Below, in pieces: positions 1 through 64,000 of a DNA stretch of 64,000 nucleotides (the first letter of the stretch is position 1; each line of letters begins with the position of its first letter). The stretch is from assembly GCF_900107375.1 (NCBI RefSeq), contig NZ_FNPT01000002.1, positions 1 to 64,000 on the forward strand, in the 5' to 3' direction. A model generated the notes under the pieces. It was not told the origin of the DNA. It saw only the letters and a program-made list of their open reading frames with translations, and did no database searches. The stretch is from Lysobacter sp. yr284. GTDB taxonomy: Bacteria; Pseudomonadota; Gammaproteobacteria; Xanthomonadales; Xanthomonadaceae. Made by a program: the position numbers and the translations under genes.

Positions 1-40
1 CCAGCGCGGCGATTGCGTAAGTTTCGTCGTAAGTTGTGTT

Positions 41-75
41 GTCGCGGTCGCGGCTCGCGCCGCTCCTACAGTCGG
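41..75 (+). repeat. Dispersed repeat, GTAGGAGCGGCGC family (single arm)
   Basis: One arm of the short repeat whose core on the other strand reads CTGTAGGAGCGGCGCGAGCC. The same core recurs at about 12.7, 15.7, 15.9, 24.5, 27.3, 29.7, 35.4-35.8, 42.2-42.5, 44.6-44.8 and 47.2-47.4 kb, almost always between genes. Paired inverted arms elsewhere suggest a REP/BIME-like element that forms hairpins in RNA or DNA. Confidence 0.8.
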
Positions 76-99
76 ATACGCAACTTCACTGCCGTCGTT

Positions 100-352
100 G
101 ACGAGTGACGACAAGCTGCAATCAAGAGCTTTCGTCCGCAAGCGGCCGAGTTACTTTCTTTTGGCAGCGCGCCAAAAGAAAGTAACCAAAGAAAAACGCT
201 GGTCTAAAGTCACCAGCCACCAAGTCCAGCACCCGGCGCGGGGCTGCGCCATAAGGGACATCCTGTCCCATGGCGCACGCGCGCATCCATGCGCGCGCCC
301 TCCGGGGCTGCCGGCATGTTCTTCGCGTGGAGTTGCGTCCGAGCGAACAGCA
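100..352 (+). repeat. Long dispersed repeat, copy 1 (about 250 bp)
   Basis: This non-coding block resembles, in reverse complement, the block at 29771-30027 and has nearly the same length. Shared landmarks in order are GACGAGTGACGAC, CGTCCGCAAGCGGCCG, an ACTTTCTTT / AAAGAAAGTAACC inverted repeat, a GCGCCATAAGGG segment, CCTCCGGGGCTGC, and TCCGAGCGAACAGC at the end. The perfect hairpin around 157-183 (CTTTTGG...CCAAAAG) is its most obvious structure. It is followed by short CAGCCACAGC-type microrepeats at about 346-400. I see no convincing gene between 1 and 568. Confidence 0.75.
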
Positions 353-568
353 ACAGCCACAGCAAGGGCAACAGCCATAGCCACAGCCACAGCCGCTGTC
401 TCCGGGCGCCTACTGAAGCGCTGGACGGCCCCCACTGCCCGGTAGCGACGGCCTCGACACCGCCATGCCGCCCCGAGAGGCACCGACGCCCCGTCCCGGC
501 GGTGCCGCAGCGCCCACACCTGGGCGACGACCGCTCCAGCCGGCGGCGGGATCGGCGACAATAGCCGC

Positions 569-1834
569 ATGCAAACCCGTTCCCTCGCCGACTGGCTCTC
601 CTACATCGAACGCATCCACCCCAAGTCCATCGACATGGGCCTGGAGCGCATCCGCGAAGTCTCCCAGCGCCTCGGCCTGAGCCGCCCCGGCCGCGAGGTC
701 ATCACCGTCGGCGGCACCAACGGCAAGGGCTCCACGGTGGCCTTCATCGAGGCTATCGCCCGCGCCGATGGGCGCCGGGTCGGGGCCTACACCTCGCCGC
801 ACCTGCTGGCCTACAACGAGCGCATCCGCATTGACGGCGCCGATGCGGCCGATGCCGATATCGTCGCGGCGTTCGAGGCCATCGAGGCCGCGCGCGGCGA
901 GGTGGCGCTGACCTATTTCGAATACGGCACCCTGGCCGCGCTGTGGCTGTTCGAACGCGCGGGGCTGGATCTGGCGATCCTGGAAGTCGGTCTCGGCGGG
1001 CGCCTGGATGCGACCAACCTCGTCGATGCCGACGTGGCGGTGATCACCACGGTCGACCTGGACCACCAGGACTACCTCGGCGACGACCGCGAGAGCATCG
1101 GTTTCGAGAAGGCCGGCATCGCCCGCGGCTTCAAGCCGCTGGTGCTCGGCGACGACGATCCGCCGTCGAGCGTGCTGCGCCATGCCTACCTGATCGGCGC
1201 CTCGGCGGTGCGCGCCGGCTGCGATTTCTTCTTCGCGCCGGCCGACGACGACGCGGCGCATTGGAACTGGCGCGAGGTCGGCTACGAGGCGCGATTGCCG
1301 CGCCCGGCGCTGAGCGCGCCGGTGCAGATGCGCAACGCCGCGGTCGCGATCGCCGCGCTGCGCGCGCTGGACGCCGCGCCGAGCGACGAGGCCTTGGCGC
1401 AGGGCGTGGCGCAGGCGCGCGTGGCCGGCCGCCTGCAGCGGTTCGAGCGCGACGGCGCGCAGATCCTGGTCGACGTCGGCCACAACCCGCAGGCCGCGCG
1501 CGAACTGGCCGCGTGGCTCGACGCGCAGCCGCCGCGGCCGACCCGGGCGGTGTTCGCCGCGCTCGGCGACAAGGACGCGGTGGGCGTGGTCGCGGCGCTG
1601 GGCGAACGCATCGCGGCCTGGCACCTGGCCGGCCTCGGCGGCCCGCGCGGCACCACGGTGGACGCCTTCGCCGAGCGCCTGCAAGGCAGCGTCGCCGAAC
1701 GCGGACTGCGTCACGCCAGCGTCGCCCAGGCGCTGGCCGCCGCGCGCGCGGCGGCGGGCGAGGGCGAACGCATCCTGGTGTTCGGCTCGTTCCACACCGC
1801 CGCCGAAGCCTTGCAGGCGCTCGCCGGCGAGTAA
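569..1834 (+). CDS. folC: Bifunctional folylpolyglutamate synthase / dihydrofolate synthase
   Basis: Cytosolic Mur-ligase-family enzyme that adds glutamate to dihydropteroate and then to tetrahydrofolates in folate synthesis. The 421-residue length is normal for bacterial FolC. The ATP-binding P-loop GGTNGKGST is at residues 48-56 and the HQDYLG motif that helps bind Mg/ATP is at 166-171. The LDATN motif at about 146-150 is typical of the family. The ATG at 569 follows a GACAAT-like -10 hexamer by only a few bases, so the leader may be short. It precedes the dedD-cvpA-purF block in the same direction, separated by a repeat pair, an order common in gammaproteobacteria. Confidence 0.95.
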   Translation: MQTRSLADWLSYIERIHPKSIDMGLERIREVSQRLGLSRPGREVITVGGTNGKGSTVAFIEAIARADGRRVGAYTSPHLLAYNERIRIDGADAADADIVAAFEAIEAARGEVALTYFEYGTLAALWLFERAGLDLAILEVGLGGRLDATNLVDADVAVITTVDLDHQDYLGDDRESIGFEKAGIARGFKPLVLGDDDPPSSVLRHAYLIGASAVRAGCDFFFAPADDDAAHWNWREVGYEARLPRPALSAPVQMRNAAVAIAALRALDAAPSDEALAQGVAQARVAGRLQRFERDGAQILVDVGHNPQAARELAAWLDAQPPRPTRAVFAALGDKDAVGVVAALGERIAAWHLAGLGGPRGTTVDAFAERLQGSVAERGLRHASVAQALAAARAAAGEGERILVFGSFHTAAEALQALAGE

Positions 1835-1856
1835 GCCGTCGCGCAGCGTCTGCCTT

Positions 1857-1942
1857 TGTGGGAGGGCCTTCAGGCCCGGCGCTTTCGTACCCGATCACGG
1901 TGGCCTGACAGGAAAGCGTCGGGCCTGAAGGCCCTCCCACAA
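1857..1942. repeat. Inverted repeat pair, GTGGGAGGGCCTTC family
   Basis: Two arms face each other: TGTGGGAGGGCCTTCAGGCC on the left and its near complement GGCCTGAAGGCCCTCCCACA on the right, with a spacer of roughly 45 bases. The same family appears at 6667, 17349, 22167, 32889 and 38113. It lies between folC and the dedD-like gene and could act as a transcription terminator or attenuator because the stem is long, but there is no clean U-tract. Confidence 0.8.
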
Positions 1943-2047
1943 GAAAGGCCTCTTTCGATCCTGCGAACAACGCCTGTGCGCAGCGTGTTTTTCTGAACGC
2001 GTCACCGAACCCCGCCGCCCGCGCCCGGCCCTTTCGCCGACCGGGGG

Positions 2048-2053
2048 TATAAT
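2048..2053 (+). promoter_or_regulatory. Possible -10 element of the dedD-like gene
   Basis: A perfect TATAAT hexamer lies 38 bases before the ATG at 2091 in otherwise very GC-rich DNA. No clear -35 is seen at 17 bases upstream. Confidence 0.4.
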
Positions 2054-2090
2054 TCGCGCGGCACCCCGGCCAGCGAGCGACTGAGTAGCG

Positions 2091-3176
2091 ATGGAACCTG
2101 CCCTGAAACAGCGATTGATCGGTGCGTTGGTGTTGATCGCACTGGCGGTGATCTTCCTGCCCATGCTGATCAAGGGCCCGGCGCCCGAAAGCGGCGCCTC
2201 CGATGTTCCGTTGACCTTGCCCGACCAGCCGCAGGGCGGCCAGGGCGAAACCCGCGAGCTGCCCCTGGTGACCCCGGGCGACGCACCGCACGACGGCATG
2301 GTCGGGATGGAACGCCCGCAGCCGGAGCCGGGCGCCGCCGCGCCGGCCGGCAACGGCCAGACCCTGCCGACGGTGGACACCGCCGCCGGCCGCCAGGGCA
2401 TGCAGCCGGCCGCCGCCGCCGGCGGCGACTACGCCGTCAGCTTCGGCAGCTACGCCAGCGCCGGCGACGCCGACCGGGTCATCGCCGCGCTGCAGGCCGC
2501 GCGCCTGCCGGGCTATCAGGAAACCGCGGCCGGCGCCAACGGCCGCACCGTCTACCGCGTGCGCATCGGGCCGTTCGCGACCCAGGCCGACGCCGAGGCC
2601 GCGCGCCTGAATTCGACCAAGGTGCGCAACGACATCAACGCCAAGGTCGTCGTGCTCAACGCCGATGCCGCCGACCTGGCCTCCGGCCCGGCGCCTGCCC
2701 CGGCCAAGCCGGCGAGCACCCCGGCGCCGCTCAACGAGAACAAGCCGGCCAAGCCCGCGGCGCTGCCGCCGGAGCCGGCCAAGCCGGTCGCGGCCAAGCC
2801 CGCCGAAGCCAAGCCGGCCAAGCCCGCGGACACCAAGCCGGTCGCCAGCGCCAAGCCGGTGGAGACCAAGCCGCTGGAGCCGGCCAAGCCCGCCGCCAAG
2901 CCCGAACCCGCCGCGCCGGCCAAGCCGGCCGCCGCCGGCACCGGCTTCGCCGTCCAGCTCGGCGCCTTCGGCAATGCCGAGGAAGCCAACAAACTGCGCG
3001 ACCGCGCCCGCGCGGCCGGTTTCAGCGCGTTCGTCGAACAGGTCCGCACCGACAAGGGCACGCTCAACCGCGTGCGCATCGGTCCGGTGGTCAATCGCGC
3101 CGACGCCGACAAGCTCAAGGGCCAGGTCGCGGCCAAGCTCGGCATCGGCGACGCGCTGGTCAAGCCGCATCCGTAA
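2091..3176 (+). CDS. dedD: SPOR-domain cell-division protein, DedD-like, with two SPOR domains
   Basis: Inner-membrane anchored periplasmic protein expected to bind denuded peptidoglycan at the division septum. Residues 1-7 are cytosolic, one hydrophobic helix spans about 8-27, and a proline-rich linker follows. The first SPOR domain is at about 113-190 and the second at about 284-358. Both carry the pattern GSYAS/GAFGN near the start and RVRIGP near the end. Between them lies an 80-residue Lys-Pro-Ala repeat linker (201-283). E. coli DedD has only one SPOR domain, so the duplication is notable. Position upstream of cvpA and purF matches the conserved folC-dedD-cvpA-purF order. Confidence 0.88.
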   Translation: MEPALKQRLIGALVLIALAVIFLPMLIKGPAPESGASDVPLTLPDQPQGGQGETRELPLVTPGDAPHDGMVGMERPQPEPGAAAPAGNGQTLPTVDTAAGRQGMQPAAAAGGDYAVSFGSYASAGDADRVIAALQAARLPGYQETAAGANGRTVYRVRIGPFATQADAEAARLNSTKVRNDINAKVVVLNADAADLASGPAPAPAKPASTPAPLNENKPAKPAALPPEPAKPVAAKPAEAKPAKPADTKPVASAKPVETKPLEPAKPAAKPEPAAPAKPAAAGTGFAVQLGAFGNAEEANKLRDRARAAGFSAFVEQVRTDKGTLNRVRIGPVVNRADADKLKGQVAAKLGIGDALVKPHP

Positions 3177-3247
3177 GGACGCGCCCGGCGCGACCGCAAC
3201 CGGCTGCCAGTGAGCGGCGGCCGCAACACGCTAGGGAGTAAGGCGCA

Positions 3248-4117
3248 ATGACGGCTCTGGACTGGGGCTTGCTGCTGATCGTGGCCTTGTCGGCGCTGCT
3301 GGGCATGGCGCGCGGGCTGATCGGCGTGGCCATGTCGCTGGCGGCCTGGCTGCTGGCCGGGCTGGGCGCGTTCCTGTTCGGCGGCGACGTCGCCCACGTG
3401 CTCGGCGACAGCGGCCTGAGCTGGGGCTCCTACGCCGCCGGCTACACCCTGTGCTTCGCCGCGATCTGGATCGGCGTGGGCATCCTCGGCTACGTGATCC
3501 GCACCGTCGCCCATTCCTACGGCCTGTCGGAGATGGACCGGCTGATGGGCCTGGGCCTGGGCACCCTGCGCGGGCTGATCTTCGCCTGCGCGCTGCTGGT
3601 GGTGCTGGCCATGACCACATTGCCGCGCGAGCGCAGCTGGCGCGATTCGAGCCTGGCCAAGCTGCTGATGCCGGGCGCCCAGCTGATGCGCAGCGCGCTG
3701 CCGGACCCGATGGCGGCCAAGGTCGACCTGGAAGGCCGCGGCGGCTCGCTGCAGGAAACCGTGCAGACCCAGGCCGGCCAGCTGGAAAAGAACATCAAGG
3801 GCAAGATGCAGTTGCCGACCGGCGGGCTCGACGGGCTCGGCGGCGCGCTGCCGGGCGCGTTCGGCGGCCAGGGCCCGGCGCATACCGACCCGGCCCAGGC
3901 GCTGCCGCAGCCGCTGCCTGAACCGCAGGCCCAGCGGCGCGGCGGCGGCAGCGGCAACCCGCTCACCGACATGCTGCCCGGCGCCTTGCGCGACCTGATG
4001 CCGAAGCTGCCGTCCGGGCAGGGCGCGGGCAACCGCCCGCGCGCGGGCGAAGACGGCCCGATCCAGGACGATGGCCGCCCGATCGACGCGCGCAACGACG
4101 ACAAGCACGTGCAGTAG
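3248..4117 (+). CDS. cvpA: CvpA family inner-membrane protein
   Basis: CvpA proteins are small polytopic membrane proteins needed for colicin V production in E. coli and for envelope-stress tolerance. The N-terminal 160 residues contain about four hydrophobic segments starting with LDWGLLLIVALSALLGMARG-type sequence. The remaining 130 residues are hydrophilic, Gly/Pro/Gln-rich, and longer than in E. coli CvpA (about 162 residues), so this 289-residue version carries an extra cytosolic or periplasmic tail. It sits 71 bases after the dedD-like gene with GGGAG just upstream of its ATG, and precedes purF. Confidence 0.9.
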   Translation: MTALDWGLLLIVALSALLGMARGLIGVAMSLAAWLLAGLGAFLFGGDVAHVLGDSGLSWGSYAAGYTLCFAAIWIGVGILGYVIRTVAHSYGLSEMDRLMGLGLGTLRGLIFACALLVVLAMTTLPRERSWRDSSLAKLLMPGAQLMRSALPDPMAAKVDLEGRGGSLQETVQTQAGQLEKNIKGKMQLPTGGLDGLGGALPGAFGGQGPAHTDPAQALPQPLPEPQAQRRGGGSGNPLTDMLPGALRDLMPKLPSGQGAGNRPRAGEDGPIQDDGRPIDARNDDKHVQ

Positions 4118-4261
4118 GCGCCGGCGCGCAACGCAGCATCGCGCGCCGCGCCGCTGACGAACGCCGGCGGCGGCGCCATCTGCGCCATGCGTATCCGGCC
4201 GTTTCGCTTCCGCCGCGGCCGCCGCCGGCGCCGCGGCACTGCAATTGCGGCCGCCACGGGC

Positions 4262-4267
4262 GATAAT
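4262..4267 (+). promoter_or_regulatory. Possible -10 element for purF
   Basis: GATAAT occurs 71 bases before the purF ATG in a 220-base gap after cvpA. Similar GATAATNCCG sequences precede hutU in this window. This supports a separate promoter for purF but is only a hexamer match. Confidence 0.3.
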
Positions 4268-4338
4268 CCGCGCCGCCGCGGCAGGCGGCCCCACGACTCA
4301 CCGCGTCCCCACGCGACACCACAGGCAGGACCAGCGCT

Positions 4339-5808
4339 ATGTGCGGCATTCTCGGAATCGTCGGCAACACGGATGTCGCCGCCCAGCTCTACGACGGACT
4401 CACCGTGCTGCAGCACCGCGGCCAGGACGCGGCCGGCATCGCCACCGCCGACGGCGCGCGCCTGCGCGTGCACAAGGGCAACGGCCTGGTCAGCGACGTG
4501 TTCGACGAGGCGTCGATGCGCCTGCTCGAAGGCCGCGTCGGCATCGGCCACTGCCGCTACCCGACCGCCGGCAGCGAAGGCTCCGACGAGGCCCAGCCGT
4601 TCTACGTCAACTCGCCGTTCGGCATCGCGCTGGCGCACAACGGCAACCTGATCAACACCGACACGCTGCGCCGCGAAGTGTTCGAGCAGGACCGCCGCAA
4701 CATCAACACCGAATCGGATTCGGAAGTGCTGCTCAACGTGTTCGCGCACGAGCTCGACCGCCAGCGCGCGCTGACCCCGGAGGCCGCGTTCGCCGCGATC
4801 GAGGGCGTGCACCGCCGCTGCGTCGGCGGCTATGCCGTGGTCGCCACCGTGCTCGGCCTGGGCCTGGTCGCGTTCCGCGACCCGCACGGCATCCGCCCGC
4901 TGGTGCTGGGCAAGCGCCGCATCGGCAACCAGGACGAATACGCCGTCGCCTCCGAATCGGTGGCGCTGGACCTGCTCGGCTTCGAGCGCGTGCGCGACGT
5001 GCGCCCGGGCGAGGGCATCGTGGTCACCGCGCGCGGCGAGCTGTTCTCGCACCAGTGCGCCGAGGTGCGCAAGCACACGCCGTGCATCTTCGAATACGTC
5101 TACTTCGCCCGTCCCGACTCGATGATGGACGACGTCTCGGTGCACAAGGCGCGCATGCGCATGGGCCAGACGCTCGGCGAGAAGATCCTGCGCCTGCGCC
5201 CGGACCACGACATCGACGTGGTGATCCCGATTCCCGACACCTCGCGCGACTCGGCCCTGGAAATCGCCAACACCCTGGGCGTGAAGTACCGCGAAGGCTT
5301 CATCAAGAACCGCTACGTCGGCCGCACCTTCATCATGCCGGGGCAGGGCGAGCGGGCGAAGTCGGTCAGGCGCAAGCTCAATCCGATCCCGCTGGAGTTC
5401 CGCAACCGCGTGGTGCTGCTGGTCGACGACTCGATCGTGCGCGGCACCACCTCGCGCCAGATCGTGCAGATGGCGCGCGACGCCGGCGCGCGCAAGGTCT
5501 ACCTGGCGTCCGCCGCGCCGGCGGTGCGCCACCCGAACATCTACGGCATCGACATGCCCTCGGCCGAGGAACTGGTCGCGCACGGCCGCAGCGACGAGCA
5601 GGTGCAGGAACTGCTGGGCTGCGACTGGCTGATCTACCAGGACCTCGACGCGCTGGAACAGGCGGTGTCCGGGCCCAAGCACCGCATCGACCACTTCGAT
5701 TCGTCCTGCTTCAACGGCGAGTACGTGACCGGCGTGGAGCCGGGGTATTTCGAGCGCATCCAGCAGATGCGCTCGGACGACGCCAAGAAGACCCGCCGCG
5801 CTTCGTGA
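4339..5808 (+). CDS. purF: Amidophosphoribosyltransferase
   Basis: First committed enzyme of purine synthesis: it makes phosphoribosylamine from PRPP and glutamine. The start MCGILGIVG exposes the N-terminal nucleophile Cys2 after Met removal, typical of Ntn-type glutaminase domains with no propeptide. The C-terminal half carries the PRPP-binding loop [14 protein letters not shown] at residues 358-371. Length (489) is close to E. coli PurF (505). It lies downstream of cvpA as in many gammaproteobacteria, and its stop codon overlaps the GTG start of the DUF455 gene. Confidence 0.97.
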
Positions 5809-6644
5809 GCGCGGCGGCGCCTGAGGCGCCGGCGTCGAGCCTGTTCGATGCCGCGCGCGCCTGCCTCGATGCGGCCACGCCGCAGGCCAAGGTCGAGCTG
5901 ACCTTCGCCTATGCCAGCGCGTTCGCGCGCGGCGAGCTGGCGACGCCCGACGATGCGCCGCCGCCCGAGCCGATCCGCATGCCCGGCCGGCCGTCGAAGC
6001 CGGCGCTGGTGCATCCGCGCGAACTGCCCAAGCGCGGCTTCGGCACCGCCGAAGGCCGCGCCGCCTTCGTCCACGCCATCGCCCACATCGAATTCAACGC
6101 CATCGACCTGGGCTGGGACGCGGTCTACCGCTTTCGCGGCCTGCCGGCGCAGTTCTATGCCGACTGGGTCGGCGTGGCCAACGACGAGGCGCGCCACTTC
6201 CAGTTGCTGCGCGAGCGCCTGCGCGAGCTGGGCTACGACTACGGCGATTTCGACGCCCACAACGGGCTGTGGGAAATGGCCGAGAAGACCGCGCACGACG
6301 GCCTGGCGCGCATGGCCCTGGTGCCGCGGGTGCTGGAGGCGCGCGGCCTGGACGTGACCCCGGGCATGATCGTCAAGCTGCGTTCGATCGGCGACACCGC
6401 CACCGTCGCGATCCTCGAAACCATCCTGCGCGAAGAGGTCGGCCACGTCGCCGCCGGCTCGCACTGGTTCCGCTGGTACTGCGCGCGCGCCGGCGTCGAT
6501 CCGAACCCGCGCTTTCGCGAGCTGCTGGCCGAATACGCGCGCGCCGTGCTGTACGGCCCGTTCAATTTCGACGCGCGCAGCGCCGCCGGTTTCGACGACG
6601 AAGAGCTGCGCATGCTGGAAGCCTTCGCCAACACACGCGACTGA
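5805..6644 (+). CDS. Ferritin-like DUF455 domain protein
   Basis: A 279-residue protein starting at the GTG that overlaps the purF stop (GTGA), so translation is probably coupled to purF. The middle and C-terminal parts show the four-helix di-iron pattern: an [11 protein letters not shown] helix, DEARHFQLL, and [13 protein letters not shown], giving two ExxH-type ligand sets. DUF455 proteins resemble the tRNA hydroxylase/ferritin-like superfamily; no substrate is known to me. A GTG start is chosen because the preceding frame runs back inside purF without a plausible start and the homology begins just after it. Confidence 0.88.
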
Positions 6645-6666
6645 GCCGATCGGCGCTGAAAGCTTT

Positions 6667-6754
6667 TGTGGGAGGGACTTCAGTCCCGACGCTTTCGGGT
6701 CAGTTCGCCGTGCGCTGAGCGAAAGGCATCGGGACTGAAGTCCCTCCCGCAAAA
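6667..6754. repeat. Inverted repeat pair, GTGGGAGGGCCTTC family
   Basis: Left arm TGTGGGAGGGACTTCAGTCC and right arm GGACTGAAGTCCCTCCCGCA face each other downstream of the DUF455 gene. The internal A/T changes in both arms compensate each other, so base pairing is preserved relative to the copy at 1857. Confidence 0.8.
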
Positions 6755-6868
6755 AAACACATCCGTGCGCGCTCGCTGCGCCGCGTCATTCCGCCACCTT
6801 CGCGCGCAAAGCGCCGCCGCGGCGGATATGCCATGGTCGCCGTTCCACAGACAGGGAAGGGGGAGACT

Positions 6869-9307
6869 GTGAGACCGACGATCGCATTGTTCGCCGCATC
6901 GCTGCTGGCCTGCGCGCCGTCGCACGCGCACGCCGCCGGCCCCGGCGCGGACGACTACGCCCGCGCCGAGAAGGTGCTGGACTACAACCTCAAGGGCAAG
7001 GTCCGCAACGCCAAGGTCGATCCGCATTGGCTGGCCGACGGCCGCTTCTGGTATCGCCGCGACGGCGCCGCCGGCGCCGAGTACGTGCTGGTCGATCCGG
7101 CCCGGCGCACGCGCGCGCCGCTGTTCGATCCGGCGCGCCTGCGCCAGGCGCTGGCCGCGGTGGCGGCGGACGCCGACCCGGCGCCGCGGTCGGTGCGACT
7201 CGAGGACGGCGCGCTGCGCGGCCGCTTCGCCGCCGGCGCGGTCGCGCTGTCGTGCGACCTGTCGGCCTACCGCTGCGAGGCCTCCGCGTTGGCCGTGCCC
7301 GATCCGCTGTGGCTGGCCTCGCCCGACGGCACCCGCGCGCTGCTGGTGCGCGAACACAACCTGTGGCTGCGCGACCTGCGCAGCGGCGCCGAACGCCAGC
7401 TCACCCGCGACGGCGAGGCGCACTACGGCTACGGCGTGCTGCCCGACTTCGCCCTGCACGCGGTGCCGCGACAGCAGGGAAAATGGACGTCGCCGCCGAT
7501 GACGGTGAGCTGGTCGCCCGACGGCAAGCGCGTGTTCGGCACCCGCTACGACGAGCGCAAGGTCGAACCGTATCCGATGGTGGCGATGGCGCCGGAGAAC
7601 GGCTGGAAGCCCAAGGTCTACGACATCCGCCTGGGCCTGCTCGGCGAGGCCGAGACCGCGCGCGACGAGTGGTATTCGATCGATGTGGATGCCGGCAAGG
7701 TCCGGCGCATCGCCATCCCCGAAGGCTGGAACCACGCGATCGAATCCGACCTGCTGGGCTGGTCGGCCGACGGCCGCCGCGTCTATGCGCCGATCGCCCG
7801 CTACGACCGCCCGGCGCGCATGCAGCTGACCGAGGTCGAGCTGGACAGCGGCAAGATTCGCGCGTTGCTGGAAGAGCGCTCCGACACCCGCATCCAGCTC
7901 AACGATTTCCTCTACAGCCGCCCGGCAGTGGCGGTGCTGGGCGCGCGCAACCAGATCGTGTGGTTCTCCGAGCGCGACGGCTGGGGCCATCTCTACCTCT
8001 ACGACCTGCGCGACGGCCGATTGATCCGGCGGATCACCTCAGGGAAGTGGCTGGTACGCGACGTCATCGGCGTCGACGAGGCGCGCGGCGAACTGTTCTT
8101 CACCGCCGGCGGGCGCGAGCCCGGCGATCCCTACCAGCGCCGGCTGTATCGGGTTTCGCTGGACGGCGGCGAACCGACCTTGCTGACCCCGGAGGCGGCC
8201 GATCACGCGATCGAAGCCGGCGCCAGCGCGATCCTCGGCGGCCCGCCGAACGACCAACTCTCGCCGGACCGCGCGTACGTCATCGACAGTTACTCGACCC
8301 TCGACGCGGCCCCGCGCACCGTGCTGCGCTCCACCCGCGACGGCGCGGTCGCGCTGGAACTCGAACGCGCCGACGACAGCGCGGTGCGCGCCGCCGGCTG
8401 GGTGCCGCCGCAGCGGCTCAAGTTCACCGCCGCCGACGGCCGCAGCGAGATCTGGGCCACGGCCTATTTCCCGCCGGACTACGCGAAGCAAAAAGCCCGG
8501 CCGGGCCAGTACCCGGTGATCGACGCGTACTACGGCGGCCCGCAGATCAACAACGCCCCGGTCGGCTTCGTCGACGCCACCGCCACCACCAATCCGATCT
8601 CGCGCTCGGCGCTGGCGCGGCTGGGCTTCGTGACGATCACCATCGACGCGCGCGGCACGCCGGGGCGTTCGCAGGCCTTCCACGATGTCAGCTTCGGCGA
8701 TTTCGCCGACCCGCAGATCGACGACCACGTCGCCGCGATCCAGCAACTGGCGCAGCGTTTTCCCGGCATCGACGCCGGCCGGGTCGGCGTCTACGGCCAT
8801 TCCTTCGGCGGCTACACCTCCACCCGCGCGATGCTGTACCGGCCGGATTTCTACAAGGTCGCGGTGTCCTCGGCCGGGCCGCACAACTACCAGGGCATGT
8901 ACGGCGGCGGCGTCAACGGCCTGGAACGCCTGCTCGGCGGCCCGCCGGACTACGGCGACGGCCGCCACGTCCGGCCCTCGCCGGGCGCGATACCGGAGAA
9001 CTACCGCAAGCTCGACAACGCCGCCCTGGCCGACAAGCTGCAAGGCAAGCTGATGCTGGTGCTGGGCGACCTCGACGAGAACGCGCTGCCGGCGGTGACG
9101 CTGCAGTTCTCTTCGGCGCTGATCCGCGCCAACAAGGACTTCGACCTGCTGTACCTGCCGAACCAGAACCACGAACTGTTCCGCAACGACGCGTACTACA
9201 CGCGGCGGATGTGGGATTACTTCGTCGAGCACCTGGGCGGGACCAAGCCGCCGGCCGGGTACAAGCTGGCGCCGCCGCCGGGCAAGCCGACGGGCCAGGT
9301 GTTCTGA
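6869..9307 (+). CDS. Secreted prolyl oligopeptidase-family serine peptidase (S9, DPP-IV-like)
   Basis: Predicted periplasmic or secreted peptidase of 812 residues that removes dipeptides or short peptides from peptide N-termini. A GTG at 6869 preceded by GGGAAGGGGGAGA gives a good signal peptide of about 22 residues ending in AHA; an ATG at 6833 would put 12 polar residues before it. An N-terminal beta-propeller (about 40-560) precedes an alpha/beta-hydrolase domain with nucleophile Ser645 in GHSFGGY, likely Asp734 or Asp736 in GDLDEN, and His768 in NQNHE. Family-level assignment is firm, exact cleavage specificity is not. It is monocistronic or leads into the small secreted gene 138 bases downstream. 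Confidence 0.9.
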   Translation: MRPTIALFAASLLACAPSHAHAAGPGADDYARAEKVLDYNLKGKVRNAKVDPHWLADGRFWYRRDGAAGAEYVLVDPARRTRAPLFDPARLRQALAAVAADADPAPRSVRLEDGALRGRFAAGAVALSCDLSAYRCEASALAVPDPLWLASPDGTRALLVREHNLWLRDLRSGAERQLTRDGEAHYGYGVLPDFALHAVPRQQGKWTSPPMTVSWSPDGKRVFGTRYDERKVEPYPMVAMAPENGWKPKVYDIRLGLLGEAETARDEWYSIDVDAGKVRRIAIPEGWNHAIESDLLGWSADGRRVYAPIARYDRPARMQLTEVELDSGKIRALLEERSDTRIQLNDFLYSRPAVAVLGARNQIVWFSERDGWGHLYLYDLRDGRLIRRITSGKWLVRDVIGVDEARGELFFTAGGREPGDPYQRRLYRVSLDGGEPTLLTPEAADHAIEAGASAILGGPPNDQLSPDRAYVIDSYSTLDAAPRTVLRSTRDGAVALELERADDSAVRAAGWVPPQRLKFTAADGRSEIWATAYFPPDYAKQKARPGQYPVIDAYYGGPQINNAPVGFVDATATTNPISRSALARLGFVTITIDARGTPGRSQAFHDVSFGDFADPQIDDHVAAIQQLAQRFPGIDAGRVGVYGHSFGGYTSTRAMLYRPDFYKVAVSSAGPHNYQGMYGGGVNGLERLLGGPPDYGDGRHVRPSPGAIPENYRKLDNAALADKLQGKLMLVLGDLDENALPAVTLQFSSALIRANKDFDLLYLPNQNHELFRNDAYYTRRMWDYFVEHLGGTKPPAGYKLAPPPGKPTGQVF

Positions 9308-9445
9308 CCCGCGCGCGTCGGCGCCGTGTCCGGGCAGACGTCCGGGCGCGGTGCCGGTGCGCCATCGCCGCGTCGGCGCACTTGCGCGATACTGGCCTCG
9401 TCGCGTCGGCGGCGGCCGAAGCACGGACGAAAACAGGAGCGGCGA

Positions 9446-10066
9446 ATGGACGCGCAACCCAGCGGATCGGCTCACGGATTTTTCCGCCTGCGCGAACGCG
9501 CCTGGCGCGGGTTCGCGCGCGATGCCGGCCTGGCGCTGACCTTGATGGCTTGCTTGGCCGGCGCCGCCGCGGCGCGGCCGCGCCAATACGTGGCCCAGAG
9601 CTTCGCCAAGCGCGATTTCGTTCCCCACGTGTACGACCAAAGCGAAGTCGTCCGCGCTTATGGCCCGGGCTGGGTGACGGTGGACAGAGGCGTCCAGTAC
9701 CGCTGGTATCGCGATGCCGTATCGGATCGCTGGTTGCGCCTGGCCAGCGACATGGATCCGGCGCCGTTCTATCGCACCATCGACGAGATGCTGGTGTCCT
9801 CGTTCGGCCCGCCGCGCGCGGTGAGCGGGCGGACCGAATCGCTGGCCGCGGTGGAGTTGTTCGGCGTGACGCTGGGCAGCCCCGCCGCCGAAGCGGTGAA
9901 CGCCGCCAAACGCCGCCATTTCCTGCGGCGCGGCCCGACCCGGCTGCTGGGGCGACGGGTCGAGGAAATCGAATTCCTTGCGCGCGGGCCGGACACCGGC
10001 CTGATTTATCGCTACTTCCTGCAAGAAGGACGGGTGGTGGGGTTGTCGGTCGCGATCACCGAGTAA
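9446..10066 (+). CDS. Small secreted or membrane-anchored protein of unknown function
   Basis: A 206-residue protein with a CAGGAGC ribosome site 5 bases before the ATG. A hydrophobic stretch at about 26-46 (AGLALTLMACLAGAAAA) after a basic N-terminus suggests a signal peptide or anchor. The rest is a mixed alpha/beta domain rich in Arg, Trp and Tyr, with no motif I recognise. The pattern of short beta-strands (VVRAYGPGWVTVD, GLIYRYFLQEGRVVGLSVAI) would fit a periplasmic domain. It lies between the S9 peptidase and a TonB receptor in the same direction. Function unknown. Confidence 0.7.
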   Translation: MDAQPSGSAHGFFRLRERAWRGFARDAGLALTLMACLAGAAAARPRQYVAQSFAKRDFVPHVYDQSEVVRAYGPGWVTVDRGVQYRWYRDAVSDRWLRLASDMDPAPFYRTIDEMLVSSFGPPRAVSGRTESLAAVELFGVTLGSPAAEAVNAAKRRHFLRRGPTRLLGRRVEEIEFLARGPDTGLIYRYFLQEGRVVGLSVAITE

Positions 10067-10272
10067 GCGCGCGCCGCCGCGAAACCATCGAACGTATACG
10101 CTTGTGCGCCGCCATCGGCGGCGGCAACGGCGATAGACGGCGTCATAAACGCCGAAGTTTGCGATCGCGCTCGTGTCTGCGCTGGCAACCCGCGCACACC
10201 CTCTGCGCCGATTCGATCAAATGACGCCGATCTGAAATACCCCTTTCACACGTCCCGAACAGACTTCCGGCC

Positions 10273-10297
10273 TTCGCTCCCCGCCGCCCGGAGCGAA
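10273..10297 (+). promoter_or_regulatory. Hairpin in the leader of the TonB receptor gene
   Basis: TTCGCTCC and GGAGCGAA form a perfect 8-bp stem with a 9-base loop, 52 bases before the ATG at 10349. A second small dyad, CGCCAGTGGCG, follows at about 10313-10323. No known riboswitch signature is visible, so a role in translation control is only a possibility. Confidence 0.35.
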
Positions 10298-10348
10298 TGA
10301 CGCGAGGGATCGCGCCAGTGGCGGTCCCCCATACAAATCGGAAGTCCC

Positions 10349-12607
10349 ATGACGACGAAGACGACGCTCCTCGCCGCCTCGATCCTGCTGTGCCTGCACG
10401 CAGGTTCCAGCTTCGCCGCCGAAGCGCCCGCCGCCGATGCCGCGCCCGCCGACGCTACCGCCGACGCCGGCCGCGACGCCACCACGCTCGACAAGGTGTC
10501 GGTGGTCGGCACCGGCCAGACCCGCCAGGTGCAGGTCTTGGGCCGCGCCGAACTGCAGCGCGAAGCCGCCGGCACCAATCCGCTCAAGGTGATGGCCAAG
10601 CTGCCGGGCGTGCACTTCCAGAGCTCCGATCCGTGGGGCAACTACGAGTGGTCGAGCAAGCTCAGCATCCGCGGCTTCTCGCAGCAGCAGCTCGGCTTCA
10701 CCCTCGACGGCGTGCCGCTGGGCGATATGAGCTACGGCAACCACAACGGCCTGCACATCGGCCGCGCGATCTCCTCGGAGAACCTGTCCGGCGCCGAACT
10801 CTCGCAGGGCTCGGGCGCGATCGACACCGCGTCCTCGGGCAACCTCGGCGGCACCTTGCGCTTCTTCAGTTCCGATCCCGCCTCCGAGTTCGGCGTGCGC
10901 CTGGCCCAGACCCTGGGCAGCGATTCGACCAGCCGCAGCTTCGTGCGCATGGACACCGGCGACCACAACGGCTTCAGCGCCTACCTCAGCGGCGTCTACC
11001 ACACCACCGACAAGTGGAAGGGCGACGGCCCGCAGCGCGGTTCGCAGTTCAACGGCAAGTTCGTCTACGCCGGCGAGGACTTCAAGATCACCGGCTTCGC
11101 CGATTCCTCGCGCCGTCGCGAGACCGACTACGCCGACCTGTCGCTGGAATCGGCCAAGCGCCTGGGCATGGACTGGGACAACTACGCCAAGGACTGGCAG
11201 CGCGCGATCGACGCGGCCGGCGGCGTTTTCCGCGGCGGCGTGACCAGCGTCGACGACGCCTACTACATCGCCCGCGGCGTGCGCGACGACGACTTGGTCT
11301 ACCTCAGCGCCGAGTGGAACGCCTCGCCCGACCTGACCCTGGCGGCCACCGCCTACTACCACACCAACGAAGGCCAGGGCCATTGGGCCACGCCGTATTC
11401 GACCTCGCCGACGGTGCCGCTGCGCATGCGCACCACCGAGTACGACATCGAGCGCACCGGCTTCATGCCGAGCCTGAGCTGGCAGCTCGGCAACCACCGC
11501 CTGCAGGCCGGCCTGTGGCTGGAGAAGAACGACCACGGCGTGCAGCGCAACTTCTACGACCTCCAGCGCAACGAGCCGCCGAACGACATCTTCTTCTACC
11601 GCAACCCGTCCGAGCGCGTGTTCCGCCAGCGCTTCGACACCGACACGCGCATGTACTACGTGCTCGACCACATGGAGTTCGCCGACGGCCGCCTGGCCGT
11701 GGACGCGGGCTTCAAGGGCCTGCGCGTGGAGACCGACGGCAAGACCCTGATCGGCGGCGCCAGCCGCGCCAGCGGCAAGCTGGTGTCGGAGGACAACTTC
11801 CTGCCGCAGCTCGGCGCGCGCTGGCAGCTCGGCGAGCACGAGGAAATCTTCGGTTCGTATAGCGAAAACCTGTCGGCGTTCCGCACCGGCGTCAACGGCC
11901 CGCATTCGACCTCGCAGGCGGCGTTCGATGCGGCGGTCGGCTCGCTCGAGCCGGAAAGCTCCAAGACCTTCGAAGCCGGCCTGCGCACCAGCCGCGAGCA
12001 GATCGAGGCCTCGGTGGCGGTGTACCGGGTCAACTTCGAGAACCGCCTGCTGGCGATCGCGCGTTGCGCCGGCATCGTCGGCTGCGCGTCCAGCTTCGCC
12101 AACGTCGGCGACGTGGACAGCCGCGGCGCCGAGGTCACCGTGCTGTGGAAGCCGATCGCCGGGCTGAGCTGGTACCACTCGCTGGCGTTCAACGATTCGC
12201 AGTACGAGTCGGATTACCTCGACGGCGTCACCCTGGTGCGGACCAAGGGCAAGCAGGCGGTCGACGCGCCCAAGCGCCTGTACGCGACCGAGCTGCGCTG
12301 GGAACGCGACGGCCTGGCCCTGCAACTGGGCGCCAAGTACACCGACAAGCGCTACCTGACCTACCTCAACGACTCCAAGGTCGACGGGTTCTGGGTGGTC
12401 GACGCGGCCGCGTCGTACGAATGGAAGCAACTGTCGTGGGCGGACGCGTTCAAGCTGCAGTTGAACGCGACCAACCTGTTCGACAAGGAATACTTCGGCA
12501 GCATCGGCACCAACGGCTTCGTGGCGTCGGACCCGAAGGGCCTGAACTACACGCTGCAGTCGGGCGCGCCGCGGCAGGTGTTCGTGACGGCGGAAGTGCG
12601 GTTCTGA
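10349..12607 (+). CDS. TonB-dependent outer-membrane receptor
   Basis: Outer-membrane gated beta-barrel of 752 residues for uptake of a siderophore, metal chelate or other nutrient. Residues 1-23 form a signal peptide ending in SFA. A plug domain follows (about 45-170), with the TonB-box-like stretch LDKVSVVGT at 48-56, the usual LPGV and RGF motifs. The long barrel ends in a terminal Phe (VTAEVRF), the signature for BAM insertion. Sequence at NLFDKEYFGSIG near the C-terminus is typical of catecholate or carbohydrate-type receptors. The substrate cannot be called. The 282-base leader holds the hairpin listed separately and there is a terminator downstream. Confidence 0.92.
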   Translation: MTTKTTLLAASILLCLHAGSSFAAEAPAADAAPADATADAGRDATTLDKVSVVGTGQTRQVQVLGRAELQREAAGTNPLKVMAKLPGVHFQSSDPWGNYEWSSKLSIRGFSQQQLGFTLDGVPLGDMSYGNHNGLHIGRAISSENLSGAELSQGSGAIDTASSGNLGGTLRFFSSDPASEFGVRLAQTLGSDSTSRSFVRMDTGDHNGFSAYLSGVYHTTDKWKGDGPQRGSQFNGKFVYAGEDFKITGFADSSRRRETDYADLSLESAKRLGMDWDNYAKDWQRAIDAAGGVFRGGVTSVDDAYYIARGVRDDDLVYLSAEWNASPDLTLAATAYYHTNEGQGHWATPYSTSPTVPLRMRTTEYDIERTGFMPSLSWQLGNHRLQAGLWLEKNDHGVQRNFYDLQRNEPPNDIFFYRNPSERVFRQRFDTDTRMYYVLDHMEFADGRLAVDAGFKGLRVETDGKTLIGGASRASGKLVSEDNFLPQLGARWQLGEHEEIFGSYSENLSAFRTGVNGPHSTSQAAFDAAVGSLEPESSKTFEAGLRTSREQIEASVAVYRVNFENRLLAIARCAGIVGCASSFANVGDVDSRGAEVTVLWKPIAGLSWYHSLAFNDSQYESDYLDGVTLVRTKGKQAVDAPKRLYATELRWERDGLALQLGAKYTDKRYLTYLNDSKVDGFWVVDAAASYEWKQLSWADAFKLQLNATNLFDKEYFGSIGTNGFVASDPKGLNYTLQSGAPRQVFVTAEVRF

Positions 12608-12644
12608 TCGGAGCCGTTCGCGCCCGCTAGGGCGTCGGACAAGC

Positions 12645-12680
12645 GAACGCCCGCGTCGTCGCGGGCGTTCGTTTTTGCGG
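12645..12680 (+). terminator. Rho-independent terminator after the TonB receptor
   Basis: GAACGCCCGCG and CGCGGGCGTTC form a stem with a loop of only a few bases, followed directly by GTTTTTGC. It lies about 40 bases after the receptor stop. Confidence 0.85.
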
Positions 12681-12694
12681 TGACGGCGCAGCGA

Positions 12695-12874
12695 CTGTAG
12701 GAGCGGCGCAAGCCGCGACCGCGACACCGCGCTTACGACGCGACCTGCTATTCCGCGGTCGCGGCTCGCGCCGCTCCTACAGGAGGCCCATGCGGGCGAG
12801 TCGGCGCTTGTGGGCGCATGCGGCGCAACTTGCTACCCCGCAGTCGCGGCTCGCGCCGCTCCTACAGGCAGGCC
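12695..12874. repeat. Cluster of GTAGGAGCGGCGC repeats
   Basis: An inverted pair (12697-12727 and 12755-12784) is followed by a third arm at about 12842-12872. Together they fill the gap between the terminator and the end of lpxH on the other strand. Confidence 0.8.
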
Positions 12875-12882
12875 ATGCGGGT

Positions 12883-13617
12883 TCAGTTCAGCGCTTGCAG
12901 TTGCAGGCCGTCGCGATCCACCCGCAGCACCGAACCTTGTTCGTACCAGTCGCCGAGCACCACGCGCTTGCAGGCGCGGCCGCCGGCGTCGAGGTCGTGG
13001 ATCGCCGGGCGGTGGGTGTGGCCGTGGATCATCGTGTCCACGCCATAGCGCACGAAGGTCTCGGCGACGGTGGCCGCGGCGACGTCGGTGATGGTCTCCA
13101 TGCGCCCGGCGTCCTTGAGCCCGGCCTGGTGCGCCTTGCTCGCCGCGCGCGCCTGCTGGGCGAAGGCCAGGCGCGCGGCCAGCGGCTGGGCCAGGAACTG
13201 CGCCTGCCACAGCGGATGGCGGGTCTGGGCGCGGAACTGCTGGTAGGCGATATCGTCGGTGCACAGCAGGTCGCCGTGGCCGATCAGCACCGGCCGGCCG
13301 TACAGCACGATCACCGCCGGGTCCGGCAGGATGCGCATGCCGGCGCGCTGCGCGTAGTCGCGGCCGAGCAGGAAATCGCGGTTGCCGCGGATGAAGAATA
13401 CCGGCACGCCCGAGTCGGCCAGCGCCTTGAGCTCGGCGGCGACGAAGGCGCCGGTCTCGGCCGGGTCGTCGTCGCCGACCCAGGCTTCGAACAGGTCGCC
13501 GAGGATGTACAGCGCGTCGGCGCCGCGGGCCTCGTCGCGGACGAAACGGCCGAACAGCTCGGTGATCTGCGGGCGTTCGGCGTCCAGGTGCAGGTCGGAA
13601 ATGAAGAGCGTGGTCAT
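12883..13617 (-). CDS. lpxH: UDP-2,3-diacylglucosamine diphosphatase
   Basis: Peripheral inner-membrane metallophosphoesterase of lipid A synthesis that hydrolyses UDP-2,3-diacylglucosamine to lipid X and UMP. The calcineurin-like metal motifs are complete: D8xH10 in ISDLHLD, GD41 in [12 protein letters not shown] at 78-81, and HGHTH at 198-202. Length 244 matches E. coli LpxH (240). It diverges from gltX, with a TAAACT hexamer just upstream of its ATG on the minus strand. Confidence 0.95.
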
Positions 13618-13730
13618 GGCGCTAGTTTAGGGCGTTTGCCCGGGCCGGGCCGGGGCAGGGCGCACCGGGGCCGCGAAAGGCCGGCGCGAGGCGGTTTGGC
13701 CGCCAGGGCGCCCGCCGCGCCCGCATCCGT

Positions 13731-13736
13731 TAAAAT
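13731..13736 (+). promoter_or_regulatory. Possible -10 element of gltX
   Basis: TAAAAT lies 35 bases before the gltX ATG in very GC-rich surroundings; no obvious -35 was found. Confidence 0.4.
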
Positions 13737-13770
13737 CCCCGGTCTCCCTCCGATCCACCCGAGCCCGCGC

Positions 13771-15168
13771 ATGACCCGCACCCGCTTCGCCCCCAGTCCC
13801 ACCGGCTACCTGCACATCGGCGGTGCCCGCACCGCCCTGTACTGCTGGCTGGAAGCGCGCCGCGCGGGCGGGCAGTTCGTCCTGCGCATCGAGGACACCG
13901 ACCGCGAGCGCAGCACCCAGGCGGCGATCGACGCGATCCTGGAGGCGATGGACTGGCTCGGGCTGGGCTACGACGAAGGCCCGATCTACCAGACCCAGCG
14001 CCTGCAGCGTTATCGCGAGGTGGCCGAGCAGATGGTCGCCGCCGGCACCGCGTACTACGCCTACGAAACCCGCGACGAGCTCGAAGCCGCGCGCAACGCC
14101 GCGCTCGCCGCCAAGGAGAAGCCGCGCTACAACGGCGCCTATCGCGAGCGCAACGAGCCGTTCCGCGACGATCCCAACCGGGTGATCCGCTTCAAGAACC
14201 CGCTCGAGGGCACGGTGGTGTTCGAGGACAAGGTCAAGGGCCGGATCGAGATCGCCAACAGCGAGCTCGACGACCTGGTGATCTTCCGCGCCGACGGCTA
14301 CCCGACCTACAACTTCGCGGTGGTGGTCGACGACCTCGACATGCGCATCACCGATGTCGTGCGCGGCGACGACCACGTCAACAACACTCCGCGCCAGATC
14401 AACATCTACCGCGCGCTGGGCGCGCCGGTGCCGCATTTCTCGCATTTGCCGATGATCCTGGACGAAAGCGGCGCCAAACTGTCCAAGCGCACCGGCGCGG
14501 CCGATGTGATGCAGTATCGCGACGCCGGCTACCTGCCGCACGCGCTGCTGAACTACCTGGTGCGGCTGGGCTGGTCGCACGGCGACCAGGAGATCTTCTC
14601 GATCGAGGAGATGACCCGGCTGTTCCAGCTCGCCGACGTCAATTCCAGCGCTTCGCGCCTGGACGCGGCCAAGCTGGGCTGGATGAACCAGCAGTACCTC
14701 AAGAACGACGATCCGGCCGAAGTCGGCAAGCACCTGGAATGGCACCTGCGCCAGCAGGGTTTCGATCTCGCCGCCGGCCCGGCGCCGGCCGACGTGGTGA
14801 TCGCGCTGCGCGACCGCGTGCAGACGCTCAAGGACATGGCCGAGCGCGCCGCGGTCTGGTATCGCCCGCTGCAGCAGTACGACGACGCGGCCGTGGCCAA
14901 GCACCTGGGCGCCGCCGCGCAGGCGCCGCTGAGCGAGGCGCGCGCGCGCCTGGCGGCGCTGCCGGCGTGGACCGCGGACGCGGTCGGCGCGGCCCTGCAC
15001 GAGGCCGCCGAGGCCCTGGGCATCGGCATGGGCAAGGTCGCCCAGCCGCTGCGCGTGGCCATCACCGGCACCCAGGTCAGCCCGGACATCTCGCACACGG
15101 TCTACCTGGCCGGCCAGGCCCAGGCCTTGCAACGCATCGACGCCGCCCTCACTAAGATTCCCGCGTAA
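13771..15168 (+). CDS. gltX: Glutamyl-tRNA synthetase
   Basis: Class I aminoacyl-tRNA synthetase that charges tRNA-Glu. The start [18 protein letters not shown] carries the ATP-binding HIGH-type motif (HIGG, His15). The KMSKS-type loop is KLSKR at about residues 236-240. Length 465 equals the usual discriminating GluRS, and the protein lacks the truncation seen in GluQ-RS. It is followed by the Fur-family gene with a 39-base gap, so the two may be co-transcribed. Confidence 0.97.
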
Positions 15169-15207
15169 CCCGTCGCGAAGGCCGCCACGCCGCCACCGGA
15201 GCCCGCC

Positions 15208-15705
15208 ATGAGCACCAGCACCGCCTGCACCGATCCCCAGCACCACGTCCACGACGGCGACGCCTTCGTGCACGAGGTCGAGCGGGCCTGCGAGCAGCGC
15301 GGGCTGCGGCTCACGCCGATCCGCGCGCACGCGCTGCGCCTGATCGCCGATGCCGGCCGGCCGATGAAGGCCTACGACCTGCTCGACCAGATGAAGGCGA
15401 CCCACGACGCCGCGGCGCCGCCGACGATCTACCGCGCGCTGGACTTCCTGCTCGAACACGGCTTCATCCACAAGCTGGCGTCGATCAACGCCTTCGTCGG
15501 CTGCCACCACCCCGGCGGCGCCCAGCACGCGGTGCCTTTCCTGATCTGCGACACCTGCCAGTCGGCGACCGAACTGGAAGACGAGCGCATCGTCGACCTG
15601 CTCGAAGCCCGCGCCCGCGCGCTGGGCTTCGTGCCGCAGGCGCAGACCCTGGAAGTGCACGGCATGTGCGCCGGCTGCGTCGAGGCCAAGGCCGCCAAGG
15701 CCTGA
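15208..15705 (+). CDS. zur: Fur-family transcriptional repressor, Zur-like (zinc uptake regulator)
   Basis: A 165-residue metalloregulator. The N-terminal winged helix covers about 20-90 with the recognition region PPTIYRALDFLLEHG, and the C-terminal dimer domain has structural zinc pairs C114xxC117 and C154xxC157 plus C99-H-H that could hold the sensory site. The N-terminus contains His clusters (HHVHD). The early REV-type pattern and the C-terminal Cys pair favour Zur over Fur. Context supports zinc: 4.6 kb away a ZnuD-like receptor and a MerC-like gene share a Zur-box-like site. Gap to gltX is 39 bases. Confidence 0.85.
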   Translation: MSTSTACTDPQHHVHDGDAFVHEVERACEQRGLRLTPIRAHALRLIADAGRPMKAYDLLDQMKATHDAAAPPTIYRALDFLLEHGFIHKLASINAFVGCHHPGGAQHAVPFLICDTCQSATELEDERIVDLLEARARALGFVPQAQTLEVHGMCAGCVEAKAAKA

Positions 15706-15729
15706 TCGCCAACGGCGCCGACGGCCCCC

Positions 15730-15993
15730 CTGTAGGAGCGGCGCAAGCCGCGACCGCGGAACCACGCATACGACGAGACTACCCGCTGGCGCAGAGCCGG
15801 CGGGTGCGGGCGCTATCGCCGCGACCTCGCAAAAACGCCGCTATCGCCCCCAAACCCCCTGTAGGAGCGGCGCGAGCCGCGACTGCGAATCCGCAACGAC
15901 GACGGAACCTTCCCGCCAGCGAAAGGCTTGCAGATGGAGACGTCGTCGTTGCGGATTCGCGGTCGCGGCTCGCGCCGTTCCTACAGGCAGGCC
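15730..15993. repeat. GTAGGAGCGGCGC repeats filling the zur-MFS gap
   Basis: A lone arm at about 15731-15762 is followed by an inverted pair, 15859-15905 and 15934-15993. The outer pair extends into a matching GCGACTGCGAATCCGCAACG / CGTTGCGGATTCGC stem, so a long hairpin could form. The gap separates convergent genes and contains no gene that I can support. Confidence 0.8.
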
Positions 15994-16005
15994 ATGCGGG
16001 TTCGC

Positions 16006-17256
16006 TCAGGCCTTGGCCGCCGCCAACCCGGGCGCGACCGGCCTGGCTTCGCGGATCGGCAGGTTCGCCGCCGCCGCCAGCAGCGCCAGCACGATGTCGG
16101 CGTACCACATCCAGGTGTAGTCGCCGAACTTCGCCATCGCCAGGCCGCCGAGCCAGGCGCCGAAGAAGCCGCCGATCTGGTGCGAGAGCAGGGTCAGCCC
16201 GAACAGGGTGCCCAGGTAGCGCGGGCCGAACAGCTTGCCGACCAGGCCCGCGGTCGGCGGCACCGTCGCCAGCCAGGTCACGCCCAGGCCGGCGGCGAAC
16301 AGGTAGAAGGTCAGCGGCGTCGGCGGCGAGAGCAGGTAGATCGCGATCAGCGCGGCGCGGCTGGCGTACATGCCGGCGAGCAGGTACTTCATCCGCCAGC
16401 GCTGGCCGAGCCAGCCCGCGGCGAGGCTGCCGGCGACGTTGAACAGGCCGATCAGCCCCAGCGCCATCGCCGAGACGTTGTCCGACAGCCCGCACAGCGC
16501 GATCTCGCCGGGCAGGTGGGTGACCAGGAACGCGATGTGGAAGCCGCAGGTGAAGAAGCCGACGTGCAGCATCCAGTAGCTCGGGTTGTGTAAGGCGATG
16601 CGCACCTGTTCGCGCAGGCCGATGCCATCGGCCGCGGCGTTCGCCGCCACCGCCGTCGCGCGTTCGCGCCGGCGCCGCAGCGGCCAGGCCAGCGGCAGCG
16701 TCGCCAGCGCGGCCACGGCCAGCGTCCACATCGCCGCCATCCAGCCGGCCGCGGCGATCACCGCCTGCACCAGCGGCGCGAACAAGAACTGGCCCATCGA
16801 GCCGCCGGCGTTGATCACGCCCGCGGCCATCGAGCGCTTTTCCGCCGGGATGCGCTGCGCGGTCGCGCCGATCAGGACCGAGAAACTGCCCGCGCCCGCG
16901 CCGGCCGCGCCGAGCACGCCGAGGGTCACCGTCAGGCCCCATTGCGAGGACACGAACGGCGTCAGCGCCATGCCGGCCACCAGCAGCAGCCCGCCGAACA
17001 CCAGCACCCGGCCCGGACCGCGCTGGTCGGCGAGCGCGCCGAACAGCGGCTGCACCGCGCCCCATATGAACTGGCCGATGGCCAGGGCGAAGCTGATCTC
17101 GGCGATGCCCAGGCCGGTGCTGCGGCCGATCGGCTTGACCAGCAGCCCTTGCGACTGGCGGATGCCCATGGTGATCAGCAGCATGGCGGTGGCGGCGAGC
17201 AGCAGCGGCCAGTAGGACGCGGGCTTGGGTGGCGCCGTGGGCGAGGTGGGGCTCAT
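16006..17256 (-). CDS. Major facilitator superfamily transporter
   Basis: A 416-residue inner-membrane permease with about 12 hydrophobic helices. The start MSPTSPTAPPKPASYWPLLL leads straight into TM1. It resembles oxalate/formate- or cyanate-type and nitrate/nitrite-like 12-TM MFS carriers in length, and the loop after TM2 reads LFGALADQRGPGRV, a version of the MFS GxLaDrxGrr signature. The substrate is unknown. The MarR-type gene lies upstream in the same direction, 295 bases away with repeats between, suggesting a regulator-efflux pair. Confidence 0.88.
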   Translation of the reverse strand: MSPTSPTAPPKPASYWPLLLAATAMLLITMGIRQSQGLLVKPIGRSTGLGIAEISFALAIGQFIWGAVQPLFGALADQRGPGRVLVFGGLLLVAGMALTPFVSSQWGLTVTLGVLGAAGAGAGSFSVLIGATAQRIPAEKRSMAAGVINAGGSMGQFLFAPLVQAVIAAAGWMAAMWTLAVAALATLPLAWPLRRRRERATAVAANAAADGIGLREQVRIALHNPSYWMLHVGFFTCGFHIAFLVTHLPGEIALCGLSDNVSAMALGLIGLFNVAGSLAAGWLGQRWRMKYLLAGMYASRAALIAIYLLSPPTPLTFYLFAAGLGVTWLATVPPTAGLVGKLFGPRYLGTLFGLTLLSHQIGGFFGAWLGGLAMAKFGDYTWMWYADIVLALLAAAANLPIREARPVAPGLAAAKA

Positions 17257-17348
17257 GGGAGCTCTGCGCAGTGGGTGGAGGCTTCCGGCCTGGCGTTCGG
17301 TCGGGCGTTGCCGCGGAAGAGGCGGTATCGCGACGCCGTCCGGTGGCC

Positions 17349-17537
17349 GGTGCTGGGGCCTTCAGGCCCGATGCCTTTCGATCAGTTCGCGGCGATCCAG
17401 CTTTTGAGGAAAGGCCTTCGGGCCCAAGGTTTTTCGGTCAGCGCGCAGCGATCCAGGTTTTGTGGGAAGGGCTTCAGGCCCGATGCTTTCGGCTCCGCTC
17501 TGATCGAAAAGCGTCGGGTCTCAAGGCCCTCCCACAA
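17349..17537. repeat. Degraded cluster of GTGGGAGGGCCTTC repeats
   Basis: Three imperfect arms in one direction (CTTCAGGCCCGATGCCTTTC at about 17359, a diverged CTTCGGGCCC copy, and TGTGGGAAGGGCTTCAGG at about 17460) are followed by one opposed arm ending CTCCCACAA at 17537. Parts have decayed, which shows an older cluster than the pairs at 1857 and 6667. Confidence 0.7.
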
Positions 17538-17551
17538 CAGCGGACCGAAGC

Positions 17552-18025
17552 TCATGGCGCTTCGCCCTGCAACTGCGCGATCGCCCGATCCAGTTGCGCA
17601 TGCAGCGCGGCGATGCCGTCCGCGCCGAGCCCCTGGTCGATCTCGTCCTGCGCCCGCCGCCACAGCGGCATCGCCCGCTCGACCGCCGCGCGTCCGGCCG
17701 CGGTGATCCGCAGCAGCCGCTGGCGCGCGTCTTCGCCCGGCGCCGATTCGATCCAGCCCGCCGCCGCCAGCGGCTCGAGGTCGCGGCTCAGCGTGCTGCG
17801 GTCCATGCCCAGCTCGTGGGCGATCTCGCCCAGCGGCCGGCCGCGGCCGCCGGTGCGGCGCAGGATCGAGTACTGGTTGAGGTTGAGCCCGGCCGGCGCC
17901 AGCGCCTGGTCGTAGCGCTGGCTCATCAGCCGCGAGAGCTTGCGCATGCGAAAACAGGTGCAGACGCTCTGGACCGCGGCAGGGGCGGTGGTTGGAGGCG
18001 AAGCGGGGGCGGTCGGGCGATTCAT
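17552..18025 (-). CDS. MarR-family transcriptional regulator
   Basis: A 157-residue winged-helix regulator. The start at 18025 (MNRPTAP) is preferred over an in-frame ATG 15 bases upstream because that one lies within the palindrome GTGTATATACAC. The DNA-binding part is at about 55-115 with LGEIAHELGMDRSTLSRDLE as recognition helix region and a wing containing PGEDARQRLL. It contains one Cys pair near the N-terminus (VCTC), which could sense oxidants or electrophiles. It probably represses itself and the MFS gene downstream. Confidence 0.88.
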   Translation of the reverse strand: MNRPTAPASPPTTAPAAVQSVCTCFRMRKLSRLMSQRYDQALAPAGLNLNQYSILRRTGGRGRPLGEIAHELGMDRSTLSRDLEPLAAAGWIESAPGEDARQRLLRITAAGRAAVERAMPLWRRAQDEIDQGLGADGIAALHAQLDRAIAQLQGEAP

Positions 18026-18028
18026 TGA

Positions 18029-18040
18029 GTGTATATACAC
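18029..18040. promoter_or_regulatory. Candidate MarR operator, perfect 12-bp palindrome
   Basis: GTGTATATACAC is perfectly symmetric and starts 3 bases before the marR-type start codon. MarR dimers usually bind short AT-rich palindromes of this kind, so autoregulation is plausible. Confidence 0.55.
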
Positions 18041-18239
18041 CTAATTCCGCCATGACCGCAAACGCCGGCCATGGGGCCGGCGTCTGGGGCGCGGGAGGCG
18101 GGATCGCCGAAGCCGGGCGAGGCCCGGCGTCAGCGCGCAGGGCCGCCCCGGTTGTGCGCGCGCGAGCGTGGCGCGCGGTCGCGGACGACCGGCGCCAGGG
18201 CGATGCGCGCCGCGGCGACGCGCGTACGCAGGGCAGGGC

Positions 18240-20258
18240 TCAGAAGAACACCCGCACGCCGAAGTCGACGCCGCGGCCGGGCAGCACCACGGTGTCCTTG
18301 AGGAACGAGGTGTGCACGCGCGCGACCTGGTCGGTGAGGTTGTTGCCGTCCAGGAACACCTCGTAGCCGAGGTTGCCGGCATCCCAGTGGTAGGCCAGGT
18401 GCGCGTCGACCAGGGTGTAGCCGTCGGTCGGGGTTTCGTTCGCCGCCACCTTGTCCTGCTTCATGTAGCGGGTCGCGCCGAGCGAGGCGCGCCAGCTGTC
18501 GGCGTTCCAGCGCAGTTCGCCGCCGAAGCGGCCCGGCGCGATGCGCGGCAGGTTGCCGCCGCTGTCGAGCTTGGCGCGCACGGTGTCGCCGAACACGCGC
18601 ACGTCGAACTTGCCGGCGGCGCCGTCGAACACGTGGGCGATGGCCTCGCCCTCGAAGCCGGTGAACTTGGCGTCGGCCTGGCTCCACTGGCGCACCGGGT
18701 TGTCTTCCTCGACCTCGCCGGTGTCGACCAGATAGATGAAGCCGTCGAAGCGGGTCTGGTACGCCGCGACCTTCGCTTCGAACAGCGAGCCGTGGTAATG
18801 CAGCCCGATTTCGAACTGGTCGGCGCGCTCCTTGCGCAGGTTGGCGTCGCCGATCTCGAACGAGGCGGTGGCCGCGTGCAGGCCGTGGGCGAACAGTTCT
18901 TCCTCGGCCGGCGCGCGCTCGGCGCGGTCGAGGTTGACGCTCAGGCGCCAGGCTTCGTTGAACTTCCACAGCAGGCCTGCCGACAGGCTGACCGGGGTGA
19001 AATCGCGCTTGTCGCCGCCGTCCGGAGTCACCTTGACCTTGTCCACGCGCGCGCCGAGTTCGAGCTTGAGCGCATCCCAGTCGCGCTGTTCGGTCACGAA
19101 CAGGCCGCCGGCGCGGGTCTTGGTGCGCGGCACGAAGGCCTCTTCGCCGATCGCCTGGAACTTGCGGTCGAAGCCCTGCAGGCCGATCGCGCCGGTCCAG
19201 CCGGCCAGCGGCTTGTGGGTCAGTTCGAAGCGGCCCTCGGTGGCGTCGTTGAGGAAGCGCGTGCCGACTTCGGCGCCTTCGAACTCGGTGTGCTCGTACT
19301 CGGTGTTGGCGACGCTGGCGCGCAGGCCGCTGAAGATGCCGAACTCCTGGTTGATGCCGCCCTTGAGCTCGAAGCGGTTCTGCTTCATGTCGATGTGCAC
19401 CGGCGATTCGCCTTCCTCGGCGTCGCCCGGTTCGCCCGGATTGCCGTACTTGTCCTCGTAGCGCGCGGCGGAGAAACCCAGGAAGCCCAGGTCGCCGACC
19501 AGCGACGCGCCGAGCGCGCCGGTCTTGGTGTCGACGAAGCTGTTGCGCTGGCGGCCCAGCGGCGTGTCGTAGTCGTCCTTGTTGCGGTAGACGCCGTCGG
19601 CGTGCAGCACCAGCGCGCCGTCGGCGCCGGAGGCATCGACGCGGGCCATGCCGGTGACGCCGTCGTCGACGCTGCTGCGGCGGATCTCTGCGCGGCCGGA
19701 CACGGTTTCGTCGAGCGGCTTCTCGGCGATGCGGCCGTCGACCACGTTGACCACGCCGCCGATCGCGCCGCTGCCGTAGAGCAGGGTGGCCGGGCCCTTG
19801 AGCACTTCGATCTGGTCGGCCAGGAACGGCTCGATCGCGACGTTGTGGTCCTGGCTGACGGTGGACACGTCCTGGGTCGCCAGGCCGCCGCTCATGACCG
19901 CCACGCGCGCGCCTTCCAGGCCGCGGATGATCGGCCGGCCGACGCCGGCGCCGAAGTTGGAGCTCTGCACGCCGGGCAGCTTGCCGACGGTTTCGCCGAG
20001 GGTGTTGCCGCGCGCCTCGTCGAGCTTTTCGCCGGACAGCACCTCGACCGGCTGGGCCAGGTCCTCGGCGCTGCTCTTGAGCGGGTTGGCGGTCACGACC
20101 ACCGCGTCCAGGCTGGTAGCCTTGTCGTGGCGGGTGTCGCTGGGACTGGAGCCGGCGGCGTCCTGGGCCGCGGCCTGGCCGAACGGCAAAACAAGGGACA
20201 AGGCCAGTGCGAGCGCACTGCGGCGGGCGAGCGGGGAGACCACGATGGGGTTGGACAT
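18240..20258 (-). CDS. znuD: TonB-dependent receptor, ZnuD-like (probable zinc uptake)
   Basis: Outer-membrane receptor of 672 residues. A signal peptide ending AAA-Q is at 1-31 and the plug begins at about 50 with LDAVVVTANP. Plug residues read SSNFGAGVGRPIIRG, the hallmark of the ZnuD group (NYGAGxSRPVIRG in Neisseria, from family knowledge). The barrel ends in FGVRVFF with terminal Phe. A Zur-box-like sequence lies upstream of the start, shared with the divergent MerC-like gene, and a zur-like gene is 4.6 kb away. Zinc is therefore the likely cargo; direct evidence for zinc binding is absent, and the ortholog call rests on plug motifs. Confidence 0.85.
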   Translation of the reverse strand: MSNPIVVSPLARRSALALALSLVLPFGQAAAQDAAGSSPSDTRHDKATSLDAVVVTANPLKSSAEDLAQPVEVLSGEKLDEARGNTLGETVGKLPGVQSSNFGAGVGRPIIRGLEGARVAVMSGGLATQDVSTVSQDHNVAIEPFLADQIEVLKGPATLLYGSGAIGGVVNVVDGRIAEKPLDETVSGRAEIRRSSVDDGVTGMARVDASGADGALVLHADGVYRNKDDYDTPLGRQRNSFVDTKTGALGASLVGDLGFLGFSAARYEDKYGNPGEPGDAEEGESPVHIDMKQNRFELKGGINQEFGIFSGLRASVANTEYEHTEFEGAEVGTRFLNDATEGRFELTHKPLAGWTGAIGLQGFDRKFQAIGEEAFVPRTKTRAGGLFVTEQRDWDALKLELGARVDKVKVTPDGGDKRDFTPVSLSAGLLWKFNEAWRLSVNLDRAERAPAEEELFAHGLHAATASFEIGDANLRKERADQFEIGLHYHGSLFEAKVAAYQTRFDGFIYLVDTGEVEEDNPVRQWSQADAKFTGFEGEAIAHVFDGAAGKFDVRVFGDTVRAKLDSGGNLPRIAPGRFGGELRWNADSWRASLGATRYMKQDKVAANETPTDGYTLVDAHLAYHWDAGNLGYEVFLDGNNLTDQVARVHTSFLKDTVVLPGRGVDFGVRVFF

Positions 20259-20294
20259 ATCGAAAGAGCCGATTCTGAACTGGCGGGGGAGGTT

Positions 20295-20317
20295 GAAATG
20301 TTATAAAGTAACGCTAC
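20295..20317. promoter_or_regulatory. Zur-box-like operator between znuD-like and MerC-like genes
   Basis: GAAATGTTATAAAGTAACGC contains the core GTTAT-AAA-GTAAC at 20300-20312, which is symmetric except at one pair. This matches the proteobacterial Zur consensus core GTTATNNNATAAC closely. It lies 37 bases upstream of the znuD-like start and 41 bases before the MerC-like ATG, in an AT-rich divergent promoter. Confidence 0.7.
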
Positions 20318-20352
20318 TTGATTGACAACCATCCCATAAGTCATCCCTGCTC

Positions 20353-20760
20353 ATGACGGCATTCCTTCGCGGCCTGCTCGACCGGATCGGCGCCTTCGGC
20401 TCGCTGGCCTGCGCGGTGCATTGCGCCGCCCTGCCGGTGCTGATCGCGGTGCTGCCCTCGCTGGGGCTGGCGGCGTGGTTCGGCGACAGCTTCGAACTGG
20501 CGTTCGTGATCTTCGCCACCGCGCTGGGCTGTTTCAGTGTCATCTCCGGCTATCGCCGCCACCATGCGCTGCGCGCGCTGGGCCTGCTGCTGCCGGGCCT
20601 GGGCCTGCTGTGGGTCGGCGTGCTGTACGCCCCGCTGCACCATTCCCTGGTGCCGCACGCCATCGCCATGACCATCGGCGGCGGCTTGGTCGGCCTGGCC
20701 CATCTGGCCAACCTGCGCCTCAACCACGGCCACGTCCACGACGCCCACTGCGCCCACTGA
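20353..20760 (+). CDS. MerC-domain inner-membrane protein
   Basis: A 135-residue protein with about four hydrophobic helices. The SLACAVHC motif with Cys20 and Cys24 in the first helix is the MerC signature. The C-terminus is His-rich (HGHVHDAHCAH), consistent with binding of zinc or another divalent metal. MerC proteins in mer operons move Hg(II), but chromosomal MerC-domain proteins next to Zur-controlled receptors have been linked with zinc homeostasis; the shared Zur-box-like site here favours zinc. The ATG at 20353 has a poor ribosome site, and no better start is seen. Confidence 0.8.
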   Translation: MTAFLRGLLDRIGAFGSLACAVHCAALPVLIAVLPSLGLAAWFGDSFELAFVIFATALGCFSVISGYRRHHALRALGLLLPGLGLLWVGVLYAPLHHSLVPHAIAMTIGGGLVGLAHLANLRLNHGHVHDAHCAH

Positions 20761-20983
20761 GCGCCGGGCCGTCCGCACCCCGGCTTCGAGCCTCGCCGAC
20801 CCTCCCCAGCGCGCCGCCGCAGGCCCGCCGAACCCGTGTCCCAGGCGCTTGTGCTAGGCTTCGCAGCCTCGCGCGCGAGCCTTTCGCGCGGATCCCGGGC
20901 ATCGCGACCCCGGCCGCGGCGTTCGCGGCTTGCGCGAGCCATCATTTCGAAACACCGTACATCTCGATTACAGGAGCACGACC

Positions 20984-21169
20984 ATGGGTAAGGGCGACCG
21001 CAAGACCGCCAAGGGCAAGCGCTACAACTCCAGCTACGGCAACGCCCGCAAGGCCGTGACCAAGGCCACCGGCAGCGCCGCCGCGCCGGCCGCCAAGAAG
21101 ACCGCCAAGACCGCCGTCGCCAAGGCGCCGGCGAAGAAGGTCGTGGCCAAGAAAGCCACCAAGGAGTAA
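20984..21169 (+). CDS. 30S ribosomal protein THX-family protein with a Lys/Ala-rich tail
   Basis: A 61-residue very basic protein. Residues 1-22 (MGKGDRKTAKGKRYNSSYGN...) match the THX family signature, which in Thermus binds 16S rRNA in the 30S head. The remaining 39 residues are a low-complexity tail of AAKK/AKKV repeats like histone-H1-type proteins, so the protein is much longer than Thermus THX (about 26 residues). A CAGGAG ribosome site lies 7 bases before the ATG and a terminator follows 36 bases after the stop, so it is a single-gene unit. Confidence 0.85.
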   Translation: MGKGDRKTAKGKRYNSSYGNARKAVTKATGSAAAPAAKKTAKTAVAKAPAKKVVAKKATKE

Positions 21170-21204
21170 GCCGCGCCGCGGCCGTACGGCCGCCGCTGCG
21201 ACGA

Positions 21205-21236
21205 CGAAGCCCCGCTCCGGCGGGGCTTTTGTTTTG
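21205..21236 (+). terminator. Rho-independent terminator after the THX gene
   Basis: AGCCCCGC and GCGGGGCT pair around a short loop and are followed by TTTTGTTTT. Confidence 0.88.
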
Positions 21237-21417
21237 GCGCGGCCGGCGGCGTTCGCGCGCGTTGAGGGGCCGGACGGCTGCATACAAAAGTCACTTGCAT
21301 CGCAGAGGCTGCGTGCCCGGCTTCAATATTTCGAGACGGTCTGTGATTTTTTCATTAAGATTCGCGCCGATCCCGAGGAACGGGACGCTTACCGAATCAA
21401 GGACCAAGGGGACTTTA

Positions 21418-22071
21418 ATGAAGAAGCAACTCGCGCTGGCCCTCGTGCTGGCCGCCGCCTCCACCTCCGCTGCCGCCTACGAGAAGCTGAGCCACACCTA
21501 CGTCGAAGCCGGCTTCGCCCATCAGCAGGCCGAAGTGCCGGTGCTGGCCCCGGCCGGGGTCACCGTCGACGACATGAAGGCCAACGGCGGCTTCATCAAC
21601 GGCTCGGTCGCGGTCGGCGAGAAGTTCTACGTGTTCGGCGGCTACCAGAAGGGCAAGGACGACAGCATCGCGGTCAACTTCGAAGGTTTCGGCAAGATCG
21701 GCGAATTCGAGATCGACGCGCAGCAGGCCCACGCCGGCGTCGGCTACGGCCACCAGCTCAGCGACCGGGTCCAGTGGACCGGCGAAGTCAGCTTCCTGCG
21801 CACCCGCTTCAAGGCCAAGGGCGACGACATCACCCAGGACACCGCCCGCGGCGACGACTACCGCGCCTCGCTCGGCCTGCGCGGCAACCTGGCGCGCAAC
21901 TTCGAAGGCTGGATCAAGGCCAACGTCACCGACGGCGATATGTACGACAAGGAGTTCAGCGGCACGCTTGGCGGCCTGATCAAGTTCAACGACAGCTGGG
22001 GCATCGTCGGCGAAGCCGAGATGGGCAGCGACCAGAAGCAGTACCGCCTGGGCGTGCGCTGGAGCTTCTGA
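21418..22071 (+). CDS. ax21: Ax21-like outer-membrane beta-barrel protein
   Basis: A 217-residue protein with a signal peptide (MKKQLALALVLAAASTSAAA) and a run of alternating-pattern beta-strands ending in LGVRWSF. The C-terminal Phe is the usual outer-membrane assembly signal. Xanthomonas Ax21 was once reported as a quorum or immune elicitor but is accepted as an outer-membrane protein; the sequence here has the same size and YVEAGF start of the barrel. The 180-base upstream gap is AT-rich by local standards and probably holds the promoter. A terminator follows. Confidence 0.7.
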   Translation: MKKQLALALVLAAASTSAAAYEKLSHTYVEAGFAHQQAEVPVLAPAGVTVDDMKANGGFINGSVAVGEKFYVFGGYQKGKDDSIAVNFEGFGKIGEFEIDAQQAHAGVGYGHQLSDRVQWTGEVSFLRTRFKAKGDDITQDTARGDDYRASLGLRGNLARNFEGWIKANVTDGDMYDKEFSGTLGGLIKFNDSWGIVGEAEMGSDQKQYRLGVRWSF

Positions 22072-22105
22072 TCCGCGCAGCGCGCTGTCGGCAGCGCAGC
22101 AACGA

Positions 22106-22138
22106 CGAAGCCCGGCTCGCGCCGGGCTTCGTTTTTTC
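22106..22138 (+). terminator. Rho-independent terminator after the Ax21-like gene
   Basis: GAAGCCCGGC and GCCGGGCTTC pair around TCGC and are followed by GTTTTTTC, 35 bases after the stop. Confidence 0.9.
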
Positions 22139-22166
22139 TGGAACCTGCGCGATGGCGGGACGCCCT

Positions 22167-22265
22167 TGTGGGAGGGCCATCAGCAGGCCCGACGCCTTTC
22201 GATCGGCCGCGATGAAGTTTCAAGGCGGCCTGAGCCGAACGCGTCGGGACTGAAGTCCCTCCCGC
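22167..22265. repeat. Inverted repeat pair, GTGGGAGGGCCTTC family
   Basis: Left arm TGTGGGAGGGCCATCAGCAG is slightly altered; right arm GGGACTGAAGTCCCTCCCGC matches the 6667 copy. The element lies between convergent genes. Confidence 0.75.
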
Positions 22266-22280
22266 ATCGGCGCCGGCAGC

Positions 22281-23186
22281 TCACTCCGGCGCGTCCTGCA
22301 CGATCACGTACTGCTTGCGGAATTCGATCGTCTGCCCCGGCGCGCTCGGCCAGCGCGCGGCGTAGTCGCGCAGGCCGTCCAGGCCTTGCGGCCAGTCCTC
22401 GCCGTTGACCCGGCAATCGGCCTGGCATTCGCCGTCCTGGTGGTCGCGCGAGGCGAACAGGCGCAGGGCGAACAGGCCCTGGTCTTCGAGCAGCGGGCGG
22501 AACGCGTCCAGCGAGTTGGTCAACAGGCAGCACGGGCAGAAGCCGTGGGCCTGGCCGTCTTCGCCCGCCGCGCAGGCGTCGGTTTCCTCGCCGTCGGCGT
22601 TGCGCGCGGCCGCGCCGCCGCCGTCGCGCGCCGCGTCCGCCGCGGCCTGCTGCGCGCGGCCGAAACTCGCGACCGGGCCGAACACGATCCGCCGCGCGCG
22701 CCGCGGCGCGCCGTCTTCGCCGCCGAACTCCATGCGCATGGTCATGCACGCCTCCGGCTCGGCGCGCGCCGCGTCGAGCAGCGCGAGCAGATCGGTACGC
22801 GCCCATTGTTCGAAGCCGCGCTTGACCGAGTCGTCGAAGGTTTCGCCGGTGGCGTGCTGGTATTCGAACAGGCCCTGCGGGAACAGCCGCGGGTGGTTGC
22901 ACTGGACGGTGCTGGCGGTGCGGATGGTGCCGCCGTCGAGTTCGGTGAAGTCCACCAGTTGCGGGAACGCGAACAGGCCGTCGTCGCCGATCTCGATCCA
23001 GCCGTTGTCGTAGGCGTGCGCGTGCTGGCCGTGCTCGCCGAGGACCGCGGCGAGGGTTTCGACCAGGTCGAACGGCTCCAGGTAGGTCTCGCCGCGTTCG
23101 TCCTCGAAACGCAGGTGGCCGGCCGGCGAGCCGCCGGGGTTGGCTTCGAGCAAGCCGAACTCGGGACCGGCCGCGGATGCGCTCAC
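22281..23186 (-). CDS. DUF6348 family protein
   Basis: A 301-residue soluble protein starting at the GTG at 23186, which overlaps the stop of the dipeptidase gene (GTGA), so the pair is translationally coupled. The N-terminal half carries the FDLVETLAAVLGEHG and NGWIEIGDDG patterns that I associate with DUF6348. The C-terminal half is unusual: a Cys-rich segment with CPCCLL, CQADC and nearby DACAAG could bind a metal. It has no signal peptide. Function is unknown; coupling to a dipeptidase gives no clear clue. Confidence 0.7.
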   Translation of the reverse strand: MSASAAGPEFGLLEANPGGSPAGHLRFEDERGETYLEPFDLVETLAAVLGEHGQHAHAYDNGWIEIGDDGLFAFPQLVDFTELDGGTIRTASTVQCNHPRLFPQGLFEYQHATGETFDDSVKRGFEQWARTDLLALLDAARAEPEACMTMRMEFGGEDGAPRRARRIVFGPVASFGRAQQAAADAARDGGGAAARNADGEETDACAAGEDGQAHGFCPCCLLTNSLDAFRPLLEDQGLFALRLFASRDHQDGECQADCRVNGEDWPQGLDGLRDYAARWPSAPGQTIEFRKQYVIVQDAPE

Positions 23187-24388
23187 GAACGCACCGCCTT
23201 GGCCTCGACCTCGCCCCACACCCGCAGCAGGTTGCCGCCGAGCACCTTGCGGATGGTCTCCTCGGAATGCCCGCGCGCCTTCATGCCTTCGATCAGGTTG
23301 GGATAGTCGGCGACCGACTTGAGCCCTTCGGGCAACGCGCCGCTGACGCCGTCGAAGTCCGAGCCGATGCCGACGTGATCGGCGCCGAGCAGCTTCACCG
23401 CGTAGTCGATCTGGTCGAGCACCGCGTCGATCTTGACCGTGCGCGGCGGATGCGCGGCCTCCCATTGCTTGTCGAAGGCCTCGCTCGACTTCGGCGTTTC
23501 GCCGCGCTTGCGCGCCGCGGCCTGCGCTTCCTCGAACTTGGCGCTGGCGACGAAATAGGCCTGGGTGTCGGCGGCCGAGGCCGGGTCGACGAAGGCGTTG
23601 CCGAACACCACCTGGACCACGCCGCCCTTGGCCGCGACCGCCTTGGCCAGCTCGTCGCTGAGGTTGCGCTCGAAGCCGGGGGTGAAGTGGCGCAGGCCCG
23701 AGTGGCTGGCGATCACCGGCGCCTTGCTGCGCGCGAGCACGTCGCGCACCGCGTCGTCGGACAGGTGCGAGACGTCGACCATGATGCCGAGCCGGTTCAT
23801 CTCGTCGACGACTTTCTCGCCGAACGGGCTCAGGCCTTTCCAGGTGCGCTTGCGGCTGTAGGAGGAATCGCTGATGCGGTTGTCCTCGCTGTGGGCGAGG
23901 GTGATGTAGCGCACGCCGCGGTCGAAGAACAGCTTGAGCCGGGACAGGTCGTCGCCGATCGGCGCGCCGTTCTCCATGCCCAGCGCCAGCAGCACGCGCT
24001 GGTTGTGCGCGTTCAAGCGTTCGAAGTCCTTGGGCGAGCGCAGCACCGCGAACTGCTCCGGGCGGCGCCCGACCATCGCCTCGACCGCGTCGATCTGGGT
24101 GTGCGCGGTCTGGGCGGCGGTGCCGGCGGCGTCCTCGCCGGGCGAGGTGTAGATCGACATGAAGGCGATATCGAGCCCGCCCTGGCGCGCGCGTGGGTAG
24201 TCGAACTCGACCTTGGGCGTGTCCAGCCCGAGATCGGCCCAGTGGCGCAGCAGCCCGGTCGGCGCGTCGATGTGGGTGTCGACGATGATTGCGTCCTGGG
24301 CGAAGCGCTGGCCGGCGCTGAGGGGCTGGTCGGCGTGCGCCGCGAGCGGCGCGAGAGCAAGGGCTAGAGCGAGAGCGGCGATCCGCAC
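23183..24388 (-). CDS. Periplasmic membrane dipeptidase, M19 family
   Basis: Zinc dipeptidase of 401 residues. A GTG at 24388 with GGAGG 5 bases upstream gives a signal peptide of about 18 residues ending AHA; reading further upstream enters a repeat. Zinc-site motifs are DTHIDAP near the N-terminus, DVSHLSDD and IASHSGL in the middle and GIGSDFDGV toward the C-terminus, the expected order in renal-dipeptidase-like enzymes. It probably cleaves L-Xaa-D/L-Xaa dipeptides in the periplasm. The DUF6348 gene overlaps its end by 4 bases. Confidence 0.9.
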   Translation of the reverse strand: MRIAALALALALAPLAAHADQPLSAGQRFAQDAIIVDTHIDAPTGLLRHWADLGLDTPKVEFDYPRARQGGLDIAFMSIYTSPGEDAAGTAAQTAHTQIDAVEAMVGRRPEQFAVLRSPKDFERLNAHNQRVLLALGMENGAPIGDDLSRLKLFFDRGVRYITLAHSEDNRISDSSYSRKRTWKGLSPFGEKVVDEMNRLGIMVDVSHLSDDAVRDVLARSKAPVIASHSGLRHFTPGFERNLSDELAKAVAAKGGVVQVVFGNAFVDPASAADTQAYFVASAKFEEAQAAARKRGETPKSSEAFDKQWEAAHPPRTVKIDAVLDQIDYAVKLLGADHVGIGSDFDGVSGALPEGLKSVADYPNLIEGMKARGHSEETIRKVLGGNLLRVWGEVEAKAVRS

Positions 24389-24494
24389 GGGTCCTCCGGG
24401 TAGGCGCGGCGCGCATCGGGGCGCGCGGGAGGGCCAGCGTACAACAGCGGCGCGGTGCCGTTTGTGGCGGTGCAGCGAAGGGCAGCCCGCTTTA

Positions 24495-24598
24495 TGTAGG
24501 AGCGGCGCGAGCCGCGACCGCGACAACGCTATTACGACGAAGGTTGCGGCGCGGTTGCGTTGTCGCGGTCGCGGCTCGCGCCGCTCCCACAAGGGGGA
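24495..24598. repeat. Inverted repeat pair, GTAGGAGCGGCGC family
   Basis: Arms at about 24497-24525 and 24566-24596 face each other with a spacer of about 40 bases between the dipeptidase promoter and the end of hutI. Confidence 0.8.
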
Positions 24599-24607
24599 TA
24601 CGGACCT

Positions 24608-25849
24608 TCAGGCGATCTGGCGACCTTCGCAGAACACGCGCTGCGCCAGGCGTCCGCCGAGCCAGTAGCACAGCTCGGCCGGATGACGGATGTCCCACAG
24701 CACGAAGTCCGCGCTGGCGCCGAGCTTGAGCGCGCCGGTCTCGTCCAGGCCGAGCGCCTTGGCCGCGTGCACCGTCGCCCCGCGCAGCGCCTCTTCCGGA
24801 GTCAGCCGGAAATGCGTGCACGACAGCTGCATCGCCTGGCGCAGCGACAGCAGCGGCGAGGTCCCGGGATTGCAGTCGGTGGCCACCGCCATCGCCACAC
24901 CGTGCTCGCGGAACGCGTCCAGCGGCGGCAGCTTGGTTTCGCGCAGGACGTGGAACGCGCCCGGCAGCAGGACCGCGACCGTGCCGTGCGCGGCCATCGC
25001 GCGCACGCTCTCCAGCGAGGTGTGCTCGACGTGGTCGGCCGAGAGCCCGTCGAAGGCCGCGGCCAGCGCGCCGCCGCCGAGGTCGCTGAGCTGGTCGGCG
25101 TGCAGCTTGACCGGCAGGCCGAGCGCGCGCGCGGCTTGGAACATGCGCGTGGTCTGGGCCGGGCTGAAGCCGATGCCCTCGCAGAAGGCGTCGACCGCGT
25201 CGACCAGGCCTTCGGCGTGCAGCCGCGGCAACCAGGCGCAGGCGGCGTCGATGTATTCATCGGCGCGGCCCTGGTACTCCGGCGGCAACGCGTGCGCGGC
25301 GAGATACGTGGTGCGCACGCGCACCCCGAGCTGCTCGCCCAGGCGCCGCGCGACCCGCAGCATCTTGCGTTCGTTGTCGAAGTCCAGGCCATAGCCGGAC
25401 TTGATCTCCAACGTGGTGGCGCCGTCGGCGATCAGCGCGCGCGCGCGCGGCAGCGACTGGCGCAGCAGTTCGTCCTCGTCGGCCTCGCGCACCGCGCGCA
25501 CGCTGGAGACGATGCCGCCGCCGGCGCGGGCGATCTCCTCGTAGCTGGCGCCCTGCAGGCGCAGTTCGAATTCGCGCGCGCGGTCGCCGGCGAAGACCAG
25601 GTGGGTGTGGCAATCGATCAGCCCGGGCGTGATCCAGCCCTGGGCCTGGATCACCTCGGCGGCCAGGGCCTGCGGCGCCGCGGGCAGCTGCGCGCGCGGG
25701 CCGAGCCAGGCGATGCGGCCGTCGCGCCAGGCCAGGGCGGCGTCGGCGATCTCGCCGTAGCCGGCGGCGCCGTCGAGGGCGGCGAGCGAGGCGCCCAGGA
25801 TCAGGCCGTCGTAGGGCGGGCGGTCGGGGGAAGGCGATGAGGACGTCAT
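24608..25849 (-). CDS. hutI: Imidazolonepropionase
   Basis: Histidine-degradation enzyme that opens imidazolone propionate to N-formimino-glutamate. Amidohydrolase fold of 413 residues: DCHTHLVF holds the first metal His pair, KLHADQLSD and ADHVEHTS give further metal residues, and [10 protein letters not shown] holds the metal Asp. The ATG at 25849 ([10 protein letters not shown]) is supported by alignment to the family start. It diverges from hutF with about 130 bases between, so the two may share a control region. Confidence 0.94.
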
Positions 25850-25991
25850 GCCGGCGATTCTAGAGGCTGCGGCCGCGTACGGTTGTGTACGCCGGCGCAT
25901 CGTGCCGCTGCGGGCGCCGCGGGCCGCCGGCTTCGGCAAAACCGCGCGGCGGCGGTTTTCCTCGGCCGCCGCGCGGGCGAGAATGGCCGGC

Positions 25992-27278
25992 ATGAACGCC
26001 GACACTCCGAATTCCGTGTGGACCCCGCAAGGCTGGCGCGGCGACGCGTCCGCCGAACGCATCGTGCCGGGCATCGCCAATCTGCATTCGCACGCGTTCC
26101 AGCGCGCGATGGCGGGCATGGCCGAGCGCCAGACCGACCCGGCCGACAGCTTCTGGACCTGGCGCGAAACCATGTACCGCTTCGCCGCCCGCTTCACCCC
26201 CGAGGCGTTGTATGCCGTGGCCGCGCAGCTTTACGCCGAGATGCTCGAAGCCGGCTACACCAGCGTCTGCGAATTCCATTATCTGCACCACGCGCCCGAC
26301 GGCCGGCCGTACGCCGACCCGGCGGCGATGTCGCGCGCGCTGATCGCCGCGGCGCGCGATACCGGCATCCGCATGACCCTGCTGCCGGTGCTGTACATGA
26401 CCGGCGGCTTCGACGAGCGCCCGCTGGGCGAGCGCCAGCGCCGCTTCGGTCATCAGGTTGATGGCTACCTGCGGCTGCTCGACACCCTGCGCGCGCAGCA
26501 GAACGCACGGCTGCGCGTGGGCTGCTGCCTGCACAGCCTGCGCGCGGTGCCGCCGGCGCCGATGCGCGAGGTGTTGGCGGCGCTGCCGGCCGACAGCCGC
26601 GTGCACGTGCACATCGCCGAGCAGGTCGCCGAGGTCGAGGACTGCGTGGCCGTGCGCGGCGCGCGGCCGGTGCGCTGGCTGCTCGACAACGCCTCGGTGG
26701 ACGAGCGCTGGACGCTGGTGCACGCCACCCATCTGGACCAGAACGAAGTGCGCGACACCGCGCGCAGCGGCGCCACCGTGGCCATTTGCACCACCACCGA
26801 GGCCAACCTCGGCGACGGCCTGTTCCCGCTGCGCGATTACCTGGAGGCCGGCGGTTACTGGGGCGTGGGGTCGGATTCGCACATCTCGGTGTCGCCGGTG
26901 GAGGAGCTGCGCTGGCTCGAATACGGGCAGCGCCTGATCGCCCGGCGACGCAACATCGCGGTGAGCGTCGGCGCCGATGCGTCCGACAGCGTCGGCGAGA
27001 CCTTGTTGCGCGGCGTGGCCGCGAGCGCGCAGCGTTCCACCGGCTTCGACGCCGCGGCGCTGGCCGGCGACACCTTGCGGCTGGACCGCGACGCCCCCGC
27101 GTTCGCCGGCGCGACCGATGCCGACTACGTGGACCGCTGGTTGTTCAGCGGCAACCGCAATCTGGTGCGCGATGTGTTCGTCGGCGGCGAGCGGGTCGTG
27201 GCCGACGGGCGGCATCGCGACCGCGATGCGATCGCGCGGCGCTATGGCGAGACCTTGCGCGCGCTGTTGGCCGATTGA
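25992..27278 (+). CDS. hutF: Formimidoylglutamate deiminase
   Basis: Converts N-formimino-L-glutamate to N-formyl-glutamate in the five-step histidine route. The protein is 428 residues from the second of two ATGs; the first (25983) would add only MAG. Amidohydrolase motifs are clear: [27 protein letters not shown], and [10 protein letters not shown]. The family usually has about 60 residues before the NLHSH motif, whereas here only about 30 are present, with GW and [10 protein letters not shown] retained. The small beta-domain is therefore shortened. Completeness of the pathway also needs hutG and hutH, which are not in this window. Confidence 0.92.
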
Positions 27279-27291
27279 AGCCGGCGGTCTA

Positions 27292-27393
27292 CCTGTAGGG
27301 GCGGCGCGGGCCGCGACCGGGACAATGCAGCTGCGTCGTAACTTTCGCGGTAATCGTGTTGTCGCGGTCGCGGCTTGCGCCGCTCCTACAGGG
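27292..27393. repeat. Inverted repeat pair, GTAGGAGCGGCGC family
   Basis: Arms at about 27293-27323 and 27362-27392 are opposed and separate hutF from the convergent ogt gene. Confidence 0.8.
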
Positions 27394-27399
27394 GGGTTC

Positions 27400-27942
27400 T
27401 CAACCGCCGAACAGGTCGGCGGAGTGCGGCGCTTCCTGCAATGCGCCTTCCAGCATCAGCAGGTGCTTCTTCACCGGCAGCCCGCCGCCGAAGCCGGTCA
27501 GGCTGCCGTCCGAGCCGATCACCCGGTGACAGGGCAGCACGATCGGCAGCGGGTTGCGACCGTTGGCCGCGCCGACCGCGCGCGTCGCGGTGGGTTGGCC
27601 GAGATGCCGCGCCATCTGCCCGTAGCTCCAGGTCGCGCCGTACGGAATCAGCGCCAGCGCACGCCAGCACTGCATCTGGAACGCAGTGCCGTGCGGGGCC
27701 AGCGGCAGTTCGAAATCGCGGCGCGCGCCGGCGAAGTATTCGGCGAGCTGGCGGCGGGCCGCGGCCAGCACGGCGTCGTCGCCCTCGCACCAGCTTTCGT
27801 CCATCGCCGCCGGATGCCAGGGTTCTTCGAATTCGATCAGGCGCAGGCCGTCTTCGCCGCTGGCCAGCAGCAAGCGGCCGACCGGGCTGTCGATGTGCTG
27901 GTAGCGCACCTCGCCGCGCTTGAGGCGGATCGGCGAACTCAT
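27400..27942 (-). CDS. ogt: Methylated-DNA--protein-cysteine methyltransferase
   Basis: Suicide repair protein that moves the alkyl group from O6-alkylguanine to its active Cys. The PCHRVIG motif has acceptor Cys138, the preceding NGRNP turn and the helix-turn-helix [10 protein letters not shown] are present. Length 180 fits Ogt rather than the longer Ada. The ATG overlaps the stop of the Ada-AlkA gene by 4 bases (ATGA), so the two form one operon for alkylation repair, transcribed toward lower coordinates. Confidence 0.94.
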
Positions 27943-29519
27943 GCGGCGCGCCTGGCTTTCTTGAGCGGGGGCGCGGACGCGGCGCGGGCGGCCGGCTTCA
28001 GCGGCACCGGCGCCGGCATGCTGTCGCGCCAGGTGTGGATCACCCCGTAGGCGCGCCACGGCCGCCACGCTTCGGCGCGCGCGCCGAGCGCTTTCGCGCT
28101 CAGGCGCACGCCGTCCTCGGGCAGGGCTTTCTGCAGCACCAGGTCGTCGGCGGGGAACGCATCGGGGTGGCCGAGCGCGCGCATGGCGATGTAGTGCGCG
28201 GTCCACGGGCCGATGCCGGGCAGGGCGACCCAGCGCGCGACGAAATCGTCGAGGGTGCGTTCGGCGCGGAAATCGACGCGGCCGTCGAGCAGGGCGCGGG
28301 CGACGGTGCGCACGGTGTCGGCGCGGGCGCGGGTCAGGCCGAGCGGGGCGAGATCGGCATCGGCCAGGTCGGTCGGGGTCGGGAACAGGTGGGTCAGGCC
28401 AGGTCCGAACGGCTGCGGCAGGGCGTGGCCGAAGCGCTGGGCCACGCGCGCGGCCAGCGTGCGCGCGGCGGCGACGCTGACCTGCTGGCCGAGGATCGCG
28501 CGCACCGCGATCTCGAAGCCGTCCCAACCGCTGGGCAGGCGCAGGCCGGGGCGTTTTTGCACCAGCGCGCGCAGGCGCGGGTCCACCGACAGCGCCGCGC
28601 CGATCGCGTTGGGATCGGCGTCGAGGTCGAACATGCGGCGCAGGCGGTTGGTGATCTCCAGCAATCGCGACGGCGCGGCGCCGTGCAATTCCAGCTTCAG
28701 CGCGTGCTGGCGCTCGCGCTTGTCCGCCGGCCACGCGCTGACCCGCAGCCAGCCGGGCGCGTCGGCCGGGCCGATCGCGCGGGTGTAGCGGTGTTCGTCG
28801 ACGTGCTCGACCCCGGGCAAGGCGCGCCCGCGCAGGAAATCGAGCATCGCGCCCAGGTCGTAGGGCGGGCGGTAGCCCAGCCGCAGCACCAGCGCGTCGC
28901 CGTCGGCCTGGCCTGCGGGCGGTTCGTTCGGATGCCGGCGCAGGTCGCGCGGCGCCATCCGGTAGGCCTCGAGGAACGCGGCGTTGAAGCGGCGCAGGCT
29001 GCCGAAACCGGCGGCGTGCGCGACTTCGGTGATCGGCAGGTGGGTTTCGGTCAGCAACTGCTTGGCGAACAGCAGCCGGCGGGTGCCGTGCACGCCGATC
29101 GGCGGCGCGCCCAGGCGCTCGACGAACAAGCGGCGCAGTTGCCGCTCGCCGAGGCCGACGCGTTCGGCCAGCGCCGACAGCGGCTGTTCGGCGAGCGCGC
29201 CTTCGTCGATGAGCTTGAGCGCGCGCGCGACCACCGCATCGCCGCGCCGCCACGCGCCCTCGGCCGGCGACAGTTCCGGCCGGCAACGCAGGCACGGGCG
29301 GAAGCCGGCGGCCTCGCACGCGGCGGCGTGGCCGAAGTACTTGACGTTGGCGCTCTTGGCCGTCGGCGCCGGACACACCGGCCGGCAATAGATGCCGGTG
29401 CTGGTGACGGCGACGAAGAACAGGCCGTCGAAGCGCGGATCGCGGCTGGTGCGGGCTTGTTCGCAGACATGCGCGGGCGGCAGCGAGGCGGCCGGCGCGG
29501 GGATGACGGGGGCGTCCAT
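27939..29519 (-). CDS. Ada N-domain / AraC HTH / AlkA glycosylase fusion protein
   Basis: A 526-residue three-part protein. Residues 30-85 form the Ada phosphotriester-methyl acceptor domain with Cys45, Cys49, Cys76 and Cys79, in the same spacing as E. coli Ada Cys38/42/69/72. Residues about 95-195 are an AraC-type DNA-binding domain. Residues about 215-500 are an AlkA 3-methyladenine glycosylase with the hairpin-helix-hairpin [13 protein letters not shown] and catalytic Asp in FPADD. It should sense methyl phosphotriesters, activate its own operon and excise N-alkylated bases. The C-terminal 25 residues are a basic tail. ATGA overlap with ogt downstream. Confidence 0.93.
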
Positions 29520-29668
29520 GCGCGCAGACTAGCACCGGGCAAGGGCCGGAACTGGCCGGATTCGGACATGGACGTTGGCGGCGGGGAGAGGCCGATTCAG
29601 GGGCGGCGATACGCCTGCGGCGCGCAGTGGGCGGTTTGCTGCGGATCGTTGTTTTCGGCGTAGTTGCC

Positions 29669-29703
29669 CTGGCGCGGTCGCGGCTTGCGCCGCTCCTACA
29701 GTC
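29669..29703 (+). repeat. Dispersed repeat, GTAGGAGCGGCGC family (single arm)
   Basis: GGTCGCGGCTTGCGCCGCTCCTACAG arm followed by TCGGATACGCAGCT, the same junction seen at 41-85 beside copy 1 of the long repeat. The long repeat copy 2 follows about 70 bases later. Confidence 0.8.
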
Positions 29704-29770
29704 GGATACGCAGCTCCATCGCCGTCATTACGGCGAAAGCCGGAATCCACAAGCTATTGCCGTTGCCGTG

Positions 29771-30027
29771 GCTGTTCGCTCGGACGTAACCCCATGCGAA
29801 GGACACGTTCCGCAGCCCCGGAGGGCGTGCGCATGGATGCGCACGCGCGCCATGGGGCAGGATGCCCCTTATGGCGCGGCCCCGCGCCGCTGTGAGCCAT
29901 AGTGGCTCTTGATTCGAAACAGCAATGCCTTTTCTTTGGTTACTTTCTTTGTGGCTTTGGACAAAGAAAGTGACCCGGCCGCTTGCGGACGGAAGCCCTT
30001 GATCGTGGCTCGTCGTCACTCGTCGCA
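29771..30027 (-). repeat. Long dispersed repeat, copy 2 (about 250 bp)
   Basis: Inverse orientation to the block at 100-352. From high to low coordinate it reads GACGAGTGACGACGAG, ATCAAGGGCTTCCGTCCGCA, a TTTCTTTGTCC / AAAGAAAGTAACC dyad, GCCATAAGGGGCATCCTG and CCTCCGGGGCTGC. Differences between copies are scattered and a few keep hairpin pairing, so it looks like a diverged family rather than a recent duplication. The 29520-30381 gap holds only repeats and a terminator-like hairpin; I see no gene in it. Confidence 0.75.
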
Positions 30028-30123
30028 GCGATAACCGCAGAACCAACAGTAAACCCTTGTGGGTTCGGGCTTTCATCGGAATCACGAAGATCCGTCGCCG
30101 GCCACCCCAGCCGCCAAGCCGCG

Positions 30124-30166
30124 AAAAACAAGCGGCCCGGCAGTCGGGGGACATGCCGGGCCGGGT
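30124..30166 (-). terminator. Terminator-like hairpin downstream of the ENPP-like gene
   Basis: On the minus strand, GGCCCGGCA (30154-30162) pairs perfectly with TGCCGGGCC (30134-30142) over an 11-base loop and is followed by GCTTGTTTTTC. It is about 220 bases past the stop of the ENPP-like gene. Confidence 0.6.
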
Positions 30167-30381
30167 CTTGCTGCGGGGCGGGGAGGTCCCTGGGTTGCCC
30201 GCGGCCAAACTAGCGCCGATGCGCGCGAAAAAAGCAGCGACGACGTCACTGAATCCGAATCCGATGACAAACGTCAGCGCCCAAAGCGCCAAGCCAATCG
30301 GGAAAATCGCAAGCCCGGCACATGCCGCGGCCTGCAAGCGCCGCACATGGCGCCGCATCGCTGCGGCAACAGTTGCAGTTG

Positions 30382-31647
30382 TTACTTTTCCTGCGCCGCG
30401 TCGGCCTTCAGCGCCGGCAGCAGCGGCGCGATGTCGCCGTCGTTCTTCGCCGGCGCGATGCCGAGCAAGCGCGCCAGCAACGGATACACATCGACGTTGT
30501 CGAACGCGGGAATCGTCGCGCCTTCGCGGAACGCCGGGCCGCGGGCGATGAAGATCGCGCGCATCGACGGCAGCGCCGGGTCGTAGCCGTGCGAGCCGCG
30601 GGTCTGGCCGGGACGGGCCTTGGCCAGCACGTCGCGTTCGATCGCGTCCCAGCCTTCCTGCATCTGGCAGACGATCGGCGGGATGCGCGGATGGGTGCCG
30701 TAGTGCCAGCGCGCCGGCAGCTCGCCCTTGCGCCAGCATTGGTAGTGATCGTGCTTGCCGAGCAGGCGCCGCTCCACTTGCGCCTCGAAACCCTTGTTCG
30801 GCGCGATGCCGATGGATTGCCCGGTCGAGGTCACCACCGCCTCTTGCACGCTGACCATGTCTTCGACCGCGATGCGGTGCTCCGGCGCGACTTCGGCCAT
30901 GCCATGGTCGGAGACCACGATCAGGTTGACCCGGTCGAGTTCGCCGCGCGCCGCCAGGGTGTCGATGAGACGGCCGAGCGCGGCGTCGATGCGCTGCATC
31001 GCCGCGCGCGCCTGCGCCGAGTTCGGGCCGTAGTCGTGGCTTTGCTTGTCGAGCGAATCGAAGTACAGCGCGGTGACGTGCGGGCGGGTGGAGGCCGGCT
31101 CGCCGAGCCAGTCCAGCACCTGCTCGATGCGCGCCATCTCGGTGACCTTGGGGTCGTACGCATGCCAACGGCTCGCGCGCTGGCCGTGGTTCGGCGCTTC
31201 GCCGCCGGGCCAGAGCATGGTGGCGCCGCGCAGGCCTGCGTTCTGCGCGCCGATCCAGATCGGCTCGCCGCCGTTCCACCAGCGCGCCTCGCCGATCGCG
31301 TTGGGGTCGTTCACCCGGAACCGGCCCAGGTCCGGGTCGCGCATCATGTTGTGGATCACGCCGTGGTGGTCCGGGCGCAGGCCGGTGACCAGGGTGTAGT
31401 GGTTGGGGAAGGTCTGGGTCGGGTACGAGGGATTGATCCATTGCGCGCGCACGCCCTGGTCGGCGATGCGCTGCAGGTTCGGGGTCAGGCCGAGGTCGAG
31501 GTAACTGGCGCGGAAGCTGTCGATGGAGATCAGCAGCAGCGGGGTGTCGGCCGGCGCCGGATCGCGCGGCGCGGGCGCGGCGCAGGCGGCGAGGGAAACG
31601 AAGACGGCGAGCAGGGCGGCGCGAGCCGCGGGGGCGATCGAAGGCAT
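30382..31647 (-). CDS. ENPP-like phosphodiesterase / alkaline phosphatase superfamily lipoprotein
   Basis: A 421-residue secreted hydrolase. Residues 1-22 form a lipoprotein signal with lipobox LAAC. The start of the mature part, ISIDSFRASYL, has the metal Asp of the alkaline-phosphatase fold (usually IDGFR in ENPPs; Gly is Ser here). The nucleophile region is NPSYPTQTFPNHYTLVTGL, with the catalytic Thr in TQTFPNH. The later metal residues are in DSLDKQSHDYGPNS, SDHGMAEV and THPRIPP. It should hydrolyse nucleotide or phospholipid phosphodiester bonds at the outer membrane or periplasm. The ATG at 31647 fits the signal peptide best. Confidence 0.9.
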   Translation of the reverse strand: MPSIAPAARAALLAVFVSLAACAAPAPRDPAPADTPLLLISIDSFRASYLDLGLTPNLQRIADQGVRAQWINPSYPTQTFPNHYTLVTGLRPDHHGVIHNMMRDPDLGRFRVNDPNAIGEARWWNGGEPIWIGAQNAGLRGATMLWPGGEAPNHGQRASRWHAYDPKVTEMARIEQVLDWLGEPASTRPHVTALYFDSLDKQSHDYGPNSAQARAAMQRIDAALGRLIDTLAARGELDRVNLIVVSDHGMAEVAPEHRIAVEDMVSVQEAVVTSTGQSIGIAPNKGFEAQVERRLLGKHDHYQCWRKGELPARWHYGTHPRIPPIVCQMQEGWDAIERDVLAKARPGQTRGSHGYDPALPSMRAIFIARGPAFREGATIPAFDNVDVYPLLARLLGIAPAKNDGDIAPLLPALKADAAQEK

Positions 31648-31844
31648 CGCGGGATGATAGCGGCGGTGCGTGTCGGCCCGGTGTCGGCGGTCGCCGGCGA
31701 CCGCCGCGCGGCGGGCCGCCAAGGTCGGCACGGCGGCCGTCGATGCGAAGAAAACCGGCGCGGCGCGGGCGGACATGACTTCAGTCGCTGGCGGTCGGGC
31801 GCGGCCGCGCCGATAGTGGCCGCACGTCCCGCGGGAGCTCCGCC

Positions 31845-32396
31845 ATGCGCCGTGCCGTTGCCGTCGTTGCCGCCTGCCTGGCGGTGTCCTGCCTGCCCGC
31901 GCTCGCGCAGGAGCCGCCGCCTGCCGCCGCGCCGCAGCCGCAGCTGAGCGCGGACGAATGCGCGGTGTGGGCGCGCGAACTCGGCTTCGCCCGTTCGCTG
32001 GCCGAGCACGATGCCGCCGCGTTCGCCGCGTTCGTGCATCCGCAGGCCGCGTTCGGCGCCGGCCGGGCGCAGCCCACGCGCGGGCGCGAGGCCATCCTCG
32101 CGCAGTGGGCCGAGCTGATCGCCGGCAAGGAACTGCGCCTGCGCTGGTACCCGCAGCGGGTCACCGTCGGCGGCGTCGGCGACGTGGCCTGGTCGAGCGG
32201 GCCGGCGCTGTACCAGCGCATCGATCCGGGCGCGCAGCCGCGCTATCTGATCGGCCAATACCAATCGGTCTGGCACCGCGACGCCGACGGCGTGTGGCGG
32301 GTCCTGTTCGACGACGGCATCGCCCCGCGGCCGGCCACCGAGGCCGAGGCGATGGCGTTCGAACGCGGCCGCCGCGAGGACTGCCCGCGACGCTGA
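31845..32396 (+). CDS. Secreted NTF2-like (SnoaL/DUF4440-type) protein
   Basis: A 183-residue protein with a signal peptide (MRRAVAVVAACLAVSCLPALA, cut before QEPPP). The body has the NTF2-like cone pattern: helical start FARSLAEHDAAAFAAFVHP, strand VGDVAWSSGPALYQ and QSVWHRDADGVWRVLFDDG at the end. These proteins form small cavities that bind diverse ligands, often without catalysis. The gene is divergent from the ENPP-like lipoprotein gene. Confidence 0.78.
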   Translation: MRRAVAVVAACLAVSCLPALAQEPPPAAAPQPQLSADECAVWARELGFARSLAEHDAAAFAAFVHPQAAFGAGRAQPTRGREAILAQWAELIAGKELRLRWYPQRVTVGGVGDVAWSSGPALYQRIDPGAQPRYLIGQYQSVWHRDADGVWRVLFDDGIAPRPATEAEAMAFERGRREDCPRR

Positions 32397-32490
32397 CGTG
32401 GGCCTAAACGCCGCGTCCGCGATGGCGGCCATGACGGCGGCGCGGGCGTATCGTGGCTGCGCCCGTCGTCGCTTCCCCTGGAGGTGTTCC

Positions 32491-32808
32491 ATGCGCAATG
32501 TCCTTTGGATCGCCGTGCTCGCGGCGTCGCTCGGCGCCGGCGGCGCCGCGGCGCAGACGCCGGCCCCGACCGGGGCGCAGGTTCGCGCCGATGCCGTGCA
32601 GGCGGACGCCGGGGCGAAGGCGGATGCCGACGCTGCGGCGAGCGCCGCGAATCCCACCTGCCTCAAGCACCCCGGCTCGCGCGTGCCCGTGCGCGGCAAG
32701 CGCGACTGCGCGGGTCATGGCCGCAGCTACGACCGCAAGGAACTGGAGCGCACCGGCCAGGCCGATGTCGGCCAGGCGCTGCGCAGTCTGGACCCGCGGC
32801 TGCGCTGA
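32491..32808 (+). CDS. Small secreted protein of unknown function
   Basis: A 105-residue protein with a clear signal peptide (MRNVLWIAVLAASLGAGGAAA, cut before QTP). GGAGG lies just upstream of the ATG. The mature part is an Ala/Asp-rich segment followed by NPTCLKHPGSRVPVRGKRDC, which has two Cys that could form a disulfide. A terminator is 54 bases downstream. I do not recognise the family. Confidence 0.75.
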   Translation: MRNVLWIAVLAASLGAGGAAAQTPAPTGAQVRADAVQADAGAKADADAAASAANPTCLKHPGSRVPVRGKRDCAGHGRSYDRKELERTGQADVGQALRSLDPRLR

Positions 32809-32861
32809 GCGCGCAGCCGGTTCATCGCTTCCGGCGCGGGCCGATGCTCGCGCCGTCCTCG

Positions 32862-32893
32862 CGCCCGGCTTGATGCCGGGCGCTTTTTTGTGG
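32862..32893 (+). terminator. Rho-independent terminator
   Basis: GCGCCCGGC and GCCGGGCGC pair around TTGAT and are followed by TTTTTTGT. Confidence 0.9.
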
Positions 32894-32944
32894 GGACGGG
32901 CGATCGGAGCGCACAGCGTCGGGACTGAAGTCCCTCCCACAAAA
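32889..32944. repeat. Inverted repeat, GTGGGAGGGCCTTC family (partly decayed)
   Basis: A short TGTGGGGACGGG left arm and a full right arm GTCGGGACTGAAGTCCCTCC with CACAAAA follow immediately after the terminator. Confidence 0.65.
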
Positions 32945-32998
32945 TCGCAGGGGCAGGCGCGCGGAGCATGGCGATCGAAGCGCCTCGCGCGGCCGCGC

Positions 32999-33580
32999 TC
33001 AGGCGACCAGGCCGTCGAGCAGGCGGCCGAGCGAGGCTTCGTAGAACTCGCGGAACTGGCGTTCGTCGTAGCTGAAGCGGCCGGCGCGGTACAGCGCGAT
33101 CAGGCCGTGGGTGTGCGCCCACAGGGTCATGGCGATGTCCCAGGCGTCGCCGGGCTTGAGCCGGCCGGCCTGCTGCGCTTCAAGCACCACGTCGGCGACC
33201 ACGTTCAAGGTCGGCGAGCGGCGCGCGCGGAAGTCTTCGGGATAACGCCGCGCGCGTTCGCGCCGCAGCGAGAAGGCGTGGTCGAACAGGTGCGGCCAGG
33301 CCAAGGCGTAGTCGAGGTAGATGCGCTGGGTCGCGCGCAGCCGCGCGATCACGTCGCCGCCGTGCTTGCGCGCGGTCCAGTGGTGGGCGATCTCGTCGAA
33401 GCTGTCGTCGGCGACCCGCTGCAGCAGCGCTTCGCGGTTGGGGAAGTGGCGGTAGATCGCCATCGGGGTCAGCCCGATCGCCTCGCCGATCCGGCGCATG
33501 CTGACCGCCTGCGCGCCGCCGCGGGCGAGCAGGGCGCGCGCGGCCTGGACGATGCGCTCGGCGGTGGCGGGCGGATTCAT
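32999..33580 (-). CDS. TetR-family transcriptional regulator
   Basis: A 193-residue one-component repressor. The HTH at residues 7-50 reads ERIVQAARALLARGGAQAVS followed by MRRIGEAIGLTPMAIYRHFPN, a typical TetR recognition region. The C-terminal helical ligand domain has no obvious family signature. The gene diverges from hutU with 145 bases between the starts, and it may control hutU, although the Hut regulator in many proteobacteria is HutC of the GntR family. Confidence 0.88.
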   Translation of the reverse strand: MNPPATAERIVQAARALLARGGAQAVSMRRIGEAIGLTPMAIYRHFPNREALLQRVADDSFDEIAHHWTARKHGGDVIARLRATQRIYLDYALAWPHLFDHAFSLRRERARRYPEDFRARRSPTLNVVADVVLEAQQAGRLKPGDAWDIAMTLWAHTHGLIALYRAGRFSYDERQFREFYEASLGRLLDGLVA

Positions 33581-33581
33581 G

Positions 33582-33596
33582 TGTACAGCGTAAACA
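33582..33596. promoter_or_regulatory. Possible TetR operator
   Basis: TGTACAGCGTAAACA is an imperfect palindrome (TGT..A...T..ACA) located 2-16 bases upstream of the TetR start codon. It would suit an autoregulated TetR, but the symmetry is modest. Confidence 0.35.
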
Positions 33597-33689
33597 TTTC
33601 GGCCCCGGCAAGACAGTTTCGTGCGCCGCGACGCCCTGTCGGCGCTGCGCGCGGGCCGCCGGCGCTGGTGGCCGGCGGAACCCCGGCGC

Positions 33690-33695
33690 GATAAT
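33690..33695 (+). promoter_or_regulatory. Possible -10 element of hutU
   Basis: GATAAT lies 30 bases before the hutU ATG in GC-rich DNA. No strong -35 was seen. Confidence 0.4.
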
Positions 33696-33725
33696 TTCCG
33701 TCTCACTCGCACCACGGAAAACGCC

Positions 33726-35396
33726 ATGTCCGCAGCGAACCGCAAAGACCCCTCCCGCGTCGTCCGCGCCCCGCGCGGCAGCGACAAGACCTGCAAGTCC
33801 TGGCTCAGCGAAGCCGCCTACCGGATGATCCAGAACAACCTGGACCCGGACGTGGCCGAGAACCCGGCCGAGCTGGTGGTCTACGGCGGCATCGGCCGCG
33901 CCGCGCGCGACTGGGACTGCTATGACGCGATCCTGAAATCGCTGCGCGAACTCGGCGACGACGAAACCCTGCTGATCCAGTCGGGCAAGCCGGTCGGCGT
34001 GTTCCCGACCCACGCCGACGCGCCGCGGGTGTTGCTGGCCAATTCCAACCTGGTGCCGCACTGGGCCACCTGGGAGCACTTCAACGAGCTCGATAAGAAG
34101 GGCTTGATGATGTACGGGCAGATGACCGCCGGCAGCTGGATCTACATCGGCTCGCAGGGCATCGTCCAGGGCACCTACGAAACCTTCGTCGAGATGGGGC
34201 GCCAGCATTACGGCGGCGACCTCGCCGGCAAGTGGATCCTGACCGCCGGCCTGGGCGGCATGGGCGGCGCGCAGCCGCTGGCGGCGTCGCTGGCCGGTGC
34301 GTGTTCGCTGAACATCGAATGCAAGCAGAGCAGCATCGACATGCGTTTGCGCACGCGCTACGTCGACGAACAGGCCAGCGACCTCGACGACGCGCTGGCG
34401 CGCATCGCCAAGTACACGGCGGCCGGCGAAGCCAAGTCGGTGGCGCTGTTGGGCAACGCGGGCGAGATCCTGCCGGAATTGGTCAAGCGCGGCGTGCGTC
34501 CGGACTGCGTGACCGACCAGACCTCGGCGCACGATCCGGTGCACGGCTACCTGCCGATCGGCTGGAGCGTGGAGCGCTGGCTGGACGAGCAGAAGACCAA
34601 CCCGGACGGCGTGCGCGACGCGGCCAAGAAGTCGATGCGCGTGCACGTCGAGGCGATGCTGGCGTTCCACGCGCAGGGCATCCCGACCGTCGACTACGGC
34701 AACAACATCCGCCAGATGGCGTTCGACGAAGGCCTCAAGAACGCGTTCGATTTCCCCGGCTTCGTCCCGGCCTACGTGCGCCCGCTGTTCTGTCGCGGGG
34801 TCGGCCCGTTCCGCTGGGTCGCGCTCAGCGGCGATCCGGAAGACATCTACAAGACCGACGCCAAGGTCAAGGAACTGATCGCCGACGACGCGCACCTGCA
34901 CCGCTGGCTGGACATGGCGCGCGAACGCATCAGCTTCCAGGGCCTGCCGGCGCGGATCTGCTGGGTCGGCCTGGGCCTGCGCCACAAGCTCGGCCTGGCG
35001 TTCAACGAGATGGTGCGCAACGGCGAGCTGAAGGCGCCGGTGGTGATCGGCCGCGACCACCTCGACAGCGGCTCGGTGGCCTCGCCCAACCGCGAGACCG
35101 AGGCGATGAAGGACGGCAGCGACGCGGTCAGCGACTGGCCGTTGCTCAACGCCATGCTCAACGTCGCCGGCGGCGCGACCTGGGTGTCGTTGCACCACGG
35201 CGGCGGCGTCGGCATGGGCTATTCGCAGCACTCCGGCGTGGTAATCGTCTGCGACGGCAGCGAGGAAGCCGACAAGCGCATCGCCCGGGTGCTGTGGAAC
35301 GATCCCGGCACCGGCGTGATGCGGCATGCCGATGCGGGTTATGAGATCGCGCAGCAGTGCGCGAAGGAGCAGGGGTTGAAGCTGCCGATGCTGTGA
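33726..35396 (+). CDS. hutU: Urocanate hydratase
   Basis: Second enzyme of histidine breakdown, adding water to urocanate with NAD+ as an electrophilic cofactor. Length 556 equals P. putida HutU. Conserved stretches include [19 protein letters not shown], the Gly-rich NAD-binding [10 protein letters not shown] and LLGNAGEI regions, and [15 protein letters not shown] near the C-terminus. The ATG at 33726 gives the usual family start; the open frame extends upstream without better signals. It is not in an operon with hutI/hutF (about 6.4 kb away). Confidence 0.97.
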
Positions 35397-35407
35397 GGCG
35401 TCGGTAG

Positions 35408-35850
35408 CTCCCTGTAGGAGCGACGCGAGTCGCGACCGCGGGGCGTCCGCTTGCGGCGGGACTTGCGCCGTAGTCGCGGTGTCGCGGTCGCAGCTTGCGC
35501 AGCTCCTACAGTCGGACTTCGGACGGCGGCCTCGTCATGGGGCCGCCCGTTTGTTTCCAGGCAAAAACAAGGTTCGGACCCTTCCTGTAGGAGCGGCGCG
35601 AGCCGCGACCGCGGGGTGACCGGTCGCGGCGTAGTCGCGGTGTCGCGGTCGCAGCTTGCGCAGCTCCTACAGTCGGACTTCGGACGGCGGCCTCGTCATG
35701 GGGCCGCCGTTTTGTTTCCGGGCACGACGAGGTTCGGGCGCTTCCTGTAGGAGCGGCGCGAGCCGCGACCGCGGGGTGACCGGTCGCGGCGGAGCTTTCG
35801 TCGTAGCTGCGTTGTCGCGGTCGCAGCTTGCGCAGCTCCTACAGTCGCAA
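35408..35850. repeat. Three tandem repeat units of about 170 bp
   Basis: Units begin near 35411, 35585 and 35748, each with CTGTAGGAGCGGCGCGAGCC (or a close variant), then CGACCGCGGGG, then an opposed arm GTCGCAGCTTGCGCAGCTCC and a unique tail ACGGCGGCCTCGTCATGGGG. Units 2 and 3 share more than unit 1. This is a local expansion of the dispersed repeat pair. It fills the gap between hutU and the SRPBCC gene and I see no gene inside it. Confidence 0.9.
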
Positions 35851-35908
35851 TCGGGACGGCGGCCTCGTCATGGGGCGGCGCTTCGCTTTCGCCTGCGGCG
35901 AATCCCGC

Positions 35909-36352
35909 TCACCCCGGAATCGTCGGCTCCACCAACCGTTCCAGCAGGGTCAGCGACTCCTGCCAGCCCAGGTGGCACTGCTCGACCGGAATCACCTCGG
36001 GAATCCCTTCCTGCACCACTTCCACCTCGGTCCCGCACGAGACGGCGCGGAAGGTGATGGTGGTGACCATGGTGCCGGGCAGGTTGGGGTCGTCGAAGCG
36101 GTCGTCGTGGACGATGCGCTGGTTCGGGACCAGCTCCAGGTAGGTGCCGCCGAAGCTGTGGCCGTTGCCGGTGCTGAAGTTGGTGAAGCTCATCCGGTAG
36201 CGGCCGCCGACGCGCGCTTCGAGTTCGTGCACGGTGCAGGTGAAGCCGTCCGGCGGCAGCCACTTGCACAGGGCGGCGGGGTCGAGGAAGGCGCGGTAGA
36301 CGCGCTCGGGCGGGCAGGTGAAGACGCGGAGCAGGCGAACGGTGCCGGGCAT
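35909..36352 (-). CDS. SRPBCC / AHSA1-type domain protein
   Basis: A 147-residue START-like helix-grip protein of the activator-of-Hsp90-ATPase-like group. Motifs: RVFTCPPERVYRAFLDPAAL at the start, KWLPPDGF, and TMVTTITFRAVSCGTEVEVV in the beta-sheet, ending with a GWQESLTLLERLVE helix. Members bind hydrophobic ligands or act in stress-linked reactions. No operon partner. Function is not predictable at this level. Confidence 0.88.
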   Translation of the reverse strand: MPGTVRLLRVFTCPPERVYRAFLDPAALCKWLPPDGFTCTVHELEARVGGRYRMSFTNFSTGNGHSFGGTYLELVPNQRIVHDDRFDDPNLPGTMVTTITFRAVSCGTEVEVVQEGIPEVIPVEQCHLGWQESLTLLERLVEPTIPG

Positions 36353-36667
36353 GGTGGTTCTCCGAAATGATGTGGCGAGGCGGGGTCCTCACTGATGCGA
36401 CGAACGGGCGCGGCGCGGATCGACACGGCCGCCGCGGCTTTTTCGCCGCGCGGCCGAGGCGGGGCGTGCGGGCGGGGCGGCCGGGTTCGGTACGCACGTT
36501 CGTAGCCCCGCCCTTGTAGCCCGGCCGGGGCGGGCGGCGCCAGCGCCTGCGTCGCGATCCGCACGGCCGTGTCGATCGCGCCGCCCGCGCATCGTCGTAC
36601 TGTTGTCACTGGCGGGCCGGGCATCGGGCCCTATCATCCGTCGGTGCGATCCAGCACGGAGCTTGCG
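36353..36667. other. Intergenic region, no gene supported
   Basis: A very GC-rich divergent gap between the SRPBCC gene and the MATE gene. CTATCATCC at about 36631-36639 could serve as -10 for the MATE gene. Nothing else stands out. Confidence 0.4.
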
Positions 36668-38107
36668 ATGACCCACGACTCCCCGGCGGCCGATCCGCCC
36701 CACGCCGCCGACGCCCATCCGCCGCAATCGCTGTGGCGCGAACTGCGCGACGCGGTCCGCGGCACCGACGCCGACTACACCAAGATCCCGCTGCGCCGCG
36801 CGGTGTTCCTGCTGGCCGTGCCGATGGTGCTGGAGCTGGTGCTGGAATCGACCTTCGCCGTGGTCGACATCTTCTTCGTCTCCAAGCTCGGCCCCTCGGC
36901 GGTGGCCACGGTCGGGCTGACCGAGAGCTACCTGTTCCTGCTGTATGCGGTGGCGATGGGGCTGGCGATGGCGGTCACCGCGGTGGTGGCGCGGCGCATC
37001 GGCGAAGGCAAGCGCGAAGAAGCCGCGGCGACCGCGGTGCAGGCGATCCTGATCGCGCTGCTGGTGTCGGTGCCGCCGGCGCTGGCCGGCATCTTCTACG
37101 CCCAGGACCTGTTGCGGCTGATGGGCGCCGATGCCTGGAGCATCGAGCACGGCTACCGCTACACCCAGTGGATGCTCGGCGCCAACGTGGTGATCGTGCT
37201 GTTGTTCGTGATCAACGCGATCTTCCGCGGCGCCGGCGACGCGGCGATTTCGATGAGGGTGCTGTGGCTGTCCAACGGCCTCAACATCGTGCTGTGCCCG
37301 CTGCTGATCTTCGGCCCGGGGCCGTTCCCGGCGTGGGGCATCGAGGGCGCGGCGATCGCCACCTGCATCGGCCGCGGCTGCGGCGTGGCGTACCAGCTGT
37401 GGGTGCTGTTCCGCGGCGGCAAGCACATCCGGGTGACCGCGGCGCAACTGGTCTGGCACGGCACGATGCTGTGGAGCATCGTGCGCACCTCGCTCGGCGG
37501 CATCGGCCAGATGATCGTGGCGATGACCGCGTGGATCTTCCTGATGCGCATCCTGGCCACCATCGGCAGCGAGGCGGTGGCCGGCGCGACCATCGCCATC
37601 CGGGTGATGATGTTCACGATGATGCCGGCCTGGGGCATGTCCAACGCCGCCGCGACCCTGGTCGGGCAGAACCTCGGCGCCGGCCACGCCGACCGCGCCG
37701 AGGCCGCGGTGTGGCAGATCGGCTGGTACAACATGGGCTACCTGGTGCTGGTGTCGGTGCTGTTCTTCGCCTTCCCGCAGCAGCTGGTCGGGATCTTCAG
37801 CGCCGATGCCGAGGTGGTCAAGGTCGGCGCCGAATGGCTGCGGATCCTGTCGTACTCGTTCTTCATCTACGGCTGGTGGATGGTCACGGTGCAGGCCTTC
37901 AACGGCGCCGGCGACACGATCACCCCGACCAAGATCAACGTGGTGTTCTTCTGGCTGATCCAGATCCCGCTGTCGTACTGGCTGGCGATCCACCTGGGCT
38001 GGAAGGAACTGGGCGTGTTCTGGGCGGTGTTCGTGTCGGAGACCTCCGTCGGCGCCTTCACCCTGTGGCTGTTCACCCGCGGCAAGTGGAAGCTGGCGAA
38101 GGTGTGA
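36668..38107 (+). CDS. MATE-family multidrug/Na+ (or H+) antiporter
   Basis: A 479-residue integral membrane exporter with about 12 helices. The hydrophilic N-terminal 45 residues are followed by LRRAVFLLAVPMVLELVLES, the usual first helix, and ALESTFAVVDIFFVS-type sequence. Two homologous halves are visible, with SGAGD/RGAGD-type turns (FRGAGDAAISM and FNGAGDTITPT). The ATG at 36668 is preferred to an upstream in-frame ATG (36569) because of the GGAGC just before it. Likely drug, dye or cationic-compound efflux. Confidence 0.92.
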   Translation: MTHDSPAADPPHAADAHPPQSLWRELRDAVRGTDADYTKIPLRRAVFLLAVPMVLELVLESTFAVVDIFFVSKLGPSAVATVGLTESYLFLLYAVAMGLAMAVTAVVARRIGEGKREEAAATAVQAILIALLVSVPPALAGIFYAQDLLRLMGADAWSIEHGYRYTQWMLGANVVIVLLFVINAIFRGAGDAAISMRVLWLSNGLNIVLCPLLIFGPGPFPAWGIEGAAIATCIGRGCGVAYQLWVLFRGGKHIRVTAAQLVWHGTMLWSIVRTSLGGIGQMIVAMTAWIFLMRILATIGSEAVAGATIAIRVMMFTMMPAWGMSNAAATLVGQNLGAGHADRAEAAVWQIGWYNMGYLVLVSVLFFAFPQQLVGIFSADAEVVKVGAEWLRILSYSFFIYGWWMVTVQAFNGAGDTITPTKINVVFFWLIQIPLSYWLAIHLGWKELGVFWAVFVSETSVGAFTLWLFTRGKWKLAKV

Positions 38108-38112
38108 GCGTG

Positions 38113-38248
38113 CCGGGGGCTTCGGTCCCGATGCCTTTGGTTGCGATCGCGGTGACCGGAAACGAAAGCGTCGGGGCTGAAGGCCCTCCCACCACTGCCG
38201 GGCAACCGCCTGGTGGGAGGGCCTTCAGGCCCGACGCTTTTCGCTCAG
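38113..38248. repeat. GTGGGAGGGCCTTC repeats, tail-to-tail
   Basis: A degraded left arm at 38113, a full arm GGGGCTGAAGGCCCTCCCAC at about 38174, then GGTGGGAGGGCCTTCAGGCC at about 38212. The last two are opposed across about 18 bases (ACTGCCGGGCAACCGCCT), the reverse of the usual face-to-face pair. Confidence 0.75.
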
Positions 38249-38288
38249 GTCGCAGCAGTCGCAGCAGTCGCAGCATCGCAGCGGCAAT

Positions 38289-38747
38289 TCATTTCGCGCC
38301 CCCGTCGAGCCCGTCGCCGGCCAGCGGCTGCGACCATTCGATTTCGTAGCGGTTCCACTGCCCCGGAAACAGCTCGCCCTCGACCGCGCGCTTGCGCAGC
38401 GCGCCGCGCCGGCGCACCGTCCGGCCGCGCAGGCGGTCGAGGCCGCCGTCGATCAGCGCTTCCAGTTCGGTGTAGCGCGGGTCGAACTGGCCGTACTTGG
38501 GATGGCTCTGCGGCGTCAGCCGCCCGGCGTTGACCTCGGCCTCCCAGCGTTGCCAGATCGCCCAGTGCTGCTGCGCCCAGTCCCAGGTTTCGGCATCGAT
38601 CGGGGTGACCGCGAACAGGTCGCGGTATTCCTCCTGTTGCGGATCGAACAGGCAGGAGAAGTAATGCGGGCGCCCCTCGCAATCGGCGATGCCGGTGCGC
38701 GGGCCGTCCCAGTAGTCCCAGGTCATGTGGATCGGTTCGTAGGCCAT
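38289..38747 (-). CDS. Conserved hypothetical protein (152 residues)
   Basis: A soluble protein rich in Trp, Tyr and charged residues, beginning MAYEPIHMTWDYWDGPRTG. The pattern WDWAQQHWAIWQRWEAEVNAG suggests an amphipathic helix core. The sequence CEGRPHYFSCLFDPQQEEYRD contains two Cys. It is followed on the same strand by a small membrane gene, with 16 bases or so between, but no link is known. I do not recognise the family beyond its presence in many proteobacteria. Confidence 0.75.
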   Translation of the reverse strand: MAYEPIHMTWDYWDGPRTGIADCEGRPHYFSCLFDPQQEEYRDLFAVTPIDAETWDWAQQHWAIWQRWEAEVNAGRLTPQSHPKYGQFDPRYTELEALIDGGLDRLRGRTVRRRGALRKRAVEGELFPGQWNRYEIEWSQPLAGDGLDGGAK

Positions 38748-38763
38748 GCGCGGCTCCGAAGAT

Positions 38764-38994
38764 TCAGGCGCTGAGCCCGGTCTTGCTCAGGGCGACAAGG
38801 AACAGTACCAGCAGCCAGAAACCGACGCCCGCGAGCAGGCAGGCGCTGTCGCCGGGCGGCTTGCGCCGGTAGAACGGCCACAACACCAGCCGGCCGATGC
38901 CATAGATCAGCCACTCCACCACCACTTCGAATACGATGCGGCCGAACAGCCGCAGCGCGGCGCCGGCGACTTCGGCCAATGCGTCCAGGGCCAT
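38764..38994 (-). CDS. Small membrane protein of unknown function
   Basis: A 76-residue protein with two hydrophobic helices, about residues 10-40 (IVFEVVVEWLIYGIGRLVLW) and 52-72 (LLAGVGFWLLVLFLVAL). The start ATG at 38994 is chosen to leave a short N-terminus before the first helix. It precedes the 152-residue gene on the same strand, and a VOC gene lies upstream. Confidence 0.65.
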   Translation of the reverse strand: MALDALAEVAGAALRLFGRIVFEVVVEWLIYGIGRLVLWPFYRRKPPGDSACLLAGVGFWLLVLFLVALSKTGLSA

Positions 38995-39065
38995 GCGTTT
39001 CGCTCCGTAGGCGTTGCAGCCCGGCTGCGGCGGCGCGCGGCGGCCGGGCCAGGCCGGCTGCAGCC

Positions 39066-39416
39066 TCAGGCCTCGGTCCACACCGCCAGTTCGTAGCCGT
39101 CCGGATCGGTGAAGTGGAAGCGACGGCCGCCGGGAAACTCGTGTTCGGCGACGATCGCGCCGCCGGCGGCTTCGACCTTGCCGCGCGCGTCGGCGAGGTC
39201 GTCGGCGTAGATCACCACCAGCGCGCCGCCGGGGCGCGGCGCGGCGTGGGTGCTGAAGCCGCCCTTCATGCGGCCGTCGTCGAACTCGCAGTAATCCGGG
39301 CCGTAGTCGGTGAAGCGCCAGCCGAACGCGGCGCCGTAGAAGGCCTTGGACGCGGCGATGTCGGCGACGTTGAATTCGAGGTAGTCCAGGCGCAGGTTGC
39401 GGTCGGTCGTGGTCAT
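39066..39416 (-). CDS. VOC-superfamily (glyoxalase/bleomycin-resistance-like) protein
   Basis: A 116-residue single-domain protein with two beta-alpha-beta-beta-beta modules. The first module starts LDYLEFNVADIAASKAFYGA and the second PGGALVVIYADDLADARGKV. In classical glyoxalases the metal residues are His and Glu; here the first strand carries Glu, so the metal site, if any, differs. The C-terminal FTDPDGYELAVWTE is a family hallmark. Substrate unknown. Confidence 0.88.
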   Translation of the reverse strand: MTTTDRNLRLDYLEFNVADIAASKAFYGAAFGWRFTDYGPDYCEFDDGRMKGGFSTHAAPRPGGALVVIYADDLADARGKVEAAGGAIVAEHEFPGGRRFHFTDPDGYELAVWTEA

Positions 39417-39615
39417 GGGGGCGGGCATCGGGGTTGGGGAATGGGGGCGCGGCTTGCCGGCTTGGCTGGCGTTGCGGCGGCGAGTCGGCATCCGCTCGCG
39501 GTCGCGATCGCAGCGCGCAGCCGCAGCGTGCTGGAAAGCCCCGCCCGCGGCAAGCGCGCGGGCCGCGCATGCGCTAACCGGATGCGGCCGCGCCGCGCGG
39601 ACAACCTTCGCCCAC

Positions 39616-39645
39616 GAAAAAGGCCGCCGGTCGCCCGGCGGCCTT
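39616..39645 (-). terminator. Rho-independent terminator of the CsgG-like gene
   Basis: On the minus strand AAGGCCGCCGGG and CCGGCGGCCTT pair around a few bases and run into TTTTTCGTG. It is 27 bases after the CsgG-like stop. Confidence 0.85.
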
Positions 39646-39671
39646 CGCGCGCTGAGCGGACGCCGCGGCGC

Positions 39672-40637
39672 TTACTTCGACAGTTCCAGCGCCAGCGAGG
39701 TCACCCAGCCCTTGTTGCCGAGTTCGTCCTCGACTTCCCACATCGCGCCCTGCTTGTTGCCGGTGGGGTAGAGCATCATGCCCGGATCGAGCGGGCGCAC
39801 CACCTTGCCGCTGCCGTTGGCGTTGGCGAACAGGCGCGCGGACTTGATCACGGTGACCGCCTGCTGCGCGTTCGACGCCGAGGCGTTGCCGGACAGGCCG
39901 CCGAGTTCGGCGACCAGGTTGGTGTAGGCCTGCAGGTAGGCCATGGTGATGACCTGGCCGATCTCGGTGTTGGCGTAGCCCGACACGCCGGCCCCGCCCA
40001 GGCCGCTGCTGCCGAACAGCGAGCCGCTGGCGCCGAAGCCGATGTCGGTCTTCTTGGCGCTGCCCTCGGACATGGCGACCTGCTCGGAGGAGCGCACGTC
40101 GGTGACGGTCAGCACCACGTCGGCGGTCTTCTTGTTGAAGTTGAGGTTGCCGGCCACCGCGCCGGCGCGGCCGCCGATCAGCCCGCCGATCAGCCCGCCC
40201 ACGGCGTTGCCGCCGGCGTTGGAGTTCTTCGAGATCAGGTCCGGCACCAGCACGTAGTCGGCGGCGCGGATCTGGCCCTTGCCGACGTTGGACTTGTTGC
40301 GCAGCTGGCCGCTGGCGGCGAGGTCGCGTTCGCGCATCGCCATGTCCATGCCGGCGCCGCGGTCGACCAGGGTGAAGCAGCGCGACTTCTGCACGAACAC
40401 CTTGATCAGCTTGCTCGGCGCAGGCAGCTGCTGGCCGGTCCACCAGTTGGTCGCGTCTTCCGGCTCGATCACCGAGATCGCGCCGAGGTTCTTCGAGCAG
40501 GTCGGAATCTCGTTCATCTTTTCGGCGCGCTGGTCCTGCGCGCTCTTGCGCTGCGCCCAACCCGGCGCGGCGACCAGCGCCACGCCCAGGCCCACCACGC
40601 AGGCCATGGCCTGGATTCCCCGATTAGCGGTCTTCAT
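39672..40637 (-). CDS. CsgG/HfaB-family secreted protein with C-terminal SH3-like domain
   Basis: A 321-residue protein with a signal peptide ending GWA-QRK at about residue 29. The middle has the CsgG-like pattern: the strand KLIKVFVQKSRCFTLVDRGA and VLVPDLISKNSN, a Gly-rich GGLIGGLIGGRAGA stretch, then VVLTVTDVRSSEQV. The last 60 residues (SARLFANANGSGKVV to KGWVTSLAL) look like an SH3b fold. No lipobox is present, so it may be periplasmic rather than an outer-membrane lipoprotein. No curli-subunit genes lie nearby. Lone copies of this type are common in Xanthomonadaceae. Confidence 0.8.
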   Translation of the reverse strand: MKTANRGIQAMACVVGLGVALVAAPGWAQRKSAQDQRAEKMNEIPTCSKNLGAISVIEPEDATNWWTGQQLPAPSKLIKVFVQKSRCFTLVDRGAGMDMAMRERDLAASGQLRNKSNVGKGQIRAADYVLVPDLISKNSNAGGNAVGGLIGGLIGGRAGAVAGNLNFNKKTADVVLTVTDVRSSEQVAMSEGSAKKTDIGFGASGSLFGSSGLGGAGVSGYANTEIGQVITMAYLQAYTNLVAELGGLSGNASASNAQQAVTVIKSARLFANANGSGKVVRPLDPGMMLYPTGNKQGAMWEVEDELGNKGWVTSLALELSK

Positions 40638-40774
40638 CGTTTCGTTCCTTAAAACTGCATCCTGTTTGACCCGCCGCGACCGTTGCGGGCGCGGCGACTG
40701 ACGGAGCCCGGGCGTCGTTCCCCCGGCCACGCTGCAGGGGCAGCGGGAGGTCGGCAGAGGGTCCCCAGACGCAG

Positions 40775-40799
40775 GCAGGCCGGGCGAACCCCGGCCTGC
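40775..40799. promoter_or_regulatory. Perfect 10-bp hairpin in the CsgG-like / AAA ATPase divergent gap
   Basis: GCAGGCCGGG and CCCGGCCTGC pair around CGAAC. There is no U-tract on either strand, so termination is unlikely. It sits 138 bases upstream of the CsgG-like start. Confidence 0.45.
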
Positions 40800-40814
40800 A
40801 CGACGACTCACCAG

Positions 40815-40838
40815 TGCATGATAACGTGATCTATTGCA
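40815..40838. promoter_or_regulatory. AT-rich imperfect palindrome, possible operator
   Basis: A 24-base site with TGCA at both ends (40815-40818 and 40835-40838) and matching A.A.C / G.T.T positions between. It is followed by TAAAAAGG and lies 114 bases before the AAA ATPase start. It stands out from the GC-rich surroundings, as a regulated promoter would. Confidence 0.45.
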
Positions 40839-40951
40839 TAAAAAGGACGTCCGTTCTGTGTCTGGAGCGGACGCCGGCCGGCCGTCGGCGCAGCCGTTGC
40901 GACGCGCGGGCGGCATCCTGTCCGGCGTTTTCGACTTCCCCGAGCACGCGC

Positions 40952-42112
40952 ATGCTGCAGACCCTGGCGATCGCCCACTACCGCTCGCTGCACAAACTCG
41001 AGCTGGGCCTGGGCCGGCTCAACGTGGTCACCGGCGCCAACGGCTGTGGCAAGTCCAACCTCTACCGCGCCCTGCGGCTGCTGGCGGAAACCGCGCAGGG
41101 CGGGGTGGTGCCGGCGCTGGCGCGCGAGGGCGGCCTGCCGTCGGCGCTGTGGGCCGGGCCGGAGACGGTCTCGGCGCGGATGAAGCGCGGCGAGGCGCCG
41201 GTGCAGGGCACCCAGCGCCAGGCGCCGGTGGCGCTGCGGCTGGGGTTCGCCGGCGAGGACTACGGCTACGCCATCGACCTGGGCCTGCCGATCCCGTCCA
41301 GGACCCTGTTCGGGATGGACCCGCAGATCAAGCGCGAGGCGATCTGGAGCGGTCCGTTCTTGCGCAGCTCCAACTTGCTGGTCGACCGCCGCGGCGGCCT
41401 GGCGCGGGTGCGCGAGGGCCGCGGCTGGCGCGTCGCCGCCGAGCACCTGAGCCCGTTCGAGAGCCTGTTCGCGCAGTTGTCCGACCCGCGCGCGGCGCCG
41501 GAGGTGCTGAGCCTGCGCGAGGCCATCCGCGGCTGGCGCTTCTACGACCATTTCCGCAGCGACGCGCAGGCGCCGGCGCGGCAGCCGCAGCTGGGCACGA
41601 TGACCCCGGTGCTCAGCCACGACGGCCGCGACCTGGCCGCGGCGTGGCAGACCATCGTCGAGATCGGCGATGCGCGCGCGCTGGCCGAGGCGGTCGACGA
41701 CGCCTTCCCCGGCGCGCGCGTGCGCGTGGCCGGCGACGGCGGGCGTTTCGTGCTCGAACTCGAGCAACCCGGCCTGCTGCGGCCGCTGTCGGCGGCGGAG
41801 CTGTCCGACGGCACCTTGCGCTACCTGCTGTGGATCGCCGCCCTGCACACCCCGCGGCCGCCGCCGCTGATGGTGCTCAACGAACCCGAGACCAGCCTGC
41901 ATCCGGACCTGCTGCCGGCGCTGGGCCGGTTGATCGCGCGCGCCTCCCGGCGCAGCCAGGTGTGGGTGGTCTCGCACGCGACCCGGCTGGTCGCGGCGCT
42001 GGAGGACGAGGACGGCTGCAACGCGATCCGCCTGCACAAACCCTTCGGGCAGACCGAGGTGGAAGGGCAGGGCCTGCTCGACGCGCCGGCGTGGTATTGG
42101 CCGGAGCGGTGA
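40952..42112 (+). CDS. Stand-alone AAA (ABC/RecF-like) ATPase
   Basis: A 386-residue protein of the AAA_21 / predicted-ATPase group. Walker A GANGCGKS is at residues 28-35, an ABC-like signature LSDGTLRYL is in the C-terminal half, and Walker B LMVLNEPETSLHPDL follows with the family Glu. The start MLQTLAIAHYRSLHKLELGL is typical. In-frame codons upstream to 40814 exist but run through the palindrome and show no homology. No TOPRIM domain or nuclease partner is adjacent, so it is not a clear OLD-type or Gabija-type defence gene. Role unknown. Confidence 0.88.
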   Translation: MLQTLAIAHYRSLHKLELGLGRLNVVTGANGCGKSNLYRALRLLAETAQGGVVPALAREGGLPSALWAGPETVSARMKRGEAPVQGTQRQAPVALRLGFAGEDYGYAIDLGLPIPSRTLFGMDPQIKREAIWSGPFLRSSNLLVDRRGGLARVREGRGWRVAAEHLSPFESLFAQLSDPRAAPEVLSLREAIRGWRFYDHFRSDAQAPARQPQLGTMTPVLSHDGRDLAAAWQTIVEIGDARALAEAVDDAFPGARVRVAGDGGRFVLELEQPGLLRPLSAAELSDGTLRYLLWIAALHTPRPPPLMVLNEPETSLHPDLLPALGRLIARASRRSQVWVVSHATRLVAALEDEDGCNAIRLHKPFGQTEVEGQGLLDAPAWYWPER

Positions 42113-42171
42113 GGGGGAGTTGGGGGCGTCGCCATCGCGAAGGCGCCGTCGCGGCTCTGCAGCCGCGTCGC

Positions 42172-42500
42172 TGTTGGAAGTCCGACTGTAGGAGCTGCGC
42201 AAGCTGCGACCGCGACACTGCAGCTGCGACGCAAGCTGCCGCAACGCGGTCGCGGCTCGCGCCGCTCCTACAGGGCAAGCCCGTAGCCATGTCGTTGCTG
42301 GAAGTCCGGCGGTAGGCGCTGCGCAAGCTGCGACCTCGACACCGCGCCTGCGACGCAAGCCGCCGCAACGCGGTCGCGGCTCGCGCCGCTCCTACAGGGC
42401 AAGCCCGTCGCCATGTCGTTGCTGGAAGTCCGGCGGTAGGCGCTGCGCAAGCTGCGACCGCGACACCGCGCCTGCGACGCAACTCACCGCCAGACAACGG
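42172..42500. repeat. Tandem repeat with a 124-bp period, about 2.6 units
   Basis: GGAAGTCCG landmarks start at 42172, 42296 and 42420, giving exact 124-base spacing. Each unit holds TAGG[AC]GCTGCGCAAGCTGC and GGTCGCGGCTCGCGCCGCTC arms plus CCATGTCGTTGCTGG. The third unit runs into the end of the LysR gene. Near-identity of units 2 and 3 suggests recent duplication. No gene is seen in 42113-42518. Confidence 0.9.
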
Positions 42501-42518
42501 CCGCGCAATCGCGACGAC

Positions 42519-43460
42519 TCACGCCACCGCCGCCAACGGCTTGCCGAAATTCGTCCCGACCATCGCCGGGATGCGTTCCACCAGCAGGTCGATCGCCGCG
42601 CGCGTGCGCAGCGGCAGGTAGTGGGTGTGCGGCCACACCGCGCTGATCCGGCTGCCGACCACGCGGTCGGCGTGCATCACCATTTGCAGCTCGCCGCTGC
42701 GCAGGTAGCGGCTCAGCAGCCAGCACGGCAGCTGCGCCAGGCCGGCGCCGGCGATGGCGGCGTCGGCGATGGCCTGCAGGTCGTCGAAGCGCAGGCGTGC
42801 GTTGACCTGCGGCTCGCGCACTTCGTCGTCGCCGTCGCGCAGGCGCCAGGGAACGAGCTGGCCGTGGCGGCCGTAGATCACCGCGTCGTGGCCGGCGAAG
42901 TCGTCGATCTCGCGCGGCAGCCCGCGCTTGGCCAGGTACGCCGGCGCGGCGCAGATGCCCAGGTGCTCCTGGGTCAACAGGCGCGCGGCGAGGGTGGCGC
43001 TGTCGCGCAGGCGGCCGACGCGGATGCCCAGGTCGTAGCCTTCCTCGACCAGGTCGACCATGCGGTCGTTGAACGACAGGTCGATCTCGAGCTTGGGATG
43101 GCGCCGCGACAGTTCCAGCACCACCGGCGCCACGCAGTGGCGGCCGAACATCACCGGCGCGCTGATTCGCAGCCGCCCGCTGGGTTCGCGCCGGCCGCTG
43201 TCGAGCGCGGCCTCGGCGGCGTCGAGTTCGGCCAGCGCCTTGACGCAACGCTCGTAGTAGGCCTGGCCGTCTTCGCTCAGGCTCTGGCGGCGGGTGCTGC
43301 GGTGGAACAGGCGCACGCCGAGCTGCTGTTCGAGCCGGGCGATGCGCTTGCCGATGGCCGAGCGGGTCACCCCCAGGCGCTCGGCGGCGACGGCGAAGCT
43401 GCCGGCCTCGGCGGACTGGACGAAGGCGACGATGCCGAGCAGGCGGTCGTTGACGGCCAT
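42519..43460 (-). CDS. LysR-family transcriptional regulator
   Basis: A 313-residue LTTR. The winged HTH is at 1-65 (GIVAFVQSAEAGSFAVAAERL, then GVTRSAIGKRIARLEQQLG), followed by the linker helix and a type-2 periplasmic-binding effector domain with RISAPVMFGRHCVAP at about 94-108. It diverges from an alcohol-dehydrogenase-like gene, the classical LysR arrangement, so it likely activates or represses that gene. The effector is unknown. Confidence 0.92.
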   Translation of the reverse strand: MAVNDRLLGIVAFVQSAEAGSFAVAAERLGVTRSAIGKRIARLEQQLGVRLFHRSTRRQSLSEDGQAYYERCVKALAELDAAEAALDSGRREPSGRLRISAPVMFGRHCVAPVVLELSRRHPKLEIDLSFNDRMVDLVEEGYDLGIRVGRLRDSATLAARLLTQEHLGICAAPAYLAKRGLPREIDDFAGHDAVIYGRHGQLVPWRLRDGDDEVREPQVNARLRFDDLQAIADAAIAGAGLAQLPCWLLSRYLRSGELQMVMHADRVVGSRISAVWPHTHYLPLRTRAAIDLLVERIPAMVGTNFGKPLAAVA

Positions 43461-43524
43461 GGGATTGGTTCCTACGGGGCTACGGAGAGTGGAATGAAGC
43501 TAGCCACTAGAGCGCGCGTGGCGA

Positions 43525-43537
43525 CGCTATCGTAGCG
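43525..43537. promoter_or_regulatory. Candidate LysR binding site
   Basis: CGCTATCGTAGCG is a perfect 5-base inverted repeat over TCG, 58 bases before the dehydrogenase start and 64 bases before the lysR start. LysR sites are often T-N11-A motifs; this one is only a dyad, so assignment is tentative. Confidence 0.4.
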
Positions 43538-43595
43538 CTCCCCGGCCGCGGCATCGTTCCGGCCCGTCATCCCCACTGTTCCAGGAGTGTCCCCC

Positions 43596-44612
43596 ATGAA
43601 GGCTTACCGCATCCGCGCCGGCCGCGGCATCGACTCGCTCGCCCTGGCCGAGGAAGCGCCCGCGCCGCTGGGCGCCGGACAGGTGCGCCTGCGCGTGCGC
43701 GCGGTGTCGCTGAACTTCCGCGACCTGATGGTCGCCGACGGCCGTTATCCGGCCGGCGGCGAGCGCCCGGTGATCCCGGCGTCGGACGCCGTCGCCGAGG
43801 TGATCGAGCTCGGCCCCGGCGCGACCCGCTGGGCGCTCGGCGACCGCGTCGCCACCAGCTTCTTCCCGCACTGGCACGCCGGCGCCGCCAGCGCCCACGC
43901 CACCCGCGCGCCGTTCGGCGCCGACGCCGACGGCGTGCTGGCCGAACAGATCGTGGTCTCGGAAGACTCGGTGTTTGCCGTGCCCGCGCACCTCGACGAC
44001 GCCCAGGCCGCGACCCTGACCTGCGCCGGCGTCACCGCCTGGAACGCGCTGTTCGTCGAAGCGCGCCTGCGTCCGGGCCAGAACGTGCTGCTGCTGGGCA
44101 CCGGCGGGGTCTCGATCTGGGGCCTGCAACTGGCCAAGGCGGCGGGGCTGCGCGCGATCGTCACCTCCTCCAGCGACGCCAAGCTCGAACGCGCCCGCGC
44201 GCTCGGCGCCGATGCGACCATCAACTACCGCACCCATCCGGAATGGCAGGAGCAAGCGCTGCGCCTGACCGGCGGCAACGGCGTCGACGCGGTGCTGGAA
44301 GTCGGCGGCGCCGGCACCCTGGCGCGTTCGCTGCGCGCGGCGGCGATGAACGGCACGATCGCGATCATCGGCGGGGTCAGCGGCTTCGCCGGCGAGTTCG
44401 ACCCGTTCGCGCTGATCATGGGCGCCAAGCGCCTGTCCGGCATCTTCGTCGGCAGCCGCGGCATGGGCGAGGACCTGGCGCGCTTCGTCGACGTCAACAA
44501 GATCGTACCGGTGGTGGACCGCACGTTCGCGTTCGCGCAGGCGCAAGAGGCCTATCGCTACCTGGAAAGCGGCTCGCACTTCGGCAAGGTCGCGATCCAG
44601 GTCGCTCGCTGA
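43596..44612 (+). CDS. Zinc-type MDR-family NAD(P)-dependent oxidoreductase
   Basis: A 338-residue medium-chain dehydrogenase/reductase. AGGAG lies 8 bases before the ATG (MKAYRIRAGRG). The N-terminal GroES-like fold includes VSLNFRDLMVADGRYPAGG and the cofactor-binding Rossmann motif is LLGTGGVSIWGLQLAKAAG. The four-Cys structural zinc loop is absent, which fits quinone-oxidoreductase-like members. It is divergent from the LysR gene that probably controls it. Substrate unknown. Confidence 0.9.
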   Translation: MKAYRIRAGRGIDSLALAEEAPAPLGAGQVRLRVRAVSLNFRDLMVADGRYPAGGERPVIPASDAVAEVIELGPGATRWALGDRVATSFFPHWHAGAASAHATRAPFGADADGVLAEQIVVSEDSVFAVPAHLDDAQAATLTCAGVTAWNALFVEARLRPGQNVLLLGTGGVSIWGLQLAKAAGLRAIVTSSSDAKLERARALGADATINYRTHPEWQEQALRLTGGNGVDAVLEVGGAGTLARSLRAAAMNGTIAIIGGVSGFAGEFDPFALIMGAKRLSGIFVGSRGMGEDLARFVDVNKIVPVVDRTFAFAQAQEAYRYLESGSHFGKVAIQVAR

Positions 44613-44627
44613 CGCAGGAACCGGTTG

Positions 44628-44785
44628 CAGGAGCGGCGCCAGGCGCGATCGCGTTGGCGCAGGCGGCGCCGTAGCTGCGGTGCCGCGGTCGCGGCTTGCG
44701 TCGCTCCTGCAGTCGGGCCTGCAGCGACGGCGCGGCTCGGGGCTCACCCTGTAGGAGCGGCGCAAGCCGCGACCGCGCCAAGGCG
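44628..44785. repeat. GTAGGAGCGGCGC repeats between the dehydrogenase and GNAT genes
   Basis: Arms at about 44630 (TGCAGGAGCGGCGCCAGGCG), 44687-44715 (opposed) and 44752-44782 (forward). The gap 44613-44995 holds these repeats and a GC-rich run with no gene that I can support. Confidence 0.75.
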
Positions 44786-44995
44786 TCCACGACGAAACTC
44801 CACTCCCCGCGTTCCGGCACGCGCCAGTCGCGAAAGCCGGCGTCCGGCCGTAAACGAGGCGCCGCGGCCCGCGGCCCGCGCCGCTCCGACACAGCGGCCG
44901 CGCCGCCCCCGCGCATGACTATCCGCGGATACCGCAGCACGCCCCGCGCATGCGATCTTGGGCGCATCGCCTCCGGGCCTGCCCGTCTCGCCGCC

Positions 44996-45538
44996 ATGCA
45001 CGATTCCGACGCCGTCCCCCTGATCCGCCGCGCCCACGCCGGCGATGCCGATGCGCTCGCCCTGGCCGGCGCGGCGACCTTCCTCGACACCTTCGCCGGC
45101 ATCCTCGACGGCGCCGACATCGTCGCCCACTGCCGCAAGCAGCACGCCGCCGATGCGTATGCGCAGGCCCTGGCCGATCCGGCGACGGCGCTGTGGCTGG
45201 CCGAAAGCGCGGCCGGCGCCGCGCCGGTCGGTTTCGCCATGCTGACGCCGCCGAACCTGCCGCTGGCCGACCTGCGCGCGGACGACCTCGAACTCAAGCG
45301 AATCTACCTGCTGTCGCGCTTCCACGGCGGCGGCACCGGGCGGCGGTTGATGCAGCACGCCATCGACGAGGCGCGCGCGCGCGGCGCCGGCCGGCTGCTG
45401 CTGGGCGTGTACGCCGGCAACGAACGCGCGCTGGCGTTCTATGCGCGCTGCGGTTACGTGCAGGTCGGCGAGCGCGAGTTCCAGGTCGGCGCCCACACCT
45501 ACCACGACGCGATCCTGGCGCTGGAGCTGGCGGCATGA
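44996..45538 (+). CDS. GNAT-family N-acetyltransferase
   Basis: A 180-residue acetyltransferase. The start MHDSDAVPLIRRAHAGDADA leads to the typical N-terminal helix. The acetyl-CoA-binding signature R-x-x-G-x-G/A is in SRFHGGGTGRRLMQHAIDEA, and the beta-4/5 GVYAGNERALAFYARCGYV ends the fold. Substrate unknown. It overlaps the next GNAT gene by 4 bases (ATGA), so the two are co-translated. Confidence 0.88.
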   Translation: MHDSDAVPLIRRAHAGDADALALAGAATFLDTFAGILDGADIVAHCRKQHAADAYAQALADPATALWLAESAAGAAPVGFAMLTPPNLPLADLRADDLELKRIYLLSRFHGGGTGRRLMQHAIDEARARGAGRLLLGVYAGNERALAFYARCGYVQVGEREFQVGAHTYHDAILALELAA

Positions 45539-46155
45539 ACGCGGGCGGCGACGCCGACGCCGGCGCGCAGGACGATCCGCGCGCGCCGACGGTGCACGCG
45601 CTGTGCGAGCAGGACGTGGACGCCGCGGTGGCCTTCGACGGCAGCTTCATCGCGTTCCAGCGCCTGCAGCTGCAACTGCGCGACGGCGCGCTGTGGTGCG
45701 ACCTGGAGTCGTTCGATACCCGGCAACTCGACGAGCCGTACCGCAAGAACTACGGCGACGACGCCGACGCCGAAGGGCTGCGCGATTACCTGCAGCGCGC
45801 CCGCGGCAACACCGCGCCGGATGCGGCCGCGTTCGTCGTGCGCCTGGACGGGCGCGTGGTCGGGCGGCTGATGATGTCGCGCACCTGGAACGGCTTCGCC
45901 TACATCGACGACATCGCCATCGACCGCCTCGCGCGCCGCCGCGGCGCCGGCACGGCGCTGATGCGCGCGGCGCTGGAATGGGCGCGCGAGCGCGGCTATC
46001 CCGGGATCATGCTGGAAACCCAGGACACCAACGTCAACGCCTGCCGCATGTACCTGCGCCACGGCTTCGTGCTCGGCGGCTGCGATCGCTATCACTACGC
46101 CAACGAGCCGGACATCGCGCATGAGACCGCGTTGTTCTGGTATCGGATGTTGTGA
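45535..46155 (+). CDS. GNAT acetyltransferase, streptothricin-acetyltransferase-like
   Basis: A 206-residue protein. The start ATG overlaps the previous stop. The core reads TWNGFAYIDDIAIDRLARRR then GAGTALMRAALEWARERGYP and the C-terminal MLETQDTNVNACRMYLRHGF, which matches the conserved LETQxxNxxAxxFYxxxGF signature of nourseothricin/streptothricin acetyltransferases (Sat). The N-terminal region LDEPYRKNYGDDADA also fits. It may acetylate the beta-lysine of streptothricin-like antibiotics or another amine; environmental Lysobacter-type bacteria meet such compounds. Resistance is not shown. Confidence 0.82.
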   Translation: MNAGGDADAGAQDDPRAPTVHALCEQDVDAAVAFDGSFIAFQRLQLQLRDGALWCDLESFDTRQLDEPYRKNYGDDADAEGLRDYLQRARGNTAPDAAAFVVRLDGRVVGRLMMSRTWNGFAYIDDIAIDRLARRRGAGTALMRAALEWARERGYPGIMLETQDTNVNACRMYLRHGFVLGGCDRYHYANEPDIAHETALFWYRML

Positions 46156-46390
46156 GAATTTGGCCAGCAAAATACGTAGTTTTCTATTCGATGCTGGATT
46201 GAGACTGCATTTTTGATTCATGCCGGCACGCGCGGCATGCGGGTTTGCGCGCATCCTGGCTGCGGGCGTGTTCATCCGATGCAGTCGCGTCGCGTACGTC
46301 ACGGCGAATTGACATCGGCCGCGTCGCAATCGCGCCATTCGGAGCCGGGCGCGAAACCCTCGCGCCGTCCGGGCCAGGGATGGAACGCGC

Positions 46391-47134
46391 ATGGGCGTGG
46401 TGCTGATCGAACGTTGGACCGAGTTCGCCGGCGCGGTGCTGCACCGCATCGATGCCGATGGCAACCGCGCCTATGCCTTCCGCTGCGCGCGGCCGCCGGT
46501 CACCGCCCAGGGCGCGCCCGATGCCTACCACCCCGACGACACCGGCAGCGGCAGCCTGCGCGACAGCGGCTGGCCGGACGGCGCCTGGCGCGAGCGGCTG
46601 GTGCCCGACCCGCACCGGCCGCAGCAGCCGTTGCGCCAGTCCGAGGGCGCCTGCGCCGGCTGTTTCGTCTCGACCACCGCGCTGGCCGACCCGCGCTTTC
46701 CGCGCAGCAATCCGCAGGCCTATCTCGACGCGGGGCGGGTGCCGTATCTGGCCATGCCCGCGGCCTGGCTGGCGCAGCCCGGCGCGGGCGGCGTCGGCGA
46801 CTTCGTCGTCGTCCACGAATGCGCCACCGCGCGCAGCAGCTTCGGCCTGATCGGCGACGCCGGCGGCGGGCGGGCGCTGGGCGAGATGTCCGAGCGCATG
46901 GCCAGCGACCTGTCCGGGATGCGCGCGCACGCGCGCAGCGGCCGCGGCGCGCCGCAGGGGCCGCTGCTGTGCGTGGTGTTTCCCGGCTCGCGGCGCGAAC
47001 CGGCCTGGCCGCTGCGCAATTCGACCCTGCGCGCGCGCTGCGAGCAATTGCTGCGCCCGCTCGGCGGGACGTCGCGGCTGGCGAAGATGGCCGACTCGCT
47101 GGCGGGGCTTCCGGCTTCGCCGCCGGAGGAATAG
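46391..47134 (+). CDS. GH75-like (chitosanase family) candidate protein
   Basis: A 247-residue protein without a signal peptide that I can see. The central part VGDFVVVHECATARSSFGLI then GDAGGGRALGEMSERMASDL resembles the GH75 core: hydrophobic strand with VVH, Asp156 in IGDAG, and Glu165 in LGEMS exactly 9 residues later, the spacing of the catalytic Asp/Glu in fungal chitosanases. The N-terminal third has a C-x2-C (ACAGC) and a polar run. The upstream 46156-46390 gap is AT-richer than the flanks. If it is an intracellular or atypical exported enzyme the true start may differ. Function is inferred only. Confidence 0.55.
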   Translation: MGVVLIERWTEFAGAVLHRIDADGNRAYAFRCARPPVTAQGAPDAYHPDDTGSGSLRDSGWPDGAWRERLVPDPHRPQQPLRQSEGACAGCFVSTTALADPRFPRSNPQAYLDAGRVPYLAMPAAWLAQPGAGGVGDFVVVHECATARSSFGLIGDAGGGRALGEMSERMASDLSGMRAHARSGRGAPQGPLLCVVFPGSRREPAWPLRNSTLRARCEQLLRPLGGTSRLAKMADSLAGLPASPPEE

Positions 47135-47152
47135 ACGCGTTGCGAATTCCAC

Positions 47153-47400
47153 GGTAGGAGCGGCGCAAGCCGCGACTGCGCCACTGCGCGTGCGGCGCAG
47201 GTCGCGGCAATCGGGCCGCATTTCTTCGTCCTGCGCGGTGAGCTTGTTGCACCGCGGTCGCGGCTTGCGCCGCTCCTACAGGGGGATTGCGCACCTCGCT
47301 CGTTCGCTGGATGGCCGCGGCTCAACCGGCACACCGTCTGCCGCGTTCCGCGAAGCCCGACTGCAGGAGCGGCGCAAGCCGCGACCGCGCCACCGCACTT
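47153..47400. repeat. GTAGGAGCGGCGC repeats between the GH75-like and MTase genes
   Basis: An inverted pair at 47153-47183 and 47252-47282 is followed by a lone arm at about 47361-47392. The gap 47135-47529 holds no supported gene. Confidence 0.75.
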
Positions 47401-47529
47401 GCGAGGCAGGCCCGCAGTAGCCGAGTCGCGCTTGCGGCCCACGCGCCGGCGACGACGTCGCGCCGCCTCGCACAACGCCCTGAGCGCACCCGGCCGCCAC
47501 CTGCGCCGCGCCCGCAACCGGGCCTCGAT

Positions 47530-48600
47530 TCAACGCGGGACTTGGTGCGCGGCCTGATCGGCCAGCGACAGGTCCAGGCGCACCAGCCGGCCCAGCCGGT
47601 CGCGGCGTTGCGCGCGCAGGTACCAGTGCTCGCGCAGGCGCGGCAGGCGCAGCGGCGGGTGCACGGGTTCGCCCCACAGGGTCAGTTCGTAGCGGCGTTC
47701 GTGCAGCCACCACAGCAGGCGGTCGAACTCGGCCTGGTCGTCGGGCAGCAGCAGGTCGGCGTCGGCGGGTTCCGGCGCGCCGGGCTCGGCCAGCCAGCGC
47801 GGGTAGCTGCCGTACAGCGCGAACGCGAATCCGGCCTCGCGCAGCGCTTGCAGCTCATCGGCGGTGCTGTCGAGGCAGACGCGTTCGCGCTGCTTCTGGA
47901 ACACCAGCGCGTATTCGTGGCTGCGGTCGGTGGATGCGTCGCCGGGCGCCAGCGGCCGCGGCTCGCGGGCGTAGCACAGCAGGCGCTCTTCGCGCGCCAC
48001 GAACAACGCGCCGAGGATCCGCGCCAGGTCCCAGGCCAGCGGCAGCGTGCGGCCGCCGAGGTTCGGGTTCTCGGCCATGGCGATGCAGTAGCCGCCCTCG
48101 GGCAGGGCCGCGCACACGGCGTGGAAGATGTCGCGCAGGCGCTGCAGGTAGGCCTCGTAGTCGCGCTCGAGATAGAGCTGGCCGGCGTCGGCGGCGGGCG
48201 CGCCGGCGCGGTCCGGCCAGCGGCAGCCGAAGTAGGGCACGTTGGTCAGGCACAGCCCGAACGGCAGCGGCGCCGGCGCAACCGGCAGGCCGCCCACGGC
48301 GACCGGCGCGTCGATGCCGTGGCGTTGCAGCCGCTCGCGCGCCAGTTGCGCGCGCGCCGGGTCGATCTCCAGCCCGCAGCCGCGGCGGCCTTCGAGCGCG
48401 GCGGCGAGCAAGGTGGTGGCGAAGCCGCAGAACGGGTCGAACACGCGCGCGCCGGGCGCGGCGTAGTGGCGCACGAACGGGCGCATCTGCGCGACCCAGC
48501 CGCAGTCGCGGCCGCCGAACGCATCGCGCGCGCGCAGGTCGTCGGGCAGCTGCAGGTGCGGCGGGTCCGGCTCCAGCACCAGCCAGCTGCGGCTATCCAT
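47530..48600 (-). CDS. DNA/RNA-methylase-like protein with C-terminal nucleotidyltransferase-like domain
   Basis: A 356-residue two-part protein. The N-terminal part has a class I methyltransferase fold: SAM motif DPFCGFATT at 55-63, an acidic LEID at 77-80, and TNVPYF at 119-124 in the place of the (D/N/S)PPY motif of N6-adenine and N4-cytosine methylases. HEYALVF at about 228 resembles the last strand of those enzymes. The C-terminal part (about 246-356) fits the nucleotidyltransferase pattern: Gly264-Ser265, then Asp280-Ala-Asp282 followed by LLL, and Asp343 in RLDLSL. The start at 48600 overlaps the radical SAM stop by 8 bases, so they form an operon. No target is known. Confidence 0.75.
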   Translation of the reverse strand: MDSRSWLVLEPDPPHLQLPDDLRARDAFGGRDCGWVAQMRPFVRHYAAPGARVFDPFCGFATTLLAAALEGRRGCGLEIDPARAQLARERLQRHGIDAPVAVGGLPVAPAPLPFGLCLTNVPYFGCRWPDRAGAPAADAGQLYLERDYEAYLQRLRDIFHAVCAALPEGGYCIAMAENPNLGGRTLPLAWDLARILGALFVAREERLLCYAREPRPLAPGDASTDRSHEYALVFQKQRERVCLDSTADELQALREAGFAFALYGSYPRWLAEPGAPEPADADLLLPDDQAEFDRLLWWLHERRYELTLWGEPVHPPLRLPRLREHWYLRAQRRDRLGRLVRLDLSLADQAAHQVPR

Positions 48601-49792
48601 CGGCGCGCTCCGCGAGGCCGGCGTTTGCGTCCGCCCCGCCGCCGGCGTCGCCGCGCGCGGGCGTGTCCGCGCCGGGCGGCCACAGCACGTCGCGGTCGGG
48701 TTGCCAGCCGGCGCAGAGCCGGCCGTTGCCGTGGAACACCAGCTTGTAGATGTCGCCGGAGGCGTGGCGGCGGTGCATCGCGGCATAGTCGGAGGCTTCG
48801 AACACCACCTCCAGGCCGCTGCGCGGCTCGCGCAGGCGCAGGTTCCAGAAGTAATAGCCTTCGGTGATGCGCTGCGGCGTCAACTGCGGCCACCACGGCG
48901 CGTCCATGCACGCCGACAGCACCTGTTCGATCGGCACCCGCCCGGCTTCGAGATAGCGCGCGGTGGCGTTGTCGCGATAGCCCGGGCCCAGGCGCGAGAA
49001 CTCGCGGAAGATCACCGTGCCGGCGCCGCAGGCGCGGGCCCAGTCGAGGTAGGCGCGCACACCGTCGGCGTCGTCGATGCCGCCGCGCTGGACGATGCAG
49101 ACCTGGCGCAGCGGCAGCGCTTCGGACAGCCGGCGCGCCACGCGCGCGAACGCGGCGCCGTCGGCGATGGCCTCGCCGTCACGGAAACGCATGATGGCCT
49201 GGTTGCGCGCGGCGTCGTGGTGATGCCGCGACAACTCCAGCCACGACAAACCGAATGCGCGCAGGGCGGCGATCAACTCCTCGCCGCGGCCGCGGGCGAA
49301 GCCGGCGCCGTTGCTGTAGAGCACGCGCTCCTCCACTTGCACCCCGTCGCGTTCGGCCGCGGCCAGCGTCGCCAGCAGGCGCAGGAACCAGTCTTCGTCG
49401 TCGCTGGATTCCAGCCCCGACAGCGACCACGACAGCGGCAGCCCGCGCAGTTGCGTCAGCGCCGCGCTCAGGCGCTCGAAATGATCGGGGCCGGGGCGCA
49501 GGGTCTGCGCCATCGCGCCGGCGTCGAGCAGGCGCAGGTTTTCCGAACAGAACAGGCACCGCGCCGAGCACGGCCGCGCGGCGGCGTAAGGGGTGAAGGT
49601 GACGGGTTGGGCGACGCGGTAGCGGCGTTCGCCGATGCGGTGCTCGCGCCAACGCGCGGCATCGTGTTCGCCCGGCGCGCGCCGGGCCAGCTGCGGCGTG
49701 GTCGCGCGCAGGCGCTGGAACAGGGAAGAGGCCGCGCTGAGCGGGAGCGTGCCCGGGTCGGCGGTCGCTAGCCCTTCGACAGGGGCTGGCAT
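48593..49792 (-). CDS. Radical SAM protein
   Basis: A 399-residue enzyme with the 4Fe-4S motif C75-x3-C79-x2-C82 (PCSARCLFC). A beta/alpha barrel follows, with a GE-like LSWSLSGLESSDDEDW stretch and VCIVQRGGIDD, HHHDAARNQ between. C-terminal residues about 300-370 form a compact domain with EGYYFWNLRLREPRSGLEVV and YKLVFHGNGRLC. It starts about 70 residues before the Cys motif. It immediately precedes the MTase-NTase gene (8-base overlap). Substrate unknown; the pair may modify a nucleic acid or a nucleotide. Confidence 0.82.
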   Translation of the reverse strand: MPAPVEGLATADPGTLPLSAASSLFQRLRATTPQLARRAPGEHDAARWREHRIGERRYRVAQPVTFTPYAAARPCSARCLFCSENLRLLDAGAMAQTLRPGPDHFERLSAALTQLRGLPLSWSLSGLESSDDEDWFLRLLATLAAAERDGVQVEERVLYSNGAGFARGRGEELIAALRAFGLSWLELSRHHHDAARNQAIMRFRDGEAIADGAAFARVARRLSEALPLRQVCIVQRGGIDDADGVRAYLDWARACGAGTVIFREFSRLGPGYRDNATARYLEAGRVPIEQVLSACMDAPWWPQLTPQRITEGYYFWNLRLREPRSGLEVVFEASDYAAMHRRHASGDIYKLVFHGNGRLCAGWQPDRDVLWPPGADTPARGDAGGGADANAGLAERADG

Positions 49793-49825
49793 CGGGTTCG
49801 TCCTGGAATCCGTGGCGGGTGGGTT

Positions 49826-49926
49826 GCCCTCACCCTAGCCCTCTCCCGCAAGCGAGAGAGGGGACTGTACGCGGCGGCCGCAAAGCGTTGCGGCTCTTGA
49901 GCCCCTCTACCGCTCGCGGGAGAGGG
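49826..49926. repeat. Inverted CCCTCTCCCGC repeat
   Basis: CCCTCTCCCGCAAGCGAGAGAGGGG at the left and CCCCTCTACCGCTCGCGGGAGAGGGG at the right each fold on themselves and pair with each other. This repeat type is common in Xanthomonadaceae and pseudomonads. It lies between nadV and the radical SAM gene and may separate their transcripts. Confidence 0.8.
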
Positions 49927-49943
49927 GCAGCGCGAGCGCCGCT

Positions 49944-51368
49944 TCAAAGCCGAGCCGCGTTCGCCCGTTCCCGCACCTGCGCGAACGTCCAATCCTCGAC
50001 CAGCCGGCCGTCCTCCCACACCGTCACCATCGCGTCCTCGTAGCCCACCGGCTTGGCCGCGGCTTCCAGCGACGGCGCATCCGCAGGCACCGGCACGGTC
50101 TTGAAGTGGCCGTATTCGCGATGGCGCAGCAAGGTCATGCGGCCGCGCTTGCTCGACTTGCCCTTGTCGGTGACCGGGTCCTTGTAGACGTCGATCCATT
50201 CGCCGTCCACGCGCGCCGCCGAGCACTTCAGCGCGAACTTCTGGGTGTCGCGGTCGAGCCGCTGCAGCAGCGCGCCGCCCATGCCGAAGGCGAGGTTGTC
50301 GGTGGCGTAGCCGTAGCTGGTCGCGCGTTCCAGGATTGCGCGGATGCTGGTCGGGTTGATGCCGTCGCCCTGGATCACCCGCACGTGGTTGAGCACCTTG
50401 TAGCCCTTGCCGTTGACGGTGTGGCCGAAGGCTTCGTCGAGCAGGGTCAGGCACTGGTGCACGACATCGACCGGGTCGCCCGAGTCCGGGCGCACCACCA
50501 AGGTCGCGCCCGAGGCGATCACCTGCTCGCGCAGGGTCTTGCCCCAATGCTCGCGGATCGCGTGGAAGATGTCGTAGCTGTCCGACACCACCGCGACGAT
50601 CGCGCCGGGCTTGGCGAACTGGTCGAGCATGTTGCGGTAGGCGTCGACCTCGCGTTCGCGGCCCCAGCTGGTGATGGTGCTGTGCTCGGCCGCCGGAATC
50701 GAATAGCCGGCCATCGGCTCGTGGTAATAGCGCTTGGCCAGCAGCAGGCCGGAGACGGTGTCGGTGCCGAGGAAGTTGACCAGGTGCGCGGCGCCGCCGA
50801 GCGCGGCCGATTCGGTGCTGGATACGCCGCGCGCGCCGAAGTCGTGCAGCTTGAACGGCAGCTGGCCTTCCGGATCGTCGCTGGTGCGTTCCAGGAACTG
50901 GCGGATGGTCTGCTTGGCGTGCCAGCTGATCGTGGCCACCGTCACCGGGTACCACAGGCGCAGCAGCAGGGTTTCCAGGTACGACGGCACCCAATAGGCC
51001 TGCGGGTCGGTCGATTCGATCGTCACCAGCGCCTGGTGCGTCGGCACCACCGTGCCTTCGGGCACGGCGCGGACCCGGATCGGCATCAGCCCCTGGTGGT
51101 GGTCGACGATGTAGCGCCAGCCGGCCTCGTTGAACGGTTCGCCGTGCGCGGCGTACAGGTCGCGCGCTTCGTCGATGTCGGCATGGGTGACCGGCTTGGC
51201 CAGGTATTCCTTGAGGATCGCCTGCAGGCCGAAGAACACCGTGCGGTCGTACACGCCGCCGCGCGATTCGATGTAGAAGAACGTCGCATCGGTGCCGGGC
51301 GGGTACTGCAGCCAGTGGCTGGCCTTGTAGCTGTCGGTGTTGAGCAGCAGGTTGTCGAGGCATTGCAT
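49944..51368 (-). CDS. nadV: Nicotinamide phosphoribosyltransferase
   Basis: Makes nicotinamide mononucleotide from nicotinamide and PRPP. Length 474 and motifs fit the NAMPT/NadV family rather than PncB: YKASHWLQYPPGT at the start, HDFGARGVSSTESA, VSDSYDIF, VVRPDSGDPVDVV, and GDGINPTSIR. It is upstream of a nadM-Nudix gene in transcription order reversed: the nadM-Nudix gene (51445-52503) lies first and nadV 76 bases after it, so they form a salvage operon nicotinamide to NMN to NAD+. A PncA deamidase is not needed. Confidence 0.95.
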   Translation of the reverse strand: MQCLDNLLLNTDSYKASHWLQYPPGTDATFFYIESRGGVYDRTVFFGLQAILKEYLAKPVTHADIDEARDLYAAHGEPFNEAGWRYIVDHHQGLMPIRVRAVPEGTVVPTHQALVTIESTDPQAYWVPSYLETLLLRLWYPVTVATISWHAKQTIRQFLERTSDDPEGQLPFKLHDFGARGVSSTESAALGGAAHLVNFLGTDTVSGLLLAKRYYHEPMAGYSIPAAEHSTITSWGREREVDAYRNMLDQFAKPGAIVAVVSDSYDIFHAIREHWGKTLREQVIASGATLVVRPDSGDPVDVVHQCLTLLDEAFGHTVNGKGYKVLNHVRVIQGDGINPTSIRAILERATSYGYATDNLAFGMGGALLQRLDRDTQKFALKCSAARVDGEWIDVYKDPVTDKGKSSKRGRMTLLRHREYGHFKTVPVPADAPSLEAAAKPVGYEDAMVTVWEDGRLVEDWTFAQVRERANAARL

Positions 51369-51444
51369 GACGGGAAGCTCCTTCGCGTCGGGTGTGGCCG
51401 GCGGTCTGTCCGCCGGCGGGAGGGCCGGGCGGTGCGCGATGCGC

Positions 51445-52503
51445 TCAGCCGCGGCCCAGGAAGTATTCGAGGATGTGCAGGTGGTCTTCGAACAGCTGCG
51501 GGCTCATCTCCAGCGCCTCGCTGACCGGGAACCAGCGCGCCTTGTCGGCGTCGTCGCCGCCGCGCACCTGCGGCAGTTCGCCGGCCGGGAAGTCGAAGTG
51601 GAAGGCGTGGGTGATGGTGCGGCCGCGCGCGCTGCGTTCGGGATGGTCGAACACGCGTTCGCCCTTGATCGAGCCCTTGAGCACCGCCAGCGGCACTTTC
51701 AGCCGGGTTTCCTCGCGCAGTTCGCGCAGGCAGGCCTCGAGCAGGCTTTCGTGCTGGCCGACGAAACCGCCCGGCAGCGCCCACAGGCCGCGGCCCGGCT
51801 CGGCGCGGCGGCGCACCAGCAGCACGTGGCCGGAATGCACCACCACGGCATCGGTGGTGACGAAGGTCGGCGCGTACGGCGCATCGGCCCAGGCCGCGCG
51901 GTACTGCTCGATGAACTGGTACTCGGCGACCAGCTGCTTGAACGCCGGCGAGCTCTTGCGGAACGCCTCGAGCATGTCGAACACCGGCGCCGGCACGTTG
52001 GCGCGGATCAGCATCAGCCCGCCGTGGCTGTCGAGCTGGTTGGCCTCGAACAGGTACTTGCGCAGCTCGGTGGCCGACAGCGTGGCGGTGTGGTTGACGT
52101 CGACCAGCGGCCACTGCGGGAATTCGCGCAGGTAATAGCTGGAGGCGTCCTTGTCCATGCCGATCAGGCCGATGCGCGCATCCGCCGCGCCGCCGTCGGC
52201 GCGCACCGCCTCGGCGACGCTGCGCTGGACGTTGGCGATCCACTGGCTCTCGTTGTAGAGGTGGTCGCGCAGCGGGCGCACGATCAGGCGGTCGGCGCTG
52301 TCGGCGAGCGCGGCCTGGATCATCACCGCGCGCTCGGCGACGGTGAACGGGTTCTTGACGGTGCGGGGAGTGTCGGCGGAACCGACCAGGAAGACGACCT
52401 TGGCGGCCTTGCCCAGCGCGTGGCGGGCGACGGCGGCGTGGCCGTTGTGGAAGGGCTCGAAGCGGCCGATGAAGACGAGGTAATCGTATTGCTGCAGTGC
52501 CAT
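51445..52503 (-). CDS. nadM: Bifunctional NMN adenylyltransferase / Nudix hydrolase
   Basis: A 352-residue fusion. Residues 1-180 are an NadM-type nucleotidyltransferase with GRFEPFHNGH at residues 13-22 and an ISSxxxR-like C-terminal motif equivalent. Residues about 205-340 are a Nudix domain with the box GGFVGQHESLLEACLRELREE (part of GX5EX7REUXEEXGU). It adenylylates NMN to NAD+ and probably hydrolyses ADP-ribose or NAD-related pyrophosphates. It is transcribed ahead of nadV, 76 bases between genes. The start at 52503 (MALQQYDYLVFIGRF) is the only good choice. Confidence 0.93.
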   Translation of the reverse strand: MALQQYDYLVFIGRFEPFHNGHAAVARHALGKAAKVVFLVGSADTPRTVKNPFTVAERAVMIQAALADSADRLIVRPLRDHLYNESQWIANVQRSVAEAVRADGGAADARIGLIGMDKDASSYYLREFPQWPLVDVNHTATLSATELRKYLFEANQLDSHGGLMLIRANVPAPVFDMLEAFRKSSPAFKQLVAEYQFIEQYRAAWADAPYAPTFVTTDAVVVHSGHVLLVRRRAEPGRGLWALPGGFVGQHESLLEACLRELREETRLKVPLAVLKGSIKGERVFDHPERSARGRTITHAFHFDFPAGELPQVRGGDDADKARWFPVSEALEMSPQLFEDHLHILEYFLGRG

Positions 52504-52717
52504 GAGAATCCCTCACGGAGTTGAAGTGGCCGGCGGTCTGTCCGCTGGCGTATGGCGAATGCTACGCCGATGCGAAGCGCCGTCAAGTGCCGCGCGTCGC
52601 CGCGGCGGACGCCGGAGAATTCCGCCAACGGCCGGCTCGAGGCGGCCGCTTCGCTGCGGCCGGCGCGGCCGGTGTCGTGGAGATCGCTACAATCGCGAAA
52701 AGCAAGGGAGGGCGACG

Positions 52718-53716
52718 ATGGCGATGCAGGTTCCGCAGTACTGGGCCGAGGCGCGGGTGCAGGAGAAATTCGGGCGCGGGCATGTCTCCGGACGGGTTTC
52801 GCTGACGGTGCGTCGCTTCGGTTGGTCCGATGCCAGCCAGTCCGAGGCCCAGGCCATGGCCGAGGCGCGCGTGCGCGATGCGTTCGAGCGCATCCTCGCC
52901 GGCGAGAAACTGCCGCGCAACGAGCCGCGCGTGCCTTACGACGCCGAAGGCCTGCCGATCCGCGAGGAAATCGTCGCCCGTTACGGCAACGAAGTGATCA
53001 CCCGCAACAGCTACGGCGCGCGTTGCCTCAACTCACCCGACGTGTTGTTCGCCGACGTCGACTTCAAGCCGCTTCCGCCGGTGCGCCTGGGCGGGCCGAT
53101 GGCCGCGCTCTCGCTCGCCGCCGGCGTGGCCTGCGGCGTGCTGGTCCACCCGGTCGCCGGCATCGTCGCCGCGATCGCGACGCTGCTGGCGATCGGCATG
53201 GTCCGCGCGAAGCATGCGCGGCGCCGTGACCGCATCGAAGGCGGCGGGCCGGAGGCGCGCGCGCTGGCGCCGGTCAAGGCCTTCGTCGCGGCCAATCCGG
53301 ACTGGCACCTGCGCGTCTACCGCACGCCCAACGGTTTTCGCCTGCTGGCGATGCACCGCACCTTCGATCCGCTCGACCCGCAGGTGAACGCATTCTTCGA
53401 AGCGATCGGCGCGGATTCGTACTACGCGCTGTCGTGCAGGCACCAACACTGCTTCCGCGCGCGCGTCAGCGGCAAGCCGTGGCGCATGGGCCTGCGCGAA
53501 CACATGCCGTACCGGCGCAGCGCCTGGCCGATCGCCGACGAACACCGCCCCGAGCGCGAGCGCTGGGTGGCCGAGTATGAGCGCAAGGCCGAAGGCTTCG
53601 CCGCCTGCCGCTTCGTCGAAAGGCTGGGCGGCCGCGATTACGTATCGGCGACGCAGTCGGTGCAGCGCTTGCACGACGATCTGTGCAGCGCGACGCGCGA
53701 CCTGCCGATGGCCTGA
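52718..53716 (+). CDS. Conserved membrane protein with FRARxxxKPWR motif
   Basis: A 332-residue protein. A hydrophobic segment at about 126-160 (MAALSLAAGVACGVLVHPVA then GIVAAIATLLAIGMV) forms two helices. The C-terminal half carries DSYYALSCRHQHCFRARVSG and KPWR at 246-256, a motif I recall from an uncharacterised family found in bacteria, algae and plants. GGGAG precedes the ATG at 52718; a second ATG two codons on is possible. The surrounding divergent nadM gene has no known link. Catalytic role unknown. Confidence 0.7.
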   Translation: MAMQVPQYWAEARVQEKFGRGHVSGRVSLTVRRFGWSDASQSEAQAMAEARVRDAFERILAGEKLPRNEPRVPYDAEGLPIREEIVARYGNEVITRNSYGARCLNSPDVLFADVDFKPLPPVRLGGPMAALSLAAGVACGVLVHPVAGIVAAIATLLAIGMVRAKHARRRDRIEGGGPEARALAPVKAFVAANPDWHLRVYRTPNGFRLLAMHRTFDPLDPQVNAFFEAIGADSYYALSCRHQHCFRARVSGKPWRMGLREHMPYRRSAWPIADEHRPERERWVAEYERKAEGFAACRFVERLGGRDYVSATQSVQRLHDDLCSATRDLPMA

Positions 53717-53801
53717 GCGGGCGGTAGCGGACCCGGTCGTTCGCTGCGACCGGCGTTGTGGCGCCGGTTCATCGACGCGGGGCCGACGCCGGCTGCCTGG
53801 A

Positions 53802-55373
53802 TCAGCGCGGTATCAGCGCTTCGAGTTCGCGATACAGCTCGTCCGGCAGTCGGGTGCGGGCCCGTTGCAGGCGTACGCGCAGCGTTTGCGGCGATGCCTG
53901 TTCGAGCGAACCGAAGCGATAGCGTCCGAAGATGGTCCATGTGCGCAGTTCGGACAACAGCCTGTCTTCCGCCTGCGAGGCCTGCGGTTCGGACAGCGCA
54001 TCCAACAGGAAGTCCAGCGCCTGCCATTTGTCCAGCAAGGTGGCGGCGACGGTCAGCCGGGCGCGGTAGTGCGGGCGCAATTCCCAGGCTTGCCGCAGCG
54101 CCGGCGCCGTCAACTTGGCGTGGCCGCGCGCGTAGGCCCGCAGGGCTTCGGACGCGACCCGGTGATCGCTGTCGTGCAGCGCCCGCGCCAATACCTCGGG
54201 CAGGCCGACGGCTGCGCCGCGGATGAGTCCGCGCAGCGCCAGCAGCCGCAGCCGCGACGAGGCCTGCGACAACCACGGCATCAACCTTGCCTCGTCCTCG
54301 GGCAGGGCGCATTCGCTCAAGGCCGTCAGCGCGATGCGCGCCCGCGCCGAGTCGCCCGCCTCCAGCGCGTCGCGCCACATCCGCCGGGGTTCTTCGCCGA
54401 ACCGTTCGCGCAGCAGATAGGCCGCCACGCGCCGGGGCCCGGTGGAACGGTCGAACATCGCATCGTCCAGGCTCTCGCGCAGCGAGGGCGCATCGACGCG
54501 GGCGGCCAGCCGCAGCGCATCGCGGCGCAGGGCGGGGACGCGGCGCCGGCGGGTCAGGCGCAACTCGCGGTCGAGCTGCGCCGGCGCCAACCAGGTTTGC
54601 GCCTGCGCCAGTGCGGCGCCGGCGATGCGCGGGTGCGGATCGTCGAGCGCGGCGATACAGGCGTCCGCCGCGCTGCGGGCGCCGGTCGCGACCGCGGCGG
54701 CATAGGCGTATTCGCGCACTTGCGGCGAAGCCGACGCGGTGGCGCGCCACAGCCGCTCGGCGTGGCGCGGCGCATGCAGCTGCGGCTCGACCAGTGCGCT
54801 CCAGGCGTGGGCGTAACGTTCGCGCCCGCGCATCGACAACGCCAGCTCGATCAGGTCGAACAGCCGCTCCGGCTCGCGTTGGAGCAACGAATCCAGCAGG
54901 TTTTCGGCGACCCGCCGGACCGGATCGGCCCAGTCGCCGCAACGGATCAGCGCCGCCGCCATCGCCACGCGGCCGGGCCAGTCGGCGAACGCGCGCAGCG
55001 CGTACTCGCGCAGATAGCCGTCGTAATCGCAGCTGGCCACGAACAGGCAGGCCTGGGCGCGTTCGCGGCTTGCGGACTGCAACACCTGCAAGGGCATGCG
55101 CTCGTCGGGCCAGACCGGAACCGGCCGGAACGGCCGCCCGCCATGAGCGGCAAGGCGTCGCAGAAAATCGTAATGCCGGGGGCTCTTGCGGATCGCCTCC
55201 TCCAGGCGCAGCAGCGCGCGCGCCGGCAGCGCTTGCAGCTCGCCGGCGGCGCTTTCCAGTTCGCTCTCGCCGAAGACGTAGTCGTGCCGGCCGCGCAGCG
55301 CGTGCAGGCCCGCGGTCAGGCAGCAGTTCCAGGCCGCCGGCAGGCGCGCCGGGCTGGGAAAATCGATCAGCAT
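53802..55373 (-). CDS. HEAT-repeat protein
   Basis: A 523-residue alpha-solenoid. Successive paired helices with the pattern LR.YA..A...WP..., DPHPRIAGAALAQA and DSDHRVASEALRAYARGHAK run through the length. Such proteins act as protein scaffolds. The N-terminal 60 residues (MLIDFPSPARLPAAWNCCLT) are distinct. The end is 34 bases upstream of the S4 gene start in the opposite order: S4 (55408-55632) precedes it on the minus strand, so co-transcription is likely. No known partner. Confidence 0.78.
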   Translation of the reverse strand: MLIDFPSPARLPAAWNCCLTAGLHALRGRHDYVFGESELESAAGELQALPARALLRLEEAIRKSPRHYDFLRRLAAHGGRPFRPVPVWPDERMPLQVLQSASRERAQACLFVASCDYDGYLREYALRAFADWPGRVAMAAALIRCGDWADPVRRVAENLLDSLLQREPERLFDLIELALSMRGRERYAHAWSALVEPQLHAPRHAERLWRATASASPQVREYAYAAAVATGARSAADACIAALDDPHPRIAGAALAQAQTWLAPAQLDRELRLTRRRRVPALRRDALRLAARVDAPSLRESLDDAMFDRSTGPRRVAAYLLRERFGEEPRRMWRDALEAGDSARARIALTALSECALPEDEARLMPWLSQASSRLRLLALRGLIRGAAVGLPEVLARALHDSDHRVASEALRAYARGHAKLTAPALRQAWELRPHYRARLTVAATLLDKWQALDFLLDALSEPQASQAEDRLLSELRTWTIFGRYRFGSLEQASPQTLRVRLQRARTRLPDELYRELEALIPR

Positions 55374-55407
55374 CCTTGCGCTCCGAAGATACGTGCCGCG
55401 ACGCGGT

Positions 55408-55632
55408 TCAGTCCGCCGCCACCTCGATCCGCACCCCCTCGCACTCCACCACCTGCCCCGCGCGGATCTTGCAGGTCTTGCGCAGTTCCACCTGCCCGTC
55501 GACCCGCACCGCGCCGCTGGCGACGATGGCCTTGCCGCTGCCGCCGCTGTGGGCGAGGCCGGCCAGCTTGAGCAATTGGTTGAGTTCGACGAAGTCGTGG
55601 CCGGCGTCGAGGGCGAAACGGATCGGTTGCAT
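55408..55632 (-). CDS. Small S4-domain RNA-binding protein
   Basis: A 74-residue YbcJ/RlbA-like protein. The S4 fold reads FVELNQLLKLAGLAHSGGSG, KAIVASGAVRVDGQVELRK and RAGQVVECEGVRIEV. The start MQPIRFALDAGHDFVELNQL matches the family. It probably binds structured RNA, possibly ribosomal. It is followed on the same strand by the HEAT-repeat gene. Confidence 0.9.
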   Translation of the reverse strand: MQPIRFALDAGHDFVELNQLLKLAGLAHSGGSGKAIVASGAVRVDGQVELRKTCKIRAGQVVECEGVRIEVAAD

Positions 55633-55776
55633 GGCGGCGTTGCTTTGGGGCGGTGACGGGCAGGCAGGGTCGCAGCGCTGAGACCTGGACGCAAGACGTT
55701 TGCGCGCGCGGCGGCGTACTCTCGGGCCTGGGGCGCCCGCGCGGGCGCCGCCAGCCCATCTCTGCAGAGGTCGACG

Positions 55777-56769
55777 ATGAAGCGAGCCCAATACGAACAG
55801 CGCGGCCCGGTGCCGCAGGACGTGATCGACGCGGTCGAGTTCCAGACCCCGCCGCTGGCGGAGGGCCAGGTGCTGATCGAGGTGCTGGCCGCGCCGATCA
55901 ACCCGTCCGACGTGCTGACCCTGACCGGCGACTACGGCCTGCTGCCGCCGCTGCCGGCGGTGGGCGGCAACGAGGGCGTCGGCCGGGTGGCCGAACTCGG
56001 CCCGCAGGTGACCCAGCTCAAGCTCGGCCAGACCGTGCTGCTGCCGATCCAGGGCGGCAGCTGGGCCTCGCACATGGTCGGCACGGCCAAGCATCTGGTG
56101 CCGCTGCCCGACGGCGCCGATCCCAAGCAACTGGCGATGATCACCATCAACCCGCCGACCGCGCTGCTGATGCTCAGCGACATCGTCGCGCTGGAGCCGG
56201 GCGACTGGGTGATCCAGAACGCGGCCAATTCGGCCGTCGGCACGTATCTGATCCAGCTGGCCAAGGCGCGCGGCCTGCGCACGATCAACGTGGTGCGGCG
56301 CGAGTCGGCGGTGGAGGCGGTGCGCGCGGCCGGCGCCGACGTGGTCCTGGTCGACGGCGAGGACCTGGGCAAGCGCGCGCGCGAGGCGGCGCAGAAGGCG
56401 CCGATCAAGCTCGGCATCGACGCGGTCGGCGGGCTGGCGACCCAGCACATCGCCCAGGCCCTAAGCGAGGGCGGGGTGGTGGTGAACTACGGCGCGATGA
56501 GCGGCGAGGCCTGCCAGATCTCGCCGGCCTCGTTCGTGTTCCGCGACGTGTCGCTGCGTGGGTTCTGGCTGTCGCGCTGGTTCCAGCAGGCGACGCCGGC
56601 GCGGCGCGCGGAGGTGTTCGGCGAGATCGCCCGGCGGGTGGCCGCGGGCGAACTGCACGCGCGGGTGCAGGCGACCTACCCGCTGGAGCGGATCAAGGAC
56701 GCGGTGGCCGCGGCCGCCGCGGGCGAACGCGACGGCAAGATCCTGATCCTGCCCAACGGCGAGGTCTGA
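55777..56769 (+). CDS. Trans-2-enoyl-CoA/ACP reductase-like MDR protein (MECR/ETR type)
   Basis: A 330-residue NADPH-dependent reductase without zinc motifs. MDR-type Rossmann: NAANSAVGTYLIQLAKARGL is the ETR version of the GxxGxxxxxxG motif. PINPSDVLTLTGDYGLLPPL and GNEGVGRVAELG are the typical N-terminal half, and LRGFWLSRWFQQ near the C-terminus is the MECR hallmark. It may reduce enoyl thioesters in fatty-acid metabolism or detoxify 2-alkenals. Lone gene. Confidence 0.88.
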   Translation: MKRAQYEQRGPVPQDVIDAVEFQTPPLAEGQVLIEVLAAPINPSDVLTLTGDYGLLPPLPAVGGNEGVGRVAELGPQVTQLKLGQTVLLPIQGGSWASHMVGTAKHLVPLPDGADPKQLAMITINPPTALLMLSDIVALEPGDWVIQNAANSAVGTYLIQLAKARGLRTINVVRRESAVEAVRAAGADVVLVDGEDLGKRAREAAQKAPIKLGIDAVGGLATQHIAQALSEGGVVVNYGAMSGEACQISPASFVFRDVSLRGFWLSRWFQQATPARRAEVFGEIARRVAAGELHARVQATYPLERIKDAVAAAAAGERDGKILILPNGEV

Positions 56770-56884
56770 GGCGCGCGGCCTCGCGCACGCGGCCCGCGCG
56801 CGCCAGGCGAACGCGCGCCGGCGCGCGCGGGCCGCGCGTTCGTGCGAGCATCGGCGACGAATCCGCGCATCCCGGGAGCCGCGC

Positions 56885-57274
56885 ATGAACACCGAACTGC
56901 AGATGCTGGCCTGGTCGGTCGCACTGGGCATCGTCCATCTGCTGGCGGCCGCCGCGTTGATGACCGCGCAGCGCGGCGTGCGCTGGAACGCCGGCGCGCG
57001 CGACGGCACCCCGCCGCCGCTGACCGGCGTGGCCGCGCGCATGGAGCGCGCCTGGCGCAACTACCTGGAGACCTTCCCGATGTTCGCGGCGCTGGCGCTG
57101 GCCGTGGTCGTCGCCGGCCGCGGCGACGAGCACACCGCGCTGGCCGCGCAGCTGTATTTCTGGTCGCGGCTGGTCTACGTGCCGGTCTACGCCGCCGGCA
57201 TCGCCTACCTGCGCTCGGCGGTGTGGGCGGTGTCGCTGTGGGGAATCCTGCAGTTGCTGTGGGCGCTGCTGTAG
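56885..57274 (+). CDS. MAPEG-family membrane protein
   Basis: A 129-residue integral membrane protein with four hydrophobic helices. WNAGARDGTPPPLTGVAARM, ERAWRNYLETFPMFAALALA and AQLYFWSRLVYVPVYAAGIA match the MAPEG signature (ER..RA..N..E..P.F). These proteins are glutathione-linked or of unknown role in bacteria. It is convergent with the GIY-YIG gene, 5 bases apart. Confidence 0.9.
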   Translation: MNTELQMLAWSVALGIVHLLAAAALMTAQRGVRWNAGARDGTPPPLTGVAARMERAWRNYLETFPMFAALALAVVVAGRGDEHTALAAQLYFWSRLVYVPVYAAGIAYLRSAVWAVSLWGILQLLWALL

Positions 57275-57278
57275 TCGC

Positions 57279-57557
57279 TCAGCCCGTGGCGGCCTCGGCC
57301 GCAGGCTGCGCCTGCGCGCACAACGCGCGCTTGGCCGTCGGGGTGAGCTGCTTGATCGCGTACTCGGCGCGCAGCGCGGCGCCGCGGTCGGGATGCTCGA
57401 AGCGCGCCAGCAGCCGCGCCGGCGGATGCGCGCGGGTATAGCGCGCGCCCTTGCCGGCGGCGTGCTGGGCGTAGCGGCGCTCCACGTCGATGGCGATGCC
57501 GGTGTAGAGGCTGCCGTCGGTGCATTCGATGAGGTAGACGTACCAGGGCATCGGCAT
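57279..57557 (-). CDS. GIY-YIG nuclease domain protein (YhbQ-like)
   Basis: A 92-residue single-domain protein. The YIG half is LYTGIAIDVERRYAQHAAGKG and the GIY half VYLIECTDGSLY. ARYTRAHPP and RAEYAIKQL follow. The family includes UvrC-N-like and mobile-element nucleases; single-domain forms of this size are housekeeping proteins of uncertain DNA role. The start MPMPWYVYLIE is typical. Confidence 0.9.
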   Translation of the reverse strand: MPMPWYVYLIECTDGSLYTGIAIDVERRYAQHAAGKGARYTRAHPPARLLARFEHPDRGAALRAEYAIKQLTPTAKRALCAQAQPAAEAATG

Positions 57558-57628
57558 AGGGTAAGGCGAGCGGCGGGCGAAAGCCGCTTTCTCCAGCTGC
57601 CCGGTGCGGCGCGTCCGCGCCCATTTAG

Positions 57629-57657
57629 GGATTTAGTTAAGTAATCAAGGCTATACT
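57629..57657 (+). promoter_or_regulatory. AT-rich ArsR promoter/operator with TTAGTTAA motif
   Basis: GGATTTAGTTAAGTAATC lies before a TATACT -10 at 57652-57657, 45-70 bases before the ArsR start. GATT and AATC arms flank it. The same TTAGTTAA core is seen upstream of the desaturase gene (61632-61641 region). ArsR-type repressors bind such sites between -35 and start. Confidence 0.5.
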
Positions 57658-57696
57658 GGCCTCTCCGCGCCGCCCGGCGCGCCCGGTGCCGCCGCC

Positions 57697-58029
57697 ATGT
57701 CGCAGGACAAGATCTTCGAAGCCCTGGCCTCGGCGCCGCGCCGGCAGATCCTGGCGTTCCTGTCCGAACGCGAGCTCAGCGCCGGCGACATCGCCGCGCG
57801 TTTCGACATGAGCGCGCCGGCGGTGTCGCGGCATCTGTCGGTGTTGGTCAACGCCGGCCTGATCAGCAGCGAGCGGCGCGGCCAGTTCGTGGTCTACAAG
57901 CTGGTGCCGGACCACCTGGTCAATACGCTGACCCAGTTCGCGTTCGAGATCTGCCCGGTCGGCGGCCCGCTCAAGCGCGAAAGCCGGCGCGCGGCGCGCA
58001 AGACCGCGGGCGGCAAGCCGGCGGCTTGA
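57697..58029 (+). CDS. ArsR/SdpR-family transcriptional regulator
   Basis: A 110-residue winged-helix repressor. The HTH reads LSAGDIAARFDMSAPAVSRH then LSVLVNAGLISSERRGQFVV, as in SdpR autorepressors without metal Cys. The first residues MSQDKIFEALASAPRRQILA are typical for the family. The C-terminal 15 residues are basic. It is likely autoregulated through the upstream AT-rich site and may control lipid or sigma-factor genes nearby. Confidence 0.9.
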   Translation: MSQDKIFEALASAPRRQILAFLSERELSAGDIAARFDMSAPAVSRHLSVLVNAGLISSERRGQFVVYKLVPDHLVNTLTQFAFEICPVGGPLKRESRRAARKTAGGKPAA

Positions 58030-58081
58030 GCCGCGGCGTGCGGCGCATGCGCGCCCGCATCGGCCCAGGCCGCGCCCGACT

Positions 58082-58756
58082 TCACTCCCGCTCGAAGCGC
58101 TCGATCTCCTCCAGCACCGCCTCGGCGCGGCGCACGCTGGCGCCGGCGACGCTGTCGTCCACCGCCCGGCGCAGGCGCGGCCGGGCCGGGTTGCGCGACC
58201 AGCGCAGGAACCACGCGCTGGCCAGCAGCCCGGCCACCCCGACCGCGCCGCCGTAGACGAACATCGACGGCGCGTTGCGGTACAGGTCGACGCCGAACAG
58301 GCTCATCAGGATCGCCGCCAACGCCGGCATCCACAGCAGCCACCAGGCCAGCCCGACCGCGAGGCCGCCGCGCACGTAGGCCCGGCGCAGCGCCGCCAGC
58401 CGCCGCTGCAGGGCCAACACCGGCGCGGCGTAGTCGATGCCGGCGACGCAGGACTGCACCCACGCGCCGCACACCACCAGGGCGATGCCGTACAGATGCA
58501 GCGCCAGGCCGAACGCGAGCAGGTGCGCGCTGTGCGCGTGCGCGCTCCAGAACGCCGCGCCCCAGATCGTCAGCAGCACGCCGGCGGCCATCTGCAGCGC
58601 CTGTCCCCACACCAGCGGACGCAGCCCGCTGCGCAGGCGCCGGCCGCGCTCTTCGCGCAGGCGCAGCCGTTCCATCCGGTGCTGGCGGTCGAGCTTGTCG
58701 CCCAGCGCCTGCCAGGCTTGCTTGAGTTCGTCGAGTTCCATCGTCGCTGCGCTCAT
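58082..58756 (-). CDS. Integral membrane protein, probable partner of the ECF sigma factor
   Basis: A 224-residue protein with an N-terminal cytosolic helix region (MELDELKQAWQALGDKLDRQ) and four hydrophobic segments within about 50-185. The final 35 residues are charged. It starts 27 bases after the sigma gene stop on the same strand, so they form an operon. It lacks the HxxxCxxC zinc anti-sigma motif. Role as anti-sigma is inferred from position and topology only. Confidence 0.75.
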   Translation of the reverse strand: MSAATMELDELKQAWQALGDKLDRQHRMERLRLREERGRRLRSGLRPLVWGQALQMAAGVLLTIWGAAFWSAHAHSAHLLAFGLALHLYGIALVVCGAWVQSCVAGIDYAAPVLALQRRLAALRRAYVRGGLAVGLAWWLLWMPALAAILMSLFGVDLYRNAPSMFVYGGAVGVAGLLASAWFLRWSRNPARPRLRRAVDDSVAGASVRRAEAVLEEIERFERE

Positions 58757-58783
58757 GGTTCGGTTCCGCGGTGGGTAGGGGCG

Positions 58784-59335
58784 TCAGTCGGCCAGCGCGG
58801 CGCGCAGGCGCTGCTTGAGCCGGCCGATCTTGGTGGCGACGTTGCTTTCGCTCAGGCCCAGGACTTCGGCGATCTCGCGATGGCCGCGGTCTTCCAGGTA
58901 GAGCAGCAGCAAGGCGCGGTCCAGCGGCGGCTGCTGCGCGATCAGGCGCTGCAGCAGGCGCAGGCGCTGCGCGGTTTCCGGCGTGTCGCCGTCGTCGGCG
59001 GGCAGCGCGTGCAGGTCTTCGTCCAGCGCCAGGGTGTCGTGGCGGCGGCTGCGCTCGCGCAGGTGCGAGATCGCCACGTTGAGGGCGATGCGGTACATCC
59101 AGGTGGAAAAGCTGCGCTGCGGGTCGTAGCCGGGGAACGCGCGCCACAGTTGGGCGGCGATCTCCTGGGCGAGGTCGGCGCGCTCGTCCTCGCCGCGGGC
59201 GTAGCCGGCGGCGACCTTGTAGACGATGCCGCGGTGCGCGGCCAGCAGCGCCTCGAAGCGGCGCTGCCGCGCCGCCGTGGCTTCCCCGCGCATGCCGTCC
59301 GCTCCTGCCATCGCCTGGGTCCGTTGGATGTCCAT
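58784..59335 (-). CDS. ECF-type RNA polymerase sigma factor
   Basis: A 183-residue sigma-70 family protein with only regions 2 and 4. Region 2: RGIVYKVAAGYARGEDERAD then LAQEIAAQLWRAFPGYDPQR and STWMYRIALNVAISHLRERS. Region 4: LLLYLEDRGHREIAEVLGLS then ESNVATKIGRLKQRLRA. The start at 59335 (MDIQRTQAMAG) leaves an N-terminal extension of about 20 residues; an internal Met is possible. A membrane protein follows. Confidence 0.9.
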   Translation of the reverse strand: MDIQRTQAMAGADGMRGEATAARQRRFEALLAAHRGIVYKVAAGYARGEDERADLAQEIAAQLWRAFPGYDPQRSFSTWMYRIALNVAISHLRERSRRHDTLALDEDLHALPADDGDTPETAQRLRLLQRLIAQQPPLDRALLLLYLEDRGHREIAEVLGLSESNVATKIGRLKQRLRAALAD

Positions 59336-59404
59336 GCCCGGGTGATTCGCGCCCCGGGGCGAATCATCACACCGGCGGCGACGGACGCACGACTCCGGGC
59401 CGGC

Positions 59405-60487
59405 TCAGCTCGCCGCGGCGGCCTCGGCGCGGTGGCGGTAGAACGCCAGGATGGTGTCGCTGAAGTCGCCGATCAGCCAGCGCGCCAGCGGTGCGGCGTA
59501 CCAGTTGAAGCCGGTGCTGACCCGGTAGTCCATGCGGATGCGCAGTTCGGTGGCGGCGCCGCGCGGGACCAGGGTGTAGCGGGTGCCGGTGAGGTCGAAG
59601 TAACGGCCGCCGATCTCGACGTGGTCGTCCAGCGCGCCGCGCGGGATCGAATCCGGCGCGAACTGGTACTGCCACTGCACGTAACGGCCCGGCTGCCAGT
59701 CGGCCGAGCGCTGGCGGAAATGGATGCCCTTGCCCATGCGCACCTCGCGGGTGAGGCCGGCGGCGTCCTCGTGGGTCAGCCCGGCCAGCGGCGTGGGCAC
59801 GCCGATGCGGTACATCCAGGCGCGGTCGACCTCGGCGGCGCGGATATGGTCGGCGTCGAGCAGTTGCCGCCATACCGCCGCGGGCGCGGCCTGGACCAGC
59901 ACGCTGCGCTCGACCCGCTCGATCCGCCACGGCTCGTCGTGGCCGACGCCGAGCAAGGTCAGCAGCACCGGCAGGAACGCCAGGCTGTAGACCGTCGGCG
60001 TCTTCGACCAGCCGGCCCAGCGGCACAGCGCGCCCATGAGCATGCCGCCGATCGAGCCGAACACGACGAACAGCGGCCAGATCAACACCACGCAGATCGC
60101 GCCTTCGAGCATGAACAACATCGACCCGGCCATGCACAGGGTGACGCTGAGCCACGGCGCGAAGAAGTGGTAGCGCAGACGGCGCGCGCGCTGGCGCTCG
60201 GCGAGGTAGACGGTGACCGCGCCGATCGCGACCGGCGCGAGCAGAATGAAGACGGTGAGCATCGGCGCCCAGGTGCTGCCGGCTTCGCCGTTGAAGATCA
60301 GGCGCAGGACCATGCCGATCAGCGCGCCGCCGAGGAACGGCAGCAGTGCGAGCAGCACAGCACGCAACCATCGCTTCGCGCTGGCGTCGGCGGGGCGGTC
60401 CGGGACGTGCGGCGGCAGCGGCGGCGGCTCGGGCGAGGCCGGCGCGGCGGTGTCAGGATCGGGTCGCTGCGGATCGTGTTCGTTCAT
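59405..60487 (-). CDS. Membrane protein with C-terminal SRPBCC-like domain
   Basis: A 360-residue protein. After a 35-residue Pro-rich N-terminus, four or five hydrophobic helices cover about 40-185 (LLALLPFLGGALIGMVLRLI to LTLLGVGHD). Residues about 195-350 look like a polyketide-cyclase/START fold: VERSVLVQAAPAAVWRQLLD, AGLTREVRMGKGIHFRQR, and YTLVPRGAATELRIRMDYRV. The fusion of a membrane anchor with a lipid-type binding domain, plus ATGA overlap with the desaturase gene, suggests a role in lipid handling. I have not seen a named family for it. Confidence 0.78.
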   Translation of the reverse strand: MNEHDPQRPDPDTAAPASPEPPPLPPHVPDRPADASAKRWLRAVLLALLPFLGGALIGMVLRLIFNGEAGSTWAPMLTVFILLAPVAIGAVTVYLAERQRARRLRYHFFAPWLSVTLCMAGSMLFMLEGAICVVLIWPLFVVFGSIGGMLMGALCRWAGWSKTPTVYSLAFLPVLLTLLGVGHDEPWRIERVERSVLVQAAPAAVWRQLLDADHIRAAEVDRAWMYRIGVPTPLAGLTHEDAAGLTREVRMGKGIHFRQRSADWQPGRYVQWQYQFAPDSIPRGALDDHVEIGGRYFDLTGTRYTLVPRGAATELRIRMDYRVSTGFNWYAAPLARWLIGDFSDTILAFYRHRAEAAAAS

Positions 60488-61557
60488 TGGCTTACCCAGG
60501 TCTGCGCAGGGGCGCGCGTATGTTCGGCGCGGGTCGGCGGTGCGGCGTCGAGACACTGTAGTTCCTCGCGCGGCGGCAGATCTTCGGGCAGGCGCAGCCC
60601 GCGCACCAGCCCGACGCGTTCCAGCGCGCGCAGCAGCCACCAGCCCGGGTCCCATTCGCCCGGATACAGCCCCAGCCGCGCCGAACCCGGGAAGGCATGG
60701 TGGTTGTTGTGCCAGCACTCGCCCATGGTCAGCAGCGAGGCGAAGCGCACGTTGCGGCCCTGCACCGCGGCGCCGCGCACTTCGTGGTGCATGCCGCCGT
60801 GGTTGTGGGCGAAGTAGCCGACCAGCCAGTGGCCGAACACGCCCGCGGTCACCCGTGCGCACACGCCCCAGAAGACCCAGCCCCAGCCGCCGAGGGCGTA
60901 GAAACCCAGCGCCCACGGCAGGTGCTGCCACATCCAGGTGCGCTGCAGGAAGCGGTAGACGCGGTCGTCGGCGATGCGCGATTCGATCTCGATCTTCGGC
61001 GGCGCGCGCAGGCGCAGTTCGCAGTGCAACTGCCACCAGGCGTCGCGCAGGAAGCCGCGGCGGTGGGCGAGGTAGTCGTGGCAGTGCGGCAGGCGCTGGG
61101 CGTAGTCGCGCAGGTCGTGGGTGCGCACCAGCGCCAGCGGCCCGGCCAGGCCGACCTGCACGCCGCAATAGACCAGCAGGTATTCCAGCCACTTCGGGCA
61201 TTCGAAGCTGTCGTGGATCAGCTTGCGGTGCATGCCCAGCGAATGGCCGAGCAGCAGTACCGCGGCGGTGGAGACGACGAACAGCGCGAACGCGCCCCAG
61301 CTGAAGGTCAGCGCGCCGCCGACCACGGCGCCGGCGGCCATGGCGGTGAACCACAGCGAGCGCACCGGCTCCCACGCCACCAGGCCGTCGCTGACGCTGC
61401 GCACCGAGTCGGCCGGCCTGGCCCGCGAGCGCACGCGGTGCGCGCCCAGGCTGGCCGGGAGCGCGTCGGGCAGGGCGGGCGTCGCTGGCATCGCCTGCGC
61501 GGATGCGCGGTTGGCGGGCGCGACGACGGGGCGGGCGTTCACAGGCAGGGCATTCAC
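60484..61557 (-). CDS. Acyl-CoA / fatty-acid desaturase (membrane, di-iron)
   Basis: A 357-residue integral membrane desaturase. Conserved His clusters are HSLGMHRKLIH, RTHDLRDYAQ, CHDYLAHRR, HNHGGMHHE and CWHNNHHAFP. Four hydrophobic segments lie within 65-250. It probably puts a cis double bond in acyl-CoA or phospholipid acyl chains. The N-terminal 60 residues are a low-complexity Ala/Pro/Arg tail, so the true start may be further down. It heads a two-gene operon with the SRPBCC membrane protein, overlapping by 4 bases. Confidence 0.9.
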   Translation of the reverse strand: MNALPVNARPVVAPANRASAQAMPATPALPDALPASLGAHRVRSRARPADSVRSVSDGLVAWEPVRSLWFTAMAAGAVVGGALTFSWGAFALFVVSTAAVLLLGHSLGMHRKLIHDSFECPKWLEYLLVYCGVQVGLAGPLALVRTHDLRDYAQRLPHCHDYLAHRRGFLRDAWWQLHCELRLRAPPKIEIESRIADDRVYRFLQRTWMWQHLPWALGFYALGGWGWVFWGVCARVTAGVFGHWLVGYFAHNHGGMHHEVRGAAVQGRNVRFASLLTMGECWHNNHHAFPGSARLGLYPGEWDPGWWLLRALERVGLVRGLRLPEDLPPREELQCLDAAPPTRAEHTRAPAQTWVSQ

Positions 61558-61623
61558 AGGCGTCTCCTTCGCACGTTGCAGGGCCGTCGCGGCCTCCGCG
61601 CCGGCGCATGCCGGTGGGAGTCA

Positions 61624-61655
61624 ATGTATCAGCATTTAACTAATTTGCTAAAAGA
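61624..61655 (-). promoter_or_regulatory. AT-rich desaturase promoter/operator with TTAGTTAA motif
   Basis: On the minus strand the sequence is TTTTAGCAAATTAGTTAAAT followed by GCTGATACATTG, about 70-100 bases before the desaturase start. TTAGTTAA is shared with the ArsR promoter. A TTTAGC / TACATT pair at about 18 bases spacing could serve as -35/-10. Confidence 0.5.
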
Positions 61656-62113
61656 TTGGTTGCGGCCGGCGCTGGCGTCAAGCCCGTGCCGACGGGCGGT
61701 CGGCCTGGGTAGGCTCGGGTCATGGCTGGCCGGGGCGCCGGCGCGAACAACTGCGCGCAGCCGCTGCGCGACTGGCGGCGCGCCTCGATGAGCGCGCAGG
61801 TGCGTATCGACTCGACGACGCATACCGAATGCGGCCATCCCTAGGCGGCGGCGCCCACTGCGCGCGGGCGGTCGCGAACGGCGTTCGTATGCGATGAGCG
61901 CCACCGGCGGCAATACCGTGCGGGCGGCGGCGGGGCTGCGCGCCGGCGGCGATCGCGGCCGCAGGCTGCCGCGTCGCGCAACGCCGAAACCGACCCGGGC
62001 GCCGCTCGGCGAACGACTGCTGCCGGCACTGGCGAACTCGCGTCGCCGCCGGGGCAGCCGCGAGGCGGACGCGCCTTCGTGGCCGCCGCACCTACGCCGC
62101 GCGCATCGCGCGC
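61656..62113. other. GC-rich intergenic region, no gene supported
   Basis: About 460 bases between the desaturase promoter and the end of the GreB-like gene. Short open frames exist on both strands but show Arg/Ala/Pro-rich translations and no homology or ribosome sites. Nothing recognised. Confidence 0.4.
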
Positions 62114-62620
62114 TCAGCCGTAGTCGATCGCCAGCACTTCCACGTTGGCGTCGCCGGCCGGCCGTTTCCACACCACGCTGTCGCCCACGCGCGCGCCGTG
62201 CAGGGCGCGCGCCAGCGGCGAGACCCAGCTGATCAACCCACGCTCGGGATCGGCCTCGTCCTCGCCGACGATGCGGTAGCGATGTTCGTGGCCGGCGTCG
62301 TCGGCCACCTCGACGCGCGCGCCGAAGGCGACCCGGTCGGACGGCTGGCGTTCGGGCGCGATGGTGATCGCGCCGAGGATGCGCGCCTGCAGCCAGCGCA
62401 TTTCGCGCTGGATATGCGCGCGTTCCAGGCGCGCGCCGACCGCTTCGGCCGCGACCGCCGCGTCCAGTGCCTGCACGCGTTTGATCGCGTCGTTCAGGCG
62501 CGAACGCAGCAGCATCATCCCGCGCGGGGTCACGTAGTTGGGGTGTTCGCTGATCGGCAATTCCGGCAGCGCGCCGGGATCGGATTCGCCGTCGCCTTCC
62601 CTGACGAAGGCGCGGCTCAT
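62114..62620 (-). CDS. GreA/GreB-family elongation factor-like protein with shortened coiled coil
   Basis: A 168-residue protein. The C-terminal FKBP-like half matches GreB: FGARVEVADDAGHEHRYRIV, DPERGLISWVSPLARALHGA and VGDSVVWKRPAGDANVEVLA. The N-terminal coiled coil, from about residue 33 to 82, is roughly 12 residues shorter than in GreB, and the tip acidic pair (Asp41, Glu44 in GreB) has no equivalent; residues 55-64 read AVAAEAVGAR. Without the tip it cannot stimulate RNA cleavage by the usual mechanism. It may occupy the RNAP secondary channel as a regulator, like Gfh1 or Rnk. Confidence 0.82.
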   Translation of the reverse strand: MSRAFVREGDGESDPGALPELPISEHPNYVTPRGMMLLRSRLNDAIKRVQALDAAVAAEAVGARLERAHIQREMRWLQARILGAITIAPERQPSDRVAFGARVEVADDAGHEHRYRIVGEDEADPERGLISWVSPLARALHGARVGDSVVWKRPAGDANVEVLAIDYG

Positions 62621-62925
62621 GTGAAAGGGGCGTGCAAGACAGACATTGCTCGACTTTAGATCGGCGAACGTTGTCTCAAGGTGAGTGTGATGTGATTAGG
62701 GGTTTGCCGGGATTGTCGGTTCGTCGGCCAGAAGCCTTTGGGCCGAATTCAACGACCCGCGTGGCAGGCATTGCGCGCCGGTTTGAGTCGTCCGGTGACT
62801 GCGAAGACAGCTTTCTTGCGCCGCATCCGTGACTGCGGATTTTGGTTATTTCCTATTCCCGAACAGGGTGCCTAACCTTGGCCGAGGCTGCATCGCGTAC
62901 AACAGGAGGTTGGAGGGTGAACCCG

Positions 62926-63486
62926 ATGAATCGAGGCCGCTGTGCGCCGACGGTTGTACGGACGCTTGCATCCGCGGCGCTGGCGGTCGCCGCCTGCATC
63001 GCTGCGTCCTGCAGCACAGCGGGGCCGAGCGGACCCCGTCGCGACGGTCGCGAAGCGGCCCCGGCAAGCGCGGTCACGGTCGAGAATTTGCTGCGTTGGT
63101 CCGTCCAGGGGCCGACCGGGATCGCCAAGATCCGCAGCGGGCTCGCGCAGACATTCGAGTTGGAGCCGTCCGGCACGAAGGGGCTTTACGGTAAAGGACC
63201 GGTGAGGCTGGTCGATGGGTTCGCGCTCAACTTTTCAAGCATCCGGGGCCTGACCGGCGCGATCCATATCGGTGTCGAGGAGCGGCCGTGTTATCCGCCG
63301 AGTCGTGCGGCGTCCTTGCTCCCGGGGGCAATCGAGAGCATCGAACTCGATGCGCACATGATCGATCACGGCAAGAACTACGCCACCGAACGCAATGGGT
63401 TCCGGGTGTATTTCAACACTACGCCTGATACATATCAGTGCCTGACCAGTATCCACATTCGGCCGTCGGATACGGCGAATCCGTGA
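62926..63486 (+). CDS. Putative lipoprotein of unknown function, candidate immunity protein
   Basis: A 186-residue protein. The ATG at 62926 has GGAGG 9 bases upstream; a GTG at 62917 with AGGAGG 7 bases upstream is also possible. Residues about 9-30 (VRTLASAALAVAACIAASCS) are a lipoprotein signal with lipobox ending in Cys. The rest is a small beta-rich domain with two more Cys (PCYPPS, YQCLTS). Its stop overlaps the GTG start of the next gene by 4 bases. Base composition looks less GC-rich than the surroundings. The partner suggests an effector-immunity pair, but this is inference. Confidence 0.65.
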   Translation: MNRGRCAPTVVRTLASAALAVAACIAASCSTAGPSGPRRDGREAAPASAVTVENLLRWSVQGPTGIAKIRSGLAQTFELEPSGTKGLYGKGPVRLVDGFALNFSSIRGLTGAIHIGVEERPCYPPSRAASLLPGAIESIELDAHMIDHGKNYATERNGFRVYFNTTPDTYQCLTSIHIRPSDTANP

Positions 63487-64000
63487 CTACTGCGACCGCC
63501 GATACCGTATATCTGCGGACGCATCCCGAGTTCGTCGAAATGCCGGCACGTATCCAGGCGTGGATACTGGAATCGCCGACCGCAGCCGCCGGTTTTGCCG
63601 GATTCTTCAAGCACGGCGGCATCGTGGAGGACCGGCCGAACGTAGGGCTTCCGTACTACTCCGCGAAGGAGCCTCCGACGATCTTCATTGAAGAGTCGCA
63701 ATGGGGTCCGTTGAGGGCGGAGGACGCCCCCGTCTGGCCCCAGCGCCACCTGTTCGCAACCCTCGCCCACGAGATCGGCCACCACCGCTACAACACCGGC
63801 TCGGTCCCGTTTAATGGCCGCAGCGCCGAGGAATACGTGCAGTACCGCGCCGGCCTGGAGGCGCGGGCGATCTTCAACGCGTTTCCCATCTTCAAGGAAC
63901 TGGAAGGCCAGCCGGAATTCGTGGGCGGCAAGCCGTTCGGCTCCATCGGCTATTTGAACGAGGTCGAGCTGGGTTCGCTGTACGGCGAGTGGAAGGCCGG
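63483..64000 (+). CDS. Partial HExxH zinc-metalloprotease-like protein (cut by window edge)
   Basis: An open frame of 172 codons that runs past the end of the window. It starts at GTG 63483, overlapping the lipoprotein stop as GTGA. No signal peptide is visible. The zinc motif HEIGH is at residues 96-100, followed by HRYN; downstream EEYVQYRAGLEARAIFN could give a third ligand Glu. The start MTTATADTVYLRTHPEFVEM is not typical of housekeeping peptidases. Its coupling to a lipoprotein gene and the shift in composition suggest an antibacterial effector with periplasmic immunity, or a phage-like peptidase. The 3' end, and hence domain structure, is unseen. Confidence 0.7.
   Translation, partial: MTTATADTVYLRTHPEFVEMPARIQAWILESPTAAAGFAGFFKHGGIVEDRPNVGLPYYSAKEPPTIFIEESQWGPLRAEDAPVWPQRHLFATLAHEIGHHRYNTGSVPFNGRSAEEYVQYRAGLEARAIFNAFPIFKELEGQPEFVGGKPFGSIGYLNEVELGSLYGEWKA

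Follow-up and report, generated by a model that had tools for sequence, protein, structure and literature searches.

An often NAD-linked gene pair encoding a radical SAM protein and a putative methyltransferase–nucleotidyltransferase fusion, with a probable role in undescribed nucleotide chemistry

Introduction

NAD metabolism is widely regarded as well charted; the gene pair described here hints at a metabolite or modification that we could not find named anywhere. What might two overlapping genes, which we call RS and MT, do beside the NAD genes nadM and nadV in the window (the whole 64,000-nucleotide stretch of DNA that was analysed)? The original prediction saw in them an undescribed modification cassette, and this was partly upheld, in that RS and the methyltransferase (MTase)–nucleotidyltransferase (NTase) protein MT form a conserved, linked module for which no description was found. 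No paper was found that joins a radical SAM protein with NrtR or nadV, and the available part of PMC5343134 does not mention such a combination; Rodionov 2008, on NrtR, may list these genes. Our best reading is of an undescribed, often NAD-linked pair that would modify and nucleotidylate a small nucleotide-like molecule.

Results

The features of the window that concern us are the following.

47530..48600, minus strand: MT gene; amino-methyltransferase-like (class I) domain plus a predicted minimal nucleotidyltransferase domain; 356 aa plus stop
47545..47880, minus strand: predicted NTase domain of MT, about residues 241-352; G264-S265, D280-x-D282, D343
47887..48600, minus strand: MTase domain of MT, residues 1-238; DPFxGxxTT motif I, T[NS]xPYF motif IV, [SA]HEYAL
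48593..48600, minus strand: RS/MT overlap, 8 bases
48593..49792, minus strand: RS gene; MoaA-like radical SAM protein, CX3CX2C; 399 aa plus stop
49944..51368, minus strand: nadV, nicotinamide phosphoribosyltransferase (Pfam NAMPT_N + NAPRTase); conserved beside RS-MT in the family
51445..52503, minus strand: nadM, NMN adenylyltransferase fused to Nudix (Pfam CTP_transf_like + NUDIX); conserved
52559..52586, minus strand: sigma-70-like promoter match upstream of nadM, from a consensus scan

The gene layout that had been described, two genes sharing 8 bases with nadM and nadV upstream on the same strand, was borne out. The overlap likely reflects putative translational coupling, and in relatives the junction is likewise an overlap or a short gap. 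Chance open reading frames were ruled out, since relatives of both genes exist and retain the motifs; across 12 aligned relatives each, identity to the window was 39-84% for MT and 40-89% for RS (for A1 and A2, 13 of the 16 full-length loci were taken, and the near copies L003, L005 and L006 were left out). Scanning positions 47300-52800 by consensus only gave one sigma-70-like match against 0.2 expected from shuffles, and this candidate promoter before nadM is possibly the single promoter for all four genes.

The CX3CX2C motif ascribed to RS is present as C75-x3-C79-x2-C82 (CSARCLFC), and these cysteines were invariant in 13 divergent RS rows; the only other conserved cysteines are C232 and, nearly always, C360. 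The AF2 model of RS (pLDDT 74.8, with motif-region residues 74-77 and 83-97 under 50) predicts a radical SAM barrel, for which Foldseek placed MoaA on top (2fb2 and 1tv7; TM 0.47-0.58) and DesII, SuiB, viperin and BlsE lower. This Foldseek group is broad, and the peptide-modifying SuiB and anSME also fall inside it, which counts against a nucleotide reading. RS thus resembles MoaA (GTP 3',8-cyclase) and the radical SAM superfamily in its CX3CX2C motif and in predicted structure, and it has SLSGLE at the place of the GGE strand typical of many radical SAM enzymes. MoaA has another [4Fe-4S] cluster in its C-terminal part, bound by three cysteines, whereas RS, only 15% identical to it, lacks these C-terminal cysteines; on that ground a plain MoaA or PqqE function was ruled out. 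Matches of RS to NCBIfam and Pfam families were weak throughout (Pfam Radical_SAM in 3 of 13 rows, best 0.012), and PDB sequence searches gave no lead.

The motifs ascribed to MT (DPFCGFATT, NVPY within TNVPYFG at residues 119-125, G264-S265, D280-x-D282 and D343) were likewise located, and P122-Y123-F124, G264-S265, D280, D282 and D343 were invariant among the 12 more divergent MT rows, the window included. Motif IV read [NS][VLIA]PY in all 12, with (D/N/S)PPY absent, so that the loss of the first proline noticed in the window is a family trait, and one in which MT differs from PF01555 (N6_N4_Mtase). That family was nevertheless found in 13/13 MT rows at E up to 1, and the window protein scored 40.9 bits against a cut-off of 26.7, over profile positions 169-220 of 221 only and with motif IV after rather than before the match. 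With its DPFxGxxTT and [SA]HEYAL motifs, MT resembles class I amino-methyltransferases (PF01555; Trm11/Trm14-like), and class I methyltransferases led the Foldseek matches of its predicted model. It differs from sequence-specific DNA methyltransferases in having no target-recognition domain, because by length and motifs the MTase (1-238) and NTase (241-352) parts use up the protein; a sequence-specific DNA methylase is therefore unsupported.

That the C-terminal region of MT is a nucleotidyltransferase, as originally proposed, is well supported, if not proven: the conserved motifs, the order of elements and a match to NTP_transf_5 speak for it, but among the tabulated matches no NTase row reached a Pfam cut-off. 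In the AF2 model the predicted order of helices and strands fits an NTase (block pLDDT 83-96 up to residue 350) and is that of the minimal nucleotidyltransferases (NTP_transf_5, DUF2204, AbiEii, ANT(2'')-like, MdcG), with which MT also shares hG[ST], DxD and a third D. G264, D280, D282 and D343 were invariant in fused and stand-alone NTase rows, and residue 265 varies among S, T and G (Gly-Gly in L033, Gly-Thr in some stand-alone NTases). A profile from nine of ten loci (L138, with stops, was excluded) matched Pfam NTP_transf_5 better than any of 60 shuffles; hhalign gave a score of 36.2 and probability 59, and 24.0 and 25 in a first run with other settings. MdcG, tried as a yardstick, had no match over the cut-off in 75 genomes, and NTP_transf_5 was used instead. 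The weak Pfam matches of NTase rows were to NTase families plus a few unrelated ones, a profile search of the PDB found nothing credible, and none of the 50 Foldseek matches listed for the whole MT model was an NTase by title. Further invariant residues (W, P, Y and R) set the domain apart from known minimal nucleotidyltransferases and would make it a separate family.

A survey of homologous neighbourhoods found an RS gene and the NTase domain together on one strand in 50/50 scanned loci (three broken copies included, and with L031/L041 and L032/L043 looking like the same genomes counted twice); the unlinked outcome was not seen. Because MT led to most of these loci, they probe the RS side only, and the NTase side is probed by the loci reached through RS (L084-L088, L111-L121 and L126). 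The NTase stood alone, with no methylase, in ten loci that belong to a different phylum (probably Myxococcota) and also on a plasmid of Hymenobacter; L111, L112 and L121 went into the NTase model and match it by construction. The methylase half was unmatched in 11 of 12 loci (L111-L121, L126), which rules out the methylase as the core; the conserved core, as judged by these matches, is RS plus the predicted NTase, and the methylase is an add-on. RS-NTase was found in Pseudomonadota, the phylum of L037 and Bacteroidota, and the core is probably common to three phyla. For MT, 27 genomes matched, but only the nine with >280 bits were counted, the other 18 being short motif matches to other methylases. 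The RS search gave 12 strong matches (L037's genome and L111-L121) and 11 weak ones, from which L122-L125 were taken; none of six weaker RS-like relatives (L122-L125, L127 and L128) had an NTase beside it. In an RS gene tree of 38 rows, broken copies left out, the methylase fusion needs three changes; nothing firm follows from it, because the starred branches force only one and the long branches (L037, L067, L116, L126) are unsure.

Within the window's family, nadV was present in 25/25 methylase-bearing genomes against 51 of 198 sampled (P about 7e-18 for methylase within the nadV subset, uncorrected for relatedness), and methylase and nadV lay 1.07-1.35 kb apart in 24 of the 25. Judged from sequence, then, the NAD setting of the pair is a real association and not incidental. 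Because 26 of the 51 genomes with nadV lacked the methylase, NAD salvage can do without the pair. RS-MT lies inside or beside nadM-nadV salvage operons and NrtR-linked NAD operons (pncA-pncB-nadE-nadM); in the sampled genomes of one family the pair was never seen without nadV, and in those of another it lies in nrtR clusters. No NAD gene was matched or annotated near RS-NTase in L037, L069, L070, L111-L115, L117-L121 or L126, and hence the substrate of the core reaction need not be NAD.

The NAD repressor gene, nrtR, was in the cluster at all six RS loci of the Herbaspirillum family, with pncA-pncB-nadE-nadM between nrtR and RS in four and nrtR directly beside RS in two; in L116 the order is nrtR-RS-MT. 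A domain search of the window's own genome found no NrtR domain. A palindrome-like, operator-like site stands directly before RS in L086 and L087, the only two loci where it precedes RS with nrtR nearby, and the same site precedes pncA in L035, L084 and L088. The search pattern was derived from the very sites that it then found; the sites of G973 and G912 were missed by the first pattern and had 2 and 0 mismatches to a looser one. The L086 site has the 8-N7-8 layout reported for mycobacterial NrtR in the available part of PMC6800001. We infer that RS is regulated by NrtR, though NrtR could instead be controlling its own divergent promoter and not RS.

Discussion

The pair probably represents an undescribed nucleotide-chemistry step. 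We consider, at a probability of about 0.38, that RS and MT form one enzymatic module, tied to NAD metabolism in the window's branch, whose nucleotide-type substrate would be nucleotidylated and methylated. RS, a radical SAM enzyme that resembles MoaA and probably holds one [4Fe-4S] cluster, would alter by radical chemistry a small nucleotide-type substrate that comes from the pyridine-nucleotide pool (NMN, NAD, ADP-ribose) or is related to it; the NTase domain would then move a nucleotidyl group, most likely AMP, onto the RS product, and the MTase domain, where present, would methylate that product. The neighbouring NAD genes may supply substrate or recycle released nicotinamide; in the window's family they encode NadV and NadM, and in the Herbaspirillum family PncA-PncB-NadE-NadM, accompanied by NrtR. 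The linkage, the intact catalytic motifs, the NAD or NrtR neighbourhood and the common operator-like site can be read from the DNA itself; the folds of RS and MT are predicted, and we infer the substrate class, the step order and AMP as the transferred group. A bolder and distinctly more tentative version makes RS-NTase the core of a new-nucleotide pathway. Starting from a pyridine nucleotide or ADP-ribose, this pathway would build a cofactor or signal that is modified by the radical SAM enzyme and nucleotidylated (a dinucleotide); the NAD-linked branch would add a methyl group, another branch might oxidise the molecule with a TauD-type dioxygenase, and in some bacteria NAD status would switch the pathway via NrtR.

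Modification of tRNA or rRNA, in which RS, MTase and NTase would make a hypermodified base and NAD would be used or its state would exert control, is a rather doubtful alternative. The MT profile matches RNA methylases (Trm11, Trm14) as well as DNA ones, and Trm11, RlmO and the ribosomal-protein methylase PrmA are among its Foldseek matches; Trm5/TYW2 use an NLP-type motif, and TRM5-TYW2 matched weakly in 1 of 13 MT rows (0.014). However, no RNA-binding domain was matched, the occurrence is patchy for a core RNA modification (a phylum sample of 398 genomes gave RS in 2, the window's own included), and RNA modification alone leaves the NAD or nrtR linkage unexplained.

Somewhat less probable still is NAD repair or ADP-ribose clean-up, by which a damaged or modified pyridine nucleotide or an ADP-ribosyl adduct would be repaired or removed. 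It would suit the NadM-Nudix protein upstream, the nadV found in every sampled methylase-positive genome of the window's family, and L088, where RS-MT is flanked by an ADP-ribosylglycohydrolase and a Macro gene; but that flanking was seen in one locus and in none of L111-L125, half or so of the nadV genomes (26 of 51, as above) do without the methylase, and repair by way of radical SAM and NTase chemistry would be expensive.

Peptide or protein modification, in which RS would serve as a maturase and the NTase would AMPylate proteins or do something similar, is unlikely: the Foldseek matches of RS do include EpeE besides SuiB and anSME, and PqqE and HxsB each matched one row weakly, but RS lacks SPASM-type cysteines (C232 and, nearly always, C360 being the only conserved extra ones), and no conserved gene for a precursor peptide stood out next to the pair in an inspection that was not systematic for short ORFs.

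An anti-phage defence or counter-defence module, the role tentatively suggested at first, is very improbable, as the window RS has no PADLOC model, the pair is nearly absent from phages and plasmids, and its place in the NAD operon is fixed across the window's family. For MT, the best 25 of 33 PADLOC models were those of methylases, chiefly of the type II or orphan kind, with PglX and mads_2 besides; among seven window neighbours nadM alone matched, via its Nudix part (PDC-S07), and no described defence system or mobile or defence-island setting was found for RS-MT among those seven. One distant phage match (26% identity) was obtained, two peptide patterns had no match in viral contigs, and the three plasmid matches were one Hymenobacter and two partial Embleya, which rules out prophage or plasmid cargo. 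On the side of defence are the mads_2 match to the methylase part of MT (1.7e-11), weak matches of some RS relatives to the viperin family (NCBIfam, 3 of 13 rows, best 0.0032, the window row giving none at 0.1; PADLOC pVip in L121 only, 0.00024), and a patchy occurrence with broken copies in some genomes. RS and MT also diverge faster than their neighbours, identity between the window and L033 being 98% for nadV, 96% for nadM, 89% for RS and 85% for MT.

The radical SAM and methylase genes lie behind nadM and nadV

The original prediction of a radical SAM gene (RS, with a CX3CX2C cluster motif) overlapping a gene for a methylase (MTase) fused to a nucleotidyltransferase (NTase) (MT), with nadM and nadV upstream, was confirmed in both respects:

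47530-48600, minus strand: MT, overlapping RS by 8 bases
48593-49792, minus strand: RS, overlapping MT by 8 bases
49944-51368: nadV, nicotinamide phosphoribosyltransferase, ahead of RS-MT
51445-52503: nadM, NMN adenylyltransferase-Nudix, ahead of RS-MT

MT has a single match in the strain's own 6.25 Mb genome. Among named relatives, the locus is closest to that of Lysobacter enzymogenes ATCC 29487 (identity 98% for nadV, 96% for nadM, 89% for RS and 85% for MT). The sole promoter-like match within 47300-52800 lies ahead of nadM (52586-52559; 1 observed against 0.2 expected), which would fit, if weakly, a four-gene operon nadM-nadV-RS-MT. The nadV/RS gap contains a REP-like inverted-repeat pair (49826-49939; 38-nt arms, 79% complementary), whereas at the corresponding junction of locus L002 there are just a few bases. 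Three long ORFs nearby (52688-53713, plus; 53805-55901, minus; 46391-47131, plus) have no Pfam match at 0.001, and some of L031-L034, which are Lysobacter relatives, match each of them wholly or partially.

RS is linked to an NTase domain

The expected linkage of the two genes was recovered in a neighbourhood survey, in which an NTase domain lay downstream of RS on the same strand in all 50 loci scanned, although two pairs of loci look like one genome each, counted twice. In 48 of them the MT/NTase profile match begins at -11 to +23 bases relative to the RS stop; the other two (L071 and L072) are fragmented copies, and L055 is a third broken copy. Most loci were found via MT, and for those only the presence of RS is informative; NTase presence is informative for the loci found via RS (L084-L088, L037 and L111-L121). 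The phylum of L037, taken to be Myxococcota, gave 23 RS matches in 193 genomes, 12 of them strong (L037, L111-L121), and an NTase followed in 12/12. It was a separate gene with no methylase match in ten and fused in L037 and L116. Similarly, a Hymenobacter swuensis plasmid carries RS at 40% identity, then an overlapping stand-alone NTase gene annotated as hypothetical. Six weaker RS-like loci (L122-L125, phage L127 and Embleya L128) gave no NTase match. In one group (L117-L121) a long TauD-type dioxygenase gene directly precedes RS-NTase in 5/5 loci, the TauD domain itself being matched in both genes tested. The conserved unit is therefore RS plus NTase, with methylase and dioxygenase as branch-specific partners.

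The idea of an undescribed modification cassette is partly supported: the module is conserved, linked and apparently undescribed, but is better seen as RS plus NTase with the methylase as an add-on, and in two families of bacteria it is tied to NAD metabolism.

Domains of the two proteins

The C-terminal pattern predicted for MT was borne out: the NTase domain (residues 241-352) has G264-S265, D280-x-D282 and D343, and neither G264 nor any of the three aspartates varies in 13 MT rows or in 12 more divergent rows, each set including the window's protein. An AF2 model of MT (from 8 sequences, mean pLDDT 82.3) has helices at 243-255, 265-271, 289-301 and 319-325 and strands at 261-263, 281-285, 305-308, 328-333 and 339-346. 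The resulting order over 243-346, helix-strand-helix-strand-helix-strand-helix-strand-strand, is that expected of a minimal NTase. Weak Pfam matches in the MT family included MdcG, NTP_transf_5, Aminoglyc_resit, DUF2204 and AbiEii, all NTases, besides a few unrelated ones. A profile of 8 NTase domains scored 36.2 against 9 NTP_transf_5 proteins (probability 59, E 9e-5), compared with at most 16.8 for 60 column shuffles, 14.4 for the reversed profile and at most 13.6 for five RS blocks; under different settings a previous run gave 24.0. The element order and this score support the NTase reading, but a PDB profile search with the domain gave nothing credible.

PF01555 (N6_N4_Mtase) matched 13/13 MT rows at E up to 1; on the window's MT the match was above the cut-off, but there confined to the surroundings of motif I (DPFxGxxTT). 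The unusual NVPY at motif IV proved real and a family trait ([NS][VLIA]PYF in 12/12 rows). Profile matches included DNA amino-MTases and tRNA G10 methylases, and the Foldseek list for the model was headed by RNA, protein and small-molecule methylases. Sequence-specific DNA methylation by MT is unlikely because there is no space for a target-recognition domain.

The window's RS matched no Pfam family at E up to 1 and, in NCBIfam, just an unrelated family (0.21); Pfam Radical_SAM was touched by 3/13 RS rows (best 0.012). The structures nearest its AF2 model (pLDDT 74.8; near the cluster motif two stretches, 74-77 and 83-97, fall below 50) were MoaA, then DesII, SuiB, viperin and others. Since just C232 and, mostly, C360 are conserved besides the cluster motif, RS probably lacks a second cluster of the MoaA or SPASM type.

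A defence role, raised by the original prediction, would agree with the faster divergence of RS and MT than of neighbouring nadV and nadM, and with weak viperin-like scores in some RS relatives. It is nevertheless unlikely: no model in PADLOC hit the window's RS at E up to 1; MT matched 33, and the 25 listed are all methylase models, PglX and mads_2 among them but most of them type II or orphan; phages gave one distant match (Dulem virus 40, 26% identity), and two peptide patterns found nothing in viral contigs. In that phage (L127, 5213-7366) three genes lie in a row, one for a putative Fe-S oxidoreductase, one for a distant RS relative that carries a molybdenum cofactor enzyme annotation and one of the NAT family.

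In open-licence full-text literature there was no joint report of NrtR or nadV with radical SAM and nothing on Lysobacter with nicotinamide phosphoribosyltransferase, while radical SAM with nicotinamide phosphoribosyltransferase returned, by title, unrelated papers alone. The conserved RS-MT module is apparently undescribed in the literature covered.

Association with NAD genes

In the window's family, taken to be Lysobacteraceae, MT was found in 25 of 198 sampled genomes (three copies broken) and nadV in 51, the sample being the same going by genome handles. All 25 MT genomes have nadV (chance ~7e-18 assuming independent genomes, which they are not), at 1.07-1.35 kb from MT in 24, leaving room for RS, and on separate contigs in G701. 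A further 26 genomes have nadV without MT, and the dependence is therefore one-way. The RS-MT pair seems dispensable, unless the broken copies are draft-assembly errors. RS and MT are in several pieces in L071 (G733) and L072 (G743), and an in-frame stop interrupts MT in L055 (G658); beside them nadV is near full length in all three, as is nadM in L071 and L072. A search of the window's own genome gave no NrtR domain, and the association with NAD is therefore based there on gene order.

In the Herbaspirillum aquaticum family RS was present in 6/245 genomes. Four (L035, L084, L085 and L088) have nrtR, the NAD repressor gene, with a pncA-pncB-nadE-nadM-RS-MT cluster, and in two (L086, L087) nrtR is divergent from and directly adjoins RS; NrtR was identified by PF21906 in L035, L086 and L116 and by similarity in the others. 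An intergenic motif, TTAGTT-N11-[CT]TAAGT[AG], is exact in five of the six and has 2 mismatches in L085. A fuller palindrome in L086, GTTAGTTT-N7-AAACTAAG, has, like the NrtR site of mycobacteria (PMC6800001), an 8-N7-8 layout. A stricter pattern, built from these same sites, gave 6 matches with at most 1 mismatch in the six whole genomes, 5 at RS loci (two overlapping at one site) and 1 elsewhere (G819, C52); the reversed pattern gave none. The candidate site precedes RS in L086 and L087, where pncA is absent, and its target there could be the divergent nrtR rather than RS.

No match to nadM, nadV, nrtR, pncA, pncB or nadE was found in the available flanks of L037, L069, L070, L111-L115 and L117-L121, and no NAD gene is among the annotated neighbours of the Hymenobacter pair. 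As to the substrate of the RS-NTase module, which we infer, the core chemistry may act on something more general, since many RS-NTase loci have no NAD genes nearby, and be tied to NAD state in the NAD-linked branch.

In L088, nadM is followed in turn by ADP-ribosylglycohydrolase (PF03747), RS, MT, Macro (PF01661) and a 771-residue protein, an arrangement seen in this locus alone, the three additional genes having no match in L111-L125. Parts of the 771-residue protein (L088 4495-6810, minus strand) weakly resemble isochorismatase-like, TCAD9 and dual-specificity phosphatase domains.
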